The notes below the pieces were generated by a model, which searched no databases, was not told where the DNA came from, and saw only the letters and a list, made by a program, of their open reading frames with translations. Positions 1 to 64,000 of a stretch of DNA of 64,000 nt are shown here, one piece after another. The first letter of the stretch is position 1. Every line of letters starts with the position of its first letter. Position numbers and translations under genes: made by a program. The DNA comes from Cryobacterium roopkundense (GTDB lineage Bacteria > Actinomycetota > Actinomycetes > Actinomycetales > Microbacteriaceae). The stretch covers positions 558,001-622,000 of the forward strand of contig NZ_JACHBQ010000001.1 of assembly GCF_014200405.1 (NCBI RefSeq). Direction: 5' to 3'.

Positions 1-1353
1 GGTGCGGGCCCATTCCCGGCGCTGCTCGTACAGTGTGGGGTCGTAGCCGCCACGCACGGGTTGTTGCTTGAGCAGGCGCCGTTCGCCGGTGGCCACCACG
101 TAGTCGTAGACCGTGCCAGGGGTAACGAAGCTCGTGTAGCCGAGCCGCACCGTGGGCTGGTCCCACTCGGGATTGCCGGCCGTGCCCACCGCGAACAGCT
201 CCTCGTCGAAGGTGATCTCGGTGAGCCCGTGGTCGGGGGCGCCGCGGTCTTCCCGACGCGCCACAGCCACCCGGGTCAGGCCATCCTGGCGGTATTCCAC
301 CACGACGAAGTCGCGGAACGCATCAACGCTCTCGAGTCGGATCTCGGGGTTGTGGGCCAGCAGCATCCGTTTCTCGCCCTGCGGGTCTGCGGCGGCCACG
401 CTCACGAGTTCGAAGTTCACGGCCTGGTCGTTGTGCACGATCAGCAGGCGGTCCGTTCCGTCGATCACCGCATGTTCCACGTCGTATTCCACGCCGTCTC
501 GACGCGGCCAGACCACGGCGAACTCGCCCGTCGGGTCGCTGCTGTCGAGGATGTGGGTCTCGGTCGTCACGCTCGAGCCGGCCTCGATCATCAGGAATCT
601 GCGGCTGCGGGTGAGGCCGATGCCCACCCAGAAGCGTTCGTCAGACTCGGTGAAAATACTGGTATCAGTGGATGCCGCGGTGCCGATGTCGTGGCGCCAC
701 ACGGTGTCGGGACGCCAGGCATCGTCAACCGTCGTGTAGAAGAGGTAGCGCCCGCTCGGGTCGAAGACGGCGCCCGCGCTCGTGTTGGGGATTTCGTCTT
801 CGAGGTTCTCGCCTGTGGAAATGGTGCGGACGCGGATCGTGTAGCGCTCGTCGCCCTCCACATCGACCGCGTAGAGCAGGTGACGGCCGTCGGCTGTCAG
901 GTCGAAGCTGCCGAGCGAGTAGAAGTCGTGGCCGGCGGCCTCCACGTTGTCGTCGAGGAGCACCTGCTCCCCGATCAGGCCGGTGCCGGCACCGCCCGCC
1001 CCTGACGCATCGACAAACGGCGGCACCCAGTCGGCCGCGTCCGTGATCGGTGCCCGGCAGTGGATGCCGTATTCCTGTCCCTCGACGGTGCGGGTGTAAT
1101 ACCACCACTCGCCGCGGCGCACCGGCACGCTGAGGTCGGTCTCCTGGGTGCGGCCCTTGATCTCCTCGAAAATCTGCTCTTGGAGCAGCTCGAGGTGCGT
1201 GGTGCGCCGGTCCGTGTACGCGTTTTCGGCGTCGAGATGGGCGATCACTTCTGGGTTGTCTTTGTCGCGCATCCACTCGTAATTGTCCACGTGCACGTCG
1301 TTGTGGTGGATGCGTTGCTGCGGCTTCTTCGCCGCGATCGGAGGAGTGCTCAT
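1..1353 (-). CDS. ptrB: oligopeptidase B (S9A prolyl oligopeptidase family), N-terminal part
   Basis: Partial gene: the first 451 codons read from an ATG at 1353 to the window edge without a stop. The N-terminus has the family's opening pattern (HGD-less start, then DNYEWMRD and a YTRTVEGQEY stretch), followed by repeated beta-propeller-like segments with aromatic and aspartate pairs (YSLGSFDLTADG, RYLFYTTVD). Family knowledge: these are cytoplasmic serine peptidases cutting short peptides after basic residues, with a propeller gating a C-terminal alpha/beta-hydrolase domain. The catalytic Ser-Asp-His domain lies outside the window, so activity cannot be judged. Assignment to oligopeptidase B rather than prolyl oligopeptidase rests on the N-terminal sequence only. 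Confidence 0.85.
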   Translation of the reverse strand, partial: MSTPPIAAKKPQQRIHHNDVHVDNYEWMRDKDNPEVIAHLDAENAYTDRRTTHLELLQEQIFEEIKGRTQETDLSVPVRRGEWWYYTRTVEGQEYGIHCRAPITDAADWVPPFVDASGAGGAGTGLIGEQVLLDDNVEAAGHDFYSLGSFDLTADGRHLLYAVDVEGDERYTIRVRTISTGENLEDEIPNTSAGAVFDPSGRYLFYTTVDDAWRPDTVWRHDIGTAASTDTSIFTESDERFWVGIGLTRSRRFLMIEAGSSVTTETHILDSSDPTGEFAVVWPRRDGVEYDVEHAVIDGTDRLLIVHNDQAVNFELVSVAAADPQGEKRMLLAHNPEIRLESVDAFRDFVVVEYRQDGLTRVAVARREDRGAPDHGLTEITFDEELFAVGTAGNPEWDQPTVRLGYTSFVTPGTVYDYVVATGERRLLKQQPVRGGYDPTLYEQRREWART

Positions 1354-1378
1354 GCTCAAGGGTACCTACAAAGCAAGT

Positions 1379-1412
1379 GCCGACATCCGCTCGTTCGGAA
1401 GCGGATGTCGGC
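1379..1412 (-). terminator. hairpin terminator between the small protein gene and ptrB
   Basis: A perfect 12-bp inverted repeat (GCCGACATCCGC at 1379-1390, its complement at 1401-1412) with a 10-nt loop lies between the end of the small gene at 1440 and the ptrB start. Neither side has a strong T-run, so termination is plausible rather than certain. Confidence 0.5.
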
Positions 1413-1439
1413 CCTTTCGTCCTGGTAGGGGCTGCGCGG

Positions 1440-1622
1440 CTACGACGTCGTGATGACCGTTTTGCGCCGTGCGGACGTTTTGGGGGGCACGGGAATGATC
1501 GTGCGGGATCCGGGGCAATCCTCCGTGGATCCGTCTTTCGCGTGATATGTGGCGAATCGCGTGTCCGACGTGATCCAGACCAATTGATTGCATTCTGGGC
1601 ATTCAATGTGTAGCATCTTCAC
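1440..1622 (-). CDS. small zinc-ribbon-like protein of unknown function
   Basis: Encodes about 60 residues. The start chosen is GTG at 1622, because GGAAGGA lies 5 nt before it; an ATG two codons later (1616) is also possible. Residues 3-12 read MLHIECPECN, a CPEC pair typical of a half zinc ribbon, and a third cysteine occurs in a DCPGSR segment near residue 44. The tail is basic (KTSARRKT). It stands alone between the ptrB gene and the GntR operon, followed by a hairpin. I do not recognise a named family; a small nucleic-acid-binding role would be a guess. Confidence 0.55.
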   Translation of the reverse strand: MKMLHIECPECNQLVWITSDTRFATYHAKDGSTEDCPGSRTIIPVPPKTSARRKTVITTS

Positions 1623-1735
1623 GAGAATCCTTCCCGTCGCCGTGTCTGTGTGATCGGTCGATGATCTCAGAATACGACCGGACCGCAGGGTTCCGTTCAT
1701 CCCACTCCGGGGGTACGTTTTAGCGCGCCGAAGTG

Positions 1736-2431
1736 CTATGATCCTGCGGATTCGAAACGGCTCAGATAGCCGGAACGGGCCGAGCCCACGTGATCGGCCA
1801 TCAGCCGCTGGGCCAGATCGGCATCACCCGCGTCGATCGCGGCCATGATCGGCCTGTGGTCCTGCCACAGTCGTTTGCCACGTGACTGCTTGTCAGCGGC
1901 GTAGAGCCACTCGATTTTTCGGGAGATCTGTTTGAGCAGCACCGTCAGTGACGTGCTGCCGCTGAGGTCCGCGAGGCCGAGGTGGAAGAGTCCGTTGAGT
2001 GCGGGAAGCGATTCCAGGGTGCCGGCCTCGACCGCGGCGTCTCCGGCGTCAAGCAGGCGCGCGAGCTCGCGGCGGGCCGGAGCCCACGCGGCGAAGGGCG
2101 CGGCGGAGAACTGGGCACGCGCTCGTTCGGCGGCGCGCCGGGAGATCGCCGCCTCGAGTACCTCGCGAATGGCGAACAGATCGTCGGCATCGGCCACCGG
2201 AATTTCGCACACCCGGGATCCCGCGTAGGCCCTGGACTCCACAAAGCCTTCGGCCTCGAGGGCGTGCAGGGCCTCCCGCACGGGCACCCTCGAGGTGCCG
2301 TAGGTCGTCGCGAGAGACGATTCGGTGATCCGGCTGCCGGGCGCAAGAGTGCCGAGAACAATGTCGGCGCGGATGGCGTCCTGCACGCGGTACCGGGGTG
2401 AGGCGATCTGGTCAGCGGGCGAAAGCGGCAC
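1736..2431 (-). CDS. GntR family transcriptional regulator, FCD (FadR-type) subfamily
   Basis: The 231-aa protein has an N-terminal winged helix-turn-helix (about residues 15-75, with TSRVPVREALHALEAEG as the recognition region) and a C-terminal all-helical FCD ligand domain (about 85-220) including LFAIREVLEAA and a late HRPIMAAIDAGD segment with the family's metal-binding histidine positions. Start GTG at 2431 has AGGAG 9 nt upstream and overlaps the end of the ABC ATPase gene by 20 bp, so it is the last gene of the peptide/GGT operon. It is most likely the operon's own repressor, binding the two palindromes at 9518-9557; that pairing is inference from location and operator type. Confidence 0.9.
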   Translation of the reverse strand: MPLSPADQIASPRYRVQDAIRADIVLGTLAPGSRITESSLATTYGTSRVPVREALHALEAEGFVESRAYAGSRVCEIPVADADDLFAIREVLEAAISRRAAERARAQFSAAPFAAWAPARRELARLLDAGDAAVEAGTLESLPALNGLFHLGLADLSGSTSLTVLLKQISRKIEWLYAADKQSRGKRLWQDHRPIMAAIDAGDADLAQRLMADHVGSARSGYLSRFESAGS

Positions 2432-4127
2432 CGGGGATGGCTCCTAATAACTCGTGGGTGTAAGCGGCGTCGGGGGCAGTGAACACCTGGTTCACGTCTC
2501 CGTTCTCCACGACACTTCCCTGCTGCATAACCACCACATTATGCGCAATCTGGCGCACGACGGCCAGATCGTGGGTGATGAAGAGGTAGCTCAGGCCGAG
2601 GCGTTGCTGCAGGTCCTGCAGCAGGGTGAGAATCTGCTCCTGCACGAGCACGTCGAGGGCGGAGACGGCCTCGTCGCAGATCAACACCTCCGGCTCGAGA
2701 GCGAGCGCGCGGGCGATCGCCACGCGCTGGCGTTGGCCGCCCGACAGTTCGTTGGGCCGGCGTTGGGCCACGCCACGGGAGAGCGCCACCTGGTCGAGCA
2801 GCTCGGCGACGCGCTGTCGTCGACTCGCCCGGTCGCCCACCCTGAAGATACGCAGGGGTTCGTCGATCAATCTTTCGATGCTGTACGTCGGGTCGAGTGA
2901 ACCGTACGGATCCTGGTATATCGGCTGCACCGTGCGCCGCAGACGGCGCAGCTCGCTGCCGCTGGTCGACGTGATGCTGCGCCCGTCGACGAGCGCCTCA
3001 CCGCTGGTCGCGGTGTCGAGGCCGAGCAGAATGCGCGCGACGGTGGTCTTTCCGGAGCCGGACTCGCCCACGAGCGCCGTCGTCGTGCCACGGGCCAGGG
3101 AGAAGGTCACGTCGTTCACCGCGCGCACGATGCCGCCGCGCTGGCCGCGCAGGGTGAATTCCTTCACGAGGTTGTGCACGGCGAGAATGGGCGTGGCGCC
3201 CCCTGCGTGCGCCGCCGGGCGAGCCAGGACGGATGCCGGCGGCGCGTTCCGCACGCCGAGCGCCGGTGCCGCGGCCACGAGCCGCTTGGTGTACTCGTGC
3301 TGGGGGTTCAGCAGAATCTCACGGGGGGTACCGATCTCCACGATCTCCCCCTCCGACATCACGATTATGCGGTCGGTGCGGTCGGCTGCCAGCCCGAGGT
3401 CGTGCGTGATGAACAGCAGCGTGGTGCCCCGCGCGTCCACGAGGGCCTGCAGGTGGTTCAGGATCTGGCGTTGCACGGTCACATCGAGGGCCGAGGTGGG
3501 TTCGTCGGCGATGAGCAGCTCGGGTTCGCTGGCCAGGGCGATGGCGATGAGCATCCGCTGGCGCATGCCGCCGGAGAACTCGTGGGGAAACTGACGAGAG
3601 CGCCGGGCGGCATCGGGGATGCCTGCCTCCGTCATGAGCTCGACCACCCGGTCCTGTCTTGCGGCCCGGGTTCGCAGGCCGTTGCGGGCCACGTTGCCGG
3701 CGAGGGCATCGTCGATCTGCGCGCCGACCTTCATCGACGGGTTCAGGTTGGAGGCCGGGTCCTGCGGAACCAGGCCGATGCGACGGCCGCGGATGCCCCG
3801 CATCCGCTTCTCGGAGGCTGCCTGCAGCTCGAGCGTCGCGTGCGCGGCGCCCGGACTGACCGAACCGTGCAGACTAACCGATCCGTTCGTGATCCGTCCG
3901 TCGCCGGGCAGCAGGCCCAGGATCGCGCCCACGATCGTGGACTTGCCGGAGCCCGACTGGCCGACGATGGCGACCCGCTCGCCGGGGAACAGGTCGAAGC
4001 TCACCCGGTGCACGACGGCAACCGGGTCCTCGCCGAAGGAGACCTCGAGATCGCGCACGGCGAGGAGCGGCGCGGCGGTGGTCGTGACGGGGGGCACTCC
4101 GGCCGTGACCTCAGCGTCCTGCGGCAT
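2412..4127 (-). CDS. dipeptide/glutathione-type ABC transporter, fused DppD-DppF ATPase
   Basis: The 571-aa protein carries two complete ABC ATPase halves. The first half has Walker [10 protein letters not shown] near residue 57, signature LSGG-type FSGGMRQR and Walker [13 protein letters not shown]; the second has GESGSGKTT near 355, LSGGQRQR and [11 protein letters not shown]. One fused polypeptide therefore replaces the usual DppD plus DppF. It powers uptake through the two permeases encoded upstream. It overlaps the gamma-glutamyltransferase gene by 17 bp and the GntR gene by 20 bp, so translation is probably coupled. Substrate is inferred from the operon, not from this protein. Confidence 0.93.
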
Positions 4128-5970
4128 AACCCTGTGCTCCCCGGGGGTTCGCGGCGGCCTGCAACAGGCCCGTTGTCGGGTCCTTCGTCACCGACGAGAG
4201 TCGCCCGAGCGACCAGTCGCCCGAGCGTGTGATCACATGGCCGCGCTGTTCAAGCTCGGCGATCACGTCCTCGCCGAGGCGGTCCTCCACCACGGCTCCA
4301 CCGGGGGTCCAGGTGCGCGGCCAGAAGGAGCCGGGGAACGATGTGGTGTGAAAGGCGGGGGCATCGATGGCCTCCTGTGGGGTGTAGCCACCGATGATCG
4401 TGCGCAGCAGGTACAGCAGCTGCCACTGGTCTTGCTGGTCGCCGCCCGGGGAGCCGAGTGCTGTCACGGCCACGCCGTCTTTCAGCACGAGTGTGGGGGT
4501 GAGAGTCGTGCGCGGGCGCTTGCCGGGGGTGAGCGTCGACGGGGAGCCTTCTTCGAGCCACGTCATCTGGAGTCTCGAGCCGAGGCAGAATCCGACCTCG
4601 GGGATGGTGGGGGACGACTGCAGCCAGCCGCCGGATGGCGTGGCGGAGACCATGTTGCCCCAGCGGTCGACCACGTCGATGTGGCAGGTGTCACCGCGCA
4701 TCTCACCCGAGGGCATCACGACGGGTTCGGCAGCGGATGCCGCGGCGGGCGCCGCCACGGTCGGCTCACCGACGCCCACGAACTGCACCTCAGCGCCGAG
4801 GACGGCGAGTGCCGGCGGCAGATAGGCGGTGCGCATCGGCGGCACGAAGGCTGTGACCCCTGGAACGGTTCCCGGGCGGAATTCGTGCGAGGCGTGCTCA
4901 CTGATGAGCTGCCGGCGGGAGTCTGCATAGGCGAATGACAGGAGGTAGTCGAGCGGTACGTCGGCGTCGCCGTAATACGTATCCCGGTCGGCGAGGGCGA
5001 GTTTTTCGGCCTCGAGGATGGTGTGAACTCCGAGCGCGGTCGACGGGTCGAGGTGTTCGTCGTCGAAGCCTTCGAGGATGGTGAGGATCTGCAGCAGCAC
5101 AGGTCCCTGGCCCCAGGCGCCGGTCTTGGCAATGGTATGACCGCGGAAAACCGCGGTTGCGGCGGGTTCGAACGACGCCTGGAAGCCGGCCAGGTCGGCC
5201 AGCGTCATGACGCCGCGGTGGTCGGTCCCCGACGAGTGGCGGTGCGCAGTCGTGCCGAATTCCACCAGCGCGCGGGCCACGAAGCCTTCGCGCCACTCCG
5301 AGCGGGCGGCATCGATGCGCGCCTCGCGTGTTTCCGCCGCGTCGGCCGCCGCGAAAATGAGGCGTTCGAGTACGCGTGCCCAGGGCTCGTTGGTGACGAT
5401 CTCACCGGCCACCGGAAGGCGGCCGCCGGGAATCCACTGCGCAGCGGATGTCGGCCAGTGTTCGATGAAGAGGTCGGAGACGGCCGCGATGGTGTCACAG
5501 ACTCGCGCCAGGATGGGGTGGCCGTTTCTGGCGTACCCGAGGGCGAAGTCGAGCACCTCGTCGAGCTGCCAGCTGCCGTGGTCACGCAACAGCAACAGCC
5601 ACGCGTCCACGGCGGCGGGAACGGCGGCGGCGAGGGCGCCGGAGCCCGGAACGAGTTCGAGGCCTTCCGCGAGGTAGTGTTCGCGCGTGGCGGCGGCAGG
5701 GGCCGGCCCCTGCCCCATCAGCACGATCGGCACCCCCGGCTGCTCCGCCGTGGCGAAGACGCCGGTCATGTCGCCGCCGGGGCCGTTGAGGTGCGGCTCG
5801 ACGATGTGCAGCACGAAGGCGCCCGCGACGGCTGCGTCGAAGGCGTTTCCGCCCCGTTCGAGCACAGCCTGCGCGGTCGCTGTGGCGATCCAGTGCGTGG
5901 ACGCGGTCATGCCGAAGGTGCCCTGCAGGGTGGGGCGGGTGGTGAAGGGGTTCGGAGGCGTGAAGGTCAT
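4111..5970 (-). CDS. gamma-glutamyltransferase family protein (YwrD/GGT type)
   Basis: A 619-aa member of the Ntn-hydrolase gamma-glutamyltransferase family. The autoprocessing and catalytic threonine is Thr428 in GDTCHIDVVD, equivalent to the TTH motif that starts the small subunit in known GGTs; PSGGWLQSSP follows as the oxyanion/loop region. The large-subunit part shows GGNAFDAAVAGAF and GPGGD motifs. No signal peptide is visible, so the enzyme should act in the cytoplasm on imported substrate. Family role: hydrolysis or transfer of the gamma-glutamyl group of glutathione and related peptides. It sits inside the peptide ABC operon, 4 nt after the permease gene, which strongly links it to the imported substrate. 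Confidence 0.9.
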   Translation of the reverse strand: MTFTPPNPFTTRPTLQGTFGMTASTHWIATATAQAVLERGGNAFDAAVAGAFVLHIVEPHLNGPGGDMTGVFATAEQPGVPIVLMGQGPAPAAATREHYLAEGLELVPGSGALAAAVPAAVDAWLLLLRDHGSWQLDEVLDFALGYARNGHPILARVCDTIAAVSDLFIEHWPTSAAQWIPGGRLPVAGEIVTNEPWARVLERLIFAAADAAETREARIDAARSEWREGFVARALVEFGTTAHRHSSGTDHRGVMTLADLAGFQASFEPAATAVFRGHTIAKTGAWGQGPVLLQILTILEGFDDEHLDPSTALGVHTILEAEKLALADRDTYYGDADVPLDYLLSFAYADSRRQLISEHASHEFRPGTVPGVTAFVPPMRTAYLPPALAVLGAEVQFVGVGEPTVAAPAAASAAEPVVMPSGEMRGDTCHIDVVDRWGNMVSATPSGGWLQSSPTIPEVGFCLGSRLQMTWLEEGSPSTLTPGKRPRTTLTPTLVLKDGVAVTALGSPGGDQQDQWQLLYLLRTIIGGYTPQEAIDAPAFHTTSFPGSFWPRTWTPGGAVVEDRLGEDVIAELEQRGHVITRSGDWSLGRLSSVTKDPTTGLLQAAANPRGAQGYAAGR

Positions 5971-5974
5971 GTTT

Positions 5975-6862
5975 CTACTTTCGGCTCGTGGTGGTGGGAT
6001 CTAGGGCGTCGCGCAGCGCGTCGCCGAACAGGTTGAAGCCGAGACAGATCACGGCGATGGCGACACCGGGAAAGATCGCCGCGGTGGGGGAACGGAAGAT
6101 GTACTGCTGCGCGTCGGAGAGCATGATGCCCAGGCTCGGTGTGGGCGGCTGGATGCCGAGTCCCAGGAACGACAGGAGGGCCTCGCCGATCACGGCGACG
6201 GGCATGATGACGGTGGCCTGCACGATGATCGCCGAGGCGCAATTGGGCAGCACGTGCTGAAAGATCACCCGCAGTCCCGAGGCGTTCATCGTTCGGGCGC
6301 CGAGCACAAAGTCCGTTTCCTTGATGCGCAGGGTTTCCCCGCGCACCACCCGGATCATGGTGGGCACCTGCGCCACGCCGAGGGCGATCGCCGCGTTGCC
6401 GAGGCTCGGTCCGCTGATGGCCGAGAGTCCCACGGCGATAATGAGGAACGGAAAGGCGAGCGTGACGTCGGTCAGGCGGGAGATTATGCCGTCGAGCCAG
6501 TTCCAGTAGCCGGCCAGTAGCCCGAGCGGGGTGCCGATCACCACGGCGAGCAACACCGAGAGCACGCCCACCTGGAGTGACACCCGGATGCCGAAGACCA
6601 TGCGGGAGAAGATGTCGCGACCGAGGTCATCTGTTCCCATCAGGTAGCCCACGGTGCCGGGTTGCTGGAAGGGCGCGTCAAAGTTAACGTCTGCCGGATC
6701 GTAGGGGGCGATGAGTGGGGCGAAGACGGCCACGAGCAGCACGACGGCGAGCATGACGCCGCCCGCGATGCCGAGGGGGTTGTGGCGGAGCGAGCGCCAG
6801 AGCCGGCCACGACCGTTGCCCAGGTCGTGTGACGCCAGGGCGATTGTTCGGGTCTTGGTCAC
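5975..6862 (-). CDS. peptide ABC transporter permease, DppC type
   Basis: The 295-aa inner-membrane permease has about six transmembrane segments, starting with GGVMLAVVLLVAVFAPLIAPYDP, which is the N-terminal pattern of the DppC/GsiD group. The EAA-type cytoplasmic loop (GETLRIKETDFVLGARTMNASGLRVIFQHVLPN) that docks on the ATPase is intact. It overlaps the DppB gene by 4 bp (ATGA). It would form the translocation pore together with the neighbouring DppB-type permease. Confidence 0.93.
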   Translation of the reverse strand: MTKTRTIALASHDLGNGRGRLWRSLRHNPLGIAGGVMLAVVLLVAVFAPLIAPYDPADVNFDAPFQQPGTVGYLMGTDDLGRDIFSRMVFGIRVSLQVGVLSVLLAVVIGTPLGLLAGYWNWLDGIISRLTDVTLAFPFLIIAVGLSAISGPSLGNAAIALGVAQVPTMIRVVRGETLRIKETDFVLGARTMNASGLRVIFQHVLPNCASAIIVQATVIMPVAVIGEALLSFLGLGIQPPTPSLGIMLSDAQQYIFRSPTAAIFPGVAIAVICLGFNLFGDALRDALDPTTTSRK

Positions 6863-7815
6863 GAGGTTCTTCCTCCCACTCGGATACGCGGATTGATCAC
6901 GGAATAGAGGATGTCGACGGCGAGGTTGATCAGGATATAGCCCACCGTGATGATGAGAACGACGGCCTGGATCACGGGGTAGTCGCGGGTGAACACCGCG
7001 TCGAGGGTGAGCTTGCCGAAGCCCGGCAGGGCGAAGATGCGCTCGGTGACCACAGCGCCAGAGATCAGCCCGCCGAGTTGCAGCCCGACGATCGTGACGA
7101 CGACGATCAGCGAGTTACGCAGGCCGTAGCGCACGAGCACTCGGCCACCGCTGAGACCCTTTGCCTTCGCGGTGCGCACATAGTCGGTCTTCATCGTCTC
7201 GATCATGGATGCCCGCGTCTGCCGCATGATCACGGCGGCGAGTCCGGTGCCGAGAATGATGGCCGGCAGCGTGAGGTGGTAGATCGCTCGCACCGGATTC
7301 TCGCTCATCGGCACGTAGCCGGAGGCGGGGAACCAGCCCAGGGTCACCGAGAGGTAGAGGATGGCGAGAATACCGAGCCAGAAGTTCGGCACCGACAGCC
7401 CGATCAAGGCAAGGCCGTTTGCGATCCATTCGGGCCAGCGGCCTCGAAAACGTTCGGCGACCACTCCGAGCGCCACGCCGATGAGCACGGCGACGAGGAT
7501 CGCGTAGGCGGAGAGCCACAGCGTCACGGGCAGTGTCGTGGCGATGAGGTCGGTGACAGGGGCGCCGGTGCGGGTCGAATTGCCGAGCTCCCCGCCGGCC
7601 ATGTTGCCCACGAAGGTGAGGTATTGCGTGATGAGCGGTTCGTTGAGTCCGAGCTGCACGCGAATGGCCTCCACGCGCTCGGGCGTGGCTTCTTCCCCCG
7701 CCATGGCGAGGGCCGGATCACCCGGCAGCTGGCGAACCCCGATGAAGACCACGAGCGAGGCCAGAATCAGCGTGATCGCGGACTGCCAGAGCCGGGTGAT
7801 CAGGTAACGTGCCAT
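6859..7815 (-). CDS. peptide ABC transporter permease, DppB type
   Basis: The 318-aa permease begins MARYLITRLWQSAITLILASLVVFIGVRQLPGDP, the standard DppB/GsiC start, and has six predicted membrane segments and an EAA loop around VRTAKAKGLSGGRVLVRYGLRNSL. It follows the binding-protein gene by 7 nt and overlaps DppC by 4 bp. The order binding protein, DppB, DppC, ATPase matches oligopeptide and glutathione importers. The protein itself does not reveal the substrate. Confidence 0.93.
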   Translation of the reverse strand: MARYLITRLWQSAITLILASLVVFIGVRQLPGDPALAMAGEEATPERVEAIRVQLGLNEPLITQYLTFVGNMAGGELGNSTRTGAPVTDLIATTLPVTLWLSAYAILVAVLIGVALGVVAERFRGRWPEWIANGLALIGLSVPNFWLGILAILYLSVTLGWFPASGYVPMSENPVRAIYHLTLPAIILGTGLAAVIMRQTRASMIETMKTDYVRTAKAKGLSGGRVLVRYGLRNSLIVVVTIVGLQLGGLISGAVVTERIFALPGFGKLTLDAVFTRDYPVIQAVVLIITVGYILINLAVDILYSVINPRIRVGGRTS

Positions 7816-7822
7816 CTGTCGC

Positions 7823-9481
7823 CTACTCGCCTTCGACGAATGCGACGTCGCTCAGGTGCACGACGCCGTCGGCGAAGGTGTGGATGCCGGCGATGTCGGT
7901 CGAGTACGCAGTGAGGCTGCGCTGACGGTAGAGATACACGATGGGGTTGTCTTCCTGCACCTGGGCCACGGCCTGGCCGTAGAGATCCGCGCGATGGGAG
8001 ACGTCAGTCGTGGCCGCGGCATCCGCCAGGAGGGTGTCGACGTCGGCGTTGCTGTAGCCGGAGTAGTTGTTGCCGCCCCCCGTGGAGAGAAAGTTGAACA
8101 TGTTGCCGTGCGGGTCGACCCGGCCGGACCAGCCGAGCTGCAGCGCGTCGAACTCGCCGCGGGTCTGCAGGTCGAGCAGGGTGGAGTACTCAACGGGAGA
8201 AATGGTCAGCTCGAAGCCGCCGTCGGAAACGGATGCCTGCAGCGCCTGCGCGAAGCGCAGAGTGTCGGGGTTGTTGCTCACGAGCATGTCGATCGCGTAG
8301 GGAAGTTCGACACCCGCCTCCTCCAGCAGTCTCTGGGCGCCCTCGGGGTCGTAGGCCGGGCATTCCTCGCTGAGGGCTGAGGTGAACGGGCTCGCGGGGG
8401 AGACCGGGGAACAGGCCGGTTCGTACCAGTCGTTGAACACGCTGCTGACGAGGGCTTCGCGGTCAACGGACATCGAGAGTGCCTCTCGTACCGAGGTGTC
8501 CTGGGCCATCGGGGTGTCGATCACACCGGGCGCGCTGCCGATGCCGTCGGTGTTGCCCATGTTAATCGTGATGCCCTGATAGCCGAGGGAACCCACCTGC
8601 AGGATTCCGATTCCGGATTCATTCGAGAGGGCGCCGACGTCCTGGGGAGAAATCGAATCGGCGGCGTGCACGTCCCCCGAGCGCAGGTTGGCCGCGCGGA
8701 TGTTGGAGTCGGTCATGATGCGGTCCGTGATCGTGTCGAGGTGCACGCTGCGCGCGTCATAGTACATGGGGTCGCGCTCAACTGTGATGGAGGTCTGCGG
8801 TACCCGCTCGACGAACTTGTACGGTCCCACGCAAACGGGGCTGTCGCCGAACGAGTCGCCGGTCTCCGCGAGAGCCTGGGGGGACATGATCATGCCGGCG
8901 CGGTCGGCGAGGGCCGCGGTGATGGGGGCGAAGGGCTCGGAGTAGGTGATCTGAACGTGGTCGACGTCCGTTGCGGTCACGGCGGTGATCGGGCCAAGCT
9001 CGCTCGTGCGGCTGGAGGCCGGCAGGGTGAGATGGCGTTCGATCGTGGTGGCAACGGCTTCGGCGGTGAAGTCGGTGCCGTCGGCGAAGACGGCGTCGGT
9101 GCGCACGGGAATGGTGACGGTGAGTCCGTCGGCAGAGAACTCCGGCAGGTCGGTGGCGAGCTGCGGAACAATGGCCCCGTTGGCGTCGAGGTCGTAGAGC
9201 TTCTCGCACACCGTCTGCATGACATAGCGGGTGTAGAGCGACGATGACGTGGTCGGGTCGAGTCGGTCGGGCTCGGCCGAGAGTGCCATGACGAAGTCTC
9301 CACCCTCGATGATGGTCTGGTCGCCGATCGGCGCGCTCGTCACGTCGACGCGAGCGGAAGACTCGGGGGTGGTCTGCAGCTGTTGCGCCTGGCAGGCCGT
9401 GGTGGAGAGCGCGAGCCCGGCGGCGAGGAGCGGAATCCAGAGCGTGCGGCGGGTGGTCAGACGCGAGAGCGGTCGAGGCAT
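7823..9481 (-). CDS. peptide ABC transporter solute-binding lipoprotein (SBP family 5)
   Basis: The 552-aa extracellular binding protein starts with a twin-arginine-like basic stretch and a lipoprotein signal ending LSTTAC, with the lipidated cysteine at residue 30. The family-5 signature appears in EPDRLDPTTSSSLYTRYVMQ and in the C-terminal LQLGWSGRVDPHGNMFNFLS segment. It is the first gene of the operon with permeases, ATPase and gamma-glutamyltransferase downstream. It probably captures a short peptide such as glutathione or another gamma-glutamyl peptide; the substrate is inference from context. Confidence 0.92.
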   Translation of the reverse strand: MPRPLSRLTTRRTLWIPLLAAGLALSTTACQAQQLQTTPESSARVDVTSAPIGDQTIIEGGDFVMALSAEPDRLDPTTSSSLYTRYVMQTVCEKLYDLDANGAIVPQLATDLPEFSADGLTVTIPVRTDAVFADGTDFTAEAVATTIERHLTLPASSRTSELGPITAVTATDVDHVQITYSEPFAPITAALADRAGMIMSPQALAETGDSFGDSPVCVGPYKFVERVPQTSITVERDPMYYDARSVHLDTITDRIMTDSNIRAANLRSGDVHAADSISPQDVGALSNESGIGILQVGSLGYQGITINMGNTDGIGSAPGVIDTPMAQDTSVREALSMSVDREALVSSVFNDWYEPACSPVSPASPFTSALSEECPAYDPEGAQRLLEEAGVELPYAIDMLVSNNPDTLRFAQALQASVSDGGFELTISPVEYSTLLDLQTRGEFDALQLGWSGRVDPHGNMFNFLSTGGGNNYSGYSNADVDTLLADAAATTDVSHRADLYGQAVAQVQEDNPIVYLYRQRSLTAYSTDIAGIHTFADGVVHLSDVAFVEGE

Positions 9482-9517
9482 AAAAATCCAATGATCGGCG
9501 AATCACAGCTTTCTTAG

Positions 9518-9557
9518 ATTGAATACAATCATCCACATATTTCACTGTTTGTATACA
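9518..9557. promoter_or_regulatory. two palindromic GntR/FCD-type operators in front of the peptide/GGT operon
   Basis: Two sites resemble the ATTGTATACAAT type of operator known for FCD-subfamily GntR regulators. Site 1 is ATTGAATACAAT at 9518-9529 (one mismatch to that pattern). Site 2 is centred on the perfect palindrome TGTATACA at 9550-9557. Centres are 30 bp apart, about three helical turns, between the operon start at 9481 and the divergent hydrolase gene at 9647. Assignment to the operon's own GntR protein is inference. Confidence 0.65.
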
Positions 9558-9646
9558 TTTGTAACGATCTCGTTAACCGCGGACGCCCTCAAGTGCGACG
9601 AATCGGGCGACAATGGTGACATGGCATCCACTTTGGACTGTGACCG

Positions 9647-10315
9647 ATGAGCACCTTCGTGTTGGTACCGGGCGCGGGCGGGGCCGTCTGGTACTGGAGC
9701 CGCGTCATCCCTCTGCTGCAGGTCGCGGGGCACCAGGCTCTGGCGGTCGACCTGCCCGGTGACGACGAGAATGCCGGTCTGACCGAGTACGTCCGCCTCG
9801 TTGCCGCGGCGATCGGCGACCACGACGAGGTGATTCTCGTCGCTCAATCCCTCGGCGGCTTCGTCTCGCCGATGGTGTGCAACCAGGCACCGGTGTGTGA
9901 GCTTGTATTCGTGAACGCGATGATCCCGGCGCCCGGTGAGACCGCCGGGGCCTGGTGGGACAACACGGGCTCGAACCAGGCGCGGGAGGTGGCCGCCCGT
10001 GCGGCCGGCTACGGTGCGGACTTCGATGCGGACACCTATTTTCTGCACGACGTTCCTGTGGAACTCGTGGCAGAAGGCGAATCCCATCAGCGGGAGCAGG
10101 CCAACGCCGTCTTCGAGTCGGCCTGCGACTTCGCCGAGTGGCCCGCAATTCCCATTCGCGTGCTCGTCGGCGCAGGGGACCGCTTCTTTCCTGCCGATTT
10201 CCAGCGCCGCGTCACGCTTGATCGGCTGGGCCTGGAGCCCGACCTGATTCCTGGCGGCCATCTACTGGCACTGTCACAACCGGACGCGGTAGCCGACTAC
10301 CTCCTGCGCCGCTAG
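9647..10315 (+). CDS. alpha/beta hydrolase
   Basis: The 222-aa protein has the compact alpha/beta-hydrolase layout: oxyanion segment VLVPGAGGAVWYWSRV near the N-terminus, nucleophile elbow AQSLGGF with Ser68, an acid-loop region VGAGDRFFPADF, and the catalytic histidine in PGGHLLALSQPD. The first glycine of the usual GxSxG elbow is alanine. Similar short proteins act as esterases, but the substrate is unknown. It is divergent from the peptide/GGT operon and shares the intergenic region with its operators, so it could be co-regulated. Confidence 0.85.
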   Translation: MSTFVLVPGAGGAVWYWSRVIPLLQVAGHQALAVDLPGDDENAGLTEYVRLVAAAIGDHDEVILVAQSLGGFVSPMVCNQAPVCELVFVNAMIPAPGETAGAWWDNTGSNQAREVAARAAGYGADFDADTYFLHDVPVELVAEGESHQREQANAVFESACDFAEWPAIPIRVLVGAGDRFFPADFQRRVTLDRLGLEPDLIPGGHLLALSQPDAVADYLLRR

Positions 10316-10435
10316 CGGTCACGTTTGTCCACTGTTCAGCGCCTCCTCCCGTTGCAGCCTTCCTGCGGCGCCCCATTCCGCCGGTCGAGTAGCGCCGTCG
10401 TCGCCATCACAGTCACGTGCCTCTATTCCTTCTGC

Positions 10436-10768
10436 ATGACCTATGCCATCGACAAGGGCCTGGATCGGACGATCGGGCTTCGCGTCTCCGAGGCCATCAA
10501 CGTGAAGGGCCTCACCGTGATGGGGGTGAGCGGTTACGGCGCGCAGAAGGGTCATTCGGAGATCTATCGCGGAGCCGAACACACCATCGCTTTTCGGCCC
10601 AAGGTGCGTATCGATGTCATTGTGCCGGACAAAGAGGCAGACCTGACTATTCACACGGTTGTCGACGCCGCCTGGACCGGCAAGATCGGCGATGGCAAGG
10701 TCTGGGCGACCGAAGTCAGCGACGTGGTGCGCGTGCGAACACGTGAGCGCGGAATCGCCGCAGTGTGA
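10436..10768 (+). CDS. orphan P-II (GlnB/GlnK)-like protein with divergent N-terminus
   Basis: Residues 18-110 match P-II nitrogen signalling proteins closely: the T-loop region GYGAQKGHSEIYRGAEH carries the tyrosine (Tyr44 here, position 51 in classic P-II) that is modified in many bacteria, and TGKIGDGKVW and VRVRTRERG form the B- and C-loop ATP/2-oxoglutarate site. The first 17 residues do not resemble the usual beta-1 strand (MKLITAI...P.K). The total of 110 aa is close to the normal 112, so this is probably not truncated. The ATG at 10436 lacks a clear ribosome-binding site. No amtB, glnD or glnA lies nearby. It may be a divergent paralogue or a gene losing its start. Confidence 0.65.
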   Translation: MTYAIDKGLDRTIGLRVSEAINVKGLTVMGVSGYGAQKGHSEIYRGAEHTIAFRPKVRIDVIVPDKEADLTIHTVVDAAWTGKIGDGKVWATEVSDVVRVRTRERGIAAV

Positions 10769-10780
10769 CCGCCCGCGGGC

Positions 10781-13096
10781 TCACCAGCTGAAGTCGGTGA
10801 AGCCAGAGGGGTAAGCGACCGCCGCGAGGGCCCGTCTGCGACCCGTGAGCCAATTGTCGAGTTCCTCGGCGGCAACCGGGCGGGACATGAGGTAGCCCTG
10901 TGCCTGGTCGCAGCCGTACCGCGCCAGCGCTTCGTAGATCACACCGTCTTCGACGCCCTCGGCCACCATGCTGAGACCGAGGCTGTGTGCGAGGTCGATC
11001 GTGGAGCAGACCAGCGCCGCCGCCCGGGGGTCGTGGCGCATTGGTGCGATGAAGGATCGGTCAAGCTTGAGCTCGTCGATGGGAAGGTCGCGCAGATACG
11101 CGAGGGAGCTGTATCCGGTGCCGAAGTCGTCGACCGAGATGCGCACTCCGATTGTTCGCAGCCCGGTCAGCACGGCCCTGGCCCGGTCGCAGTCCTCCAT
11201 GAGAAACTCCTCCGTGATTTCAACGATCAGGGCGGTGGACGGCAGGCCGCGTTCGGTGAGCATGGTGCCGATCCGCATGGGGAGCTGCGGATCGGCGAGG
11301 CAGCTGGCCGACAGGTTCACGGCAACTGATAGCGGATGCCCCTGCGCCCGCCATTCTGCGGCCTGATCCAGGGCAAGGCCGAGCACGACATCGTTCAGGG
11401 CGTGCATCAACCCGGCCTCCTCGGCAATGGCCAGGAACGCCTCCGGGTAGAGCAGGCCGCGGTCGGGATGATTCCAGCGCACGAGCGCCTCGACGCCCCG
11501 CACCTCGCCGGTCGCGAGGTTGACCTTGGGTTGATAGTGCAGAACGAACTCGCCCCCGAGCAACGCCAGTCGCAGCTCGTGCAGGGTTCTCAGCCGCCGT
11601 TCCCCATGAACGTTGTCGGCTTCGACGTACACGTGGTGACCAGAATGGGCGGACTTCGCCTTGTACATTGCTATGTCCGCCTTGCGAAGCAGGGTCTTCA
11701 CGTCGGTGCCATGGTCGGGTGAGACCGATATCCCGATGCTGGCCGTGACCTGAATGGTCAGCCCCTCGAGAGTAAACGGTTTCGTGAGCGCTGCGCGAAG
11801 TCTGTTGGCTGCCGTTTTCGCCCGCTCGGCGTCGGCGCCGTGGAGCACGACCGCGAATTCGTCCCCACCGAGCCGGGCGAGCACGTCTTCGGGTCGCGTC
11901 GCGACGACGAGGCGGCTGCCGATCTGGCGGAGGAGGAGATCACCCGCATCGTGGCCGAGGCTGTCGTTGATGTCTTTGAAGCGGTCCAGGTCCAGCAGCA
12001 GCAGGGCGCAGGGCTGCGCGGCGTCCCCGGCCAGTTGCAGGGGAGCATCGGCGTAGAAGGCGCGCCGGTTGGGCAACCCGGTGAGGTCGTCGGTTCTGGC
12101 CAGTTTGCGAAGCTCTGACATCCTGACAAGTTGCCGAAAGGCCAGTTGGGTGCGCACCGCCGCGGCAGCCAGGGTCGCCCCGGCGAGCACCACGGCCGCC
12201 GCCGAGACGTTCACTCGGCTGGCCACGAGCAGCAGGCCAAGTGCGGTCGCGGTCGCGACGGTGGGCACAATCAGTGCCCAGGCTCCCTTGAGTGCACGAT
12301 TAACTGAGGTGTCCGGTCTCGATCGAGCGTCGACCCAGACGGCGACCAGTGTCAGTCCCGCTGCCCAGCCGGCATCAAGTGGTGTGCCGCTCAGGTAGCT
12401 CCCGTCGAGCACGAGCAGGGCATAGGCGACATCCGTTGCGGCGAACATGAGGAGTCCGCCCGCCAGGAGTATCCAGCGTCGCCCCAGCTGCAGTTCCGGC
12501 GACGCGGCGATCCCGACCACCGCGGCCACGAGCAGAAGATCCAGAACGGGGTACGCGGCCGCCACCGCGGTCGGTGCGACGGAGCCTGTGAGCACCGCGG
12601 AATCCAGGAGAGAGGTGAGGATGACGGCGACCACGGCGGCCGCGCCGAGGGCACCCACCGTGCAGTCGAGCACGACAGACCACGGCAGGCCGCGCCTCTG
12701 ACGGTGCACGAGCAGGGCCAGGCAGGCCAGGATCAGCGCGTAAAACAGCAGGAAGCCGACCATGGCCGGCGACGGGAACGGGCGCACCTCGTGCAGGGCC
12801 TGCGCCGCCGCCAGATAGGAGGCGCCGAGGGCGTAGCACGTGACCGCGGCTGCGGCGAAGGAGAGCTGGCCTCTGAATTGGCGGGTCCGAAGGGCGGCGA
12901 GCCAACATACGACGGCGGGAATCCACACCGGAAGCAGCGACAGCCACGTCTCCTTCTGCTCTCCGACGCCATAGCCGGGAAAATGCAGGTGCAGAACGTA
13001 GATGCCCAAGACCAGCCACATGGCGCCCATCAGCCAGGGCCGAGATCCCGCTCGGCTCCCTCGCAGGCCGGTTGTGATGCGCGTAGTCGACTGCAT
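10781..13096 (-). CDS. membrane-anchored GGDEF-EAL cyclic-di-GMP enzyme
   Basis: The 771-aa protein begins with about ten membrane segments (residues 20-330), then a GGDEF domain (about 340-500: DDLTGLPNRRAF, LDLDRFKDINDSLGHDAGD, RLGGDEFAVVL) and an EAL domain (about 515-760: EALVRWNHP, NLSA, EITEE, DDFGTGYSSL, LKLDRSF, AEGVE, QGYLMSRP). Both active-site sets look intact, so it could both make and degrade c-di-GMP; which activity dominates cannot be read from sequence. The membrane part probably senses a signal at the envelope. It converges with the P-II-like gene, with only 12 bp between the two stop codons. Confidence 0.92.
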   Translation of the reverse strand: MQSTTRITTGLRGSRAGSRPWLMGAMWLVLGIYVLHLHFPGYGVGEQKETWLSLLPVWIPAVVCWLAALRTRQFRGQLSFAAAAVTCYALGASYLAAAQALHEVRPFPSPAMVGFLLFYALILACLALLVHRQRRGLPWSVVLDCTVGALGAAAVVAVILTSLLDSAVLTGSVAPTAVAAAYPVLDLLLVAAVVGIAASPELQLGRRWILLAGGLLMFAATDVAYALLVLDGSYLSGTPLDAGWAAGLTLVAVWVDARSRPDTSVNRALKGAWALIVPTVATATALGLLLVASRVNVSAAAVVLAGATLAAAAVRTQLAFRQLVRMSELRKLARTDDLTGLPNRRAFYADAPLQLAGDAAQPCALLLLDLDRFKDINDSLGHDAGDLLLRQIGSRLVVATRPEDVLARLGGDEFAVVLHGADAERAKTAANRLRAALTKPFTLEGLTIQVTASIGISVSPDHGTDVKTLLRKADIAMYKAKSAHSGHHVYVEADNVHGERRLRTLHELRLALLGGEFVLHYQPKVNLATGEVRGVEALVRWNHPDRGLLYPEAFLAIAEEAGLMHALNDVVLGLALDQAAEWRAQGHPLSVAVNLSASCLADPQLPMRIGTMLTERGLPSTALIVEITEEFLMEDCDRARAVLTGLRTIGVRISVDDFGTGYSSLAYLRDLPIDELKLDRSFIAPMRHDPRAAALVCSTIDLAHSLGLSMVAEGVEDGVIYEALARYGCDQAQGYLMSRPVAAEELDNWLTGRRRALAAVAYPSGFTDFSW

Positions 13097-13200
13097 GGAG
13101 CCCCCGTTCCCTGCCTGTCAGGCTAGCGGAAAAGAGGTCTGTATACCCCCGTTCTGGCGTCCCCAGTCCGGGTGGCATGGCGCGGGTGAATCCGAGCCGG

Positions 13201-13650
13201 CTACCACCGGCGCGCGGACGACGTGCTGATAATCGCGAGCAGGGCCTCCCGGAGGGCCGAACCGTCGTTCAGTTGCGGAAAGACGTCGGTCTCGATGGTG
13301 CGGGCCTGTTTCCACGCCGCTGTGCCGGCATCCGTTCGAGTCACCGAATGGCGGCGCTGGTCGCGCTCGTCCCGTACGCGGGCCACGTAGCCCTCCCGTT
13401 CCAGGCGTTCGAGGGTGCGCGACATGGTCTGGGTTTGTACTCGGGCCTCCCGAGCCAGCTCGGCCTGGCTGAGCGGGCCCGACCCGAGCAGGTGCAGCAC
13501 GATCAAACCGGCGTGAGTCAGTCCGAGCCTGTCGAGGGCCTCGACCCACGCGTGCTCCACGAGGCGCGCTGCCGTGGAAAGCAGGCGCCCGGTGGGCCAC
13601 TCGTTCATCGCATCCGGGGTCGCCGGCGGCCCCGGAGTAGGCGTAGTCAT
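13201..13650 (-). CDS. MarR family transcriptional regulator
   Basis: The 149-aa winged-helix regulator shows the MarR core: helix-turn-helix around LSQAELAREARVQTQTMSRTLERLEREG and wing VARVRDERDQRRHSVTRTDAG. ATG at 13650 has TTGGAG just upstream. It is divergent from a TspO-like gene and an efflux pump, a classic arrangement in which a MarR protein represses itself and the transporter until a drug-like ligand binds. Two GCTAGC-centred palindromes in the shared intergenic region are likely operators. Confidence 0.9.
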   Translation of the reverse strand: MTTPTPGPPATPDAMNEWPTGRLLSTAARLVEHAWVEALDRLGLTHAGLIVLHLLGSGPLSQAELAREARVQTQTMSRTLERLEREGYVARVRDERDQRRHSVTRTDAGTAAWKQARTIETDVFPQLNDGSALREALLAIISTSSARRW

Positions 13651-13664
13651 GACTCCAATATAGT

Positions 13665-13694
13665 GCTAGCTTGGATATTCGTCAGCTAGCTGAC
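13665..13694. promoter_or_regulatory. two GCTAGC-centred palindromes, probable MarR operators
   Basis: GTCAGCTAGCTGAC at 13681-13694 is a perfect 14-bp palindrome. The same GCTAGC core recurs at 13665-13670, 20 bp away centre to centre, so both lie on one face of the helix. They lie between the MarR start (13650) and the TspO-like start (13711), whose ribosome-binding site TAGGAG follows at 13698-13703. Confidence 0.6.
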
Positions 13695-13710
13695 GGTTAG
13701 GAGAATTGTC

Positions 13711-14505
13711 ATGGAACATCGTGATGCTCGTCGTCAGGGCTCCGTCCTGGCCAGCGCCGTGTTGGGCATTATTGGCGCGTTTATTGGGTCGGGTGCGGCG
13801 GGTGGTACCCCCATGCCGGAGGTGTCCGGTGGCGCCCTCGCGGCCGACGCCACGCTCATCGCGCCGGGTGGCCCGGCGTTCGCCATCTGGACACCGATCT
13901 ATGCCGGACTGCTCGCCTACGCCGTCTGGCAGTTGCTGCCGGCCCAGAAAACGGATGCCCGCCAGCGGCGTCTCGGCTACCCGATCGCACTGTCGCTGCT
14001 GCTGAACGCCGCCTGGATCCTGAGTGTGCAGTTCGACCTGCTCGGCCTGAGCGTGCCGATCATCGTGGTTCTACTGATGGTGCTCGTTTGGACGTTGCGC
14101 ATCATGTTGGACCTGCCTCCGAAGAACCGGGTCGAGCTCGTGCTCGTGGACGGCACCATGGGCCTGTACCTCGGCTGGGTCTGCGTGGCGACCGCCGCCA
14201 ACGTCGCGGCTGTACTCGTGGCGGCCGGGTTCACCGGCTTTGGCGTGTCCGCCGATCTGTGGGCTGTCGTCGTGATTGCCGTGGCCGGGCTCGTCGGAGT
14301 GCTGCTGGCCCTGTACGACCGTGGACGCTGGGCGCCCACGATTTCGCTCTGCTGGGGACTCGCCTGGGTGGCCGTCGCCCGGCTGAGCGGCGAACCCCTT
14401 TCCGTTGCCGCCGGGATCACCGCTCTCGCGTGCGTTGTGCTTGTCGTCGCCGCGACTTTCATCGCCCGACTCGGTGCACGCTCGCGCCAGGTGGTCAACG
14501 CGTGA
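13711..14505 (+). CDS. TspO/MBR-related membrane protein
   Basis: The 264-aa protein has about seven hydrophobic segments. FAIWTPIYAGLLAYAVWQ followed by a NAAWIL segment is the signature of the tryptophan-rich sensory protein/TspO-related family, which in actinobacteria is often longer than classic TspO (about 160 aa). Function in this subfamily is not established. It is preceded by TAGGAG, 7 nt before the ATG. Its stop overlaps the GTG start of the efflux gene by 4 bp, making a two-gene operon under the MarR-type operators. Confidence 0.75.
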   Translation: MEHRDARRQGSVLASAVLGIIGAFIGSGAAGGTPMPEVSGGALAADATLIAPGGPAFAIWTPIYAGLLAYAVWQLLPAQKTDARQRRLGYPIALSLLLNAAWILSVQFDLLGLSVPIIVVLLMVLVWTLRIMLDLPPKNRVELVLVDGTMGLYLGWVCVATAANVAAVLVAAGFTGFGVSADLWAVVVIAVAGLVGVLLALYDRGRWAPTISLCWGLAWVAVARLSGEPLSVAAGITALACVVLVVAATFIARLGARSRQVVNA

Positions 14506-16141
14506 CCGAAGCGCGCCGCCGCTGGTTCGGTCTCGTCTTCATCAGCATCGCAGTGGCTCTGATCATCGTCGACTCGACCATCGTCAACGTGGCCATCCCC
14601 TCCATCGTCGACGACCTGGGCATCACCTCGACCCAGGTTCAGTGGGTTCAGGAAAGTTACACACTCGTTTTCGCGGCGCTCCTTCTCGTGTTCGGCACCC
14701 TGGCGGACCGCTACGGTCGACGTCGAATCCTGTTGCTGGGCATCGTCATTTTCGCCGGTTCGTCGGTGCTCGCCGCACTGGCGCAGACCGGTGATCTGCT
14801 GATCGCCTCGCGAATTCTGCAGGGAGTCGGTGGCGCGATGGTGCTCCCGACCACCCTCTCGATCATCAATGCCACCTTCCGCGGCCGCGAACGAGGCATC
14901 GCCTTCGCAATCTGGGGATCCACGATCGGCGGTATGGTTGCCGTCGGACCGCTCCTCGGTGGGTTCCTCACGACGTACTACTCGTGGCGCTGGGCTTTCG
15001 GAATCAACGTTCCCCTCGGCCTGATCATCATTGTCGGCCTGCTGTTCTTCGTGAGCGAGTCGCGAGAAACGGCCGACCCGACCCGCGCCGAGTCGACGTT
15101 GTGGGTGCGGTGCTCTCGGTGATCACGAGCGCCACCCTGGTCTTCGGCTTGATCGAAGGCCGAAGCTACGGCTGGTGGCTCGCCCGCCGACCGTTCTCGA
15201 TCGGCGACGTCACGTGGCCCTTCGAGATTTCCGTGATTCCGGTCACGTTCCTCATTACTGTGCTCTCGGGCATCGCCTTCGTGTGGTGGGGGGTGCGACG
15301 GCAGCGGGCAGGCAAGACCACCCTGCTCGCGTTCTCGCTGTTTCGAATTTCCTCGTTCCGAAACGGCAACATCGCCGCCCTCATCGTGTCGCTCGGTGAA
15401 TTCGGCATCATCCTGTCCCTGCCGCCCTGGTTGCAGAACGTGCTGGGCTACGACGCCCTGCAGACCGGTTTTGTGCTCCTGGCGCTCGCGATGGGAGCTT
15501 TCGTGGCCAGTGGGGTGGCCGGCGCGTTAGGAAATCGGGTGAGCCCCGTGACGATAGTGCGAGCGGGCCTGTTGCTCGAGATCGTGGGTGTGACGGGCCT
15601 CGGAGTCGTGATTTCGGCCCAGGCCAGCTGGCTCTCCGTGGTGCCGTTCCTGTTCGTCTACGGCCTCGGCGTCGGTCTGGCCACCGCACAGCTCACCGGT
15701 GTGGTGTTGAAAGACGTGCCCGTCGACAAGAGCGGGCAGGGCTCTGGCACGTCGAGTACGGCCCGCCAGATCGGCTCGGCTCTGGGAATCGCGGTTCTCG
15801 GCACAATCCTCTTCACCTCGGCCGGTGCCTCCCTCGACACCAGACTCGTGGACCTGCTCGACGTTCCTCCCGCGGTGCGCGCTCAAATAGTGGACGCCGT
15901 CGTCGACAGCGCCGGATCGGCGATTCCTGCGCTCGAGCAGCGCAGCCCCACCGTGGCCGACGCCGCACGCCAGGCCTTCAGCGACGGCACCCGATATTCG
16001 GCGTTCGCCGCGGCAGGATTTCTCGCCCTCGGGTTTCTCGCCACCCTTCGCCTCTCCGGCCGGGTACCGGAGGAACAGCAAACGGATGCCGCCGGCCGGG
16101 CGGCCGCTGCGGCATCCGCTTCTCCAGTGTCGGAGGCTTAG
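14502..16141 (+). pseudogene. DHA2-type MFS drug efflux pump, broken by a one-base frameshift
   Basis: Start GTG at 14502 overlaps the upstream stop. The first reading frame gives a normal 14-TM pump N-half (DSTIVNVAIPSIVDDL, then LADRYGRRR and a GPLLGGFL motif-C-like region) until a stop at 15122. The rest of the protein continues without a break in the -1 frame, from RVDVVGAVLSVI to 16141. The switch lies in the GC-rich stretch about 15067-15095 and needs one inserted base to repair. Full repaired length is about 546 aa, normal for the family. It could be a real mutation or a sequencing error; I see no slippery heptamer with a structure that would argue for programmed frameshifting. Confidence 0.8.
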
Positions 16142-17031
16142 CTGGTCGTGCGTCGGCGCGGCGGCTGCGGTTTCTGCACCGCGAACTCGCCGCCCACCCG
16201 GCCGCCGAACGGGCGACCGTGGTCGGCGAACTCCTCGCGGAAGAATGCCATGCGCCACTTGCCCATCTCCACGCGCGACCCGGTTCGCAGGATGATTCCA
16301 CCACCGCGGGTGGACGTGTCCGCGTCAACCGAGCGAGCGCTGCCACTCACCTCTCCGATCGGGTATAGCACGTATTCATCGTTCTCGTCATGGCGGATCT
16401 CGGCATGGAACGTCCTCAACTCCGCCAGCACCAGATCGGACTCCGGCGCGGAGCCGATGGTCGTCGTGGTGGGAAGCAGATCGAACTCCCGCGGCATCTG
16501 GCCGTTCCAGTTCTTCGAACCGACCACGAAGATCAGCCGGGGCCGACCCCCGCCCGGCGCGTAGTGCGTAGTCGTGACTCGTCGTCGGAGTTTGCGATCG
16601 AGAGTCGGCACGAGCGGAAAGAGCGTCGCCGGCGGCAACGGAACCGCCGACGGAGCCGAACTGAGCGCGTTCTTGGCGCCGCTGCGGATGAGCGGCGCCA
16701 GCGCCGCTCGGCTGCCGAGCGTGATGTTCGGTGACTTGGTCAGCAGCCGCTGTACCAGGGGCGCGTCTACAGCGCCGATGCGCGCGATCAGCCCCTCCGG
16801 CCCGTTCAGGGAAACCGTGAGACCCCGTGCGGCCAACTGCGCCGCAAGGTCACGAATTATCGTGAGGTTCATGGTTTGCCCCTGAACGAGCACAGACGGG
16901 TTGCTCGCGAACACTGAGACATCGGTGCCATCGGCCGTGACCGTTCCCTGCAGTCGCTCCGTGGATGCGCCGTTGCTCGGCTCGGAGAGGGAGAAGGTGA
17001 GATCGATGTGCAGCTGCACCGGGGAATTCAT
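16138..17031 (-). CDS. FHA-domain-like protein
   Basis: The 297-aa protein starts at ATG 17031, 2 nt after the previous stop. The first 95 residues form a beta-rich, unrecognised domain. A forkhead-associated-like domain covers about residues 195-285, with TTIGSAPESDLVLAELRTFHAEIRH; the usual GR is GS and the SRxH motif is reduced to RTFH, so phosphothreonine binding is uncertain. The C-terminus is basic and proline-rich (QKPQPPRRR). It forms a two-gene unit with the small unknown protein upstream and converges on the efflux pseudogene with a 4-bp overlap. Confidence 0.7.
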   Translation of the reverse strand: MNSPVQLHIDLTFSLSEPSNGASTERLQGTVTADGTDVSVFASNPSVLVQGQTMNLTIIRDLAAQLAARGLTVSLNGPEGLIARIGAVDAPLVQRLLTKSPNITLGSRAALAPLIRSGAKNALSSAPSAVPLPPATLFPLVPTLDRKLRRRVTTTHYAPGGGRPRLIFVVGSKNWNGQMPREFDLLPTTTTIGSAPESDLVLAELRTFHAEIRHDENDEYVLYPIGEVSGSARSVDADTSTRGGGIILRTGSRVEMGKWRMAFFREEFADHGRPFGGRVGGEFAVQKPQPPRRRTTS

Positions 17032-17033
17032 GG

Positions 17034-17318
17034 CTAGTTGCGGTGCGGGTCGGAGCCGGGCGTGAGCGCATCGCTCGTGGTGACGCGAAGCGTCCCGTCG
17101 ATCTTCCAGGTGGCGCGTGGGGCGTCGGGCCCGATATCGCGGGGAACCTCGACCGACATATCGATGAAGGTGTAGTTGATCGCGGCGCCCTTGCCCGTGA
17201 GATACGACCACATCTCTTCGCCGAGATCGGTCCAGTCGGTGATCGTGTGCTCACGCGGTTCATCGACGTTTTCGACATTTCCGAGGTAGTTCTGGCGTTC
17301 AGTCACAATGATTCCCAT
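17034..17318 (-). CDS. hypothetical protein co-transcribed with the FHA-like gene
   Basis: About 94 aa from ATG 17318; a GTG at 17306 is an alternative, as neither has a strong ribosome-binding site. The sequence includes ITDWTDLGEEMWSYLTGKGA followed by a beta-strand-like segment (INYTFIDMSVEVPRDIGPDAP) and a WKIDGTLRVTTSD strand. The pattern VEVPRD...ATW.IDGTL resembles the first domain of the neighbouring FHA-like protein (LHIDLTFSL...LQGTVTADGTDVSV), hinting at related beta folds. I do not recognise a family. It overlaps nothing and is followed by the FHA-like gene after 2 nt. Confidence 0.6.
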   Translation of the reverse strand: MGIIVTERQNYLGNVENVDEPREHTITDWTDLGEEMWSYLTGKGAAINYTFIDMSVEVPRDIGPDAPRATWKIDGTLRVTTSDALTPGSDPHRN

Positions 17319-17499
17319 TTCATTAACTGGAGGAGGTGCATGGAATTTTTCGGTGTTGATGTTGAGAATACTAGAGAGGCCACCGGAGCGGTAGCAATCC
17401 CAGAAAGGGGGTGCGGCCGGGGCCCGGCAGGCCGTTGTCGGTGGCGTTGGGTAGCCTCGAGCCATGAGGGTTTCCGCCTCCCCTCATCAAGGAGTTTGC

Positions 17500-20400
17500 G
17501 TGTACGTGCTCGATTCCAGCACCGTGATCTACTCGGCCAGCGACCTGAGCGCCGCCGCGCACTGCGAGTGGGCGCTGATGCGGGCGTTGGACCGCAAGTT
17601 GGGGCGAATCGGCGCGACGCCGGTCACCGAAGACGCCATGTTGCAGCGCACGGCGGAACTCGGCGACGCGCACGAACATCACATGCTGGAGCGGTTGAGA
17701 GCCACGCACTCGGTTGTCGAAATCGAGCGTCCCCGGCTGGACAGCATCGATACGGCCGTGGCAGCGACGGAGGCTGCCCTGCGCGGCGGGGCAGACGTGG
17801 TGTACCAGGCTGCATTCTTCGACGGGCGTTTTCTCGGGTACGCCGACTTCATCATCCGGTCGCCCGTCGATTCTCAGCGCATCGGTGCCGGCGAACCCAG
17901 CTATGAAATCTACGACACGAAGCTCGCCCGAACCGCGAAGGTGACGGCGCTGCTGCAGCTCGCGGCCTACAGTGACCAGCTGATGCGGGAGGGCCTCCGG
18001 GTGGGCGATCGGGTGCACGTGCTGCTCGGCGATGGCCGAACCAGCTCGCACCGACTAGACGACATCCTGCCCGTTTACCGCCGTCGCCGTGCGCGGCTCG
18101 AGGCCCTGATCGACGGACGGGTCGCCGATGCGGACCCCACCGAGTGGAACGATGCCCGCTACACGGCCTGCGGACGCTGTGACGAATGCGAGCGACAGGT
18201 GCAGGCCCACCGTGACGTGCTGCTCGTGGCCAACCTGCGGTCGGGGCAACGAGTACGGTTGCGCGCGGGCGGTGTAACGACGATCGACGAACTCGCGGTC
18301 GCCCGCGGGCCGGTCGAGGGAATGACCGATTCCACACTCGCGACGCTGCGCGAGCAGGCACGGTTGCAGGTTGAGCCGCCGAGCGCCGGGCGGCCGATCA
18401 ACTGGACCGTCGTCAACCCGGCGGCCCTCGCGTCCCTTCCGGCGCCCGATGAGGGTGACGTGTTCTTCGACTTCGAGGGCGACCCGCTGTACTCCGAGAG
18501 CGGCTCCGGCGCCGAATCGGGCGGCGCGGACCGAATCGAGTGGGGCCTCGATTACCTCTTCGGGCTGGTCGAGCCCGACGACACCTTCCACGCGTTCTGG
18601 GCGCACACCTACGCCGAGGAGAGGGTGGCCCTCGTGGCCTTCCTCGACTGGGTGCAGGCCCGGCGGGCCAGGCACCCCGCCATGCACATCTACCACTACG
18701 CGCCATACGAGCGCACACACCTGCTCAGCCTGGCTGCCCGGCACGGCGTAGGAGAGCAGATTGTCGACGACCTGCTGCGTAACCGGGTGTTGATCGACCT
18801 GTACCCCGTCGTACGCCAGGGCCTGCGCATCGGCAGTCGCAGCTATTCCCTCAAGAAACTCGAACCGCTCTACATGGGCGACGATGAACGCGAGGGCGTG
18901 GCGAACGCTGCCGACTCGATCACCGAATACGTGCGGTCTCGGGAGCTGCTCGCCGCGGGAGACACGGATGCCGCGGCATCCGTTCTCGACGACATCGCAC
19001 GTTACAACGCCTACGACTGCCGCTCCACCCTGCGCCTGCGAGACTGGCTGCTCGCCCGCGCCGCCGAGAACGAGGTTGCCTTCGCGAGCGCGCTCGACCT
19101 GCAACTCGACGTGCCGATGCGGGAACCGGACCCGGTCTACCTCGAGCTCGCCGCCCTGCTCACCGACGTGCCTCCAGCGGAGCGCACACCCGACCAGACG
19201 GCCCTCGCGCTCGCGTCCGCGGCGATCGACTACCACCGCCGGGAACAGAAGTCCTTCTGGTGGGACCACTTCGCGCGACTGAGCACCCCCGTCGACGACT
19301 GGGCCGACACCCGCGGAGTGCTCGTGATCGACGTGGCGTTCGTCGACACCGGTTGGCACCGGGAAGCACGCCAACGCCTCGATCGTCGGCTGATCCGGGT
19401 CTCGGGACAGCTCGCGCCCGGCAGCTCGATCAAGGTGGGCGACCAGCCTTTCCTCGTTTACGGTCCGCCGTATCCTCCGCTTCACCGCGGCACCGATCCG
19501 GGAGCGCGCACCGCCCACAACAAGGCGACGATCGTGGAGGTGACCGACGACGGCGACTACCTGATCGACGAGATCCTGCAGCGCGACGCCCCGCACCATG
19601 ACGAGCTCCCGCTCGCGCTGACCCCGGGAACGCCGCCGCCCGCCGGCACACAGGTCGAGGCGATCTCGGAGTGGGGGAGGGCCGTGCTCGAGGGGTACCC
19701 GGAGCCGCTGCCCGATGCGGCCTTCGACATACTGCGTAGGGCTAAGCCGCGCAGCTCCTCGCGGCCGGAAGCGTCTGAGTTGGCGCCCGTGGTCGACGGC
19801 GACGTGCAGGCAGCCATCCTGGCGAGCCTGCTAAGCCTCGACCGTTCGTATCTCGCCGTGCAGGGGCCGCCGGGAACCGGCAAGACGTACGTGGGCTCCC
19901 GCGTGGTGACCGACCTCGTGCTCAATCACGGGTGGCGGGTGGGCGTCGTCGCCCAGTCTCACGCGACGGTCGAAAACATGCTGCGGGCCGTGCTCGCCGC
20001 CGGCCTCGACCCGGAGCGGGTCGGAAAGAAAGCGCGAAAGGGAGAGGAGAAGGTTCCCGCGCCGTGGACGGTGCTCGACGGCACCTCCTTCACCCGATTC
20101 ACCGGCCAGGGCGGCGGCTTCGTCGTGGGCGGCACAGCATGGGACTTCAGTAACGCCGGGCGCATCCCGCGAGCTTCCCTCGACCTGCTGGTCATCGACG
20201 AGGCAGGCCAGTACTCGCTCGCGAGCACCATCGCCGCGGCCGTGTCGGCGAAGCGGATGCTGCTGCTCGGCGACCCGCAGCAGCTTCCTCAGGTGAGCCA
20301 GGGCACGCACCCTGAACCGGTGGATACCTCCGCCCTCGGCTGGCTGTGCGACGGGCACAACGTGCTGCCGAGCGAGTTCGGCTATTTCCTCGCTACGAGC

Positions 20401-20979
20401 TGGCGTATGCACCCGGCGGTGTGCTCACCCGTCTCCGTGCTGTCCTATGAGGGCAAGTTGCGTTCGCACCCGTCAGACCGCAGCCTCGAGGGGGTCGCTC
20501 CCGGCCTGCATCCGGTTGCGCTCGTGCACCGCAACAACTCGACCTGCTCCGTCGAAGAAGCGGCCCAGGTCGTCGCGCTCGTGCAGGACGTGGTGGGACG
20601 GGCCTGGACGGCCGCCGGACGAACGGCCGCCCTCGAACCGGACAACGTGATCGTGGTGGCGCCCTACAACGCCCAGGTCGAACTGCTGCGCGGTGCTTTG
20701 GCGAAGGCCGGGCTCGGAGACGTGCCAGTCGGTACCGTCGACAAGTTTCAGGGCAGGGAAGCCGCCGTGGCCATCGTGTCCCTCGCCGCGTCGTCGGCGG
20801 ACGACGTGCCCCGCGGGCTCGAGTTCCTGCTGCTCGCGAACCGGCTCAATGTGGCGATCTCGCGCGCGCAGTGGGCGGCCTACCTCGTGTATTCGCCGGC
20901 ACTCACGGACTCCCTGCCGAGGAATGCTGAGGCACTCGCACAGCTCAGCGCCTTCATCACGCTGGTCACCGCAGAGTGA
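17500..20979 (+). CDS. RecB-like nuclease / RNase H-like exonuclease / SF1 helicase fusion (TM0106 family)
   Basis: About 1159 aa from GTG 17500, chosen because AAGGAG lies 5 nt before it. Three parts are visible. (1) A RecB/Cas4-like nuclease, about residues 1-290, with the DTK and QLAAY motifs and a CGRCDEC cluster plus an upstream cysteine (HCEWAL) suggesting an Fe-S site. (2) A DEDD-type RNase H-like exonuclease of the YprB kind, about 310-530, with FFDFEGDP, HIYHYAPYE and YNAYDCRSTL. (3) A Dna2/Upf1-like helicase, about 760-1155, with Walker A GPPGTGKT, DEAG, LGDPQQLPQ, TVDKFQGRE and LNVAISRA. It is probably a DNA repair or end-processing enzyme. It converges with the channel gene, overlapping 14 bp. 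Confidence 0.9.
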   Translation: MYVLDSSTVIYSASDLSAAAHCEWALMRALDRKLGRIGATPVTEDAMLQRTAELGDAHEHHMLERLRATHSVVEIERPRLDSIDTAVAATEAALRGGADVVYQAAFFDGRFLGYADFIIRSPVDSQRIGAGEPSYEIYDTKLARTAKVTALLQLAAYSDQLMREGLRVGDRVHVLLGDGRTSSHRLDDILPVYRRRRARLEALIDGRVADADPTEWNDARYTACGRCDECERQVQAHRDVLLVANLRSGQRVRLRAGGVTTIDELAVARGPVEGMTDSTLATLREQARLQVEPPSAGRPINWTVVNPAALASLPAPDEGDVFFDFEGDPLYSESGSGAESGGADRIEWGLDYLFGLVEPDDTFHAFWAHTYAEERVALVAFLDWVQARRARHPAMHIYHYAPYERTHLLSLAARHGVGEQIVDDLLRNRVLIDLYPVVRQGLRIGSRSYSLKKLEPLYMGDDEREGVANAADSITEYVRSRELLAAGDTDAAASVLDDIARYNAYDCRSTLRLRDWLLARAAENEVAFASALDLQLDVPMREPDPVYLELAALLTDVPPAERTPDQTALALASAAIDYHRREQKSFWWDHFARLSTPVDDWADTRGVLVIDVAFVDTGWHREARQRLDRRLIRVSGQLAPGSSIKVGDQPFLVYGPPYPPLHRGTDPGARTAHNKATIVEVTDDGDYLIDEILQRDAPHHDELPLALTPGTPPPAGTQVEAISEWGRAVLEGYPEPLPDAAFDILRRAKPRSSSRPEASELAPVVDGDVQAAILASLLSLDRSYLAVQGPPGTGKTYVGSRVVTDLVLNHGWRVGVVAQSHATVENMLRAVLAAGLDPERVGKKARKGEEKVPAPWTVLDGTSFTRFTGQGGGFVVGGTAWDFSNAGRIPRASLDLLVIDEAGQYSLASTIAAAVSAKRMLLLGDPQQLPQVSQGTHPEPVDTSALGWLCDGHNVLPSEFGYFLATSWRMHPAVCSPVSVLSYEGKLRSHPSDRSLEGVAPGLHPVALVHRNNSTCSVEEAAQVVALVQDVVGRAWTAAGRTAALEPDNVIVVAPYNAQVELLRGALAKAGLGDVPVGTVDKFQGREAAVAIVSLAASSADDVPRGLEFLLLANRLNVAISRAQWAAYLVYSPALTDSLPRNAEALAQLSAFITLVTAE

Positions 20980-21592
20980 TCGCCGAGACCCTCTCCACAA
21001 TCCAGGATGACAGCGTGGCCGTGATGACTCCGACGAGGGCGACTCCACCGGCCATGAGCGCCACGGCGACGAGCCGACCGGCGCCCGTCACGGGATAGTA
21101 GTCGCCGTAGCCCACGGTGCCGAGGGTCACAACAGACCACCACACGGCGTCGCCGAAGGTTCGGATATTGGCCCCGGGAGCGAACCTCTCGCTCTGCAGC
21201 ACGGCGAGCGAGGCGAGGTAGAGCAGGAGCGAGATCGAACCGGCCAGGTAGATGCTCACCCGAGACCGCAGCGCGTCCCCTGTGTTGCGTCGAAAGACGG
21301 GAAACAGGGTGATCAGCCGGAGGGCGCGCAGCGGGCGCACCGCCGGTAGCACCACCGCGAGCAGGTCAAAAATATGGGTGCGAAACCAGTGCCCCCGATC
21401 GCGTGCGAGAGCGAAACGCACCACGTAGTCCACGAGGAACAAGAGCCACGCCGCGACGATGATCGTCCAGGCGACGGCCGATAGGTCACCCTGATAGTCG
21501 AGGAGCACGCGCACGCTGTAGGTGATCAGGAACAGCACTCCGGCGGCCGTGAGCGGCCACTGCATGATTCTCTGCCAACGCTCGTCATTCAT
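20966..21592 (-). CDS. voltage-gated-type potassium channel
   Basis: About 208 aa from ATG 21592 (AAGG about 7 nt upstream). The layout is a six-segment channel subunit: a positively charged fourth segment (RPLRALRLITLFPVFRR) and a pore loop ending TLGTVGYGDYYPVT, the selectivity filter TVGYGD. No C-terminal RCK/TrkA domain follows. It should form a tetrameric potassium-selective pore in the cytoplasmic membrane. It stands alone on this strand, downstream of the PTS operon. Confidence 0.88.
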   Translation of the reverse strand: MNDERWQRIMQWPLTAAGVLFLITYSVRVLLDYQGDLSAVAWTIIVAAWLLFLVDYVVRFALARDRGHWFRTHIFDLLAVVLPAVRPLRALRLITLFPVFRRNTGDALRSRVSIYLAGSISLLLYLASLAVLQSERFAPGANIRTFGDAVWWSVVTLGTVGYGDYYPVTGAGRLVAVALMAGGVALVGVITATLSSWIVERVSAITLR

Positions 21593-21613
21593 GAGCACAC
21601 CTTAGGTCCGCGC

Positions 21614-21687
21614 AAAACCGGAAAAGATCGCGACAAGCCTGGCCGGGTAGCCATCGGAGGCGACGTGTCGCCATCCTCTCCGGTTTT
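21614..21687 (-). terminator. structured terminator region after ptsH
   Basis: A 9-bp inverted repeat (AAAACCGGA at 21614-21622, complement at 21679-21687) encloses a smaller hairpin GGCGAC-GT-GTCGCC at 21659-21672. It begins 12 nt after the ptsH stop on the minus strand and precedes the channel gene, a logical end for the fructose PTS operon. Confidence 0.5.
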
Positions 21688-21698
21688 AGTGCGGGCGG

Positions 21699-21977
21699 CT
21701 ACTCCGCGTCGAGGTCGGTTTCCAGAATCTTGACGAGCGAATCGAGGGCCTCATCGGCGCCCTCACCCTCGGCACGCAGCACGACGGTGTCGCCGTTGCT
21801 CGCACCGAGGCTCATGATCGAGAGGATGCTCGCGGCATCCATGGCGTCGTCGGCAGGTTCGCCCTGCATCGAGATGGTTACTTCGATGGGCAGTGCGCTC
21901 ACGGCGGCGACGAAGATCCCGGCGGGACGGGCGTGCAGGCCCACGCGGCTGGCGATGACGGCGGTGCGTTCAGACAT
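21699..21977 (-). CDS. ptsH: phosphocarrier protein HPr
   Basis: The 92-aa protein has the phosphorylated histidine at residue 15 in SRVGLHARPAG and the SILSIMSLGASNGD region that in Firmicutes carries the regulatory serine. It transfers phosphate from enzyme I to the EIIA domain of FruA. The ribosome-binding site is strong (AGGAGG just before the ATG). It is the last gene of the fructose PTS operon, 46 nt after ptsI, and a terminator-like structure follows. As general PTS components, ptsI and ptsH here are placed under fructose control. Confidence 0.95.
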   Translation of the reverse strand: MSERTAVIASRVGLHARPAGIFVAAVSALPIEVTISMQGEPADDAMDAASILSIMSLGASNGDTVVLRAEGEGADEALDSLVKILETDLDAE

Positions 21978-22023
21978 TTTTTCCTCCTGGAAAGGTCGTA
22001 CGGGTTACAGCGGGCAGACCGGA

Positions 22024-23724
22024 CTAAAGACCGAGCTCCTCGAGAATGGGCAGGTGTGCGCGCACGGAGGCGCGCGCTTCGTTCGCGTTGGGTGCGGCGA
22101 GGGCGACGGCGGCGAGTTTTTGGGCCTCGGCCAGGGTGACGCTCGCGAGCACGGTGCCCACGGCGGAGAGGGCGCGAGCGGTCATCGACAGTGTCGCGAC
22201 GCCGAGGCCCACGAGTACCACCGCGAGGGCAGGGTCTGCCGCCGCTTCGCCGCAGACGCCGACCGGCTTGCCGTGTCCCTCGGCGAGGGCGCCGGCGACC
22301 GTGAGCCGCACGAGCTGCAGAACGGCGGGCTGCCACGGGGTGTTGAGGGCGGCGAGCGGGCCCAGCTGCCGGTCCGCGGCCATCGCGTACTGGGTGAGGT
22401 CGTTCGTGCCGAGACTTACGAAATCGACGCGTTTCAGGATCGCCTCGCTCGTGAGCGCGGCCGAGGGAACCTCGACCATCACGCCGGGGGTCTTCAGTCC
22501 GGCTGCGGCACAGAGGGCGGCGAAATCCCCTGCCTCGTCGGCTGTCGAAATCATCGGGGCCATCACCCAGACGTCGGCGTCCGATCCTTCGGCCGCTTGC
22601 GCCACGGCCTGCAGCTGACGTTCGAGCACGCCGGGAGACGTGAAGTCGGTGCGGTACCCGCGCACGCCGAGCGCGGGGTTGGGCTCCGAGGCATCCGTGA
22701 GGAAGGGGAGCGGCTTGTCGGCGCCGGCGTCGAGGGTGCGCAGCACCACCTTCATGCCAGGGAAGGCATCGAACACGCCCCGGTAGGCCGCGACCTGCTC
22801 GTCGATGGTCGGCTCGGTGTCGCGGTCGAGAAAACAGAACTCGGTGCGCAGCAGCCCAACGCCCTGGGCTCCGGCGGCGGCGGCCTTCACTGCATCCGCT
22901 GCGCCGCCGACGTTGGAGAGCAGGGGAACGAGATGACCGTCGCTCGTGCGGCCGTTTCCGTCGAAGACCGTGAGCGCCGCCGCAGTGGCGGCCCAGGCCT
23001 TCGCGGCTGCGACCTCGTCAGCGCCGGGACCGACGGCGATGGTTCCGGCGGCCCCGTCGACGTAGACCAGGGTGCCGTCGGTCACGGCCGTCACTCCGAC
23101 GGCAGCGACGACGGCCGGAAGGCCGAGCGCACGGGCGATAATCGCCGTGTGTGACTGTGGCCCGCCGCTCGAGGTGACGAGGGCGATCACGTTGGCCGGA
23201 TCGAGTGTGGCCGTGTCCGCCGGAGCCAGGTCTTCTGCGACCAGAATAAACGGGGTGTCACTGAGCGGAATGCCGGGGGCCGGCACTCCGCGCAACTCGG
23301 CCACGATGCGGGAACGCACGTCGAGAACATCCGTTGCCCGCTCGGCCATGTAGCCGCCGAGGTTGTGGAGCATCTCGGCAACGGATGCCGCGGCGTCCCA
23401 GATAGCGCGTTCCGGCGAGGAGCCGGCGGTGATGAGCTTGACTGCGGCCTTGATGAGCATCGGATCCGAGGCCATCAGGGCGGTGGCCTCCAGCACCTCC
23501 CGGCCGGCACCCTGGGCGCCGACCGAGCGGGCGGTGAGAGAGGCCTGAACGGCCTTGGACGCCGTTCGCAGGGCGGCCGACGCGTCCTCGGCAGTCACGT
23601 CCGCGGCCAGGCGTTCGCCCACGGGGGGCTCTGACACCGGGTGCGGCATCTGCCGCACGGATCCGATGATCCGTCCGGGGCTGACCCCAACTCCGGTGTA
23701 CTCGATGCCTGTAAACGTCTGCAC
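22024..23724 (-). CDS. ptsI: PEP-protein phosphotransferase (PTS enzyme I)
   Basis: The 566-aa enzyme has the phosphohistidine domain motif GGPQSHTAIIARALGLPAV with His192 as the phosphorylation site, and a C-terminal PEP-binding barrel with LLRTEFCFLDR, GVRGYRTD, VMVEVPSAAL and SLGTNDLTQY motifs. It takes phosphate from phosphoenolpyruvate and passes it to HPr in the cytoplasm. Start is GTG at 23724 preceded by GAGGGAG. It lies 51 nt after fruA and 46 nt before ptsH in the operon. Confidence 0.95.
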   Translation of the reverse strand: MQTFTGIEYTGVGVSPGRIIGSVRQMPHPVSEPPVGERLAADVTAEDASAALRTASKAVQASLTARSVGAQGAGREVLEATALMASDPMLIKAAVKLITAGSSPERAIWDAAASVAEMLHNLGGYMAERATDVLDVRSRIVAELRGVPAPGIPLSDTPFILVAEDLAPADTATLDPANVIALVTSSGGPQSHTAIIARALGLPAVVAAVGVTAVTDGTLVYVDGAAGTIAVGPGADEVAAAKAWAATAAALTVFDGNGRTSDGHLVPLLSNVGGAADAVKAAAAGAQGVGLLRTEFCFLDRDTEPTIDEQVAAYRGVFDAFPGMKVVLRTLDAGADKPLPFLTDASEPNPALGVRGYRTDFTSPGVLERQLQAVAQAAEGSDADVWVMAPMISTADEAGDFAALCAAAGLKTPGVMVEVPSAALTSEAILKRVDFVSLGTNDLTQYAMAADRQLGPLAALNTPWQPAVLQLVRLTVAGALAEGHGKPVGVCGEAAADPALAVVLVGLGVATLSMTARALSAVGTVLASVTLAEAQKLAAVALAAPNANEARASVRAHLPILEELGL

Positions 23725-23775
23725 GGGACTCCCTCTTTTCTTGTGACGGCCGATCGATGCTGAGTGCTGTCTAAA

Positions 23776-25800
23776 CTACGCGGTCTGCAGAACGGCCTCG
23801 TTGGCGTCGACCTTGGGCTTGCGAACAACGTAGCGCTTCAGACCGACCACCGTGAAGGCGGCGACCACGGTACCGATAACGATGGCCAGCGCGAAGAGCA
23901 GGAAGTTGTCGATCGCGAAGAAGACGAACATGCCGCCGTGCGGCGCTTTGCTCGTGACTCCCCAGGCCATGGAGAGTGCGCCGGTGATTCCCGCGCCGAG
24001 CATGCAGGCAGGGATCACGCGGAACACGTCTGCTGCGGCGAACGGGATGGCACCCTCGGAGATGAAGGAGGCGCCCAGCAACCAAGCCGCTTTGCCGTTC
24101 TCCCGCTCGGCGAAGCTGAACTGCTTGCGGTCGATCACGGTGGCCAGCGCCATGGCGAGCGGCGGAACCATACCGGCGGCCATCACCGCGGCCATGATCT
24201 GCCACGGCGCCTGGTTGGCGAGGCTCGCCGCACCCAGGCCGGCGACGGCGAAGGCGTAGGCGACCTTGTTGACGGGTCCGCCGAGGTCGAAGGCCATCAT
24301 GAGGCCGAGGATCAGGCCGAGGATGACCGCGGACGCGCCGGTCATGCCGTTGAGCCAGGAGTTGAGGGTCTCGGTCAGCGACGCGATGGGAGCTCCGAGC
24401 ACGATGAACATCAGGCCGGACGCGACGATAGAGGCCACGAGCGGGATGATGACAACAGGCATCAGGCTGCGCAGCCAGCGCGGCACGTTGAGCTTGCCGA
24501 AGCTTGCGGACACGACACCGGCGAGGAGGCCTCCGACGATACCGCCGAGGAAGCCCGCTCCCATGAAGCCCGCCACGGCGCCGGCGACGAAGCCGGGCGC
24601 GATGCCGGGTCGGTCGGCGATGGCGTAGGAGATGTAGCCGGCGAGTGCCGGAACGAGGAAGCCCATTGAGATGGCGCCGATCTTGAAGAAGACCGCGCCG
24701 AGGTAGACGCCGAACCCGCCGAGGAGGTTCGCCCCGCCGTCAGGCAGGTTGAGGAGGCTGTTGTTCAGTACGACGTCATCGGCGATGTCCGTGATCTGGT
24801 AGCCGCCGAGCAGGAACCCGAGGGCGATCAGCAGGCCTCCGCCGGCCACGAAAGGAATCATGTAGCTGACGCCGGTGAGGAGCGCGCGCTTGAGCTTCTG
24901 CCCGAAGTGCTCGGACGCCTCCGTGGACTCGCCAGTGTCGAGCATGCCCCCGACAAGTCGGGCATTGGGGTTTTTGGCGGCCGCGAGGGCCTCCTGGATG
25001 AGCTTGGCGGGTTCGTCGATCCCGCGCTTGACCGGTGCGTTGATCACGGGCTTTCCCGCGAATCGCTCGCGGCCGCGCACGTCCACGTCCACAGCGAAGA
25101 TGACGGCGCCGGCAGCGGCGATCACCGCAGGGTCGAGCGGCGTGAGGCCGGCCGATCCCTGGGTCTCCACCTGCAGGTCGATTCCGGCTTCCTTGGCCGC
25201 TGCCACAAGGGCGTCCGCCGCCATGTAGGTGTGCGCGATTCCGGTGGGGCAGGCTGTGACAGCCACAAGGGTTGTGGTGCCGACGGCGGATGCCGCGGTT
25301 CCGGCGTTCGCATCGGGCGCGGCGTGCGCCGCGCCCACCGAAACCGGCACGGGGGCCACGACGGCGGTGACGAGGGCGACGATTTCCGCCGAGGACGATG
25401 CCGCGCGCAGGGCCGCGGTGAAGTCCTTCTTCATGAGAGACCGGGCCAGCTTCGCCAGGATCTTCAGGTGCTCCTGGTCGGCGCCCTCAGGGGCGGCGAT
25501 GAAGAACACCAGGTCGGCGGGGCCGTCCGCGGAACCGAAGTCCACCGGCGTCGACAGCCGCGCGAGCGCGAGGGTCGGCTCGAGGACTGCCGTCGACCGG
25601 CAGTGCGGGATGGCGAGGCCGCCCGGGATGCCCGTGCTGGTCTTGGCTTCGCGGGCGAGAGCGTCGGCGTACAGGCCGTCGATCTCGGTTGCGCGGCCGG
25701 CTCCGACGATGAGGCCGGCCAGGTGCCGAATGACGGTCGCCGGCTCGGTGCCGAGGTTGGTGTCCAGAGCAACGAGCTCCGGGGTAATCAGTGCACTCAC
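23776..25800 (-). CDS. fruA: PTS fructose-specific EIIABC permease
   Basis: The 674-aa protein is a single-chain fructose permease. The EIIA domain (residues 1-150) has phosphohistidine His66 in GLAIPHCRS. The EIIB domain (about 177-275) has phosphocysteine Cys184 in VTACPTGIAHTYMAADAL. The EIIC membrane domain (about 310-650) has about nine hydrophobic segments. It imports fructose as fructose 1-phosphate, the substrate of the FruK enzyme encoded immediately upstream with a 4-bp overlap. Confidence 0.95.
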   Translation of the reverse strand: MSALITPELVALDTNLGTEPATVIRHLAGLIVGAGRATEIDGLYADALAREAKTSTGIPGGLAIPHCRSTAVLEPTLALARLSTPVDFGSADGPADLVFFIAAPEGADQEHLKILAKLARSLMKKDFTAALRAASSSAEIVALVTAVVAPVPVSVGAAHAAPDANAGTAASAVGTTTLVAVTACPTGIAHTYMAADALVAAAKEAGIDLQVETQGSAGLTPLDPAVIAAAGAVIFAVDVDVRGRERFAGKPVINAPVKRGIDEPAKLIQEALAAAKNPNARLVGGMLDTGESTEASEHFGQKLKRALLTGVSYMIPFVAGGGLLIALGFLLGGYQITDIADDVVLNNSLLNLPDGGANLLGGFGVYLGAVFFKIGAISMGFLVPALAGYISYAIADRPGIAPGFVAGAVAGFMGAGFLGGIVGGLLAGVVSASFGKLNVPRWLRSLMPVVIIPLVASIVASGLMFIVLGAPIASLTETLNSWLNGMTGASAVILGLILGLMMAFDLGGPVNKVAYAFAVAGLGAASLANQAPWQIMAAVMAAGMVPPLAMALATVIDRKQFSFAERENGKAAWLLGASFISEGAIPFAAADVFRVIPACMLGAGITGALSMAWGVTSKAPHGGMFVFFAIDNFLLFALAIVIGTVVAAFTVVGLKRYVVRKPKVDANEAVLQTA

Positions 25801-26783
25801 TGGTCATCCTCCTTTGGATGTGTGGATATTTTCGGTTTGTCCAGCGCCGTCACGGTAACGACGCTGGGGTCTGTCTGGCTGAGGGCGGGCACTGTGGAAC
25901 CCGGAAGTGAAGCTGCGGCGGCGCCGTGGGCCGCCGCCTGGCGCAGGCAGTCGACGGGGCTTGCGCCGGCGTTGGTGCTGAGCAGATACCCGGCCAGGGC
26001 GGAGTCCCCGGCGCCGACGGTACTCACGGCGATCATCGGGGGAGTCTGGGCGAGCCAGGCTCCTTCGGCTGTTACGAGCACTGCCCCCCGGGAGCCGAGC
26101 GTCGCGAGCACGGCGACGACGCCGCCGGCCACCAGGGTGCGCGCGGCCTCCACGGTGAGTTCAGGATCTGACTCCAAGGTTTCGGCGTCGGCAAAGCCGG
26201 TGAGTTCGGCGAGCTCTTCAGCGTTGGGCTTGAGGAGGTCGGGCGCAGCGAGGGCCGCCGCGGCGAGGGGAGCGCCAGAGGAATCGACGGCCACCCGGGG
26301 CGCGGCTGAACCGTAACGGGCGCGCAGAGCGCTGATGATGTCGGAGTAGAAGTCCACGGGGACTCCTGGTGGAAGAGAGCCGGCCAGCACGAGCCAGCTG
26401 GCCCCCTGGGCCTTCTCAAGCACGAGTTCGATGAGATCGGCCTGTTGGCGGGGGGACAGTGCCGGTCCAGGCTCGTTCACCTTGGTGGTGGTGCCGTCCG
26501 GTTCGGTGATGGCGACGTTGCTGCGCAGTGCCTGTCCGATCGGAAGGCCCAGGTGCGGCACCTTCTGGCTGCGAAGCGCGACGAGAACCGGGTCGTCGCT
26601 GTCGCCGGGGAGGATGGCGAGGCACTTCACATCGGAGGCCTCGAGGGCGCGGCAGATGTTGACACCCTTGCCGCCGGGTTCGTGGTGGGCGCCGACGGCA
26701 CGCTGCACCTCGCCCCTGGTGAGCGGCTCGGCGAGCTCGATCGTGCGGTCCAGGCTCGGGTTCGGAGTCAGGGTGACAATCAT
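25797..26783 (-). CDS. fruK: 1-phosphofructokinase
   Basis: The 328-aa PfkB-family kinase begins MIVTLTPNPSLDRTIEL, typical of FruK, with the substrate motif EPGGKGVNICRAL near residue 35 and the catalytic base Asp260 in VSTVGAGDSALAGYL. It converts fructose 1-phosphate to fructose 1,6-bisphosphate. It overlaps both fruR and fruA by 4 bp, so translation is coupled along the operon. Confidence 0.95.
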   Translation of the reverse strand: MIVTLTPNPSLDRTIELAEPLTRGEVQRAVGAHHEPGGKGVNICRALEASDVKCLAILPGDSDDPVLVALRSQKVPHLGLPIGQALRSNVAITEPDGTTTKVNEPGPALSPRQQADLIELVLEKAQGASWLVLAGSLPPGVPVDFYSDIISALRARYGSAAPRVAVDSSGAPLAAAALAAPDLLKPNAEELAELTGFADAETLESDPELTVEAARTLVAGGVVAVLATLGSRGAVLVTAEGAWLAQTPPMIAVSTVGAGDSALAGYLLSTNAGASPVDCLRQAAAHGAAAASLPGSTVPALSQTDPSVVTVTALDKPKISTHPKEDDQ

Positions 26784-27568
26784 GCGATCACAACCTCTAC
26801 GTCGGCTGCGGCCAGGGCGGCCGCGAGTTCAGCGGATGGCGCGGCATCCGTGATCAGGGTGTCGATGTCGGCGAGGGCCGCGAAACAGACCAGAGTCTCT
26901 TCATCGAGTTTGGAGGAATCGGCGAGTGCCACGACTCGGCGGGCGGCCCGCACAATGGCGGATTTGACGGCCGCCTCGACGGAATCCGGCGTGCTCAGCC
27001 CGAATTGTGCATTGATGCCGTTCGCTCCGATGAACGCGATATCAGGGCGCAGGGCGCTGAGTTGTTCGATGGTGCTGCTGCCGACGATCGCGCTCGTGAG
27101 GCCCCGCACCCGGCCGCCGAGTACGTGCAGGTGGATGGCGGTGTTGTTGGAGAGTTTCCACGCAATAGGCAGGGCGTTGGTGATCACGAGCAGCTGGTCC
27201 CCGGGAGCGGGGGGTGTCCAGGTGGCCAGCAGATCGCCGAGACGCTCCGTCGTGGTGCCGGCGTCGAGGATGATTGATCCGGTGCGGCTCGTGGGAATCA
27301 TAGCCAGTGCGGCCTCGGCGATGCGGGTTTTCTGGTCGAGGCGCTGGGACTGCCGCTCCTGGATGCTCGGTTCCGACATGCTCATGCGGTCGATGGCAAC
27401 GGCGCCGCCGTGCACTCGGCGCAGCTGGCGTGCGGTCTCGAGAGTGTCGAGATCGCGACGCACGGTTTCGGAGGTGATATTGAACCGGCTGGCGAGGTCA
27501 CTCACGGTTACCCTGCCGCGGTCCGACACGAGTGTGGCAATCAATAGTTGGCGTTCTTCGGCGAACAC
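26780..27568 (-). CDS. fruR: DeoR family regulator of the fructose operon
   Basis: About 262 aa from GTG 27568, chosen because GAGGAGG lies just before it. The N-terminal DeoR helix-turn-helix (ERQLLIATLVSDRGRVTVSDLASRFNITSETVRRDL spans residues 4-39) is followed by the sugar-phosphate sensor domain with ILDAGTTTERL and the conserved LGGRVRG and FIGANGI motifs. It heads fruKA-ptsIH and probably represses the operon until fructose 1-phosphate accumulates; the effector is inferred from the family. Confidence 0.9.
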   Translation of the reverse strand: MFAEERQLLIATLVSDRGRVTVSDLASRFNITSETVRRDLDTLETARQLRRVHGGAVAIDRMSMSEPSIQERQSQRLDQKTRIAEAALAMIPTSRTGSIILDAGTTTERLGDLLATWTPPAPGDQLLVITNALPIAWKLSNNTAIHLHVLGGRVRGLTSAIVGSSTIEQLSALRPDIAFIGANGINAQFGLSTPDSVEAAVKSAIVRAARRVVALADSSKLDEETLVCFAALADIDTLITDAAPSAELAAALAAADVEVVIA

Positions 27569-27626
27569 GATGCCTCCTCGACGGTGAGTGACTGTTGCCA
27601 CTAGAAGTTGTTTTCACTGACTTTAG

Positions 27627-27660
27627 CTGTGTTTGTTTTTGAATGTCAAGATAAACACAG
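27627..27660. promoter_or_regulatory. inverted repeat upstream of fruR, probable FruR operator
   Basis: CTGTGTTT (27627-27634) and its complement AAACACAG (27653-27660) form an 8-bp inverted repeat with an 18-nt AT-rich spacer. It lies in the AT-rich gap between fruR and the divergent sbcD, 59-92 bp before the fruR start. DeoR-type repressors often use widely spaced repeats of this kind; binding by FruR is inference. Confidence 0.5.
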
Positions 27661-27736
27661 AGAAATAAAGAAATACTTTCTCGGGTGTGAAAGCGGGATC
27701 CCGGAAGTGTCAGGGGGCGACGGTAGCGTGAGAAAC

Positions 27737-28903
27737 ATGAAGATCCTGCACACGTCCGATTGGCACATCGGTCGCACGTTTCATACCCACCCCACGCTCG
27801 ACAACCTCGGCACGGTGTTGGCGGCCCTCGTGGAGACCGTGCGTGATCGCGCCATCGATGTTGTGCTGGTTGCCGGTGACGTCTTCGATCACGCGATGCC
27901 CTCCAAGGAGAGCTATGCGGTGCTCACGACAGTGCTGCGCGACCTGAAGGAGGCCGGGGCGGCCGTTGTCATGACGAGCGGAAACCATGACTCGGCCGCC
28001 CGACTCGGATTTCAGTCCGAATGGGCGAGCCTGGCCGGCATTCATGTCGTGACGGGTCATGACCAGTACCTGCACCCGATCACCCTCACCGACGAACACG
28101 GTCCGGTGCACTTCTACGGCATTCCGTACCTCGAGCCGGTGCTCGTGCGACACTTTCACCCCGGCGTTCGCCTGAAGACCCACGAGCAGGTGCTCGGGTT
28201 CGCGATGCACCAGATCCAACAGGACATCGCGGCTCGCCCGGGCCGCAGCGTGGTGCTGTCTCACTGCTTCGCGGCCGGCGGCGTTGCACTCTCCGAGGCG
28301 AGCGAGGTGGAACGGGATATCACGGTGGGCGGCCTCGACGTGGTGCCCCTCGGCGTCTTCGACGGCCCCGATTACGTGGCACTCGGTCACATCCACGGTC
28401 GCGCCCGACTCAGTGAACGGGTGCGATACTCGGGTGCCCCGCTCCACTACTCCTTCTCCGAGGCCGGCAAACCGCGCGGCGGATGGCTGGCCACCCTCGA
28501 TGCTGGGGGCCTGGGATCCGTCGACTGGGTCGACCTGCCGGTGCCGCGGCGCCTGAGCGTTCTGGAGGGTGCGATCGACGACCTCTTGCACGACGAGCGC
28601 TACGAAGACCATGAAGACGACTGGGTGAAGGCAATCCTCACCGACCAGGTGCGACCCCTCGACGCAATGCGTACCCTTCACACGCGGTTTCCGCACTGCG
28701 TCGCGCTCGAACACCGGCCGGCTATCACGCTCGAAGCGGATGGCGCGACGTATGCCGAGCGAATTCGTGAAGCAACGGGCGACCCGGAGATCGTGGCGGG
28801 GTTTCTCTCGTTCGTGCGCAACGGCGTGGGGCCGAGCGAGTTTGAAACCGCCCTCGTCGCGGAGCTGCTCGCCCAGCAGGGCGTCGCGGAGGCCAACTCA
28901 TGA
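27737..28903 (+). CDS. sbcD: exonuclease SbcCD subunit D
   Basis: 388 aa from ATG 27737. The metallophosphoesterase motifs are in order: ILHTSDWHIGR (Asp8, His10), VAGDVFDHAMP, TSGNHDSAARL and LGHIHGRARL. With SbcC it forms the Mre11/Rad50-type complex that cuts DNA hairpins and processes blocked double-strand ends. The stop overlaps the sbcC start by 4 bp (ATGA). A GTG three codons earlier is a less likely start. Confidence 0.95.
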   Translation: MKILHTSDWHIGRTFHTHPTLDNLGTVLAALVETVRDRAIDVVLVAGDVFDHAMPSKESYAVLTTVLRDLKEAGAAVVMTSGNHDSAARLGFQSEWASLAGIHVVTGHDQYLHPITLTDEHGPVHFYGIPYLEPVLVRHFHPGVRLKTHEQVLGFAMHQIQQDIAARPGRSVVLSHCFAAGGVALSEASEVERDITVGGLDVVPLGVFDGPDYVALGHIHGRARLSERVRYSGAPLHYSFSEAGKPRGGWLATLDAGGLGSVDWVDLPVPRRLSVLEGAIDDLLHDERYEDHEDDWVKAILTDQVRPLDAMRTLHTRFPHCVALEHRPAITLEADGATYAERIREATGDPEIVAGFLSFVRNGVGPSEFETALVAELLAQQGVAEANS

Positions 28904-31836
28904 AGATCACACGATTGCGGCTGGCCGGGTTCGGCCCGTTCAAGAATGAACAGGTCGTCGACTTCGAGCGGTTCGACGACGACGGCATCTTCCTGATCAC
29001 GGGCAAGACAGGGGCGGGGAAGTCGAGCATCCTGGATGCCATCTGCTTCGCGCTGTACGGTCATGTTCCTCGGTTCATCGGTGCGGAACAGCAGCTTCGC
29101 AGTGACCATTGCGCGCCTGAGGATCCGTCCTTCGTTGAACTTGAGTTCAGAGTTCACGAGCAGGACTATCGCGTCTATCGAAGCCCCGAATACGAGCGGT
29201 CCAAGAAGACAGGCTCCGGAGTGACGACCGCGGCACCGACCGCATTCCTCCACATTCGTGACGGTGAAGGCGGCTGGCGGGGCATCGCTGCCAAGCCTCA
29301 GGCGGTCGGCCTGCAATTGAGCGCAATCCTGCCGCTGAAGGAGGGCCAATTTCTCCAGGTCATCCTGCTGGCCCAAAACCGATTCCAGGACTTTCTGCTC
29401 GCCAAGACAGAGGACCGGCGTACCGTGTTGCGCACCCTCTTCGGAACCATGCGCTTCGAGCAACTGGAATCGGCCCTGGACGAACGCCGCAAGAACCTCG
29501 GCGACAGGTTGGCCGGCGTGCAGCGCATCGTCGCGGAGCATGCCGCCGCCGCGGCACAGCAACTCCGCCTGGCCGAGCCGCCGGACGAACCGGGCCTGGC
29601 CTGGTTCGTGGCCGCTCGTGACGACCTCAATCGGGATCGGGACTCCGCCGCTGAACGAGCCACCGGGGCGGCGCAGGCGTTCGACGGCGCGGCGGACAGC
29701 CGCCGGGCGGCCGAGGAAACCGAGCGCCGGCAGGCACGCCGGGCATTGGCGGCCAACAACCTCGATGCCCTCGAAGACCAGCGGTCTCACATGGAGGCCC
29801 AGCGCGGCGCGCTGCGCCTGGCCGGCCGTGCCGCCCGCGTCTGGCCGCATGTGCGTTCCCACCGGGCCGCAGCGGCCGAATGGCAACAGGCCGTCGATGC
29901 CGAGACCTCGGCCAGGGCCGCCTGGTATGCGGAGGGCCACGCTTCGCACGACCCGCTCGCACCCGCCATGGACGCCCTCATCGGCCGACTGGGAGCACTC
30001 GTCGGCGTGCTCTCCGACGAGGAAGCGCTGCCCGAACTCGACAGAGAGCTGTCCGGTTTGTCTGAGGAGCTCAGCCGCTGCGCGGGCGACCTGAGGTCGG
30101 CCCAGGAGCGCGTCGACGCCCTGCCGCAGCAGATTGACTACGTGACGACGCAGCTCGCGGCGGCGACGGTCGCTGCCGCCGGGCACGATGACGCCGAGAA
30201 AGCCCTGAATAGAGCCTTGGATTCGCTCGCGGCCGCACACGACAGCGCCCGCTGTGAGGCCGAGCTTGCGGTGGCGGGCGCCATGCTGAGCGAACGCAGC
30301 CGACGTACTGCCACTGCCGCAGTGGAGTACGACGAACTCGTGACTCGCCGGTTCGCCGGACATGCCTCTGAGCTGGCCACCCAATTGGTGGATGGCGAGG
30401 CGTGCGCGGTCTGCGGTTCCCTCATCCACCCGGCCCCCGCCGCCGCCGAGGGCGAGCTCGTGGGCGCTGTCGACCTCGAGCAGGCCAGGGAGGCGATGGC
30501 GAAGGCTCAGACGCACCTGACCGAGTCTGAGGAAATCGTGCGGGGGATCTCGCATCGCCTCGCCCAGGCGCAGGCAGTGGCCGGGGCGAGCGGCATCGAC
30601 GAGCTCACCCTGCACGCGTCTGCGGCGCGCACGAAGCTCGCGGCGGCCGCCGCCGCCGCTGCGCTCCTCACCGACCTGGCCGAGGAACTGTCCGCCCTGC
30701 GTTCGGACTTCGACGGAGCGCAGGCCCGGGTGGTCGCCCTTCGAGACGCGCGGGACATCGCCGCAGGAACCCAGCGCGAACGCGCCGGCCGACGCGTCGG
30801 GCTCTTGGAGCGGGTGAAAGCCCACCGGGGCACGTATGACACCGTGACCGAACACGTGAGTGAGCTGCAGCGCGAACTCGATTGTGCGCGCACCCTGGAA
30901 AACGCGCTCACCCTGAGCCGGCAACGCGGCGATGCCGAGGACGCGGCCCTCGTCGCTCTCACCGCCCAACTCGCGGAGGAATCCTTCGACGACGAATCGG
31001 CAGCGGTGTCGGCGCGGCTGGATTCCTCGGCGGTCGACGCGCTCGAGACCGACGTGCGTGGGTATGACGCCGACATGGCGGCAGCGCGAGGAGCGCTCGC
31101 CGACCCCGACCTCCGCGACCTCCCACTAAAGCCTGTCGACTGTGGCCCCTCCCTGACGGCATTCACCGCCGCGAGAGCCGCACTGGACGACTCGCTGGCC
31201 CTGCAGGGTTCGCTGGCTGAACGTGCCGGGCAGCTGTCGGCGCTGGTTCTCGAGGTGACCCGGCACATCACGGCGACAGAGGGTTTGCTGGCCGAACACG
31301 CCCAGGTGCGTCAGCTCGCCGATGTCGTGCAGGGCCGCGAGCCCAACACGAAGCGGATGCGGCTGGAGACCTATGTGCTGGCCGCCCAGCTGGAAGAGAT
31401 CGTGGTTGCCGCCAATGTTCGGCTGCGCACGATGACCAGCGGGCGCTACACGCTCGAGCACGACGACTCCAGGGTGAAGGGTGGGGCCCGATCCGGGCTC
31501 GGCCTGGCGATCCGGGACGAATTCACCGGGCAGGCGAGGGCCACGCATTCGCTCTCCGGCGGCGAGACCTTTCTCGCGTCGCTCGCTCTCGCGCTGGGGC
31601 TCGCCGAGGCCGTCGCGGCCCAGGCCGGGGGTATCACTCTGGACACGCTCTTCGTTGATGAGGGGTTCGGATCGCTCGACAGCGAAACCCTCGAGACGGC
31701 CATGGGCACCCTCGACAAGCTGCGCGCCGGCGGCCGCACCATCGGGTTGATCAGCCACGTGGAATCGATGAAAGAACAGATTCCGGCTCGGCTCAGCATC
31801 GATGTGACCGACGCCGGCCACAGTGAGGTTCGCTAG
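28900..31836 (+). CDS. sbcC: exonuclease SbcCD subunit C (Rad50-like ATPase)
   Basis: The 978-aa protein has the Walker A motif GKTGAGKSS at residues 35-43, a long coiled-coil region (about 200-850) interrupted by a zinc hook with Cys502 and Cys505 (CAVC) at its centre, the ABC signature HSLSGGETFLASL near 885 and Walker B DTLFVDEGFGSLD near 916. It dimerises and drives the SbcD nuclease by ATP hydrolysis. It is co-translated with sbcD. Confidence 0.95.
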   Translation: MKITRLRLAGFGPFKNEQVVDFERFDDDGIFLITGKTGAGKSSILDAICFALYGHVPRFIGAEQQLRSDHCAPEDPSFVELEFRVHEQDYRVYRSPEYERSKKTGSGVTTAAPTAFLHIRDGEGGWRGIAAKPQAVGLQLSAILPLKEGQFLQVILLAQNRFQDFLLAKTEDRRTVLRTLFGTMRFEQLESALDERRKNLGDRLAGVQRIVAEHAAAAAQQLRLAEPPDEPGLAWFVAARDDLNRDRDSAAERATGAAQAFDGAADSRRAAEETERRQARRALAANNLDALEDQRSHMEAQRGALRLAGRAARVWPHVRSHRAAAAEWQQAVDAETSARAAWYAEGHASHDPLAPAMDALIGRLGALVGVLSDEEALPELDRELSGLSEELSRCAGDLRSAQERVDALPQQIDYVTTQLAAATVAAAGHDDAEKALNRALDSLAAAHDSARCEAELAVAGAMLSERSRRTATAAVEYDELVTRRFAGHASELATQLVDGEACAVCGSLIHPAPAAAEGELVGAVDLEQAREAMAKAQTHLTESEEIVRGISHRLAQAQAVAGASGIDELTLHASAARTKLAAAAAAAALLTDLAEELSALRSDFDGAQARVVALRDARDIAAGTQRERAGRRVGLLERVKAHRGTYDTVTEHVSELQRELDCARTLENALTLSRQRGDAEDAALVALTAQLAEESFDDESAAVSARLDSSAVDALETDVRGYDADMAAARGALADPDLRDLPLKPVDCGPSLTAFTAARAALDDSLALQGSLAERAGQLSALVLEVTRHITATEGLLAEHAQVRQLADVVQGREPNTKRMRLETYVLAAQLEEIVVAANVRLRTMTSGRYTLEHDDSRVKGGARSGLGLAIRDEFTGQARATHSLSGGETFLASLALALGLAEAVAAQAGGITLDTLFVDEGFGSLDSETLETAMGTLDKLRAGGRTIGLISHVESMKEQIPARLSIDVTDAGHSEVR

Positions 31837-31927
31837 TCTGCCGGCTGGTTTGCTTCGACTCGGAAATTAATGAGTATTTTTCAGAAAAAGCTTGATTCTC
31901 AAAAGATGTAGAAGTATATTTTTCTTG

Positions 31928-32010
31928 TTTAGATCAGTGAAATCGCCCTACAGACCTAGCTGAACTACTTTTAGATCAGTCTGACTGCCCTACCAGTCAG
32001 GCTGATCTAA
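31928..32010. repeat. two imperfect 42-bp copies in an AT-rich convergent gap
   Basis: A segment starting TTTAGATCAGT and continuing to GCCCTAC about 17 nt later occurs at 31928 and again at 31970. The second copy is completed into a long palindrome (31971-32010). The stretch from about 31855 to 31935 before it is far richer in A and T than the surrounding genes. No gene is visible in the gap between sbcC (31836) and the next gene (32015). Confidence 0.6.
31971..32010. terminator. 17-bp-stem bidirectional terminator
   Basis: TTAGATCAG-T-CTGACTG (31971-31987) pairs with CAGTCAG-G-CTGATCTAA (31994-32010) with one T-G wobble and a 6-nt loop. It sits between two convergent genes and the stem ends in TTA/TAA on each side, suiting termination in both directions. 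Confidence 0.75.
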
Positions 32011-32014
32011 TTCG

Positions 32015-32722
32015 TTAAGCCCTCCTGTTTAGGCGGAGGCTGCGTATGCGGCTCGTTCCGATGCCGACCGCGGCAACCAGCGCGATGAAGACGGCGATCG
32101 CGAGTATGTGCAACAGCACTCCTGTCCAGCCGGCCGGCGACGCTGGATCGAGAAACGGGTACGGGTACCAGCCGGTAATCGCACCGCGAGCGAGGGTGAA
32201 GGCGAGCCACGCCACGGGAAAGATCAGGGCGGACCAGAGCCGGGTCCACGCCAGTCGGGATCGTCCTGGGGCGACCAACCAGTCGACCGCGACGAAGAGG
32301 GGCGCCCACACGTGCAGGGCTTCGTTGGGCCAAGGCACACCGGCATAACCGTCGGTCGGAACACCCCGCAGCAGCGCCGCGTAGACCACGCCCGTGACCA
32401 CGGCGTAGCAGAGAGCGGCCAGACGCACGTTCGTCAGGAGCGCGGAATCCCTCCGCTTGCGCAAGCTGAGCACGCCGGCGAAGCCCAGGACGACGGCCAC
32501 CACCAGCGCGGACTGAATCGTGAAATAGCTGAAGTACTCGGCCGGAACGAACGACTGGTGCACTGACTCGTCGATGATCTGCGTCGCCACGGCGGTGACG
32601 AGAATAATCGTCATCGCGAGGCGAAGCACACCCACGATGCGCCGCGCCGGAGTACTTCCCGCACCGACCGCTCCGGGGTGCGCTCGAGGCTGGACCGGAT
32701 CCGATGATGTCTGCAGGGGCAC
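32015..32722 (-). CDS. Pr6Pr-type six-helix membrane protein
   Basis: The 235-aa protein has about six hydrophobic segments after a proline-rich, variable N-terminus. EYFSYFTIQSALVVAVV, NEALHVWAPLFVAVDWLVAP and the ITGWYPYPFLDP loop match the actinobacterial Pr6Pr membrane family. No function is established for the family. It is the downstream neighbour of the amino-acid ABC transporter on the same strand (49-nt gap), but a functional link is not evident. Confidence 0.75.
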   Translation of the reverse strand: MPLQTSSDPVQPRAHPGAVGAGSTPARRIVGVLRLAMTIILVTAVATQIIDESVHQSFVPAEYFSYFTIQSALVVAVVLGFAGVLSLRKRRDSALLTNVRLAALCYAVVTGVVYAALLRGVPTDGYAGVPWPNEALHVWAPLFVAVDWLVAPGRSRLAWTRLWSALIFPVAWLAFTLARGAITGWYPYPFLDPASPAGWTGVLLHILAIAVFIALVAAVGIGTSRIRSLRLNRRA

Positions 32723-32771
32723 CGATCAAGAGTATCCCGTGGGGAGGAGAGTCAGCGCGGAAAAGTCGGTG

Positions 32772-33572
32772 CTAGAAGGGGAACAGCAGGCGGTGCAGAA
32801 ACTGCCGCGTGCGTTCGTTCTGCGGGTTTCTGAGCAGTTGCTTTGGCTCGCCGCGCTCCACGATGCGACCGTCGTCGACGAAGGCCACCTCGTGGGCCAC
32901 CTCCCGGGCGAATTCGAGTTCGTGGGTCACGATGACCATAGTCCAGCCTTCGGAAGCGAGCTCCTTGATGAGACGCAGCACGTCACCGACCAACTCGGGA
33001 TCGAGCGCGGAGGTCGGCTCGTCGAAGAGCAGGAGTTGCGGTCGCAAAGCGAGGGCGCGCACAATGCCGACGCGCTGCTGCTGCCCGCCCGACAGCTCGA
33101 AGGGGTAGCTGTCCTTCTTCTCCGTGAGGCCGACCCTGTCGAGCAGTGCCAGTGCCTCCGCGCGCGCCTCCGCAACCGGGCGTTTCTGCACGATCACCGG
33201 CCCCTCGATCACGTTCTCGAGCACTGTCTTATGGGGAAACAGGTTGTAGTGCTGAAAGACCATAGCCGAGCGGTCTCGCAGCGCCGTGAGGGACTTCTTT
33301 GACGGCACCGTGTCGAACGCGATCGACAGCTCTCCCGCCACGTCGATCGTGCCGCCATCAGCAAGCTCCAGCCCGTTCAGGCAGCGCAGAATGGTGGTCT
33401 TACCCGATCCGGACGGCCCGATCAGCGCGAGCACGCCGCCGCGGGAAACATCGAGGTCGATGGACTGCAGCACCTGGTTGTTGTCGAAGCTTTTCTGCAG
33501 GCCGCGCACGGCCAGCAGAACCGGCGCCGCGGCATCCTTCGTCGGAGGAACGGGAGGGTCAGCGGGCGACAT
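32772..33572 (-). CDS. polar amino acid ABC transporter ATPase (cystine type)
   Basis: The 266-aa ATPase has Walker A GPSGSGKTT near residue 54, the LSGGQQQRVGIVRAL signature, Walker [15 protein letters not shown] and the family's HELEFAREVA switch region, as in GlnQ/TcyC. It overlaps the permease gene by 14 bp and powers import of the amino acid captured by the binding protein two genes upstream. The N-terminal 17 residues are a variable proline-rich extension. Confidence 0.92.
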   Translation of the reverse strand: MSPADPPVPPTKDAAAPVLLAVRGLQKSFDNNQVLQSIDLDVSRGGVLALIGPSGSGKTTILRCLNGLELADGGTIDVAGELSIAFDTVPSKKSLTALRDRSAMVFQHYNLFPHKTVLENVIEGPVIVQKRPVAEARAEALALLDRVGLTEKKDSYPFELSGGQQQRVGIVRALALRPQLLLFDEPTSALDPELVGDVLRLIKELASEGWTMVIVTHELEFAREVAHEVAFVDDGRIVERGEPKQLLRNPQNERTRQFLHRLLFPF

Positions 33573-34227
33573 AGCGGTCCAATCGCTTTTCGAGGAAACC
33601 CTGCCCGGTCGACAGCACGAGGCAGATAACCCAGTAGATGAGGGCGGCTTCCAGGTAGATCAGCATGAATTCATTGCTGAAGGAGGCCACCTGTTGGGCC
33701 TCCCTGAATAATTCTGTCACCAGGATGAGCGAGGCGAGCGAGGTGTCTTTCACGAGGCTGATGAACGTGTTCGAGAGCGGCGGCACCGACACCCGGGCCG
33801 CCTGGGGCAGGATGATGCGCGTGAGGGCCCGCGAGCGCGACATGCCGATCATGTACGCGGCCTCCCACTGCCCCTTCGGCACCGAGAGAATGGCCGCGCG
33901 GATGACCTCGGCCGCGTAACCGCCCACATTGATCGAGAAGGCGACGACGGCGCTCGGCCACGGGTCGATGAGCACTCCGATGGAGGGCAGCCCATAGAAG
34001 ATCACGAACAACTGCACCAGGAGGGGCGTGCCGCGCACGATGGAGATGTAGACCCGCGCGATGTTCGACAGCCACCGACGCGATGACAGTCGCATCAGGG
34101 CGAGCCCGAGCGCGAGCACGAGGCCGATCGCGAATGACATGAGAGCCAGCGGGATGGTGCCACGAATTGCCCCGTCGAGAAGCGGCAGCAGCGAGCTGAA
34201 GAACAACTCCCAATCGGGCTGGATCAT
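33559..34227 (-). CDS. polar amino acid ABC transporter permease
   Basis: The 222-aa HisM/TcyB-type permease has about five membrane segments. The first (LDGAIRGTIPLALMSFAIGLVLALGLALMRLS) and the YISIVRGTPLLVQLFVIFYGLP motif are diagnostic for the family; the ATPase-docking loop lies around AAYMIGMSRSRALTRIILPQA. One permease gene implies a homodimeric channel. It sits 9 nt after the binding-protein gene. Confidence 0.93.
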   Translation of the reverse strand: MIQPDWELFFSSLLPLLDGAIRGTIPLALMSFAIGLVLALGLALMRLSSRRWLSNIARVYISIVRGTPLLVQLFVIFYGLPSIGVLIDPWPSAVVAFSINVGGYAAEVIRAAILSVPKGQWEAAYMIGMSRSRALTRIILPQAARVSVPPLSNTFISLVKDTSLASLILVTELFREAQQVASFSNEFMLIYLEAALIYWVICLVLSTGQGFLEKRLDRYVAR

Positions 34228-34236
34228 GAGGGTGGG

Positions 34237-35049
34237 CTACTTGCTGACGTCGGCGCCGAAGTACTTGTCGGAGATCTCGGCGAGCGTTCCATTAGCGCTG
34301 AGGGTAGCGAGGGCCTCGTCGACGGCTGCGGCGAGGGCCGTGCCGCCTTTGGCGAAGGCGAAGGCGCTTTCCGACTGCTCATCGGTCTCGGCGGCGACCT
34401 TGAGGCCCTCGGCCCCATTCTGCTTCTGGTAGTCGAGGAAGGTGAGCTTGTCGTTGACCGTGGCGTCGACGCGGCCCTGCTCGACGAGGGCGACAGACTG
34501 TGCCCATCCTTCGACGCCCTCAACGGTGGCGCCGCTCTCGGTGGCCAGCTTGTTCCAGTTGCTCGTCAGTGACTGGGCGGTGGTCTTGCCTGACAGGCTC
34601 GCGAAGGAGGTGATGTCGGTGTTGTCGCTCGGCACCACGATCACGCCGTTCGAGTAGGTGTACGGCGCAGAGAATTCGTAGGCCTCGATACGCTCGGGGG
34701 TGATGGACACCTGGTTGGCGATCACGTCGAACCGGCCAGCGGTGAGTCCGGCGAAGATGGCATCCCACTGGGTCTCTTCAAATGTGACCTCGACGCCTAA
34801 CTCTTCGGCGACGGCCGTGACAACTTCGACGTCGTAGCCCGTGAGGTCTCCGGAGCCGTCTTCGTGGAACGAGAACGGGCGGTAGGTGCCTTCGGTGCCC
34901 ACTGTCAGCGTGCCCGACTCCTGCACGGAGCTCAGCGAGGTGTCGGTTCCTGCACTCGACGAGCCGGCGGTCGTTGCCGAGCAGCCCGTGAGGGTGAGGG
35001 CGACTGCGGTGAAAAGCGCTGCCGAGGTGAGCGTGAACTTGAGCGTCAT
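34237..35049 (-). CDS. amino acid (probably cystine) ABC transporter binding lipoprotein
   Basis: The 270-aa family-3 binding protein has a lipoprotein signal with lipobox LTGC and Cys23. The mature part has LTVGTEGTYRPFSFHEDGSGDLTGYDVEV, which resembles cystine-binding TcyA/TcyJ, and FDVIANQVSITPERIEAYEFSAPY. Cystine as substrate is a reasoned guess from this resemblance; other polar amino acids are possible. It is the first gene of a three-gene operon. Confidence 0.88.
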   Translation of the reverse strand: MTLKFTLTSAALFTAVALTLTGCSATTAGSSSAGTDTSLSSVQESGTLTVGTEGTYRPFSFHEDGSGDLTGYDVEVVTAVAEELGVEVTFEETQWDAIFAGLTAGRFDVIANQVSITPERIEAYEFSAPYTYSNGVIVVPSDNTDITSFASLSGKTTAQSLTSNWNKLATESGATVEGVEGWAQSVALVEQGRVDATVNDKLTFLDYQKQNGAEGLKVAAETDEQSESAFAFAKGGTALAAAVDEALATLSANGTLAEISDKYFGADVSK

Positions 35050-35157
35050 GGGTGGGGGCCTTTATGTTTATGAAGTCTTCGCCGCGGGTGGCGGCATCCG
35101 TAGCGTAACAAGCCACGGGAGGCGCCGAATATTCCGGTTACGTCACATGGCATTCGG

Positions 35158-36661
35158 CTAGGAACGCAGGGCGAGCGTGAAGGGCAGCACGGCCGAGGCG
35201 CCGCTTCGGCGCAGCAACCGGCCCGCCACTGTGAGCGTCCACCTGCTGTCGGCCACGTCGTCGATGAGAAGCAGCGGTTTGCCGGCGAACGGTTGGAGTG
35301 CTGCGTCGAGTTCCGGTCCCACCTCGAACCGGTCCCACACGTTCGACAGCCGGTAGGCGCTGTTGCCGCCCGCAGTTCCGGTAGGGCCGCCGTTGGCGGG
35401 GGAGAGCTCGCCGAGCCAGGGCAGGCGGCCTACCTCCGAGAGGGCCCTGGCCACTGAGTTGATGAGCAACGGATGCTGCCGCGACGGCATCGTGACGACG
35501 GCCGCTGGGCGCTCGTGCCACTTCCATTCCGCGAGCACGCGAACGCAGGCGGCCGTCATTGCCTGGCTGGCCGGGGCATCCGCTGCCTGAGACTCGAACA
35601 CCTCGCGCAGCGCGCCTCCCCAGCCGAGGTCGGTCAGCCGGGCGAGCGCGCGACCCTCCGACAATCGGTCGCCAGGGGCGATCTTGCCGGTTGCGTTTAC
35701 GCCGAGGTTCGCCACGCCGGTGGGCCACTGGGCCCGCGCGTCGAGGATGACGCCCACCCGGTCGAGTGAGGCGGCGGCGGCCGAGGCGGCCTCTTCCCGC
35801 ACGTCGAGGGGGTACCACGGGGTGGTGCAGTTGTCGCAGCGACCGCAGGGAACCGCGGTCTCGTCGTCGAGGGCGCGTTGCAGAAACTCCATGCGGCAGC
35901 CCGTGGTGGTCTCAAACTCGATCATGGCGCGCTGCTCGTGCAGCCGGGCAGCGGCAATGCGCTCGTAGCGGTCGCGGTCGTAGGTCCACGGGTCGCCCGT
36001 CGAGACCCAGCCGCCCTTCACCCGGCGCACGGCGCCGTCCACATCAAGCACCTTGAGCAGCAACTCAAGCGGGGTGCGGCGCAGGTCGACTCGCGCCTCG
36101 AGGGCTTGGGTGGAGAGGGGGGCTCCGCCGTTCTCCGTGAGTGCGCGAAGCACAGACTCGGCTTTGACCTGGTTCGGCATCGAAGCGGTGGCGAAGTAGT
36201 GCCAGATGGCCTCGTCTTCGGTGCCGGGTAGCAGCAGCACGTCGGCGTTTTCGGTGGCGCGGCCGGCGCGGCCCACCTGCTGGTAGTAGGCCACGGGCGA
36301 GGAGGGCGCCCCGAGGTGAAGCACGAAGCCCAGGTCGGGTTTGTCAAAGCCCATGCCGAGGGCGCTCGTGGCCACGAGGGCCTTGACCTCGTTGTTCTTG
36401 AGCAGCCCCTCCGATTGTTCCCGCTCGCTCGTGTCGGTCTGGCCGGTGTAGGCGCGCACGGCGTGGCCGGCGTCGCGCAGCAACCGGGCGGTGTCTTCGG
36501 CCGCTGACACGGTGAGGGTGTAAATGATGCCGCTGCCGGGAAGTTCGCCGAGGTGGCTCAGCAGCCACGCCAGCCGGGCGCGGGAATCGGGCAGCCTGAG
36601 CACCCCGAGGCGCAGCGAGGTGCGGGCGAGCGGCCCTCGGATGGTCACAACAGCAGAGCCT
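35158..36661 (-). pseudogene. RecQ-family helicase with PRTase-like tail, C-terminal part cut off by IS110
   Basis: Downstream part of a helicase gene whose first 207 codons lie beyond the IS element at 37991-38613. It contains helicase motifs IV-VI (GIIYTLTVSAAEDTARLL, ALGMGFDKPDLGFVLH, QQVGRAGR), a zinc-binding PCGRCDNC cluster, and a C-terminal phosphoribosyltransferase-like segment KPLLLIDDVADSRWTLTVAGRLLRRSG. The first in-frame GTG (36648) is not a natural start. Without the IS the whole protein would be about 710 aa. RecQ with such a tail is known from actinobacteria; the tail's role is unknown. Confidence 0.88.
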
Positions 36662-36679
36662 TCAGACCCCCCGGTTGTC

Positions 36680-36905
36680 GAGCCTGTCAGTGATGATGGT
36701 TACAGGGGGTTGGCCCGGTCTGACTCAGAGCCTGTCTGACGCTTTGGTTGTCTTGGTCTCGATGCGTCGACCGGTGTCCAGCCCCCGAACGCATTGTCGC
36801 GTTCGGGAGCACCACCATGACTTAATAGGAGCTTGACTCCAGCCTCTTCACTGACTTGTCTGACGGTGCCCCTGAACACTGACCCTCAAACAGAAGGGCT
36901 GTATT
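36680..36905 (+). ncRNA. predicted IS110 bridge RNA with target- and donor-binding loops
   Basis: Limits are approximate. A short stem-loop (CCTGT/ACAGG, 36683-36706) is followed by a putative target loop: CAGAGCCT at 36726-36733 equals the left flank of the insertion (36654-36661), and GTCTCGATGC at 36756-36765 is the exact complement of the right flank (37989-37998). A 9-bp hairpin (36784-36807) separates this from a putative donor loop: ATAGGAGC at 36825-36832 equals the element's right end (37983-37990), and GTCTGA at 36858-36863 complements TCAGAC at its left end (36662-36667). This is the guide logic described for IS621-type bridge RNAs. Confidence 0.65.
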
Positions 36906-36909
36906 CAGC

Positions 36910-37977
36910 ATGACCTATTCCCGCAAGGATCTGATCCTCGGCGTCGATACGCACAAAGATTTTCATCACGCGGCGGTGATCAACCACGTCGGAAAATCGA
37001 TCGCCGACCGGAAGTTCGACGCCACCTCCGCCGGCTACTCCGACCTCATCGCCTGGGCGACCGGCGTCGGCCGGATCGGCCGCGCCGGCGTCGAGGGGAC
37101 CGGGTCCTACGGCGCCGGCCTCACCCGCGAACTCACCCGCCGTGGCATCCCCGTCATCGACGTCATCGCGCCGGATAAGCAGCTGCGGCGCCTGCGCGGC
37201 AAGACCGACCAGATCGACGCTTACAACGCGGCCCGCGCCGTCCTCAACGAGCTCGCCACCGCCGTCCCGAAGACCCAGGACGGCTTCGTGGAGGCCCTGC
37301 GCGTGCTCCGCACCTCCCGCCGCTTGCTAGTCAAACAGCGCACCGAGAGCATGAACCAGCTGCAAGGCCTGATCGTCAGCGCCCCCGCAGACCTGCGCGT
37401 GAGCCTCGCGAAGCTCAAGGCGAAGAACCTGGCTCTGCGCTGCTCAAAACTCCCCGTGCGCAAGGCCGACGACCTCGTCATGACCGAAACGAAGAATGTC
37501 CTCCGCTCCCTCGGCAAACGCTATTTGGAGTTGCTCACAGAAGCCGACCGGCTGATGAAACGCCTCGGCGCCATCGTAAAAGAACACGCCCCGGAACTGC
37601 TCGCCGTGCACGGCGTTGGACCGGACGTCGCCGCGACAATGCTGATCGTCGCCGGCGAAAACGTCGACCGCCTCAACAACGAATCCGCCTTCGCACACCT
37701 CATCGGCACCGCCCCAATCCAAGCCTCATCCGGCAAGACCAACCGACACCGATTGAACCGCGGCGGCCACCGCCAAGGCAACTCAGCGGCCTACCGAATC
37801 GTCATGGTCAGGATGAAATCCCACGAGAAAACCCGCGACTACGTAGTCAAAGCCCTCGCCCGCGGAAAGACCAAACGCGAGGCCATGCGCCTCCTCAAAC
37901 GCTACGTCGCACGAGAGATATTCCAAATCCTCATCACCATCAGAGAACGCCACCAACAAGCCGCAATCTCAGCTTGA
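36910..37977 (+). CDS. IS110-family DEDD transposase/recombinase
   Basis: The 355-aa protein has the N-terminal RuvC-like DEDD domain (Asp13 in LGVDTHKD, Glu62 in GVEGTGSYG, Asp100 and Asp103 in GKTDQIDAYNAARA) and the C-terminal Tnp_20 domain with HGVGPDVAATMLIVAG and the catalytic serine region QASSGKTNRHRLNRGG (Ser273/Ser274). Length is normal and no stop interrupts it, so the element may be active. It would use the RNA from the upstream noncoding end to choose target and donor. Confidence 0.95.
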   Translation: MTYSRKDLILGVDTHKDFHHAAVINHVGKSIADRKFDATSAGYSDLIAWATGVGRIGRAGVEGTGSYGAGLTRELTRRGIPVIDVIAPDKQLRRLRGKTDQIDAYNAARAVLNELATAVPKTQDGFVEALRVLRTSRRLLVKQRTESMNQLQGLIVSAPADLRVSLAKLKAKNLALRCSKLPVRKADDLVMTETKNVLRSLGKRYLELLTEADRLMKRLGAIVKEHAPELLAVHGVGPDVAATMLIVAGENVDRLNNESAFAHLIGTAPIQASSGKTNRHRLNRGGHRQGNSAAYRIVMVRMKSHEKTRDYVVKALARGKTKREAMRLLKRYVAREIFQILITIRERHQQAAISA

Positions 37978-37990
37978 CATCTATAGGAGC

Positions 37991-38613
37991 ATCGAGACAC
38001 CGCCGGTCGCGATCTGCTCCGCCACATCGGTCACCACCCGGCTGTTCGCCGTGGCTGTCGTGGCGAGCACGGGTACACCCGCGGGCATCTCGGCGATCAG
38101 GTCGCGCAACCGCCGGTAGTCCGGGCGAAAGTCGTGGCCCCAGTCGGAAATGCAGTGCGCCTCGTCGACCACGAGCAACCCCACGCGGGCGATGAGCGCC
38201 GGCAGCTGCTCGTCGCGAAAGGCTGGATTGTTCAGGCGCTCCGGTGACACGAGCAGCACGTCCACCTCGTCGTTCTGCAGTTGTTGCAGCACGTTGCTCC
38301 ACTCGTGGGCGTTCGAGGAGTTGATGGAGACCGCGCGCACTCCCGCCCGGGCGGCGGCGGCCACCTGGTCGCGCATCAGCGCGAGCAGCGGAGACACCAG
38401 GATCGTAGGCCCTGCACCCTGCCGGCGTAGCAACAGCGTGGCGACGAAATACACGGCCGACTTGCCCCAGCCGGTGCGCTGCACCACGAGGGCCCGTCGC
38501 CGCTGGTCGACGAGGGTCTCGATCGCCTCGTACTGGCCGTCGTGAAAGTCGGCGTCGGGTCGTCCCACGAGGGTGCGCAGGATCTCGAGAGCGGATGCGC
38601 GGGTGTCGGTCAT
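37991..38613 (-). pseudogene. RecQ-family helicase, N-terminal part cut off by IS110
   Basis: Contains the start (ATG 38613) and helicase motifs I-III: Q-type FHDGQYEAIETL, Walker A RTGWGKSAVYF, VSPLLALMRDQ, LLVSPERLNN, DEAHCISDWGHDFRPDY and LATTATANSRV. After VAEQIATGGVS the reading frame runs into the IS end and stops at 37981. The remaining motifs lie at 35158-36661. This fragment alone lacks the second RecA domain and cannot be a working helicase. Confidence 0.9.
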
Positions 38614-38675
38614 GCTTCAAGGGTGCCAGATGCCCCTGACAGCTCAGCGGTGTCAGGATCAGTGGTGTCAGGACC

Positions 38676-38715
38676 GGCTCTGTCGGACCGGCTCTGTCGG
38701 ACGGGCTCTGTCAGG
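38676..38715. repeat. 14-bp tandem repeat upstream of the helicase gene
   Basis: GGCTCTGTCGGACC is followed by GGCTCTGTCGGACG and GGCTCTGTCAGG, three near-identical units in a row. Just before it, GTGTCAGGA occurs twice (38650-38673). The repeat fills the middle of the 215-bp divergent gap between the helicase start (38613) and the next gene (38829). No other feature is visible in the gap. Confidence 0.65.
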
Positions 38716-38828
38716 GGCTCCACCGCGTGGGCGCGACGCTATCGGTGACATGTCTCGCAGACCTCACGTGACTGCGACTCGCGGTGATGTGAGCCGACGC
38801 GGTCGGTGCCCGTCGTTAGGCTCGGCAC

Positions 38829-39572
38829 ATGAACGTCATCCAATCCTTCGAGCCACGCATGCACCCCGACTCCGTGCCGGGGTTTAGGCGTCTCGTTGCC
38901 CAGGCCCGGGTGGGCGACCCGATCCTGCTGAACGAACGGGCCATGACGCGCATGGTGGGACATGCGCAGTGGCTGCTGCGGCGGGTGGGGGTCGACGGCA
39001 TCCGCTTGACGAAGGCGGGCATGTTGCCACCGGCCGTTGTGGTGGAGGCCACGACCGAGCTGGACTGGGGCTGGCCGGTGCCCGTCAACCGGGAAAGCCA
39101 TATCAGCCCGCTGCGGGAAATGCGGGCGCACCTGCGCGACGTCGGCCTGTTGCGGGTGGGTAAGGGGCACCTCGTGCTCACCGTGAAAGGGCGCTCGCTC
39201 GCAGAGTCGCCGCGCGAGCTCTGGTGGCACCTCGCACGCACCGTGCACAAGAGCCGTACCCCGGTGATCACCGATGCCACCCGACTGCTCCTGCTGTTCA
39301 TCGCCACACGCACGCTCGAGCAGGAAGAAGAATACCTCCAGGCCGTGGCACGCGGGCTCGAGACGATGGGTTGGGCCGAGCAGGACGGCGGCCCGGTGAC
39401 ATCGACACGGGCGCATCGGCTGATCCTGGAAAAATGGCGGTTGCTGACCCGGCTCGGGGTTTTCACGCCCAGCGAGCTCTGGTACGGCAATTCGTGGACG
39501 CCCTCCGTGGGCGGGGCGGCGTTCGCCCGCGCCGCCCTTCAGACCGAGGTGCCGGTTCCTCGGCCGGAATAG
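38829..39572 (+). CDS. hypothetical protein, actinobacterial type
   Basis: The 247-aa protein has no signal peptide or membrane segment. After a QARVGDPILLNERAMTRM stretch there is a region that could be a winged helix (LREMRAHLRDVGLLRVGKGHLVLTVKGRSL about residues 90-120), and a late helical part (EKWRLLTRLGVF). An ATG at codon 11 is an alternative start. I do not recognise a named family. It is divergent from the interrupted helicase gene and convergent with the DUF2510 gene, so context gives no clue. Confidence 0.7.
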   Translation: MNVIQSFEPRMHPDSVPGFRRLVAQARVGDPILLNERAMTRMVGHAQWLLRRVGVDGIRLTKAGMLPPAVVVEATTELDWGWPVPVNRESHISPLREMRAHLRDVGLLRVGKGHLVLTVKGRSLAESPRELWWHLARTVHKSRTPVITDATRLLLLFIATRTLEQEEEYLQAVARGLETMGWAEQDGGPVTSTRAHRLILEKWRLLTRLGVFTPSELWYGNSWTPSVGGAAFARAALQTEVPVPRPE

Positions 39573-39594
39573 CCGGATCAGACCGGGCGATCGC

Positions 39595-40254
39595 TTAGCT
39601 CGGAATGCTGTCCATGACCGCCGGAAGGTAGCTGGTCATCGCGTCGGACATCTTGGCCACGGCCACGACGAGACCCGCAACGACGATAGCCACCCAGGCC
39701 CACACCGCCGTGAGCGTGCCGCCGACCCGGCGGCGCACGATAACCGAGCGACCGATCACGTACACACCCGCGGACAGGAACGTCCAGGCCCAGTGGAACG
39801 GCCGAGCGATTCCGTGGCGGCTCAGCCGGCGGTAGTCGAAGAACGCCAGCAGGATCGTCGCCACATAGATTGCAAAGCTCAATACCTGGAGGAGCACATA
39901 CGCCGGATCGATCGTCGGGACCGTGGTCGACAGCGTCTTCATGAGGTACGTCGCCATGTCGAACTGGCTCAGGGCGAGCAGCGACAGCACCGGAAGTAGC
40001 ACAATCGTCCACAGCAGGGCGTCGTTGACCCGGGTGCCTGGGCCGGCCACGAGCGGGGGAGTGGCCCCATAGACCTCGAGAGACGGGTCGTGACGCTGGC
40101 CGGTCCACCGCGCGCCGTCCCACCAGCTGAGCCCCGGCGCTCCGGACGGATCCGGGTACCAGCCCGGCGCGTACGTCTTATGCTGTGCTGGATCCTGGTG
40201 CTGTGCTGGATCGTGGTTTGGTATTGAGTCCTGGTTCCGTGGTAATTCCGTCAT
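39595..40254 (-). CDS. DUF2510 domain membrane protein
   Basis: The 219-aa protein has a disordered N-terminus with a DPAQHQDPAQH repeat, a DUF2510 motif (APGWYPDPSGAPGLSWWDGARWT, about residues 29-51) and four to five hydrophobic segments. DUF2510 is a short tryptophan-rich motif common in actinobacterial membrane proteins; its role is unknown. It is divergent from the aminopeptidase gene. Confidence 0.8.
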   Translation of the reverse strand: MTELPRNQDSIPNHDPAQHQDPAQHKTYAPGWYPDPSGAPGLSWWDGARWTGQRHDPSLEVYGATPPLVAGPGTRVNDALLWTIVLLPVLSLLALSQFDMATYLMKTLSTTVPTIDPAYVLLQVLSFAIYVATILLAFFDYRRLSRHGIARPFHWAWTFLSAGVYVIGRSVIVRRRVGGTLTAVWAWVAIVVAGLVVAVAKMSDAMTSYLPAVMDSIPS

Positions 40255-40315
40255 TGCGCCCCCATCGTGTTCGGCCCAGTCTAGGTGCGGGCGCCATCGG
40301 TGGTTGGATGGACAG

Positions 40316-41602
40316 ATGGACGCCGCACCCGCCTATATCGACGATTTCGCCCGTTTCATCTCCGCTTCGCCGTCGTCGTATCACGCGGCCGCAGAAGTGG
40401 CCCGACGTCTGGAGGCGCACGGGTTTACGCGATTGAGCGAGTCGGAACCGTGGACCGCCGAGCCCGGTGGGCGTTTCGTTGTGCGTGACGGCGCCGTGGT
40501 GGCGTGGCTGCAGCCGGTCGGTGCCGGGCCCACCACACCCTTCCGCGTTCTCGGTGCCCACACCGACTCGCCAGGGTTCAAGCTCGCCCCCAAGCCCACC
40601 ATCGGCTCTCACGGCTGGCTGCAGGCCGGCGTCGAGGTGTATGGCGGTCCGCTGCTGAACTCCTGGCTCGATCGCGAGCTCGAACTCGCCGGTCGCCTGG
40701 TCACGCGGGACGGCACGGAGCACCTGGTGCGCACCGGCCCGTTCCTGCGCATTCCCCAACTCGCCGTGCACCTGGACCGCGAGGTGAACAACGGGCTCGT
40801 TCTCGACCGTCAGCGGCACCTCAACCCGGTCTTCGGAGTGGGTGATGTGGCGCAGGCCGACCTTGTGGCGCACCTCGCCGGCCTCGCCGGTGTCGCGGCA
40901 GCGGATGTGGCCGGTTACGACATCCTGACCGCCGACACGGCCCCGCCCGCCCGGTTCGGCCTCGACAACGCGCTGTTCGCGGCGGGACGCATGGACAACC
41001 TCTCGGCCGTGCACGCGGGCCTGTGCGCGCTCATCGCGGCGGCCTCAGCGCCCGACATCGTGGACTCAAACATCAGCGTGCTCGCCGCGTTCGACCACGA
41101 GGAACTCGGCTCCCAATCGCGCTCAGGGGCGAGCGGTCCGCTACTCGACGATATCCTCACCCGAATCGCGGCCGGCCTCGGGGCATCCGTTGCCCAGCGC
41201 TTGCAGGCCTACGCCGAGTCCTGGTGCCTCTCGGCCGACGCCGGCCACGCCGTGCACCCGAACTACCCGGAGCGCCACGACCCGGCGAACATGCCCATCC
41301 TCGGTGGCGGTCCGCTGCTGAAGATCAACGCCAACCAGCGTTATGCCACGGATGCCGTGGGGGCGGCGCTGTGGGCCCGCACCTGCCAGCAGGCCGGAGT
41401 CGACTACCAGGAATTTGTATCGAACAACACTGTGCCGTGCGGCTCGACCATCGGGCCGCTGACCGCGACACGGCTCGGCATTCGCACGGTGGACGTGGGC
41501 GTAGCGCTCTTATCGATGCATTCCGCCCGGGAGCTCTGCCACGTGAACGACCCGGCCGCGCTCTCGAGCGCGATCAGGGCCTTCTTCAGTCCAGCTGCTT
41601 AG
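40316..41602 (+). CDS. apeB: M18 family aminopeptidase
   Basis: About 428 aa from ATG 40316. Metal-binding motifs of M18 peptidases are present in order: GAHTDSPGFKLAPKP, GRMDNLSAVHAG, the FDHEELGSQSRSGA catalytic/metal glutamates, WCLSADAGHAVHPNY and the late histidine in LLSMHSARELCH. It is a cytoplasmic, zinc-dependent aminopeptidase releasing N-terminal residues, often acidic ones in this family. It overlaps the convergent downstream gene by 17 bp. Confidence 0.92.
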   Translation: MDAAPAYIDDFARFISASPSSYHAAAEVARRLEAHGFTRLSESEPWTAEPGGRFVVRDGAVVAWLQPVGAGPTTPFRVLGAHTDSPGFKLAPKPTIGSHGWLQAGVEVYGGPLLNSWLDRELELAGRLVTRDGTEHLVRTGPFLRIPQLAVHLDREVNNGLVLDRQRHLNPVFGVGDVAQADLVAHLAGLAGVAAADVAGYDILTADTAPPARFGLDNALFAAGRMDNLSAVHAGLCALIAAASAPDIVDSNISVLAAFDHEELGSQSRSGASGPLLDDILTRIAAGLGASVAQRLQAYAESWCLSADAGHAVHPNYPERHDPANMPILGGGPLLKINANQRYATDAVGAALWARTCQQAGVDYQEFVSNNTVPCGSTIGPLTATRLGIRTVDVGVALLSMHSARELCHVNDPAALSSAIRAFFSPAA

Positions 41603-42545
41603 CGTCCTGCTCCACGCTCCCGTCCCGTGATGTCGGCGGGGCAGACGCGCGCTCCGCAGCCTCGATGCGAGCGATTCGAACGCGGGCGGCGTTCTCCGAC
41701 GAGGAGGACGGGCCGAGCAGCGTGCGCACGAGCCCGAGAACCGCGCCGGTGGCCCACACGACCGGTAGTCGGGAGCGGCCCAGACCCAGCAGGTCGCGGT
41801 ATTCTCGCGGGATCGACGCGACGGCGCCGGCGAACATGATGCGGTAGAACGGCAGCATGGAGGGCCGGAGCGGGGGATTGCGGATGAACCGCACCGCTTC
41901 CGCCACGCGGTCGTCGCTCTTGAGCGTGCCCGAGGTGCGAAAGGCCTCGAGCTGGGAGTGGAGTTGTGCGGCGCTGCGCGGAGGGGTTTGCACCCCCACG
42001 AGTTCGCCGGCCTTCGCCCACTCGCGCACGTAGCCGTCTGGGCCGCCGGGGAGCGGGCCGCCCCACAGTTTGTGGGACTCCAGGAAGGCATCCGTGAAGA
42101 CCACGTGCACCCAGGACAGCAACTCGGGGTCGCCCGCCGCGTACGGCCGTTCGCGTTCCCGGGCGTCGAGGTACGTGCCGGCCACGCGGTCGTGGAAGTG
42201 AGCCACGCGTCCCGACTCGCGGACGGCCAGGTCGGTGTCGGCGAACGTCACGGTGACGAGCCATTGGATGGTTCCGGAGAGGCGGCCGAGGGGATCCTCG
42301 TGGTAGCGGGACCAGTCGTGCACGCCGGCCATGGCGCCCGGGTGCAGGGTTTGCATGAGCAGGGCGCGAATGCCCGCGACCATGGTGGCCATGCCGCCGT
42401 GCACGGCCCAGGACGCCGATCCCGGGCCGAAGAAACCGCGGTCGGTGCCTTCTTCCATCTGGTTGACCCAGGAGGGGCGGCCGTCCCCAGAGCCCGACAG
42501 CGTCGTCAAGAGATGCGATCGCCAGCTGTCTGCAAACCTGCTCAT
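41586..42545 (-). CDS. MpaB/DUF2236 family oxygenase-like protein
   Basis: 319 aa from ATG 42545. The sequence matches the MpaB (DUF2236) family: GGMATMVAGIRALLMQTLHPGAMAGVHDWSRYHEDPLGR near the N-terminus with a conserved histidine, FHDRVAGTYLDARERERPYAAGDPELLSWVHVVFTDAF in the middle, and WATGAVLGLVRTLLG late. The family includes the latex-clearing protein and MpaB, which use haem or related iron centres, but most members are uncharacterised. No substrate can be assigned. Confidence 0.82.
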   Translation of the reverse strand: MSRFADSWRSHLLTTLSGSGDGRPSWVNQMEEGTDRGFFGPGSASWAVHGGMATMVAGIRALLMQTLHPGAMAGVHDWSRYHEDPLGRLSGTIQWLVTVTFADTDLAVRESGRVAHFHDRVAGTYLDARERERPYAAGDPELLSWVHVVFTDAFLESHKLWGGPLPGGPDGYVREWAKAGELVGVQTPPRSAAQLHSQLEAFRTSGTLKSDDRVAEAVRFIRNPPLRPSMLPFYRIMFAGAVASIPREYRDLLGLGRSRLPVVWATGAVLGLVRTLLGPSSSSENAARVRIARIEAAERASAPPTSRDGSVEQDAKQLD

Positions 42546-42769
42546 ATCGTGAGCGTAGCCGCGCGAGCGGCGAACGGGCTGTGCACCTGCTGGGTGCTTC
42601 CTCGATGTGTGCTTTGGTGGGGGGTTCCTGCGCTTGTCGTCTGCGGCACGTCGAATCACCCTGACGATAGCGAGTCGCACCGGGACAGGCTGGTACTGAC
42701 CTGATAGCCGTTCGCGGCACAACCAGGCGTAGGCTCTGCGGGTTGCATAAAACCACAGGGAGCCTGACT

Positions 42770-44239
42770 TTGACCGATATCACCACGCCGAGCACCAACC
42801 GTAAGGTCATCATTCTGGCGATCGCGGGAGCCCTCGGTGGGTTTCTGTTCGGGTTCGATTCGTCCGTCATCAACGGCGCGGTCAATGCCGTGCAGGAGGA
42901 ATTCGCGCTCAGCGGGGCCCTCACAGGTTTCGCCGTCGCGTGCGCCCTGCTCGGAGCCGCGGCCGGAGCCTTCTTCGGCGGACGATTCGCTGATCGATAT
43001 GGTCGCATCCCCATGATGATCGTCGGCGGCGTGGTCTTCCTGGCCAGCTCCATCGGGTCGGGCTTCGCGTTCGGAGTCGTCGACCTGATCGTGTGGCGTG
43101 TGATCGGCGGACTGGGCATCGGTCTCGCATCCGTTGTGGCGCCGGCGTACATCGCCGAAATTTCGCCGAGGCACATGCGCGGTCGCCTGGGATCCCTGCA
43201 GCAGCTGGCGATCACCCTGGGCATTTTCACCGCCCTGCTCTCAGACGCCATGTTCGCCAGCGCCGCCGACGGTGCCAGCGAGCCGCTGTGGTTCGGGCTC
43301 GAGGCGTGGCGCTGGATGTTCCTCGCCGGAGCCGTGCCCGCAGTCGTCTATGGCGCTGTCGCGTTCCTGCTGCCGGAATCGCCGCGTTTCCTCGTACTCA
43401 AGGATCGCGAAGCGGATGCCCGTGCCGTGTTCGTGAGGCTGTGGCCCACCGGTGACGTCGACCGTGAGATTCGCGACATGAGAAACTCGATCACCGATGA
43501 TGCGCGTTCCCAGAAGTCGGGTTCCCTGCGCGGCACGACGTTCGGTCTGAAACCGATTGTGTGGGTGGGCATCATCCTCTCGGTCTTCCAGCAGTTCGTC
43601 GGCATCAACGTGATCTTCTACTACTCGACCACGCTATGGCAGGCGGTCGGGTTCGAAGAAGAGAACTCGCTGACCATTTCCGTGATCACCTCCGTGACCA
43701 ACATCCTGGTCACCCTCGTGGCCATCGCACTCGTGGACCGCGTCGGTCGGCGCCCCATCCTGCTGGCCGGATCGATCGGCATGACGGTGTCGCTGGCCAC
43801 GATGGCTGTGGCGTTCAGCCAGTCCCTCACGGTGGCCGGCGAGCTGAGCCTGCCGGGCGCGTGGGCGCCGATCGCTCTCGTGGCGGCGAACCTGTTTGTG
43901 ATCTCTTTTGGCGCTTCGTGGGGCCCCGTCGTGTGGGTGCTGCTCGGCGAGATCTTCCCCAACTCCATCCGGGCCAAGGCGCTCGGCCTCGCGGCGGCGG
44001 CGCAGTGGATCGCCAACTTCTTGATCACGGTGAGCTTTCCGCCGATGGCCGAGCTGTCGCTCACCATCACCTACGGCATGTACGCGCTCTTCGCCGGTCT
44101 GTCGTTCTGGTTCGTGCTCGCCAAGGTGCCTGAGACCAACGGAATGTCTCTCGAGCAGGCCGACACCCTCCTACCACCGAAGAACGCAGCCAGAAACGCG
44201 ACGCGCGACGCCGGGAAGCCCGAGAAAATTCAGGTGTGA
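42770..44239 (+). CDS. MFS sugar transporter (sugar porter family)
   Basis: 489 aa from TTG 42770, chosen because AGGGAG lies 7 nt before it. The 12-TM sugar porter signatures are present: GGFLFGFDSSVINGAV in TM1, GGRFADRYGRIPMM, RVIGGLGIGLASVVAPAYIAEISP, PESPRFLV after TM6, QQFVGINVIFYYS in TM7, ALVDRVGRRP and the late VPETNGMSLEQAD. It should import a monosaccharide with protons. No catabolic genes adjoin it, so the sugar is unknown. Confidence 0.9.
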   Translation: MTDITTPSTNRKVIILAIAGALGGFLFGFDSSVINGAVNAVQEEFALSGALTGFAVACALLGAAAGAFFGGRFADRYGRIPMMIVGGVVFLASSIGSGFAFGVVDLIVWRVIGGLGIGLASVVAPAYIAEISPRHMRGRLGSLQQLAITLGIFTALLSDAMFASAADGASEPLWFGLEAWRWMFLAGAVPAVVYGAVAFLLPESPRFLVLKDREADARAVFVRLWPTGDVDREIRDMRNSITDDARSQKSGSLRGTTFGLKPIVWVGIILSVFQQFVGINVIFYYSTTLWQAVGFEEENSLTISVITSVTNILVTLVAIALVDRVGRRPILLAGSIGMTVSLATMAVAFSQSLTVAGELSLPGAWAPIALVAANLFVISFGASWGPVVWVLLGEIFPNSIRAKALGLAAAAQWIANFLITVSFPPMAELSLTITYGMYALFAGLSFWFVLAKVPETNGMSLEQADTLLPPKNAARNATRDAGKPEKIQV

Positions 44240-44345
44240 CCGGTCCCCGCACGGCCTAGCCCCCAAACGAATGCCACCCGAATTGGAGCTCGCGGACAGG
44301 GGGTTCGCGCCGATAACTTCGCCTGAGAACAGGTGAAGGAAGAGC

Positions 44346-45575
44346 ATGCCGGAACGTGGATTTGCCGTACTCGAGTTCCAGACGACGGGGCTGTTTCCCT
44401 ACCGGCTCGACAGGGTGGTCGAGGTGGCCGTCGTGCACCTCGATGCCCGAGCTCGCATCACGGGACGCTGGCACACTGTCGTCAATCCTCTTCGGGAGTT
44501 GGCGGGCGATCGCAGCCACGGGCTCGGCGCGGCCGAGGCACGCGCGGCGCCAACCTTCGACCTGATCGCACCCCGGCTGGTCGAGTTGCTGTCCGGCCGC
44601 GTGCTCGTGGCTCACAACGCCCAGTTCGATACCGGTTTTCTGATGGGCGAATTCGCTCGAATGGGGTATCGTCCACGCCTCGGTATGGATGCCATCTGCA
44701 CCATGCAGCTCGCACGGGATTTTCTTCCCGGGGCGGGGCGGTCCCTCTCCGATTGCTGTGCCGCCTTCGACATCGAGGTCGGGGACCTGCGGCAGGCGCT
44801 TGGGCACGCGGTAGCAACCGCTGAACTCCTGTCGGCGTACGTGCAGAGCGCACCCGCCCTGTCGTCCTGGCAGGACGCGCTTGACCGAGCGGCGTCGATG
44901 CCTTGGAAGCACCTGTCCGGGCCGACTGCGCAGTGGGTGCCGCGGCGCCTCACCGGGGCACCGCACACCCCGACCTTCCTCGAACGGATGACGGCACGGC
45001 TGCCCGACCACTCGGGCCCCGACGGCCACCTCGATTATCTGGCGCTCCTCGACCGATCCATGCTCACCAGGGAGCTGTCAGTGAGCGACCTGGGGGCGCT
45101 CGTGCAACTCGCCGCGCTGCGGGGGATCGACCGTGACACCTGCCGGAGTCTCAACGTGGAGTACTGTGACGACCTCGCGCGGGTCGCGGCGGCGACGGGC
45201 GGTCTGACGGCGGGCGACCGCGCGGACCTTCGTGCGGTGGCCCGGATGCTCGATGTGTCCCATGTTTCCGCGGCGTCCGCTGCCGATCGTGCCGAGGCGC
45301 GGTCGCCGTCGTCGGGCACGACCTCCTGCGAGGGCGTGAAGCTGACTCGCGGCGACATCGTCGTGCTCACGGGGGACCTGGCCCGGTCACGCGATGATTG
45401 GCACCGGGAATTGAGCGCTCGCGGATTCAGGGTGGCGCCCGCGATCACCATGCGCACGAGACTGCTCGTGGCGGCGAACCCGAGTTCGCCCACCGGTAAG
45501 ACGGGCAAGGCTCAGGACTACGGCATTCCGATCGTGTCCGAATTCGGCCTTCGTTCCCTCATCGGCGTGCACTAG
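44346..45575 (+). CDS. DEDDh exonuclease-like protein with BRCT domain, catalytic residues lost
   Basis: The 409-aa protein has an N-terminal DnaQ/PolC-like exonuclease fold (residues 1-170) and a C-terminal BRCT domain (about 330-405, DIVVLTGDLARSRDDWHRELSARGF). The exonuclease normally needs DxE, a middle Asp, and HxxxxD. Here motif I is E10-F-Q12, the middle Asp95 in AHNAQFD is kept, and motif III reads R149QALGH154, so His and Asp are both gone. It is probably a non-catalytic DNA-binding relative. The reading frame is clean and full length, so selection seems to maintain it. AAGGAAGA precedes the ATG. Confidence 0.85.
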   Translation: MPERGFAVLEFQTTGLFPYRLDRVVEVAVVHLDARARITGRWHTVVNPLRELAGDRSHGLGAAEARAAPTFDLIAPRLVELLSGRVLVAHNAQFDTGFLMGEFARMGYRPRLGMDAICTMQLARDFLPGAGRSLSDCCAAFDIEVGDLRQALGHAVATAELLSAYVQSAPALSSWQDALDRAASMPWKHLSGPTAQWVPRRLTGAPHTPTFLERMTARLPDHSGPDGHLDYLALLDRSMLTRELSVSDLGALVQLAALRGIDRDTCRSLNVEYCDDLARVAAATGGLTAGDRADLRAVARMLDVSHVSAASAADRAEARSPSSGTTSCEGVKLTRGDIVVLTGDLARSRDDWHRELSARGFRVAPAITMRTRLLVAANPSSPTGKTGKAQDYGIPIVSEFGLRSLIGVH

Positions 45576-45592
45576 CCCCGAGTCGACTCCGA

Positions 45593-45979
45593 TCAGCGGC
45601 GTCTCTCCGCCTCAAGCTCCCGGGCGCAAGCTATGCAGTACTCCGTTGCGGGCTGCGCCTCGAGTCGGTCGCGGCCGATCGCTTCTCCCCGCCGGGTGCA
45701 GAAACCGTAGGTGTCATTCGCTACCCGCTCCAGGGCCCGATCGATACGGGCCAGCTTCTCGGCGAACTCGTGGTGAACACCGGACAGCCGTGACCACTCC
45801 ATGGTGAGCGTCGGACCCTCCGGGTCGTGCTCGTCGTCCTGCGTTCCGTCGCGGGCCTCCCGCACATCATCGAGTGATCCCGACAACCGGTCCAGTTCGG
45901 CGACGAGTTCGACCCGCATCCGCTGCAGGTTCTTTTCAAAGTGCCTCACGTCGGCAGTGGTGAGGGCTGTCATGACCAT
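45593..45979 (-). CDS. TraR/DksA-like protein missing one zinc cysteine
   Basis: The 128-aa protein has an N-terminal coiled coil (about residues 10-88) and a C-terminal DksA/TraR zinc-finger region YGFCTRRGEAIGRDRLEAQPATEYCIAC. The expected C-x2-C pair is Cys94 and Arg97; the second pair (Cys115, Cys118) is intact. Family members bind RNA polymerase through the secondary channel. It has AGGAG before the ATG and is 17 bp from the convergent exonuclease-like gene. A paralogue of the same length lies at 55816-56202. Confidence 0.85.
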   Translation of the reverse strand: MVMTALTTADVRHFEKNLQRMRVELVAELDRLSGSLDDVREARDGTQDDEHDPEGPTLTMEWSRLSGVHHEFAEKLARIDRALERVANDTYGFCTRRGEAIGRDRLEAQPATEYCIACARELEAERRR

Positions 45980-46157
45980 GATTGCTCCTGTTGTTTCTGG
46001 AGACGCCCCTCAGAGCTGTCGGAGGACCGTCATCGCGCTGAACCGTGCTACACCGGGTGGCGGCTCGGAGAATAGCGGAATTATACGCCCAGGTTGAGGA
46101 GGGCAACAGGAGCGGCGGGAGCGCGCAGCTCAGACCGGTCAGAACACAGGACCCGGA

Positions 46158-46931
46158 TCAAGAGCTTCCGATAAGGCCGCGCAGGCAGTCCTCGATACTC
46201 ACGCCGCGCACCCTGGCGCGCTGGGAGAGGCGAGAGTAGTCCTCGGCGCTGAGGGTGAGCGTCACGCTGCGGCGCTCACTCACGCTGCGCAGCGCGCCGC
46301 CGACGGTGGACTCACTCCCGAGCTGCTGGTCTCCGATGGTTTCGTGTGCGTCGCCGAGCTCGGCGTCATCGAGGGAGAACAGTCCGTCCTGAGTGAAGGT
46401 GTGGGCATCCTTGTGAGGCGCCGGGGGAATCGTTGGGCGAGTCGTTGCGGGGCCGGTGCCGGTATAGCCGGGTCCGCTTCGAACAGGGGCCCCGCGCTGG
46501 AACGACTCCGCGGCGCCGCGGGCGCGCACATCGGCTGCCTCGTTGAGCGGATGATTGGCGTGGCCTTTCACCCACTCGAAGCGGTACGTGCGGCCCACGA
46601 TTTCGACGTCGATCTCCTTCAAGATCTCCACGTTCATCACCGGCTTGCCGTCGGCCTTGCGCCAGCCCTTGGCTTTCCAGCCGCGCATCCACTTCGTCAC
46701 GCAGTTGATCACGTACTGGCTGTCGCAGAGCACGAGCAGGTCGTCGTCGATGTGCTTCGTTGCCCTGAAGAGTTCGAGCACGGCCTGAAGCTCACCCTGG
46801 TTGTTCGTGGCGTGCTTCCAACCGCCGGCAGCCCAACTGTTGTCGTCGACGTACCAGGCCCAGCCTGCGGGACCCGGATTGCCGAGCGCGGAACCGTCGG
46901 CGGCAGCTGTAATCGTCATTGGTCTATTCAA
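46158..46931 (-). CDS. rnhA: ribonuclease HI with C-terminal ribbon-helix-helix-like extension
   Basis: The 257-aa protein is about 100 residues longer than standard RNase HI. Catalytic residues are intact: Asp12 (AADGSALGNPG), Glu47 (NNQGELQAVL), Asp70 (LCDSQYVIN), His124 (GHANHP) and Asp134 (NEAADVRARG). After a proline/glycine linker, residues about 220-255 (RRSVTLTLSAEDYSRLSQRARVRG, then IEDCLRGLI) look like a ribbon-helix-helix DNA-binding unit. It cuts RNA in RNA-DNA hybrids; the tail may add nucleic-acid or partner binding. Confidence 0.88.
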   Translation of the reverse strand: MNRPMTITAAADGSALGNPGPAGWAWYVDDNSWAAGGWKHATNNQGELQAVLELFRATKHIDDDLLVLCDSQYVINCVTKWMRGWKAKGWRKADGKPVMNVEILKEIDVEIVGRTYRFEWVKGHANHPLNEAADVRARGAAESFQRGAPVRSGPGYTGTGPATTRPTIPPAPHKDAHTFTQDGLFSLDDAELGDAHETIGDQQLGSESTVGGALRSVSERRSVTLTLSAEDYSRLSQRARVRGVSIEDCLRGLIGSS

Positions 46932-47026
46932 CCACCGGCGCTATGTGTCCAACGTGTAAACGGGGACCCTCATGCCGTTGCCGCGGGTGTGATCATCTGG
47001 TGATCGAACGTTAACGGCGCCCACGG

Positions 47027-47047
47027 TTCGCGGAAACACGCCGCGAA
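47027..47047. other. hairpin in the narK upstream region
   Basis: TTCGCGG (47027-47033) and CCGCGAA (47041-47047) form a 7-bp stem with a 7-nt loop, 60 bp before the narK start. A second small repeat GATCA/TGATC lies at 46991-47005. They may be regulator sites or a leader structure for nitrate control; no known nitrogen-regulator box is convincing. Confidence 0.35.
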
Positions 47048-47106
47048 TATCGTCAAATCAGACACCAACCCCTTGTTTGCCCCCCCATCGATCCCAGGGA
47101 GCCCTC

Positions 47107-48543
47107 TTGACACCCACGTCTGTTGCGTCAGAAGCACTGACCAGCCCGCCCGTTGACCAGCATTCGTCCGCTGCCGTTCTGGTGCACCGGCCCGGTCGCT
47201 GGATCGACAACTGGAACCCCGAGAACAAGGAGCAGTGGGAAAACGGCGGCAAGCTCATCGCCGCCCGCAACCTCAAGTGGTCGATTTTCGCCGAATTCCT
47301 CGGCTTCGTGGTCTGGCAGCTGTGGAGCATCGTGGTGGTGTCCCTGCCGGCCGCCGGCTTCACGTTCTCCACCGCCGAGATCTTCTGGCTCATCTCAATG
47401 CCGAGCCTCGTGGGCGCCACGCTGCGCTTTCCGTACACCTTCCTGGTTCCCAAGTTCGGTGGCCGCAACTGGACCATCATCTCGGCCGGTCTGCTGCTCA
47501 TCCCCTCAATCGCCCTCGCCATCTGCGTGGGTAACCCCGACACCCCGTTCGGCGTGATGCTGTTCGTGGCCGCGCTCGCCGGCTTCGGCGGCGGAAACTT
47601 CGCCAGCTCGATGTCAAACATCACCTACTTCTACCCGCAGGCACAGAAGGGCTACGCTCTCGGCCTCAACGCCGCCGGCGGCAACCTCGGCGCCTCGATG
47701 GCCCAGCTCATCGTGCCGATAGTAATCACCCTCGGCGCCGTCGGCACTCTTGGTGTTGGTGGACTGAATATCACCCTTGCCGGCTGGTTCTGGGTGCCGT
47801 TCATCCTGGTGGCCATGTGGGGCGCCTGGAAGTACATGGACAACCTATCGAGTGCTAAGGCCGACTTCGCCGGTTCCGTCGCAGCGCTGAAGGAGCCGCA
47901 CCTGTGGATCCTCGCCGTGCTGTACATCGGCACCTTCGGCTCGTTCATCGGCTTCGCGAGTGTGTTCCCCAAGCTCATCGCGGACCAGTTCCCCGACTAT
48001 TCCACGTTCCAGGTGGCATCCGCTTCGCTCTCGCTCGCCTTCATCGGGGCGCTCGTCGGCTCGTTGGCCCGCCCGGCCGGCGGGCGGCTCGCGGACCGCT
48101 TCGGCGGGGCATCCGTCACCGTCGTCGCGTTCGGCGTGATGGCCGTCGGTGCCCTGATCGTTACGCTGGTGCTGCCGCTCGGCAACTTCTGGGCTTTCCT
48201 GGCCAGCTTCGTGCTGATCTTCGTGGCCACGGGGATCGGCAACGGCTCGACGTATCGCATGATTCCGAGCGTGTTCTCAGCTCGAAGCGGTGTGGCGGAC
48301 GCCCATGTGAACTCCGGCGACGTGAACACGCAACGCAAGACGGCGGCGGCCCTCGGCCTCATCTCGGCCATCGGAGCCTACGGCGGATTCATCATTCCGC
48401 AGGTGCTGGGCTTCTCGAAGACCACAACGGGCGACTACACCAGCGCGATCTACGGTTTCGCCGTGGCCTACGTTGTGCTGATGGCCGTCACGGCCTTCGT
48501 CTACATGCGCCGCGGCTCCTCGGTCGCAGGCCAGCGCATCTAG
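47107..48543 (+). CDS. narK: NarK-type nitrate/nitrite transporter
   Basis: 478 aa from TTG 47107, with AGGGAG 5 nt upstream. It is a 12-TM MFS protein with the nitrate/nitrite porter features: RNLKWSIFAEFLGFVVWQLWS in TM1 (substrate arginine region), ALAGFGGGNFASSMSNITYFYP (nitrate signature in TM5) and GIGNGSTYRMIPSVF in TM8-11. It leads a three-gene nitrate assimilation cluster, 43 nt before the reductase gene, and probably imports nitrate for it. Confidence 0.93.
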   Translation: MTPTSVASEALTSPPVDQHSSAAVLVHRPGRWIDNWNPENKEQWENGGKLIAARNLKWSIFAEFLGFVVWQLWSIVVVSLPAAGFTFSTAEIFWLISMPSLVGATLRFPYTFLVPKFGGRNWTIISAGLLLIPSIALAICVGNPDTPFGVMLFVAALAGFGGGNFASSMSNITYFYPQAQKGYALGLNAAGGNLGASMAQLIVPIVITLGAVGTLGVGGLNITLAGWFWVPFILVAMWGAWKYMDNLSSAKADFAGSVAALKEPHLWILAVLYIGTFGSFIGFASVFPKLIADQFPDYSTFQVASASLSLAFIGALVGSLARPAGGRLADRFGGASVTVVAFGVMAVGALIVTLVLPLGNFWAFLASFVLIFVATGIGNGSTYRMIPSVFSARSGVADAHVNSGDVNTQRKTAAALGLISAIGAYGGFIIPQVLGFSKTTTGDYTSAIYGFAVAYVVLMAVTAFVYMRRGSSVAGQRI

Positions 48544-48586
48544 ACTGTCGCCCGCAGCTCCCCACCCCCACCGAAAGAGGAAATCC

Positions 48587-50744
<2,158 letters not shown>

Positions 50745-50752
<8 letters not shown>

Positions 50753-52400
50753 GTCCGACAACGCCATCGAACGCATCGTGCTCGTGGGCTACGGCCCGGT
50801 GGGAGCGCGGTTCGTGGAGGAAATGCTGCCGCTCGTGCGCAGTGGTCGCGCCGCTCTCACAGTGGTGGGGGCGGAAGCCGCCGATGCCTACAACCGGGTC
50901 CTCATCGCCGAATATGCCGTGGGGCACGCCGACCGCGAGTCGCTCGAGGTCACCGATGCGAACGCGGCGCGTGACGCCGGTGTGCATATTCGCACGGGGG
51001 TGAGTGTCACGGCCATCAACCGCAACCGGCACTCGGTTTCCCTGAGTGACGGGACCCAGCTGCCATACGACCGTCTTGTACTCGCCACCGGCGCGCGGGC
51101 GAACGTACCCACCCTCGACGGCGTCAAACGGGTACGACGGGACATGCTGATGCCCACAGCGGATGCGTCGACGCTCGACTCGGCGCACGCGCCGCTTCCG
51201 CGTGGGGTCACCGTGCTGCGCGACGTCGCCGACGCCGAGCGCGTGCTCGCGGCCGTGCAGGCGGGGGCCAGGATCGTAGTGCTCGGAGCGGGCGTGCTGG
51301 GCATGGAGATCGCGCTCGCCGCGGCCCGAGCCGGCAGCCAAACCTGCGTGGTCTACCACGGCGAGATTCCGATGGCCCGCAATCTCGATCGCGGCGGCGG
51401 CACGGTGTTGGCGCGCAGCGCCAGGCGCGCGGGGGTCACCATGGTCAATCACTCGCGGGCCGAGAGTGTGCTCTTTCACGTGGACGATGACGGCGTCGAA
51501 CGCTTTGACGCGCTGATCTGCGCCGACGGCAAGCAGATCCACGGCGATCTGCTGCTGCTTTCCTGCGGCGTCGGGGCGCGCACCGAGCTGGCCGGTCTCG
51601 CCGGACTGCCGGTGTCGACCGGAATCCTGGTGGATGGGTCTCTGCAGAGCTGGGCGGATCCGGCCGTCTACGCGATCGGGGATTGCGCGCACCTCGCGCC
51701 GAAGCCAGCGGTCGGCGCGTCGAAGAAGCTGCCGTCCGGGGGACCGTCCGGTCTCATCGGCCCGGGATGGCGGCAGGCCGACTGGCTCGCGGCTCGTTTC
51801 GCGGCCGAGATCACCGATGCTGCCGTGGGGGCCGCGCTCGCCGCGTCCGCGTCCGCCGTGGTCATGCTCAAGGCCGAGGGCATCGATGTTGTTTCGGTGG
51901 GGAACACCGCCGCAGATCCGTGGGATGAGCAGCCGGGTGATCACGTGGGCGGGTGCGCATCCGCTCGCCTGAGCGTGTCGCACTGGGCCGATCCCGAACA
52001 CGGCCGCTACGTGAAAATGGTCACTCGTGGTGGCATTCTCGAGGGGTTCGTGTGCGTGGGCATGCCGCGCACGGCGGCCGAGCTCACCCTGCTCTTCGAG
52101 CGCGGCAGCGAGCTGCCCGCAGACCGCTCTGTGCTGTTGCGCTACGACGGGCCCGATTACGAGCCGGCCGAGGGCAACGCGTTCGCAGCCGATGCCACCG
52201 TGTGCTGGTGCAATGGCGTCACAGTCGGTGCGATCACCAAGGCGGCGGTCGCGGGGGAGCCCACGGTGTCGTGTGTCGGCGCGGCGACCCGGGCCGGAAC
52301 CGGGTGCGGCGGCTGCAAGGGGCGCATCACCGAGGTGCTCGAACACCTGGCGCAGGCGGGCGGCTCGACCGGAATCGGCTCGCAGGAAATCACGGTCTGA
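50745..52400 (+). CDS. nasB: NAD(P)H-dependent FAD/2Fe-2S electron-transfer subunit of nitrate reductase (NasB type)
   Basis: The 551-aa protein resembles the N-terminal half of NirB: FAD motif GYGPVG near residue 15, NAD(P)H motif LGAGVLGMEIA near 185, and YAIGDCAH. A BFD-like 2Fe-2S domain is at the C-terminus with Cys487 and Cys489 (CWC) and Cys521 and Cys524. The sirohaem nitrite reductase half of NirB is absent. It therefore most likely passes electrons from NAD(P)H to the nitrate reductase encoded just upstream. Confidence 0.88.
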
Positions 52401-52476
52401 CTCCCAGCCGATTCCAACGAGATCGAGGGTTACCGCCGAGGCGACTCGGTGGCACAGTGTCGGTCTTGGTCCGCAC

Positions 52477-52497
52477 CGCCCGGTAGACGACCGGGCG
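52477..52497 (+). terminator. hairpin after the nitrate operon
   Basis: CGCCCGGT (52477-52484) and ACCGGGCG (52490-52497) form an 8-bp stem with a 5-nt loop, 77 bp after the nasB-like stop. A small GGGGC-gaa-GCCCC hairpin follows at 52518-52530. No T-run follows either, so termination is likely but weakly supported. Confidence 0.45.
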
Positions 52498-52548
52498 CTC
52501 ACCGCGACCAGCTCGATGGGGCGAAGCCCCGGAATTGGAGTCTGACTC

Positions 52549-52770
52549 ATGGCAACAGGAGAAACCCCGGTGATGGACGCTATCACTGACATCAATGCTG
52601 TATCGCTTGCTCGCACGGACCTGGACGCCCGCTCGCTGCTGCTCGTGCGGATCGCCGCGCTCGTTGCCGTAGACGCGCCGATCGCGTCGTACCTGCTGCA
52701 CGTGGGGCCGGCTTCCGACGTGGGCCTCACGGTCGACGACGTGGAAGATGTTCTCGTGGCGGTGCCGCCC
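52549..52770 (+). pseudogene. carboxymuconolactone decarboxylase family protein, C-terminus lost
   Basis: The first 74 residues (AITDINAVSLARTDLDARSL, VRIAALVAVDAPIASYLLH, GLTVDDVEDVLVAVPP) match small actinobacterial CMD/AhpD-like proteins, which normally continue for another 35 or so residues. After VAVPP the resemblance ends abruptly at about 52770; the frame runs on to 52959 only as sequence antisense to the DUF1772 gene. The junction coincides with the DUF1772 stop at 52775, suggesting a deletion or rearrangement that joined the two genes tail to tail. Confidence 0.65.
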
Positions 52771-52774
52771 TGCG

Positions 52775-53267
52775 CTACGGGGACGCTCCACCCAACGAAA
52801 TCATCAGCGCTACGGACGAGGCAATCGCGAAAGCCGCTCGCGCATGGTTGGCCACGCTCCACCTCTGGTCGAGTGCGTTCCAGGCAGCGGATGATCCGAC
52901 CGACGCCACCGAAACACGTGAGAGTGCCGTGTTCAATGGAACGTTGCGAACGATGGTGATGCCCACGGCGACAACGGCCAGGGACGCGCCAACGGTTCGC
53001 AAGGGGGCTTTCCTGGACGATCGCGCCCGAGGCGAGTTCCGATCCGATCACGGCAACGGATGCCGCTGCGCCGCCGAAGAAGATGGTCATGAAGGGCAGG
53101 CGCGCGGCGCTCCTGTTGATGCCCTGCATCGCGTTGACGGCCTGGCCGGCAGGGAGTCTGCGGAAAGCGGGCATGACGATGGCCGCAAAGGCCAGGTGCA
53201 CCCCGCTGGCGAGCCTGGCGCCCACGGCTGCAGCACTGGTCACGGCGGTGCCGAGGTCTGCTGTCAT
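52775..53267 (-). pseudogene. DUF1772 (anthrone oxygenase-like) membrane protein, frameshifted in a G-run
   Basis: ATG at 53267 starts a membrane protein (AVGARLASGVHLAFAAIVMPAF, FMTIFFGGAAASVAVIGSELASG) that breaks after QESPL. The rest (RTVGASLAVVAVGITIVRNVPLN, WNALDQRWSVANHARAAFAIASSVALM) is in another frame. The switch falls in the five-G run at 53003-53007, so a one-base indel explains it and a sequencing error is possible. Repaired length is about 163 aa, typical for DUF1772. It overlaps the upstream fragment by 4 bp (ATGA). Confidence 0.75.
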
Positions 53268-53545
53268 GAGGCCGCCTCGGATGGTTGTCGCCAGGTGCCG
53301 GCTTCTGCTGTACGGCGGGCGTAGTCGGTGAAATCGGTGGCCGGTCGGCCAAGGACCGTCTCCAGGTCCGCCGTCACCGAGGCGTTTCGTCCGTCGAGTA
53401 TTGCCTCGAAGAGCTGAGACAGCGGCTCTGCGCACTCAGGTGGGAGACCATCGATGGCCACGTCATCGACAAACTCCTCCGGAGTGCTGGCTTCGTGAAG
53501 GCGCCGCTTACTGTGATGGCCGTGCTTGTCGGGGGCCGTGGATAG
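53264..53545 (-). pseudogene. C-terminal fragment of an NmrA-like NAD(P)-binding protein
   Basis: An open stretch of about 93 codons beginning after an in-frame TGA near 53547 reads EASTPEEFVDD...LPPECAEPLSQLFEAILDGRNASVTADLETVLGRPATDFTDYARRTA, the C-terminal end of actinobacterial NmrA/azoreductase-type oxidoreductases. The NAD(P)-binding N-terminal two thirds are absent. It overlaps the DUF1772 start by 4 bp, so the two were once an operon. Confidence 0.65.
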
Positions 53546-53573
53546 TCATGGAAAGTGAAACGGTCGAGCTGCC

Positions 53574-53973
53574 GTGCACGCGATTCGCGCCTGGGCGACT
53601 CTCCACCCGGAGGTGGCGCGCGGCTGGCTCAGAGGCAGATCCGATCGTGTGGCATCCGAGACTCTGCGACTATTCCATGAATCGCCGGCCGACCCGTGGA
53701 CGCTTGACTCCCTTGCAGAGCGAGGTGTCCCGCGCGACCTTTGCTCAGCGGTTTCACGCCAGGGTCGGTGAACCTCCCATGACCTACCTCACGCACTGGA
53801 GAATGCTTCTTGCCAGCGAAAAGCTGGCCGACCTCCAACTGACCATCGCGGGGATCGCCGCGGACGTGGGGTACGGCAGCCCCTTCGCCCTGAGCGCGGC
53901 CTTCAAGAGGCGATATGGACTGAGTCCCGCCGCGTACAGGCAACGTCACTGTCGTTTCGGCGGCGGCGCATAG
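53574..53973 (+). pseudogene. AraC-family regulator remnant, truncated and frameshifted
   Basis: The first frame gives AIRAWATLHPEVARGWLRG and LRLFHESPADPWTLDSLAERG, the linker and first helices of an AraC cupin-type regulator; the second helix-turn-helix part (VSRATFAQRFHARVGEPPMTYLTHWRM, IAADVGYGSPFALSAAFKRRYGLSPAAYRQ) follows in another frame, with the switch near 53715-53735. The N-terminal cupin domain is missing. It is divergent from the NmrA-like fragment, which such regulators often control. Confidence 0.7.
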
Positions 53974-53982
53974 GCTGGACCC

Positions 53983-54213
53983 ATGGCAAATGATAGCGCC
54001 CAGAAGCCGTCCGCCCCGTCCAAGGGGCCCGCGATCATGTTTTTCGCGGGAGCCTTCGCGGTGTTGATGTTCGCGATTCTGACTGTCGTTAACGCATCCG
54101 CCTGGTTCAACTACGTGTCCGCAGCCGTCTTCCTCGCCCTTGCGATCACGCTTGCCTATCGCGGGGTCTGGCTGCTGCTGCATTCGAGGGTGGCGAACCG
54201 CGCGAAGCGCTAG
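53983..54213 (+). CDS. small two-helix membrane protein
   Basis: The 76-aa protein has a short polar, lysine-containing N-terminus, two hydrophobic segments (IMFFAGAFAVLMFAILTVVNA and VSAAVFLALAITLAYRGVWLLL) and a basic C-terminus (RVANRAKR). It is intact and follows the AraC remnant by 9 bp. I do not recognise a family. Its stop overlaps the convergent downstream gene by 4 bp. Confidence 0.65.
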   Translation: MANDSAQKPSAPSKGPAIMFFAGAFAVLMFAILTVVNASAWFNYVSAAVFLALAITLAYRGVWLLLHSRVANRAKR

Positions 54214-55169
54214 AGCCGGTGAGAAGGGTCCGGGTGCAACGGCACGGGTGGTGGGGTCGGTTGCCTGGCTCGCAGGCGATCGACGAGCACCTTCACCTCG
54301 ATCGACGGCAGTGAGCGCTGCTCGTCCGCCTCCGGAAAAAGCACGGTGACCTGTGACCCCACCGCCTCGTGAACCTCGGCCGCGAGGGTGTGCCCGTCCA
54401 CGAGGTATCGGAGGTCACGGGGAGCCTCGGGCCACCAGCGCGCGCTCCAATTCCTCAGCCGTCGCACCAGCGCCTCGGGCAGGCCGAGCACAGCGGCATC
54501 CACTCGGTCGCTCGGGCGTTCGAGAAGCGGCGTACGGTCCAGGAGGGGCATGCCGTGCTCCTGCGCTTCAAGCAGGATGCGCGTCGGCAACTGGCCTAGC
54601 TTCCAGACGTGCCGGGATATGTCGGCGCCCCGGGTCAGCGCGTCGAACTCGCTGTCGGGCATCCGCTGCATCTGCTCCGCAATGGACGGCCGGGGCACGA
54701 AGCGCGAGCCCGGCCCGAGCGGCCCCATGACGCCCTGCACGCCGGTGACTGTCGTCACATCGTGTGGCGCACGGGCGCGATCCAGTGCCGGGCCGTGGCA
54801 CAGCACGACATTCGAATTCGGCACAGGAGCTGCTCCGGCCGGCACGCGCGAGAGGGCCGCGTCGTCTTCCGGATACAGAACGAGCACTGAAATCCCCAAC
54901 TCGGCCTGGACCTCCCCGGCCAGCAGATGCCCCTGCACCAGGAACGCGAGCTGCTCCTCGGGCGATGGCCACTCGAACGTCGAGCCCATGTGCTGCTCGA
55001 AGAGCCCGTTCCACGCGGTGAGCCGCGCCTCGAGTGCAGCGGACAGGCCCAGATTACCGGGATCGAACGGCCCGACACGCCTATCGGGGGAGGGCGACCG
55101 ATCCCAGAGCGGGAAACAGCCATACTCCTGCATCAGGAGCACGCGGGTGGGGAACGCGTCAAGAGCCAT
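54210..55169 (-). CDS. hypothetical protein made of two related halves
   Basis: The 319-aa protein has no membrane segment or signal peptide. Its halves are alignable. Residues about 8-100 (RVLLMQEYGCFPLWDRSP, ALEARLTAWNGLFEQH, LAFLVQGHLLAGEVQAELG, VLVLYPE) match about 195-285 (RILLEAQEHGMPLLDRTP, LVRRLRNWSARWWPE, LRYLVDGHTLAAEVHEAVG, VTVLFPE). This points to an internal duplication. I do not recognise the domain. The tail is proline-rich. It is divergent from the DUF4287 gene. Confidence 0.75.
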   Translation of the reverse strand: MALDAFPTRVLLMQEYGCFPLWDRSPSPDRRVGPFDPGNLGLSAALEARLTAWNGLFEQHMGSTFEWPSPEEQLAFLVQGHLLAGEVQAELGISVLVLYPEDDAALSRVPAGAAPVPNSNVVLCHGPALDRARAPHDVTTVTGVQGVMGPLGPGSRFVPRPSIAEQMQRMPDSEFDALTRGADISRHVWKLGQLPTRILLEAQEHGMPLLDRTPLLERPSDRVDAAVLGLPEALVRRLRNWSARWWPEAPRDLRYLVDGHTLAAEVHEAVGSQVTVLFPEADEQRSLPSIEVKVLVDRLRARQPTPPPVPLHPDPSHRL

Positions 55170-55213
55170 GCCCCGACCCTAGCGATCCCGGCCAGCGGGT
55201 GCAGACTGGGACT

Positions 55214-55753
55214 ATGGATGCCGGAACACAGTCGATGATTGCCAACCTGTCCACGAACACGGGCAAGACCCTCGAGGAATGGTTCGTCGTTCTTGACTCG
55301 ACGGGCCTCGAGAAGCACACCGACCTCATAAACTATCTCAAGAACGAGCACGGCGTCAGCCACGGTTTCGCCAATGGAATCGTGCTGCAGTTCCGCAATC
55401 GCGGCTTCGAACAGGGCGACGACGCCCTCGTTGACGCGCAATACACCGGGCCGAAAACCTCGCTACGCCCGCTCTACGGCAAGCTTATCGAGGCCGTTTC
55501 TGCCTTCGGAGCGGATGTCGAAATCGCCCCCAAGAAGAGCAGTGTGTCCCTCCGGCGCCACAAGCAATTCGCCCTCATCGAAGCCCCGAGCGCCACTCGC
55601 CTGCAGCTCGGCATCAACCTCGGTGACACGGTGCCGACGGGGCGGCTGCTCGCCGCGAAGGGAATGTGCACGCACAAGGTTTCGGTAGCGAGCGCGACGG
55701 AGATCGATGCCGAGCTCCTCGGCTGGCTCCGCGGGGCCTACGATCGCGCGTAG
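55214..55753 (+). CDS. DUF4287/DUF5655 domain protein
   Basis: 179 aa from ATG 55214. Residues about 6-55 (ANLSTNTGKTLEEWFVVLDSTG, LKNEHGVSHGFANGIV) match DUF4287; residues about 75-175 (LRPLYGKLIEAVSAFGADVEIAPKKSSVSLRRHKQFALI) match DUF5655. This domain pair is common in actinobacteria and its function is unknown. No membrane segment is seen. Confidence 0.85.
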   Translation: MDAGTQSMIANLSTNTGKTLEEWFVVLDSTGLEKHTDLINYLKNEHGVSHGFANGIVLQFRNRGFEQGDDALVDAQYTGPKTSLRPLYGKLIEAVSAFGADVEIAPKKSSVSLRRHKQFALIEAPSATRLQLGINLGDTVPTGRLLAAKGMCTHKVSVASATEIDAELLGWLRGAYDRA

Positions 55754-55815
55754 TCGAGGCCGCTCTGCCCAGGGGCGGTGGGTCTGCTGGCCCGGTGACG
55801 TGGCCAAGTCCCGAG

Positions 55816-56202
55816 TTAGTGGCGTCTCGGGGCGGCCTTCTCCGCGCACGCGATGCAGAGGTCTGCGGCCGGCTTGATCTCGAGTCGCCCCTCCGGAATT
55901 TGTTCGCCGCCGCGCGCGCAGAGACCGTAACTGCCGTCGGCGATGCGCAGTAGGGCCCGGTCTATCGCCGCCAGCTCTTCGGCGGCCTCGGCCTGAAACT
56001 TCGACATGCGCGACCATTCAGTGCGCAGCGACGACGCCTCGGCGTCGTGGGCGCCATCGGCAGAACGGTCGGTTCGCGCGGATTGCACACCCGCGAAGGT
56101 ATCCGAGAGCCGCTGCGTCTCCTCGGACAGTTCACGACGTCGTGCGCCGAGGGCGGTCTCGAAGGTGTGCAGGCGTGCCGGGTGGAGGGGAGAAACGGTC
56201 AT
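55816..56202 (-). CDS. TraR/DksA-like protein missing one zinc cysteine (second copy)
   Basis: 128 aa from ATG 56202, the same length as the paralogue at 45593-45979. Coiled-coil N-terminal part, then YGLCARGGEQIPEGRLEIKPAADLCIAC. The first pair is Cys95 and Gly98 in place of a second cysteine; Cys116 and Cys119 are intact. It also shares SLRTEWSRMS with the paralogue's TLTMEWSRLS. Regulation of RNA polymerase is the family role. Confidence 0.82.
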   Translation of the reverse strand: MTVSPLHPARLHTFETALGARRRELSEETQRLSDTFAGVQSARTDRSADGAHDAEASSLRTEWSRMSKFQAEAAEELAAIDRALLRIADGSYGLCARGGEQIPEGRLEIKPAADLCIACAEKAAPRRH

Positions 56203-56325
56203 GATCCATGGTCCCACGCGACCGAGGCGGCACTGGGCCGAGGCGGTAAGGCACCGAGCAGTTCGGCTTGTCTTGACCGTGCCGCGGCCGGGTGCCAGGA
56301 TCGGTGCTGACGGAGGGGGCCACGC

Positions 56326-56870
56326 ATGAACACCCTGATGAAGAACCTGCAACGCGCGAGCATGCGCCTGGCCGTGTAGCTGTACCGGCGCACCAACGGG
56401 CGTCTCGGCGGCTCCATTGGCCCCGTTAAGGTGCTCCTCCTGTCTGTCGCGGGCCGAAAAACCGGCATTGACCACACTGTGCCGGTGGGATTTTTCGAGT
56501 ACAATGGCGGCTACGTCGTGGTCGGATCGGCAGGTGGCGCCCCGCGCGACCCGCAGTGGTTCCTCAACTGCGGCACGCGGCCTGGGCGCATATCCAGATC
56601 CGTTCCCGGCACACCAACGTGAGCGTTCGCATCGCGGATGCTGCCGAGCGCGACACCCTGTGGCGCCACGTGGTGATCGCCCGAGCGCCCAGCTTCGGGA
56701 CCTACGAGAAGAAGACCTCGCGCACGATCCCCATCGCGGTGCTCACCCCGGCAGTGAAGATTCCGGCAGAGAAGATTCCGGCAGAGACGACTCCGGCGAC
56801 GTGCCGACCACTACGGTGGCATTCCTCCTGTGAGAGTGGGCCACCTGGCACGTCAGGCCGCTCTCGATGA
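56326..56870 (+). pseudogene. deazaflavin-dependent nitroreductase (Ddn-like), nonsense and frameshift
   Basis: ATG 56326 starts a Ddn/DUF385-like protein but TAG at 56377-56379 stops it after 17 codons. The frame then continues with LYRRTNGRLGGSIGPVKVLLLSVAGRKTGI and GYVVVGSAGGAPRDPQWFLN, and after a one-base shift near 56570 as LRHAAWAHIQIRSRHTNVSVRIAD and FGTYEKKTSRTIPIAVLTP. Both the stop and the shift would need repair for a normal protein of about 145 aa. The 3' end overlaps the convergent methyltransferase gene. Confidence 0.8.
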
Positions 56871-57573
56871 GCAGTTCGGCGGTGTGCGGTGCCTGCTCTG
56901 TGCTGGTCTCGATCAACAGGTGTCCGCCGGGGGCCAGCCACAGGGGCGACTCGGCGACGACCCGACGCTGCACGTCGAGCCCGTCTGCGCCGCCGTCGAG
57001 CGCGACCCGCGCTTCGTGCAGGCGCGCCTCGGGCGGCATCAGCTCGATTCTCGCCGTGGGTACGTACGGCGCGTTCACCACGAGAACGTCGACATGACCC
57101 CGCAGGGTGGTGGGAAGCGCTTCGAAGAGATCGCCCTCGAAGACCTTCACGGGGTCGAGATTGCGTCGGGCGCATCGCACAGCAGCGGGATCGATGTCCG
57201 CAGCGAACACGTCGGCCAGGGGGACTGCCGCGGCGACTGCGGCTCCGACGGCCCCGGAACCGCAGCAGAGGTCGACGACGACGGTGCCGGAGTGGCAGCG
57301 GGTGAGCGCCTGCCGCACGAGAAACTCGGTGCGGCGGCGAGGCACGAAGATGCCCGGGTCCACGCGCACGTGGAGGCCGCGGAATTCTGCCCAGCCCAGG
57401 ATGTGTTCGAGCGGCCGTCCGGCCTCGCGGGCCTCGACCATGACCTCGAGTTCGGTGATTGTGCGGGCTGTCGTCACGAGCAGACGCACCTCGTCGACGG
57501 CAAAGACGCAGCCGGCCTTCTGGAGACGGTCCACCAGGAGGCTGCGCTCCACCCGGGACACGAGCTTCATCAA
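56743..57573 (-). CDS. PrmC-like protein N5-glutamine methyltransferase family protein
   Basis: The 276-aa protein has an N-terminal helical part, GRPLEHILGWAEFRGLHVRV, the SAM motif VVDLCCGSGAVGAAVA and DIDPAAVRCARRN. The catalytic NPPY motif of PrmC/HemK is NAPY here, a change seen in a release-factor-methyltransferase-like subfamily whose substrate is uncertain. The C-terminus is a repeat, (S)PESSLPESSLPESSLPG, coded by 15-bp tandem units. The second ATG (57570) is an equally good start. Confidence 0.82.
   Translation of the reverse strand: MMKLVSRVERSLLVDRLQKAGCVFAVDEVRLLVTTARTITELEVMVEAREAGRPLEHILGWAEFRGLHVRVDPGIFVPRRRTEFLVRQALTRCHSGTVVVDLCCGSGAVGAAVAAAVPLADVFAADIDPAAVRCARRNLDPVKVFEGDLFEALPTTLRGHVDVLVVNAPYVPTARIELMPPEARLHEARVALDGGADGLDVQRRVVAESPLWLAPGGHLLIETSTEQAPHTAELLIESGLTCQVAHSHRRNATVVVGTSPESSLPESSLPESSLPG
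56748..56792. repeat. 15-bp tandem repeat at the methyltransferase 3' end
   Basis: CCGGCAGTGAAGATT, CCGGCAGAGAAGATT and CCGGCAGAGACGACT follow each other directly, each coding SLPES-type pentapeptides on the minus strand. The unit is a multiple of three, so copy-number changes keep the frame. It overlaps the tail of the deazaflavin-type pseudogene on the other strand. Confidence 0.8.
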
Positions 57574-57614
57574 CGCGGCGCCACGATTAGGTCGTCATCC
57601 CCAGGCCAGCACCA

Positions 57615-59186
57615 TCAGGTGACCGTCACCGAGATCTGGTGCAGCCCGGTGGCGCCGTCGGGGGCCACATCCCGGGTGGCCGACGTCTGCACGCGGCCCT
57701 CGGCATCCGTTGCCCGAACGCGCACGGTGTGGCTGCCGGGGGTCGCCGGCCAGGTGTACATCCACTGCCGCCAGGTGTCGATCGAGATGGCGTCGGCGAG
57801 GGTGGCGTCGTTCCAGTCGCCGTCGTCGATTTGCACCTGAACGGCACTCACCCCCACGTGCTGCGACCACGCGACGCCGGCCACGACCACGGGCCCCGCC
57901 GGCACTCCAGAGCGGGGAACGTCGATGCGCGACGACAGCTTCACCGGGCCGAGCGCGGACCAGCCGCGCGGGGTCCAGTAACCCTGCTCCTGGTCGAAGC
58001 GGGTGAGTTTGAGCTCCACGACCCACTTCGTGGCCGACACGTAGCCGTAGAGCCCCGGCACGACCATGCGCACTGGGTAACCGTGCTCGAGCGGCAGGGG
58101 CACGCCGTTCATGCCCACGGCCAGGATGGCGTTTCGCTCGTCGGTGAGCGCCTCGAGCGGCGTTCCCGCGGTAAAGCCGTCGGAGCTCGTGGAGAGCACC
58201 ATGTCGGCGTCGCCGGTGGGTTTCGCCCGCTCAAGCAGCTTGCGTATCGGGTAGCCGAGCCACACGGCGTTGCCGATCAGGTCACCGCCCACGTAATTGG
58301 ACACGCAAGCGAGCGTCGTCGTGCTCTCCTCGAGCGGCAGGGCGAGCAGCTCGGCGAAGGAGATCTCCACCTCGTTCTCCACCATGCCCGTGATGCGCAG
58401 GCGCCACGTGCTCGGATCGATACGCGGCACCTGCAGGGCGGTGTCGATGCGGTAGAAGTCACGGTTTGCCGTCACGATCGGCGTGATACCAGCCACGTCC
58501 AACGAGGCTCCGGCAGCGATGGGAGCGCCGGGAACGGATGCCGGCGGCAGCGTGAAGAGAGCGCGCGCGGCATCCGCTGTCCGGGTACCGGCGAGCAGGA
58601 GTTGCCCGCCGATGAGGGCGAGGATACCGACGCCGGCACTCGCGCCTGTGAACGCGAGGAAGCCTCGACGGTCCATGGCGCCCTCGCCGGCCGGACGGTT
58701 GCTCAGGCGCCGCACGAGCACTGTGAGCACGATCGTGCCCACGCCGGCCGCCACGAGCGAGGGCAGGGCATCGAAGGCGGCAGAGCCGGAGCGTGTGAAC
58801 GCCGCGAACAGCGCGAGAGCGGATGCGGCGACCACGAGCACGCGCCCCCACGGCGCCCGCCGGTACTCGAGAATTCCGGCGAGTGCGGCGAGAACGAGCA
58901 CGACGAGCCCGATCGAGATGATGAGCACGAGCTTGTCGGCGGTGCCGAAAAAGCCGATCACGAGGTCTTTCACCCACGCGGGAACGAGGTCGATGATGAG
59001 GGCGCCCACGGCGAGCACTGGGCTTGCGGTGGGTGCGAGCAGAGCCGCCACGAGCTCGGCGAGCCCGAGTGCCGCGATGGCCGCGGCCACGCCGGCCAGC
59101 GCCGGGCGCCAGAGCCGCTCAACCGTGAGGGCGCGCTGCCGCGCCGGGGTGCTCGCGGTGTCGCCCGTGGCGTTGCTGGTGGCCAT
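57615..59186 (-). CDS. membrane-anchored molybdopterin-dependent oxidoreductase (sulfite oxidase/YedY superfamily)
   Basis: The 523-aa protein starts with four to five hydrophobic segments (about residues 25-155), then an RRGFLAFTGASAGVGILALIGG stretch (a twin-arginine-like segment and another membrane span), then a molybdopterin-binding domain (about 235-400) with the molybdenum cysteine near residue 293 in TTLACVSNYVGG, and a C-terminal Mo-co dimerisation (Ig-like) domain (AGVAWSQHVGVSAVQVQIDDGDWNDATL). The catalytic part should face outside. Electron acceptor and substrate are unknown. It lies 41 nt before the PrmC-like gene on the same strand. Confidence 0.88.
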   Translation of the reverse strand: MATSNATGDTASTPARQRALTVERLWRPALAGVAAAIAALGLAELVAALLAPTASPVLAVGALIIDLVPAWVKDLVIGFFGTADKLVLIISIGLVVLVLAALAGILEYRRAPWGRVLVVAASALALFAAFTRSGSAAFDALPSLVAAGVGTIVLTVLVRRLSNRPAGEGAMDRRGFLAFTGASAGVGILALIGGQLLLAGTRTADAARALFTLPPASVPGAPIAAGASLDVAGITPIVTANRDFYRIDTALQVPRIDPSTWRLRITGMVENEVEISFAELLALPLEESTTTLACVSNYVGGDLIGNAVWLGYPIRKLLERAKPTGDADMVLSTSSDGFTAGTPLEALTDERNAILAVGMNGVPLPLEHGYPVRMVVPGLYGYVSATKWVVELKLTRFDQEQGYWTPRGWSALGPVKLSSRIDVPRSGVPAGPVVVAGVAWSQHVGVSAVQVQIDDGDWNDATLADAISIDTWRQWMYTWPATPGSHTVRVRATDAEGRVQTSATRDVAPDGATGLHQISVTVT

Positions 59187-59282
59187 GCCGCCAGCCTAGA
59201 ACCACCGCCTGTGATTACCACCCCACACGGCCGCCACACCATTTTCGTCAGACATCCGTCACATCTCAGGCTCCGACCTTGG

Positions 59283-59372
59283 CATAACTCCTGCAAATCG
59301 CCGGTGACAGGATTGTCTGCCGCGTCTTTCCAAGGCAGATGCCCAGACCGGCTGCAAATTGCAGGAGTTATG
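59283..59372. repeat. 90-bp inverted-repeat element of unknown nature
   Basis: CATAACTCCTGCAA (59283-59296) and its exact complement (59359-59372) bound a 90-bp unit. Inside, CCGG/CCGG and TCTGCC/GGCAGA pair in the same nested order, so the whole unit can fold into one long interrupted hairpin. It fills the gap between the oxidoreductase start (59186) and the helicase start (59429). It could be a miniature transposable element, an RNA leader or a two-way regulator site; no transposase is nearby. Confidence 0.7.
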
Positions 59373-59428
59373 TGTCGTGGAGGCCCGAGGGAGCGACGGG
59401 CGCCGAAGTAGGGCAGTCTTAAGGGACC

Positions 59429-61969
59429 ATGTCACTGCTCAAGAGTCTCCCCAACGTCACCGATCCCGATGTGCTCTTCGAGGCCTTCGAAACCTGGGCG
59501 ACCGAGCAAGGCCTCAGCCTGTACCCTGCGCAGGAGGAAGCGGTGATCGAGATCGTCTCCGGTGCGAACCTCATCCTCAGCACGCCCACCGGAACCGGCA
59601 AGTCCCTCGTGGCCGTCGGCGCGCACTTCGCGGCCCTCTCCGCAGGCAAGCGAACCTTCTACACGGCGCCGATCAAGGCCCTCGTGAGCGAGAAATTCTT
59701 CTCACTCGTGGAGACGTTCGGCGCCGAAAACGTAGGCATGATGACGGGGGACTCCTCGGTGAACGCCGACGCCCGCATCATCTGCTGCACCGCCGAGATC
59801 CTCGCGAACCTGGCCCTGCGCCACGGCGAAGACACCGAGGTCGATCAGGTCGTGATGGACGAGTTCCACTTCTACGCGGACCCCGACCGTGGTTGGGCCT
59901 GGCAGGTGCCGCTACTGCTCCTGCCGCGCGTGCAGTTCATCCTGATGTCGGCGACCCTCGGCGACGTGAAGTTCATCGCCGAAGACCTCTCGAAGCGCAC
60001 CGGACGTGACACGGCGATCGTCACGGGCGTGGAGCGCCCGGTGCCGCTCAACTACTACTACGAGACCACGCCAGTGCACGAGACCGTCGAAGACCTGCTG
60101 CACACGCAGAAGTCTCCTGTCTATATCGTGCACTTTTCGCAGGCGGCGGCGCTCGAGCGCGCGCAGGCCCTCGCGAGCGCGAAGGTCGCCACCCGCGAAC
60201 AGCGCGACGAGATCGCCGAGCTGATCGGTGAGTTCAGGTTCACGACAAGCTTCGGCAAGACCCTCTCGCGGCTCATCCGCATGGGGATCGGCGTGCACCA
60301 CGCCGGTATGCTGCCCAAGTACCGCCGCCTCGTGGAGCAGCTCGCCCAGCGCGGCATGCTCCGGGTGATCTGTGGCACCGACACCCTCGGCGTGGGCATC
60401 AACGTGCCCATCCGCACGGTTCTGTTCACCGCCCTCACGAAGTACGACGGCGTGAAGATGCGCCAGGTGCATGTGCGAGAGTTCCACCAGATCGCCGGGC
60501 GCGCCGGGCGGGCCGGCTACGACACCGCCGGAACCGTGGTGATCCAGGCGCCCGACCACGAGTCCGAGAACCTCAAAGCCATCGAGAAAGCCGGCGACGA
60601 CCCGAAGAAGAAGCGCAAGATCGTGCGCAAGAAGGCGCCGGACGGATTCGTGTCGTGGGGCGAGCCCTCCTTCCGCCGCCTCGTCGACGCCGAGCCCGAG
60701 ACCCTCAGCTCGAGCATGCAGATGACCGCTGCGATGCTCATCAACGTGATCGGGCGCGGCGGCGACGCCTTCGCCCATGTGCACTCGCTCGTGTTCGACA
60801 ACCACGAGCCGTGGAAACGCCAGCTCGTGCTCGCCCGCCGTGCGCTCGGCATCTACAAGACCCTGCGCGAAGCCGGCGTCGTGGAGCAGTCCGCACGCGG
60901 TATCGACGGGCGCGAACCGAGCATCCGTCTCACCGTCGACCTGCAGGCCAACTTCGCGCTCAACCAGCCGCTGTCTCCGTTCGCCCTCGCGGCCTTTGAG
61001 TTGCTCGACCCCGACCCTGAGACGGGTCCCGGCCCGGGCACCGGCCATTACGCGCTCGACATGATCTCCATTCTCGAGGCCACGCTCGACAACCCGCGGC
61101 CCGTGCTGATGGGCCAGCAGTTCGCGGCGCGCGGCGAGGCCGTGAACGCGATGAAGCGGGAGGGCATCGAATACGACGAGCGGATGGCCCTCCTCGAAGA
61201 GGTCACGTGGCCGAAGCCCCTCGAAGAGCTGCTGAACTATACGTTCGAGACCTACAAGGCCTCGCAGCCCTGGATCGCGGACTTCGAGCTGAGCCCCAAG
61301 TCAGTCGTGCGGGACATGTACGAGCGGGCCATGTCGTTCGGCGAATTCATCGCGTTCTACAAGCTCGCCCGCAGCGAGGGTGTTGTGCTGCGCTACCTCT
61401 CGGACGCGTATCGGGCGGCCCGCCAGACGATCCCCGACGAGGCCAAGAACGAAGACCTCCTCGACCTGATCGAGTGGCTTGGCGAGCTCGTGCGGCAGGT
61501 GGACTCGAGCCTGCTCGACGAGTGGGAGGAGATGCTGCACCCGGATGCGGCCGAGCACGCCACCGAGGCGCACGCGATTCTGCCGCCCGCGCCGAAGCGC
61601 CTCACCACCAACGTGCGGGCGTTCCGCATCCTGGTGCGCAACGAACTGTTCCGCAGGGTGCAGCTCGCGGCCCTCGAGCACTACGACGAGCTGGGCGATC
61701 TCGACAAGGAACATGGCTTCACAGCGGATGTCTGGGGCGACAGTCTCGACGACTACTTCGCGGAACACGACGAGATCCTTACCGGGGCGAACGCCCGCAG
61801 CTCCGACCTGCTGCTCATCGAAGTGACACCCACACTGTGGAAGGTCCGGCAGATCCTCGACGACCCGGCCGGCGACCACGACTGGGGCATCAGCGCAGAG
61901 GTCGACCTCGAAGCCTCTGACGAAGCCGGCGAGGCCGTCGTGCGCGTGACGGCGGTCAACCGGCTCTAG
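59429..61969 (+). CDS. Ski2/Mtr4-like DEAD/DEAH-box helicase with DUF3516
   Basis: The 846-aa protein has motif I STPTGTGKSLVA near residue 50, Ia APIKALVSEKF, II MDEFHFYADP, III LMSATLGD, and the second RecA domain with HHAGMLPKYRRLVEQL, GTDTLGVGINVP and HQIAGRAGRAGYD. A basic insertion (KKKRKIVRKKAPDG) follows and the C-terminal 420 residues are DUF3516. It probably unwinds RNA; the family is widespread in actinobacteria without an assigned substrate. Confidence 0.9.
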   Translation: MSLLKSLPNVTDPDVLFEAFETWATEQGLSLYPAQEEAVIEIVSGANLILSTPTGTGKSLVAVGAHFAALSAGKRTFYTAPIKALVSEKFFSLVETFGAENVGMMTGDSSVNADARIICCTAEILANLALRHGEDTEVDQVVMDEFHFYADPDRGWAWQVPLLLLPRVQFILMSATLGDVKFIAEDLSKRTGRDTAIVTGVERPVPLNYYYETTPVHETVEDLLHTQKSPVYIVHFSQAAALERAQALASAKVATREQRDEIAELIGEFRFTTSFGKTLSRLIRMGIGVHHAGMLPKYRRLVEQLAQRGMLRVICGTDTLGVGINVPIRTVLFTALTKYDGVKMRQVHVREFHQIAGRAGRAGYDTAGTVVIQAPDHESENLKAIEKAGDDPKKKRKIVRKKAPDGFVSWGEPSFRRLVDAEPETLSSSMQMTAAMLINVIGRGGDAFAHVHSLVFDNHEPWKRQLVLARRALGIYKTLREAGVVEQSARGIDGREPSIRLTVDLQANFALNQPLSPFALAAFELLDPDPETGPGPGTGHYALDMISILEATLDNPRPVLMGQQFAARGEAVNAMKREGIEYDERMALLEEVTWPKPLEELLNYTFETYKASQPWIADFELSPKSVVRDMYERAMSFGEFIAFYKLARSEGVVLRYLSDAYRAARQTIPDEAKNEDLLDLIEWLGELVRQVDSSLLDEWEEMLHPDAAEHATEAHAILPPAPKRLTTNVRAFRILVRNELFRRVQLAALEHYDELGDLDKEHGFTADVWGDSLDDYFAEHDEILTGANARSSDLLLIEVTPTLWKVRQILDDPAGDHDWGISAEVDLEASDEAGEAVVRVTAVNRL

Positions 61970-61997
61970 CCGCGGCATCCGCTCCCGCTGCGCCCGC

Positions 61998-62036
61998 CCG
62001 GCACCGCGTCCTGGTACGGGAAGGGGCCGGTGCCGG
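61998..62036. terminator. hairpin between convergent helicase and LacI genes
   Basis: CCGGCACCG (61998-62006) pairs with CGGTGCCGG (62028-62036) around a 21-nt loop in the 89-bp gap between two convergent stop codons. GC-rich stem without a T-run; probably a bidirectional terminator. Confidence 0.5.
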
Positions 62037-62058
62037 ATGCCAAACCAGGAACTGCCGA

Positions 62059-63081
62059 TCAGGCGGAGTTGCGCCACACTATTTCGGTGTCGAGAAGAAT
62101 GCCGCCAAGCTCGGCTGCCTCGCCGCGCAGCTGGCTGAGTACGGATTCCGCGGCGCGTTCGCCCAACCCGTTGGCGGGTTGGCGCACGGTCGAGAGCGGC
62201 GGCTGGCACCGTAACGCCCACGCGCTGTCGTCGAAGCCGACAATCCCCACGTCGCCGGGCACGCTGCGGCCGGCCTCCCTCAAGGCGTTCAGTGCGCCGG
62301 CGGCGATGGCGTCGGAAGCCGCAAACACCCCGTCGATGAGCGGATCCCGCGCGAGCAGGGCGCGCATTCCGTCACGCCCATCCGCGAAGGTATAGAGAGG
62401 GACGGCGGCCACCATGGACGGGTCGAAGCGGTCACCCAGGGCTTCCGTGAAGCCCGCCAGACGGTCGGTTCCGGAGTCGCGGTCGAGAGCAGCGACGATC
62501 ATGCCGATTCGGCGTCGCCCGGTGCTCATGAGACGCTCGGTGATCGCACGCGCGGCCCCGTGGTTGTTGATACCGACGTAGGGTAGGTCGCGTAGATCTT
62601 GGGGGTGTCCGACAAAGGCCGACGGCAGGTCCAGACGTTCGATAACCGCCGTTATCGGGTCTTTTTCTCTGGCGGACACCACAATGACACCGTCAACGAA
62701 ACCGCCACTGAGATACCGGGCCACGCGTTCGGTGTCGCGGTCTGATTCGATCACCAGGCTCACTAACTGGTAGTCCGCGCGCGAGAGCGCCGTATTGGCA
62801 CCGAGCAGGATCTCGCCGATGTTCGGGTCCTCAAGGAATAGAGAGTGCGGCTCGTGCACGATAAGGCCGACGGCCTTCGAACGTTGCATGACGAGGTTGC
62901 GGGCGGCAGTGTTGGGCACGTAGCCGACCTTCTCGATTGCCGCCTCGATGGCGCTGCGTGCTTCTGCGGACACGTACGGTTCGTTGTTCACGACCCGACT
63001 GACTGTTCCGCGGGAAACGCCCGCTTCGGCGGCAACATCATGGATCGTCGCGCGCTTGCGCCGCCTCGGAGTGGTCACCAT
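62059..63081 (-). CDS. LacI family transcriptional regulator
   Basis: The 340-aa regulator has the N-terminal LacI helix-turn-helix and hinge (TIHDVAAEAGVSRGTVSRVV at residues 12-31, then VGYVPNTAARNLV) and a periplasmic-binding-protein-like sensor domain (YVGINNHGAARAITERL, GVFAASDAIAAGAL, DVGIVGFDDS). It is divergent from a GH42 beta-galactosidase gene, and two near-identical 16-bp operators lie between them, so it most likely represses that gene until a galactoside-type sugar binds. Confidence 0.92.
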   Translation of the reverse strand: MVTTPRRRKRATIHDVAAEAGVSRGTVSRVVNNEPYVSAEARSAIEAAIEKVGYVPNTAARNLVMQRSKAVGLIVHEPHSLFLEDPNIGEILLGANTALSRADYQLVSLVIESDRDTERVARYLSGGFVDGVIVVSAREKDPITAVIERLDLPSAFVGHPQDLRDLPYVGINNHGAARAITERLMSTGRRRIGMIVAALDRDSGTDRLAGFTEALGDRFDPSMVAAVPLYTFADGRDGMRALLARDPLIDGVFAASDAIAAGALNALREAGRSVPGDVGIVGFDDSAWALRCQPPLSTVRQPANGLGERAAESVLSQLRGEAAELGGILLDTEIVWRNSA

Positions 63082-63134
63082 TTGATAACTGTACCGGGTG
63101 TCCAGCTTGACACCGGAGCGTGGGCCTACTTACT

Positions 63135-63150
63135 CTGTGTACGTTCACAG
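63135..63150. promoter_or_regulatory. LacI-type operator 1
   Basis: CTGTGTACGTTCACAG is a 16-bp near-palindrome centred on a CG step, the typical LacI/GalR operator form. It differs from operator 2 at one position and lies 54 bp downstream of the LacI start, towards the beta-galactosidase gene. Binding by the adjacent LacI protein is inference. Confidence 0.75.
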
Positions 63151-63180
63151 AAACTCATCGGGGAGTTATTAGCTCCGAAG

Positions 63181-63196
63181 CTGTGCACGTTCACAG
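63181..63196. promoter_or_regulatory. LacI-type operator 2, next to the beta-galactosidase ribosome-binding site
   Basis: CTGTGCACGTTCACAG lies 46 bp after operator 1 and 12 bp before the GH42 ATG, just upstream of its CGGAG ribosome-binding site. Between the operators is a small GGAG/CTCC repeat. Two sites allow cooperative or looped repression. Confidence 0.75.
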
Positions 63197-63208
63197 AAGA
63201 CGGAGCCG

Positions 63209-64000
63209 ATGACTACCCCATCCATCACCCAGGTCGAGAGCGACCGTGCGACCCGGGCCACCCCGTTCGTACAATCCGGCATTTCCTACGGCTGTGATTA
63301 CAACCCTGAGCAGTGGGGACCCGAAGTCTGGGCGGACGACGTGTTGCTGATGCAGCAGGCCGGGGTCGACCTCGTGGCCATCAACATCTTCGGGTGGTCG
63401 TCGTTGGAACCTCGTCAGGGGGAGTACGACTTTACCCTGCTCGACACCGTTATCGAACTGCTGCACGCTCATGGCATCCGGGTAAACCTCGGCACTGGCA
63501 CATCATCCCCGCCACCGTGGCTCACCACCGCCCACCCCGAGATCCTGCCGCAGGCCGAAGACGGCACGACTCGCTATTCCGGCGGGCGCCAGGCCTGGTG
63601 CCCGAGCTCACCGGTATTCCGGGAGCATGCCCTGCGCCTCGTCGAACAGGTGGCACGCCGGTACGGCGCACACCCGGCCGTGGCGCTCTGGCACGTGTCC
63701 AACGAACTCGGCTGCCACAACGCCCTGTGCTACGACGACGACACGGCCGCGGCCTTCCGGGTCTGGCTCGAAGCCCGATATGGCAGCATCGCCGCCCTCA
63801 ACGATGCCTGGGGCACATCGTTCTGGAGCCAGCGTTACGGAGCCTGGGCCGAGGTGCACACGCCGCGCCTCACCCTGTCCAGCCGCAACCCCGGCCAGGT
63901 TCTTGATTTCCACCGATTCAGCTCCGACGAACTGCTCGATTACTACCGGGCAGAAGAGTCCGTCATCCGTCGGCACAGTCGAGTGCCTGTCACGACGAAC
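63209..64000 (+). CDS. GH42 beta-galactosidase, N-terminal part
   Basis: The first 264 codons are in the window; the gene runs off the end. The glycoside hydrolase 42 barrel start is clear: ISYGCDYNPEQWGPEVWADDVLLMQQAGVDLVAINIFGWSSLEP, and the acid/base Glu166 in WHVSNELGCH. Cys131, Cys169 and Cys174 fit the zinc cluster of many GH42 enzymes. The nucleophile glutamate lies beyond the window. It is cytoplasmic (no signal peptide) and probably cleaves beta-galactosides under control of the divergent LacI protein. Confidence 0.92.
   Translation, partial: MTTPSITQVESDRATRATPFVQSGISYGCDYNPEQWGPEVWADDVLLMQQAGVDLVAINIFGWSSLEPRQGEYDFTLLDTVIELLHAHGIRVNLGTGTSSPPPWLTTAHPEILPQAEDGTTRYSGGRQAWCPSSPVFREHALRLVEQVARRYGAHPAVALWHVSNELGCHNALCYDDDTAAAFRVWLEARYGSIAALNDAWGTSFWSQRYGAWAEVHTPRLTLSSRNPGQVLDFHRFSSDELLDYYRAEESVIRRHSRVPVTTN

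Follow-up and report, generated by a model that had tools for sequence, protein, structure and literature searches.

A Cryobacterium IS110-group element whose predicted bridge RNA agrees with its insertion sites copy by copy

We analysed a window of 64,000 nucleotides from the genome of Cryobacterium roopkundense (contig NZ_JACHBQ010000001.1, positions 558,001 to 622,000; an actinobacterial host, as the preliminary description had supposed), in which a RecQ-like helicase gene is interrupted by an insertion sequence lying in the opposite orientation (Table 1). Five copies of this element, at five sites with one target, are present in the genome, which is 4.53 Mb long in 2 contigs. The sequence common to these five copies runs only from 36678 to 37997 and, once the target is known, a span of 1305 bp fits all five of them. 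The left end at 36662 and the length of 1,329 bp given in the preliminary description have to be corrected; the element starts at 36689, and 1329 is the sum of 1305 and 24 bp that lie outside. Two copies in this genome (L001 and L002) are identical across the element, which suggests recent movement. A search of phages gave no match to the element, and one of plasmids gave partial matches only, none covering 80% of it. A scan of genome contigs with the transposase found one near relative (G019) and seven distant ones, the latter being left out; a transposase search of 396 genomes of the order (E up to 1e-90) found five genomes, four besides its own, and the elements of those four were later reached via the RNA models described below.

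Table 1. Features of the interrupted helicase locus (positions are those of the window)
Feature	Position	Strand	Remark
RecQ-like helicase, interrupted, C-terminal part	35158..36648	-	
Left target half GAGCCTG, host DNA, REP-like palindrome	36680..36686	+	uninterrupted in relatives' helicase linker
Target core TC	36687..36688	+	from copy comparison
IS110-group element, 1305 bp, including donor core TC at right end	36689..37993	+	ends from five own-genome and six other full genus copies
Right donor AGTGA, element left end	36689..36693	+	from copy comparison
-10-like GATGAT	36692..36697	+	17 bp from TTGACA only when ends are joined as a circle; putative promoter
Predicted bridge RNA core	36705..36884	+	span of covariance models R1 and R2
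Left target guide GAGCCTGTC	36728..36736	+	C/T at 36732 varies with the target
Right target guide GTCTC	36756..36760	+	pairs with GAGAC
Core complement GA and handshake TGC	36761..36765	+	complementary to donor right end GCA-TC
Left donor guide ATAGGAGC	36825..36832	+	equals the element's right end
Right donor guide TCACTGAC	36848..36855	+	TCACT, core complement GA, handshake C
Transposase, 355 aa, DEDD_Tnp_IS110 and Transposase_20	36910..37977	+	
-35-like TTGACA in right end	37974..37979	+	
RecQ-like helicase, interrupted, N-terminal part	37981..38613	-	open reading frame continues into element
Left donor ATAGGAGC, donor position 7 (A) and donor core TC	37983..37993	+	
Right target half GAGAC	37994..37998	+	from copy comparison

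The target of all 11 full copies (five in the element's own genome and six in G019, G024 and G066) reads GAGC[C/T]TG-TC-GAGA[C/T], with the core TC on both target and donor sides. This is a REP-like pattern, TYGAGCYTGTCGARA, with 28 sites in the genome of the element and between 21 and 158 in each of five relatives; read backwards, the pattern has 0 sites in each of the six genomes. All right junctions (16/16) read TC-GAGA followed by C (11) or T (5), such that at right-flank position 14 a T, forming a G:T wobble, replaces C in 5/16. Relatives with an uninterrupted helicase gene, to which the preliminary description had looked for the empty site, do exist: the exact uninterrupted palindrome, the 17-mer GTCTCGACAGGCTCGAC, is found in the helicase linker of four of the 19 that we fetched (L050, L055, L056 and L064), and the remaining 15 have other linkers in what is a highly variable region. 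In those four linkers REP-like palindromes lie in frame and encode the peptide VSTGST, one locus having two exact copies. When the window flanks are joined at the core, the frame stays open for 717 codons, stop counted, and the linker contains GGVSTGSTTGG; thus the earlier observation that removal restores the host frame holds at both lengths, but only removal of 1305 bp yields the VSTGSTT linker of the relatives.

The transposase matches PF01548 (4e-21) and PF02371 (Transposase_20; 1e-14), both above the curated cut-offs, and its alignment to IS621 (8wt6) matches D13, E62, D100, D103 and S274, residues whose roles are described in PMC11208158 (the offset of 2 relative to the residue numbering of that paper is our own reading). 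It is preceded by 221 bp and followed by 16 bp of element sequence, a long left and a short right end. By every feature testable here the element belongs to the IS110 group: it has both Pfam domains, the catalytic D/E/D/D and serine, the long left and short right end, guides in the order left target (LTG), right target (RTG), left donor (LDG) and right donor (RDG), a short core common to target and donor, and a position-7 handshake. The IS1111 group was considered and rejected; it would be expected to carry its bridge RNA in a long right end, which here measures 16 bp.

A search of Rfam with E up to 1 gave no match, so a covariance model was built from the element and its kin. The left end folds better than shuffled sequence, with a z of -3.34. 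In the consensus structure, over 24 distinct sequences, 89.3% of cells are paired and both partners vary in 33 of the 51 pairs. Covariation scores 0.475, compared with 0.170 (sd 0.010) after shuffling and no more than 0.105 after sliding; these values come from an alignment that was fitted to the model and so is biased in favour of structure. Positions 36816-36821 form a conserved stem with 36858-36862, and GTCTGA (36858-36863), formerly read as the right donor guide, is one side of it; the real guide is TCACTGAC, which is complementary to the left junction GTC-AGTGA. Likewise, the 9-bp hairpin described earlier forms only in a single-sequence fold, whereas across relatives 36796-36807 pairs with 36871-36883. 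In the consensus there is also pairing among some of the guide bases, between 36726-36730 and 36758-36764, by pairs that fail to form in 7 to 16 of the 24 sequences; that the poor pairs are those with guide bases is expected of loops.

The left target guide is identical to target positions 1-9. The preliminary description had found CAGAGCCT at 36726-36733 and again at 36654-36661, where it is indeed present, and had correctly recognised a left target guide there, but the flank match that it chose lies 24 bp outside the junction. It was right about the left donor guide, ATAGGAGC being present both at 36825-36832 and at 37983-37990. On the donor side a natural co-change is seen in L138, where the right end reads GGACC rather than GGAGC and the left donor guide is altered likewise.

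A left-end search of 57 genomes of the genus located 18 places in 6 genomes. One of these, in G016 (L019 / L112), is a remnant without a left junction and was excluded; in its left end a deletion runs exactly from the GAGCTTGTC of the target to the GAGCTTGTC of the guide, two 9-bp copies forming a direct repeat that is owed to the guide itself. As the preliminary description would have it, the sites of the other copies do match the guides: in all 17 copies with a left junction, guide position 5 equals the flanking target base (7 C and 10 T). These are independent insertions, since their flanks differ. The agreement is not imposed by the supply of sites, as C sites make up 9/28 in G000, 135/158 in G019, 33/73 in G024, 69/136 in G066 and 20/37 in G042, and yet in G019, where C sites prevail, six of six copies are T-guided and occupy T sites. 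The switch of guide and target between C and T occurs inside G000 and also inside G024. The chance of 17/17 is 4.8e-9 as a product of site-pool frequencies, or 1/19448 as a table probability, both of them rough because guides are common by descent among copies and the site pool consists of matches of one pattern. If guide base 36732 sets the target, then swapping 36732 alone should swap the preference between GAGCCTGTCGAGAC and GAGCTTGTCGAGAC.

Relatives with other targets were found by the covariance models in other genera and families. Model R1, made from nine sequences only (the element and its nearest kin), matched in 13 of 398 family genomes, at loci that keep the conserved stem frame and have different guides. 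For 29 loci in eight target classes the fit of guides to their own class was 8.07 of 9 on the left and 4.08 of 5 on the right (wobble included), against 4.15 and 2.12 to other classes, and the true assignment of guides to classes was the best among 40,320. The left junctions in this test were set by hand, by means of boundaries common among copies and the sequence complementary to the right donor guide; an automatic repeat of the placement moved the junction of L141, with a worse fit. Model R2, built from loci that R1 had found, matched in 66 of 396 order and 30 of 398 family genomes (overlapping sets), among the at most 6 candidates scored per genome. This gave 46 loci outside both models, whose ends were found automatically from donor guides alone. 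Here, with 36 distinct guides, guide identity over left target positions 1-6 came to 4.08 of 6 for own flanks and to 1.51 for other loci, and 72 of 115 right positions formed Watson-Crick pairs, against a mean of 32 (23 distinct guides); on left and right alike, the fit to own flanks was reached by 0 of 20,000 reassignments. L015, L186, L187, L188 and L189 were left out of these tests as repeats, together with two partial matches. The left fit was poor at L162, L175, L183, L201, L203, L204, L205 and L206 among the 46, some of the ends being doubtful, and three of 47 located right ends (L193, L202 and L206) are without a TC core.

Taking these results together, we give a probability of about 0.95 to the reading that this is a complete IS110-group insertion sequence with a two-loop bridge RNA in its left end, which would form a circle with a promoter at the joint and insert by core exchange without site duplication. 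The sequence basis for this is made up of the ends, the target, the empty-site orthologues, the conserved fold, the guide-flank agreement and the catalytic residues; the copies and the cross-element tests strongly support the original claim that this is an IS110 element with a bridge RNA readable, in IS621 order, against its insertion site. For the steps beyond, namely transcription, circle formation, the position of cleavage and present activity, we infer the course of events from IS621 and ISEc21 (PMC11208160, PMC11208158, PMC11187229). Loop 1 would read the REP-like palindrome, with the left guide on GAGCYTG plus core TC and the right guide on GAGAC, and loop 2 the element's own joined ends. 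Excision as a circle would place a TTGACA-17-GATGAT promoter across the joint (TTGAC, at promoter distance from the left end, is found in 32 of 33 right ends), and this promoter would drive both the bridge RNA and the DEDD transposase; the transposase would then join the circle to the target at the core, probably cleaving after the C of the core and leaving no target-site duplication.

Since present activity is something that we infer, the element might be a relic, once mobile and no longer so; this is unlikely given the intact transposase with its catalytic residues, the two identical copies, and the intact RNA and ends. A second alternative is that the guide does not choose the site at all and was rewritten later from the flank, by recombination between the 9-bp copies in target and guide. 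That such copies can recombine is suggested by the G016 deletion, which runs exactly from one GAGCTTGTC to the other. However, the C and T guides sit on linked haplotypes with further differences at 36702, 36727, 36745, 36755 and 36788, and each guide haplotype occurs at two or three matching sites, which fits a choice made by the guide first, so that we regard later rewriting as quite improbable. It is still harder to believe that the transposase protein reads the palindrome directly, the guide-like stretches being an inherited resemblance. Every copy of the element does use the same type of target, and exact palindrome sites are plentiful, numbering 28 to 158 per genome in five genomes that carry the element, but direct recognition would account neither for the single-base agreement in 17/17, nor for copies within one genome that differ in guide and site with transposases 99-100% identical to the query, nor for the six copies of G019 all being at T sites when 135 of its 158 listed-pattern sites are C, nor for matching guides in relatives with unrelated targets. 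The geometry with ends at 36662 and 37990 and GTCTGA as right donor guide can be dismissed: CAGAGCCT and TCAGAC are present where it needs them and removal of 1329 bp keeps the host frame, but that left end is in none of the four other copies, GTCTGA is a stem strand, and the relatives' linkers keep the palindrome that it would delete.

Within the bridge-RNA reading, the bases that follow the right guides deserve separate consideration. In IS621 these bases pair, at positions 6-7, with the strand that comes from the other partner (PMC11208158), and the element's own position-7 handshake consists of T:A and C:G. Counting only loci with a located TC right end, and one locus for each distinct guide set, we find pairing between donor position 7 and the base following RTG-GA at 34 of 35 loci (30 Watson-Crick and 4 wobble); T:A, C:G and A:T are all present, and the 30 were reached by 0 of 20,000 reassignments. 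Contrary to a strict handshake, the same base could pair with position 7 of its own target at 25 of the 35, wobble counted. At core position 8 the donor has T at these 35 loci and the target has A (27), T (6) or G (2). The RTG base for position 8 is A in 35/35 and fits the donor, although, being invariant, it shows no covariation; the RDG base tracks target position 8 in 39 of 41 distinct guides (left ends set by five right-donor bases alone), as T:A in 30, A:T in 8 and T:G in one, the other two being misfits.

Thus, as the RTG fits the donor and the RDG follows the target at position 8, we think it probable that in this actinobacterial IS110 lineage the extended right guides are complementary to the products of insertion: the RTG and its following bases to the right junction (donor 7-9 and right target), and the RDG and its following bases to the left junction (target 7-9 and right donor). 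Handshake pairing would then extend to position 8, and only position 9 (C) would be truly shared core. Because the window element has TC as its core on donor and target sides alike, the effect at position 8 can be observed only through its relatives. Such product-spelling guides would also account for the 10-nt match across the right junction that had been seen earlier: GTCTCGATGC at 36756-36765 does complement 37989-37998, but it is not all target, as had been thought, its 10 nt being divided among the right target (5 nt), the core (2 nt) and the right end of the element itself (3 nt). If position 9 alone is shared, position 8 of a target core could be picked without regard to the donor, and the design rule for bridge RNAs would shift slightly, the shared core being perhaps one base rather than two.

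Insertion at sites chosen by a guide is already a known mechanism, and its natural redirection is in print for ISMch6 (PMC11187229); the switch of guide and target within a genome, and the position-8 rule, may be new to specialists. The element resembles IS621 (IS110 group, E. coli; PMC11208160, PMC11208158) in its transposase domains, catalytic residues, left-end bridge RNA, guide order, 9-nt left target guide, handshake base 7, REP target and core-centred insertion. Unlike IS621, it has the core TC rather than CT, a right target guide of 5 nt plus core, a left donor guide spanning donor positions -1 to 6, a different REP and an actinobacterial host, and in its relatives donor and target disagree at core position 8. 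With the seekRNAs of ISEc21 and ISMch6 (PMC11187229) it shares an upstream non-coding RNA, a bottom-strand match that precedes the top-strand match, and natural redirection through guide changes; there, redirection is between two elements 72% identical in transposase, whereas here it is among near-identical copies of one genome at many sites. ISKrh6 of Kocuria rhizophila, going by the accessible part of its report (PMC12500396), is likewise an actinobacterial IS110 element with an upstream RNA-determining region, and in that part, unlike here, guides and target are not worked out. The accessible part of an older report (PMC1525189) places other IS110-family elements (ISPpu9, ISPpu10, ISPa11 and ISRm19) inside REP sequences, but these are proteobacterial and predate the discovery of bridge RNA. 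A limited literature search found no paper linking IS110 with Cryobacterium, nor bridge RNA and IS110 with actinobacteria.

Interest in bridge RNAs comes both from their promise as programmable tools for recombination and from their standing as a third type of system guided by nucleic acid, and this element is an unusually clear natural example, in which the site changes together with one guide letter among sister copies: a compact natural experiment of near-identical copies in one genome, where a single guide difference tracks a single target difference. It also opens a set of actinobacterial relatives with several target classes and predicted guides. One of these classes consists of IS3-type transposase genes, with insertion after the GDSYD codons, at the D of that motif. 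The relatives with the right target guide GCGTT (L133, L134, L142, L148, L160, L164, L165, L167, L168 and L191) appear to be aimed at these codons, like ISEc21 in E. coli, the rve domain having been checked for L164 and L167.

In the group of L135 only 1 to 3 of the 5 flank bases fit the right guides; at L135, L145, L151, L154, L156 and L157 the left flank is always CCACCGAC, and it is the right flanks that misfit the right guide. Lastly, the bridge-RNA model also matched a second IS110 family in the element's own genome, with five copies (L006-L010) whose left junctions end in GTCTC and whose right junctions, seen in four of the five, start with GAGAC.
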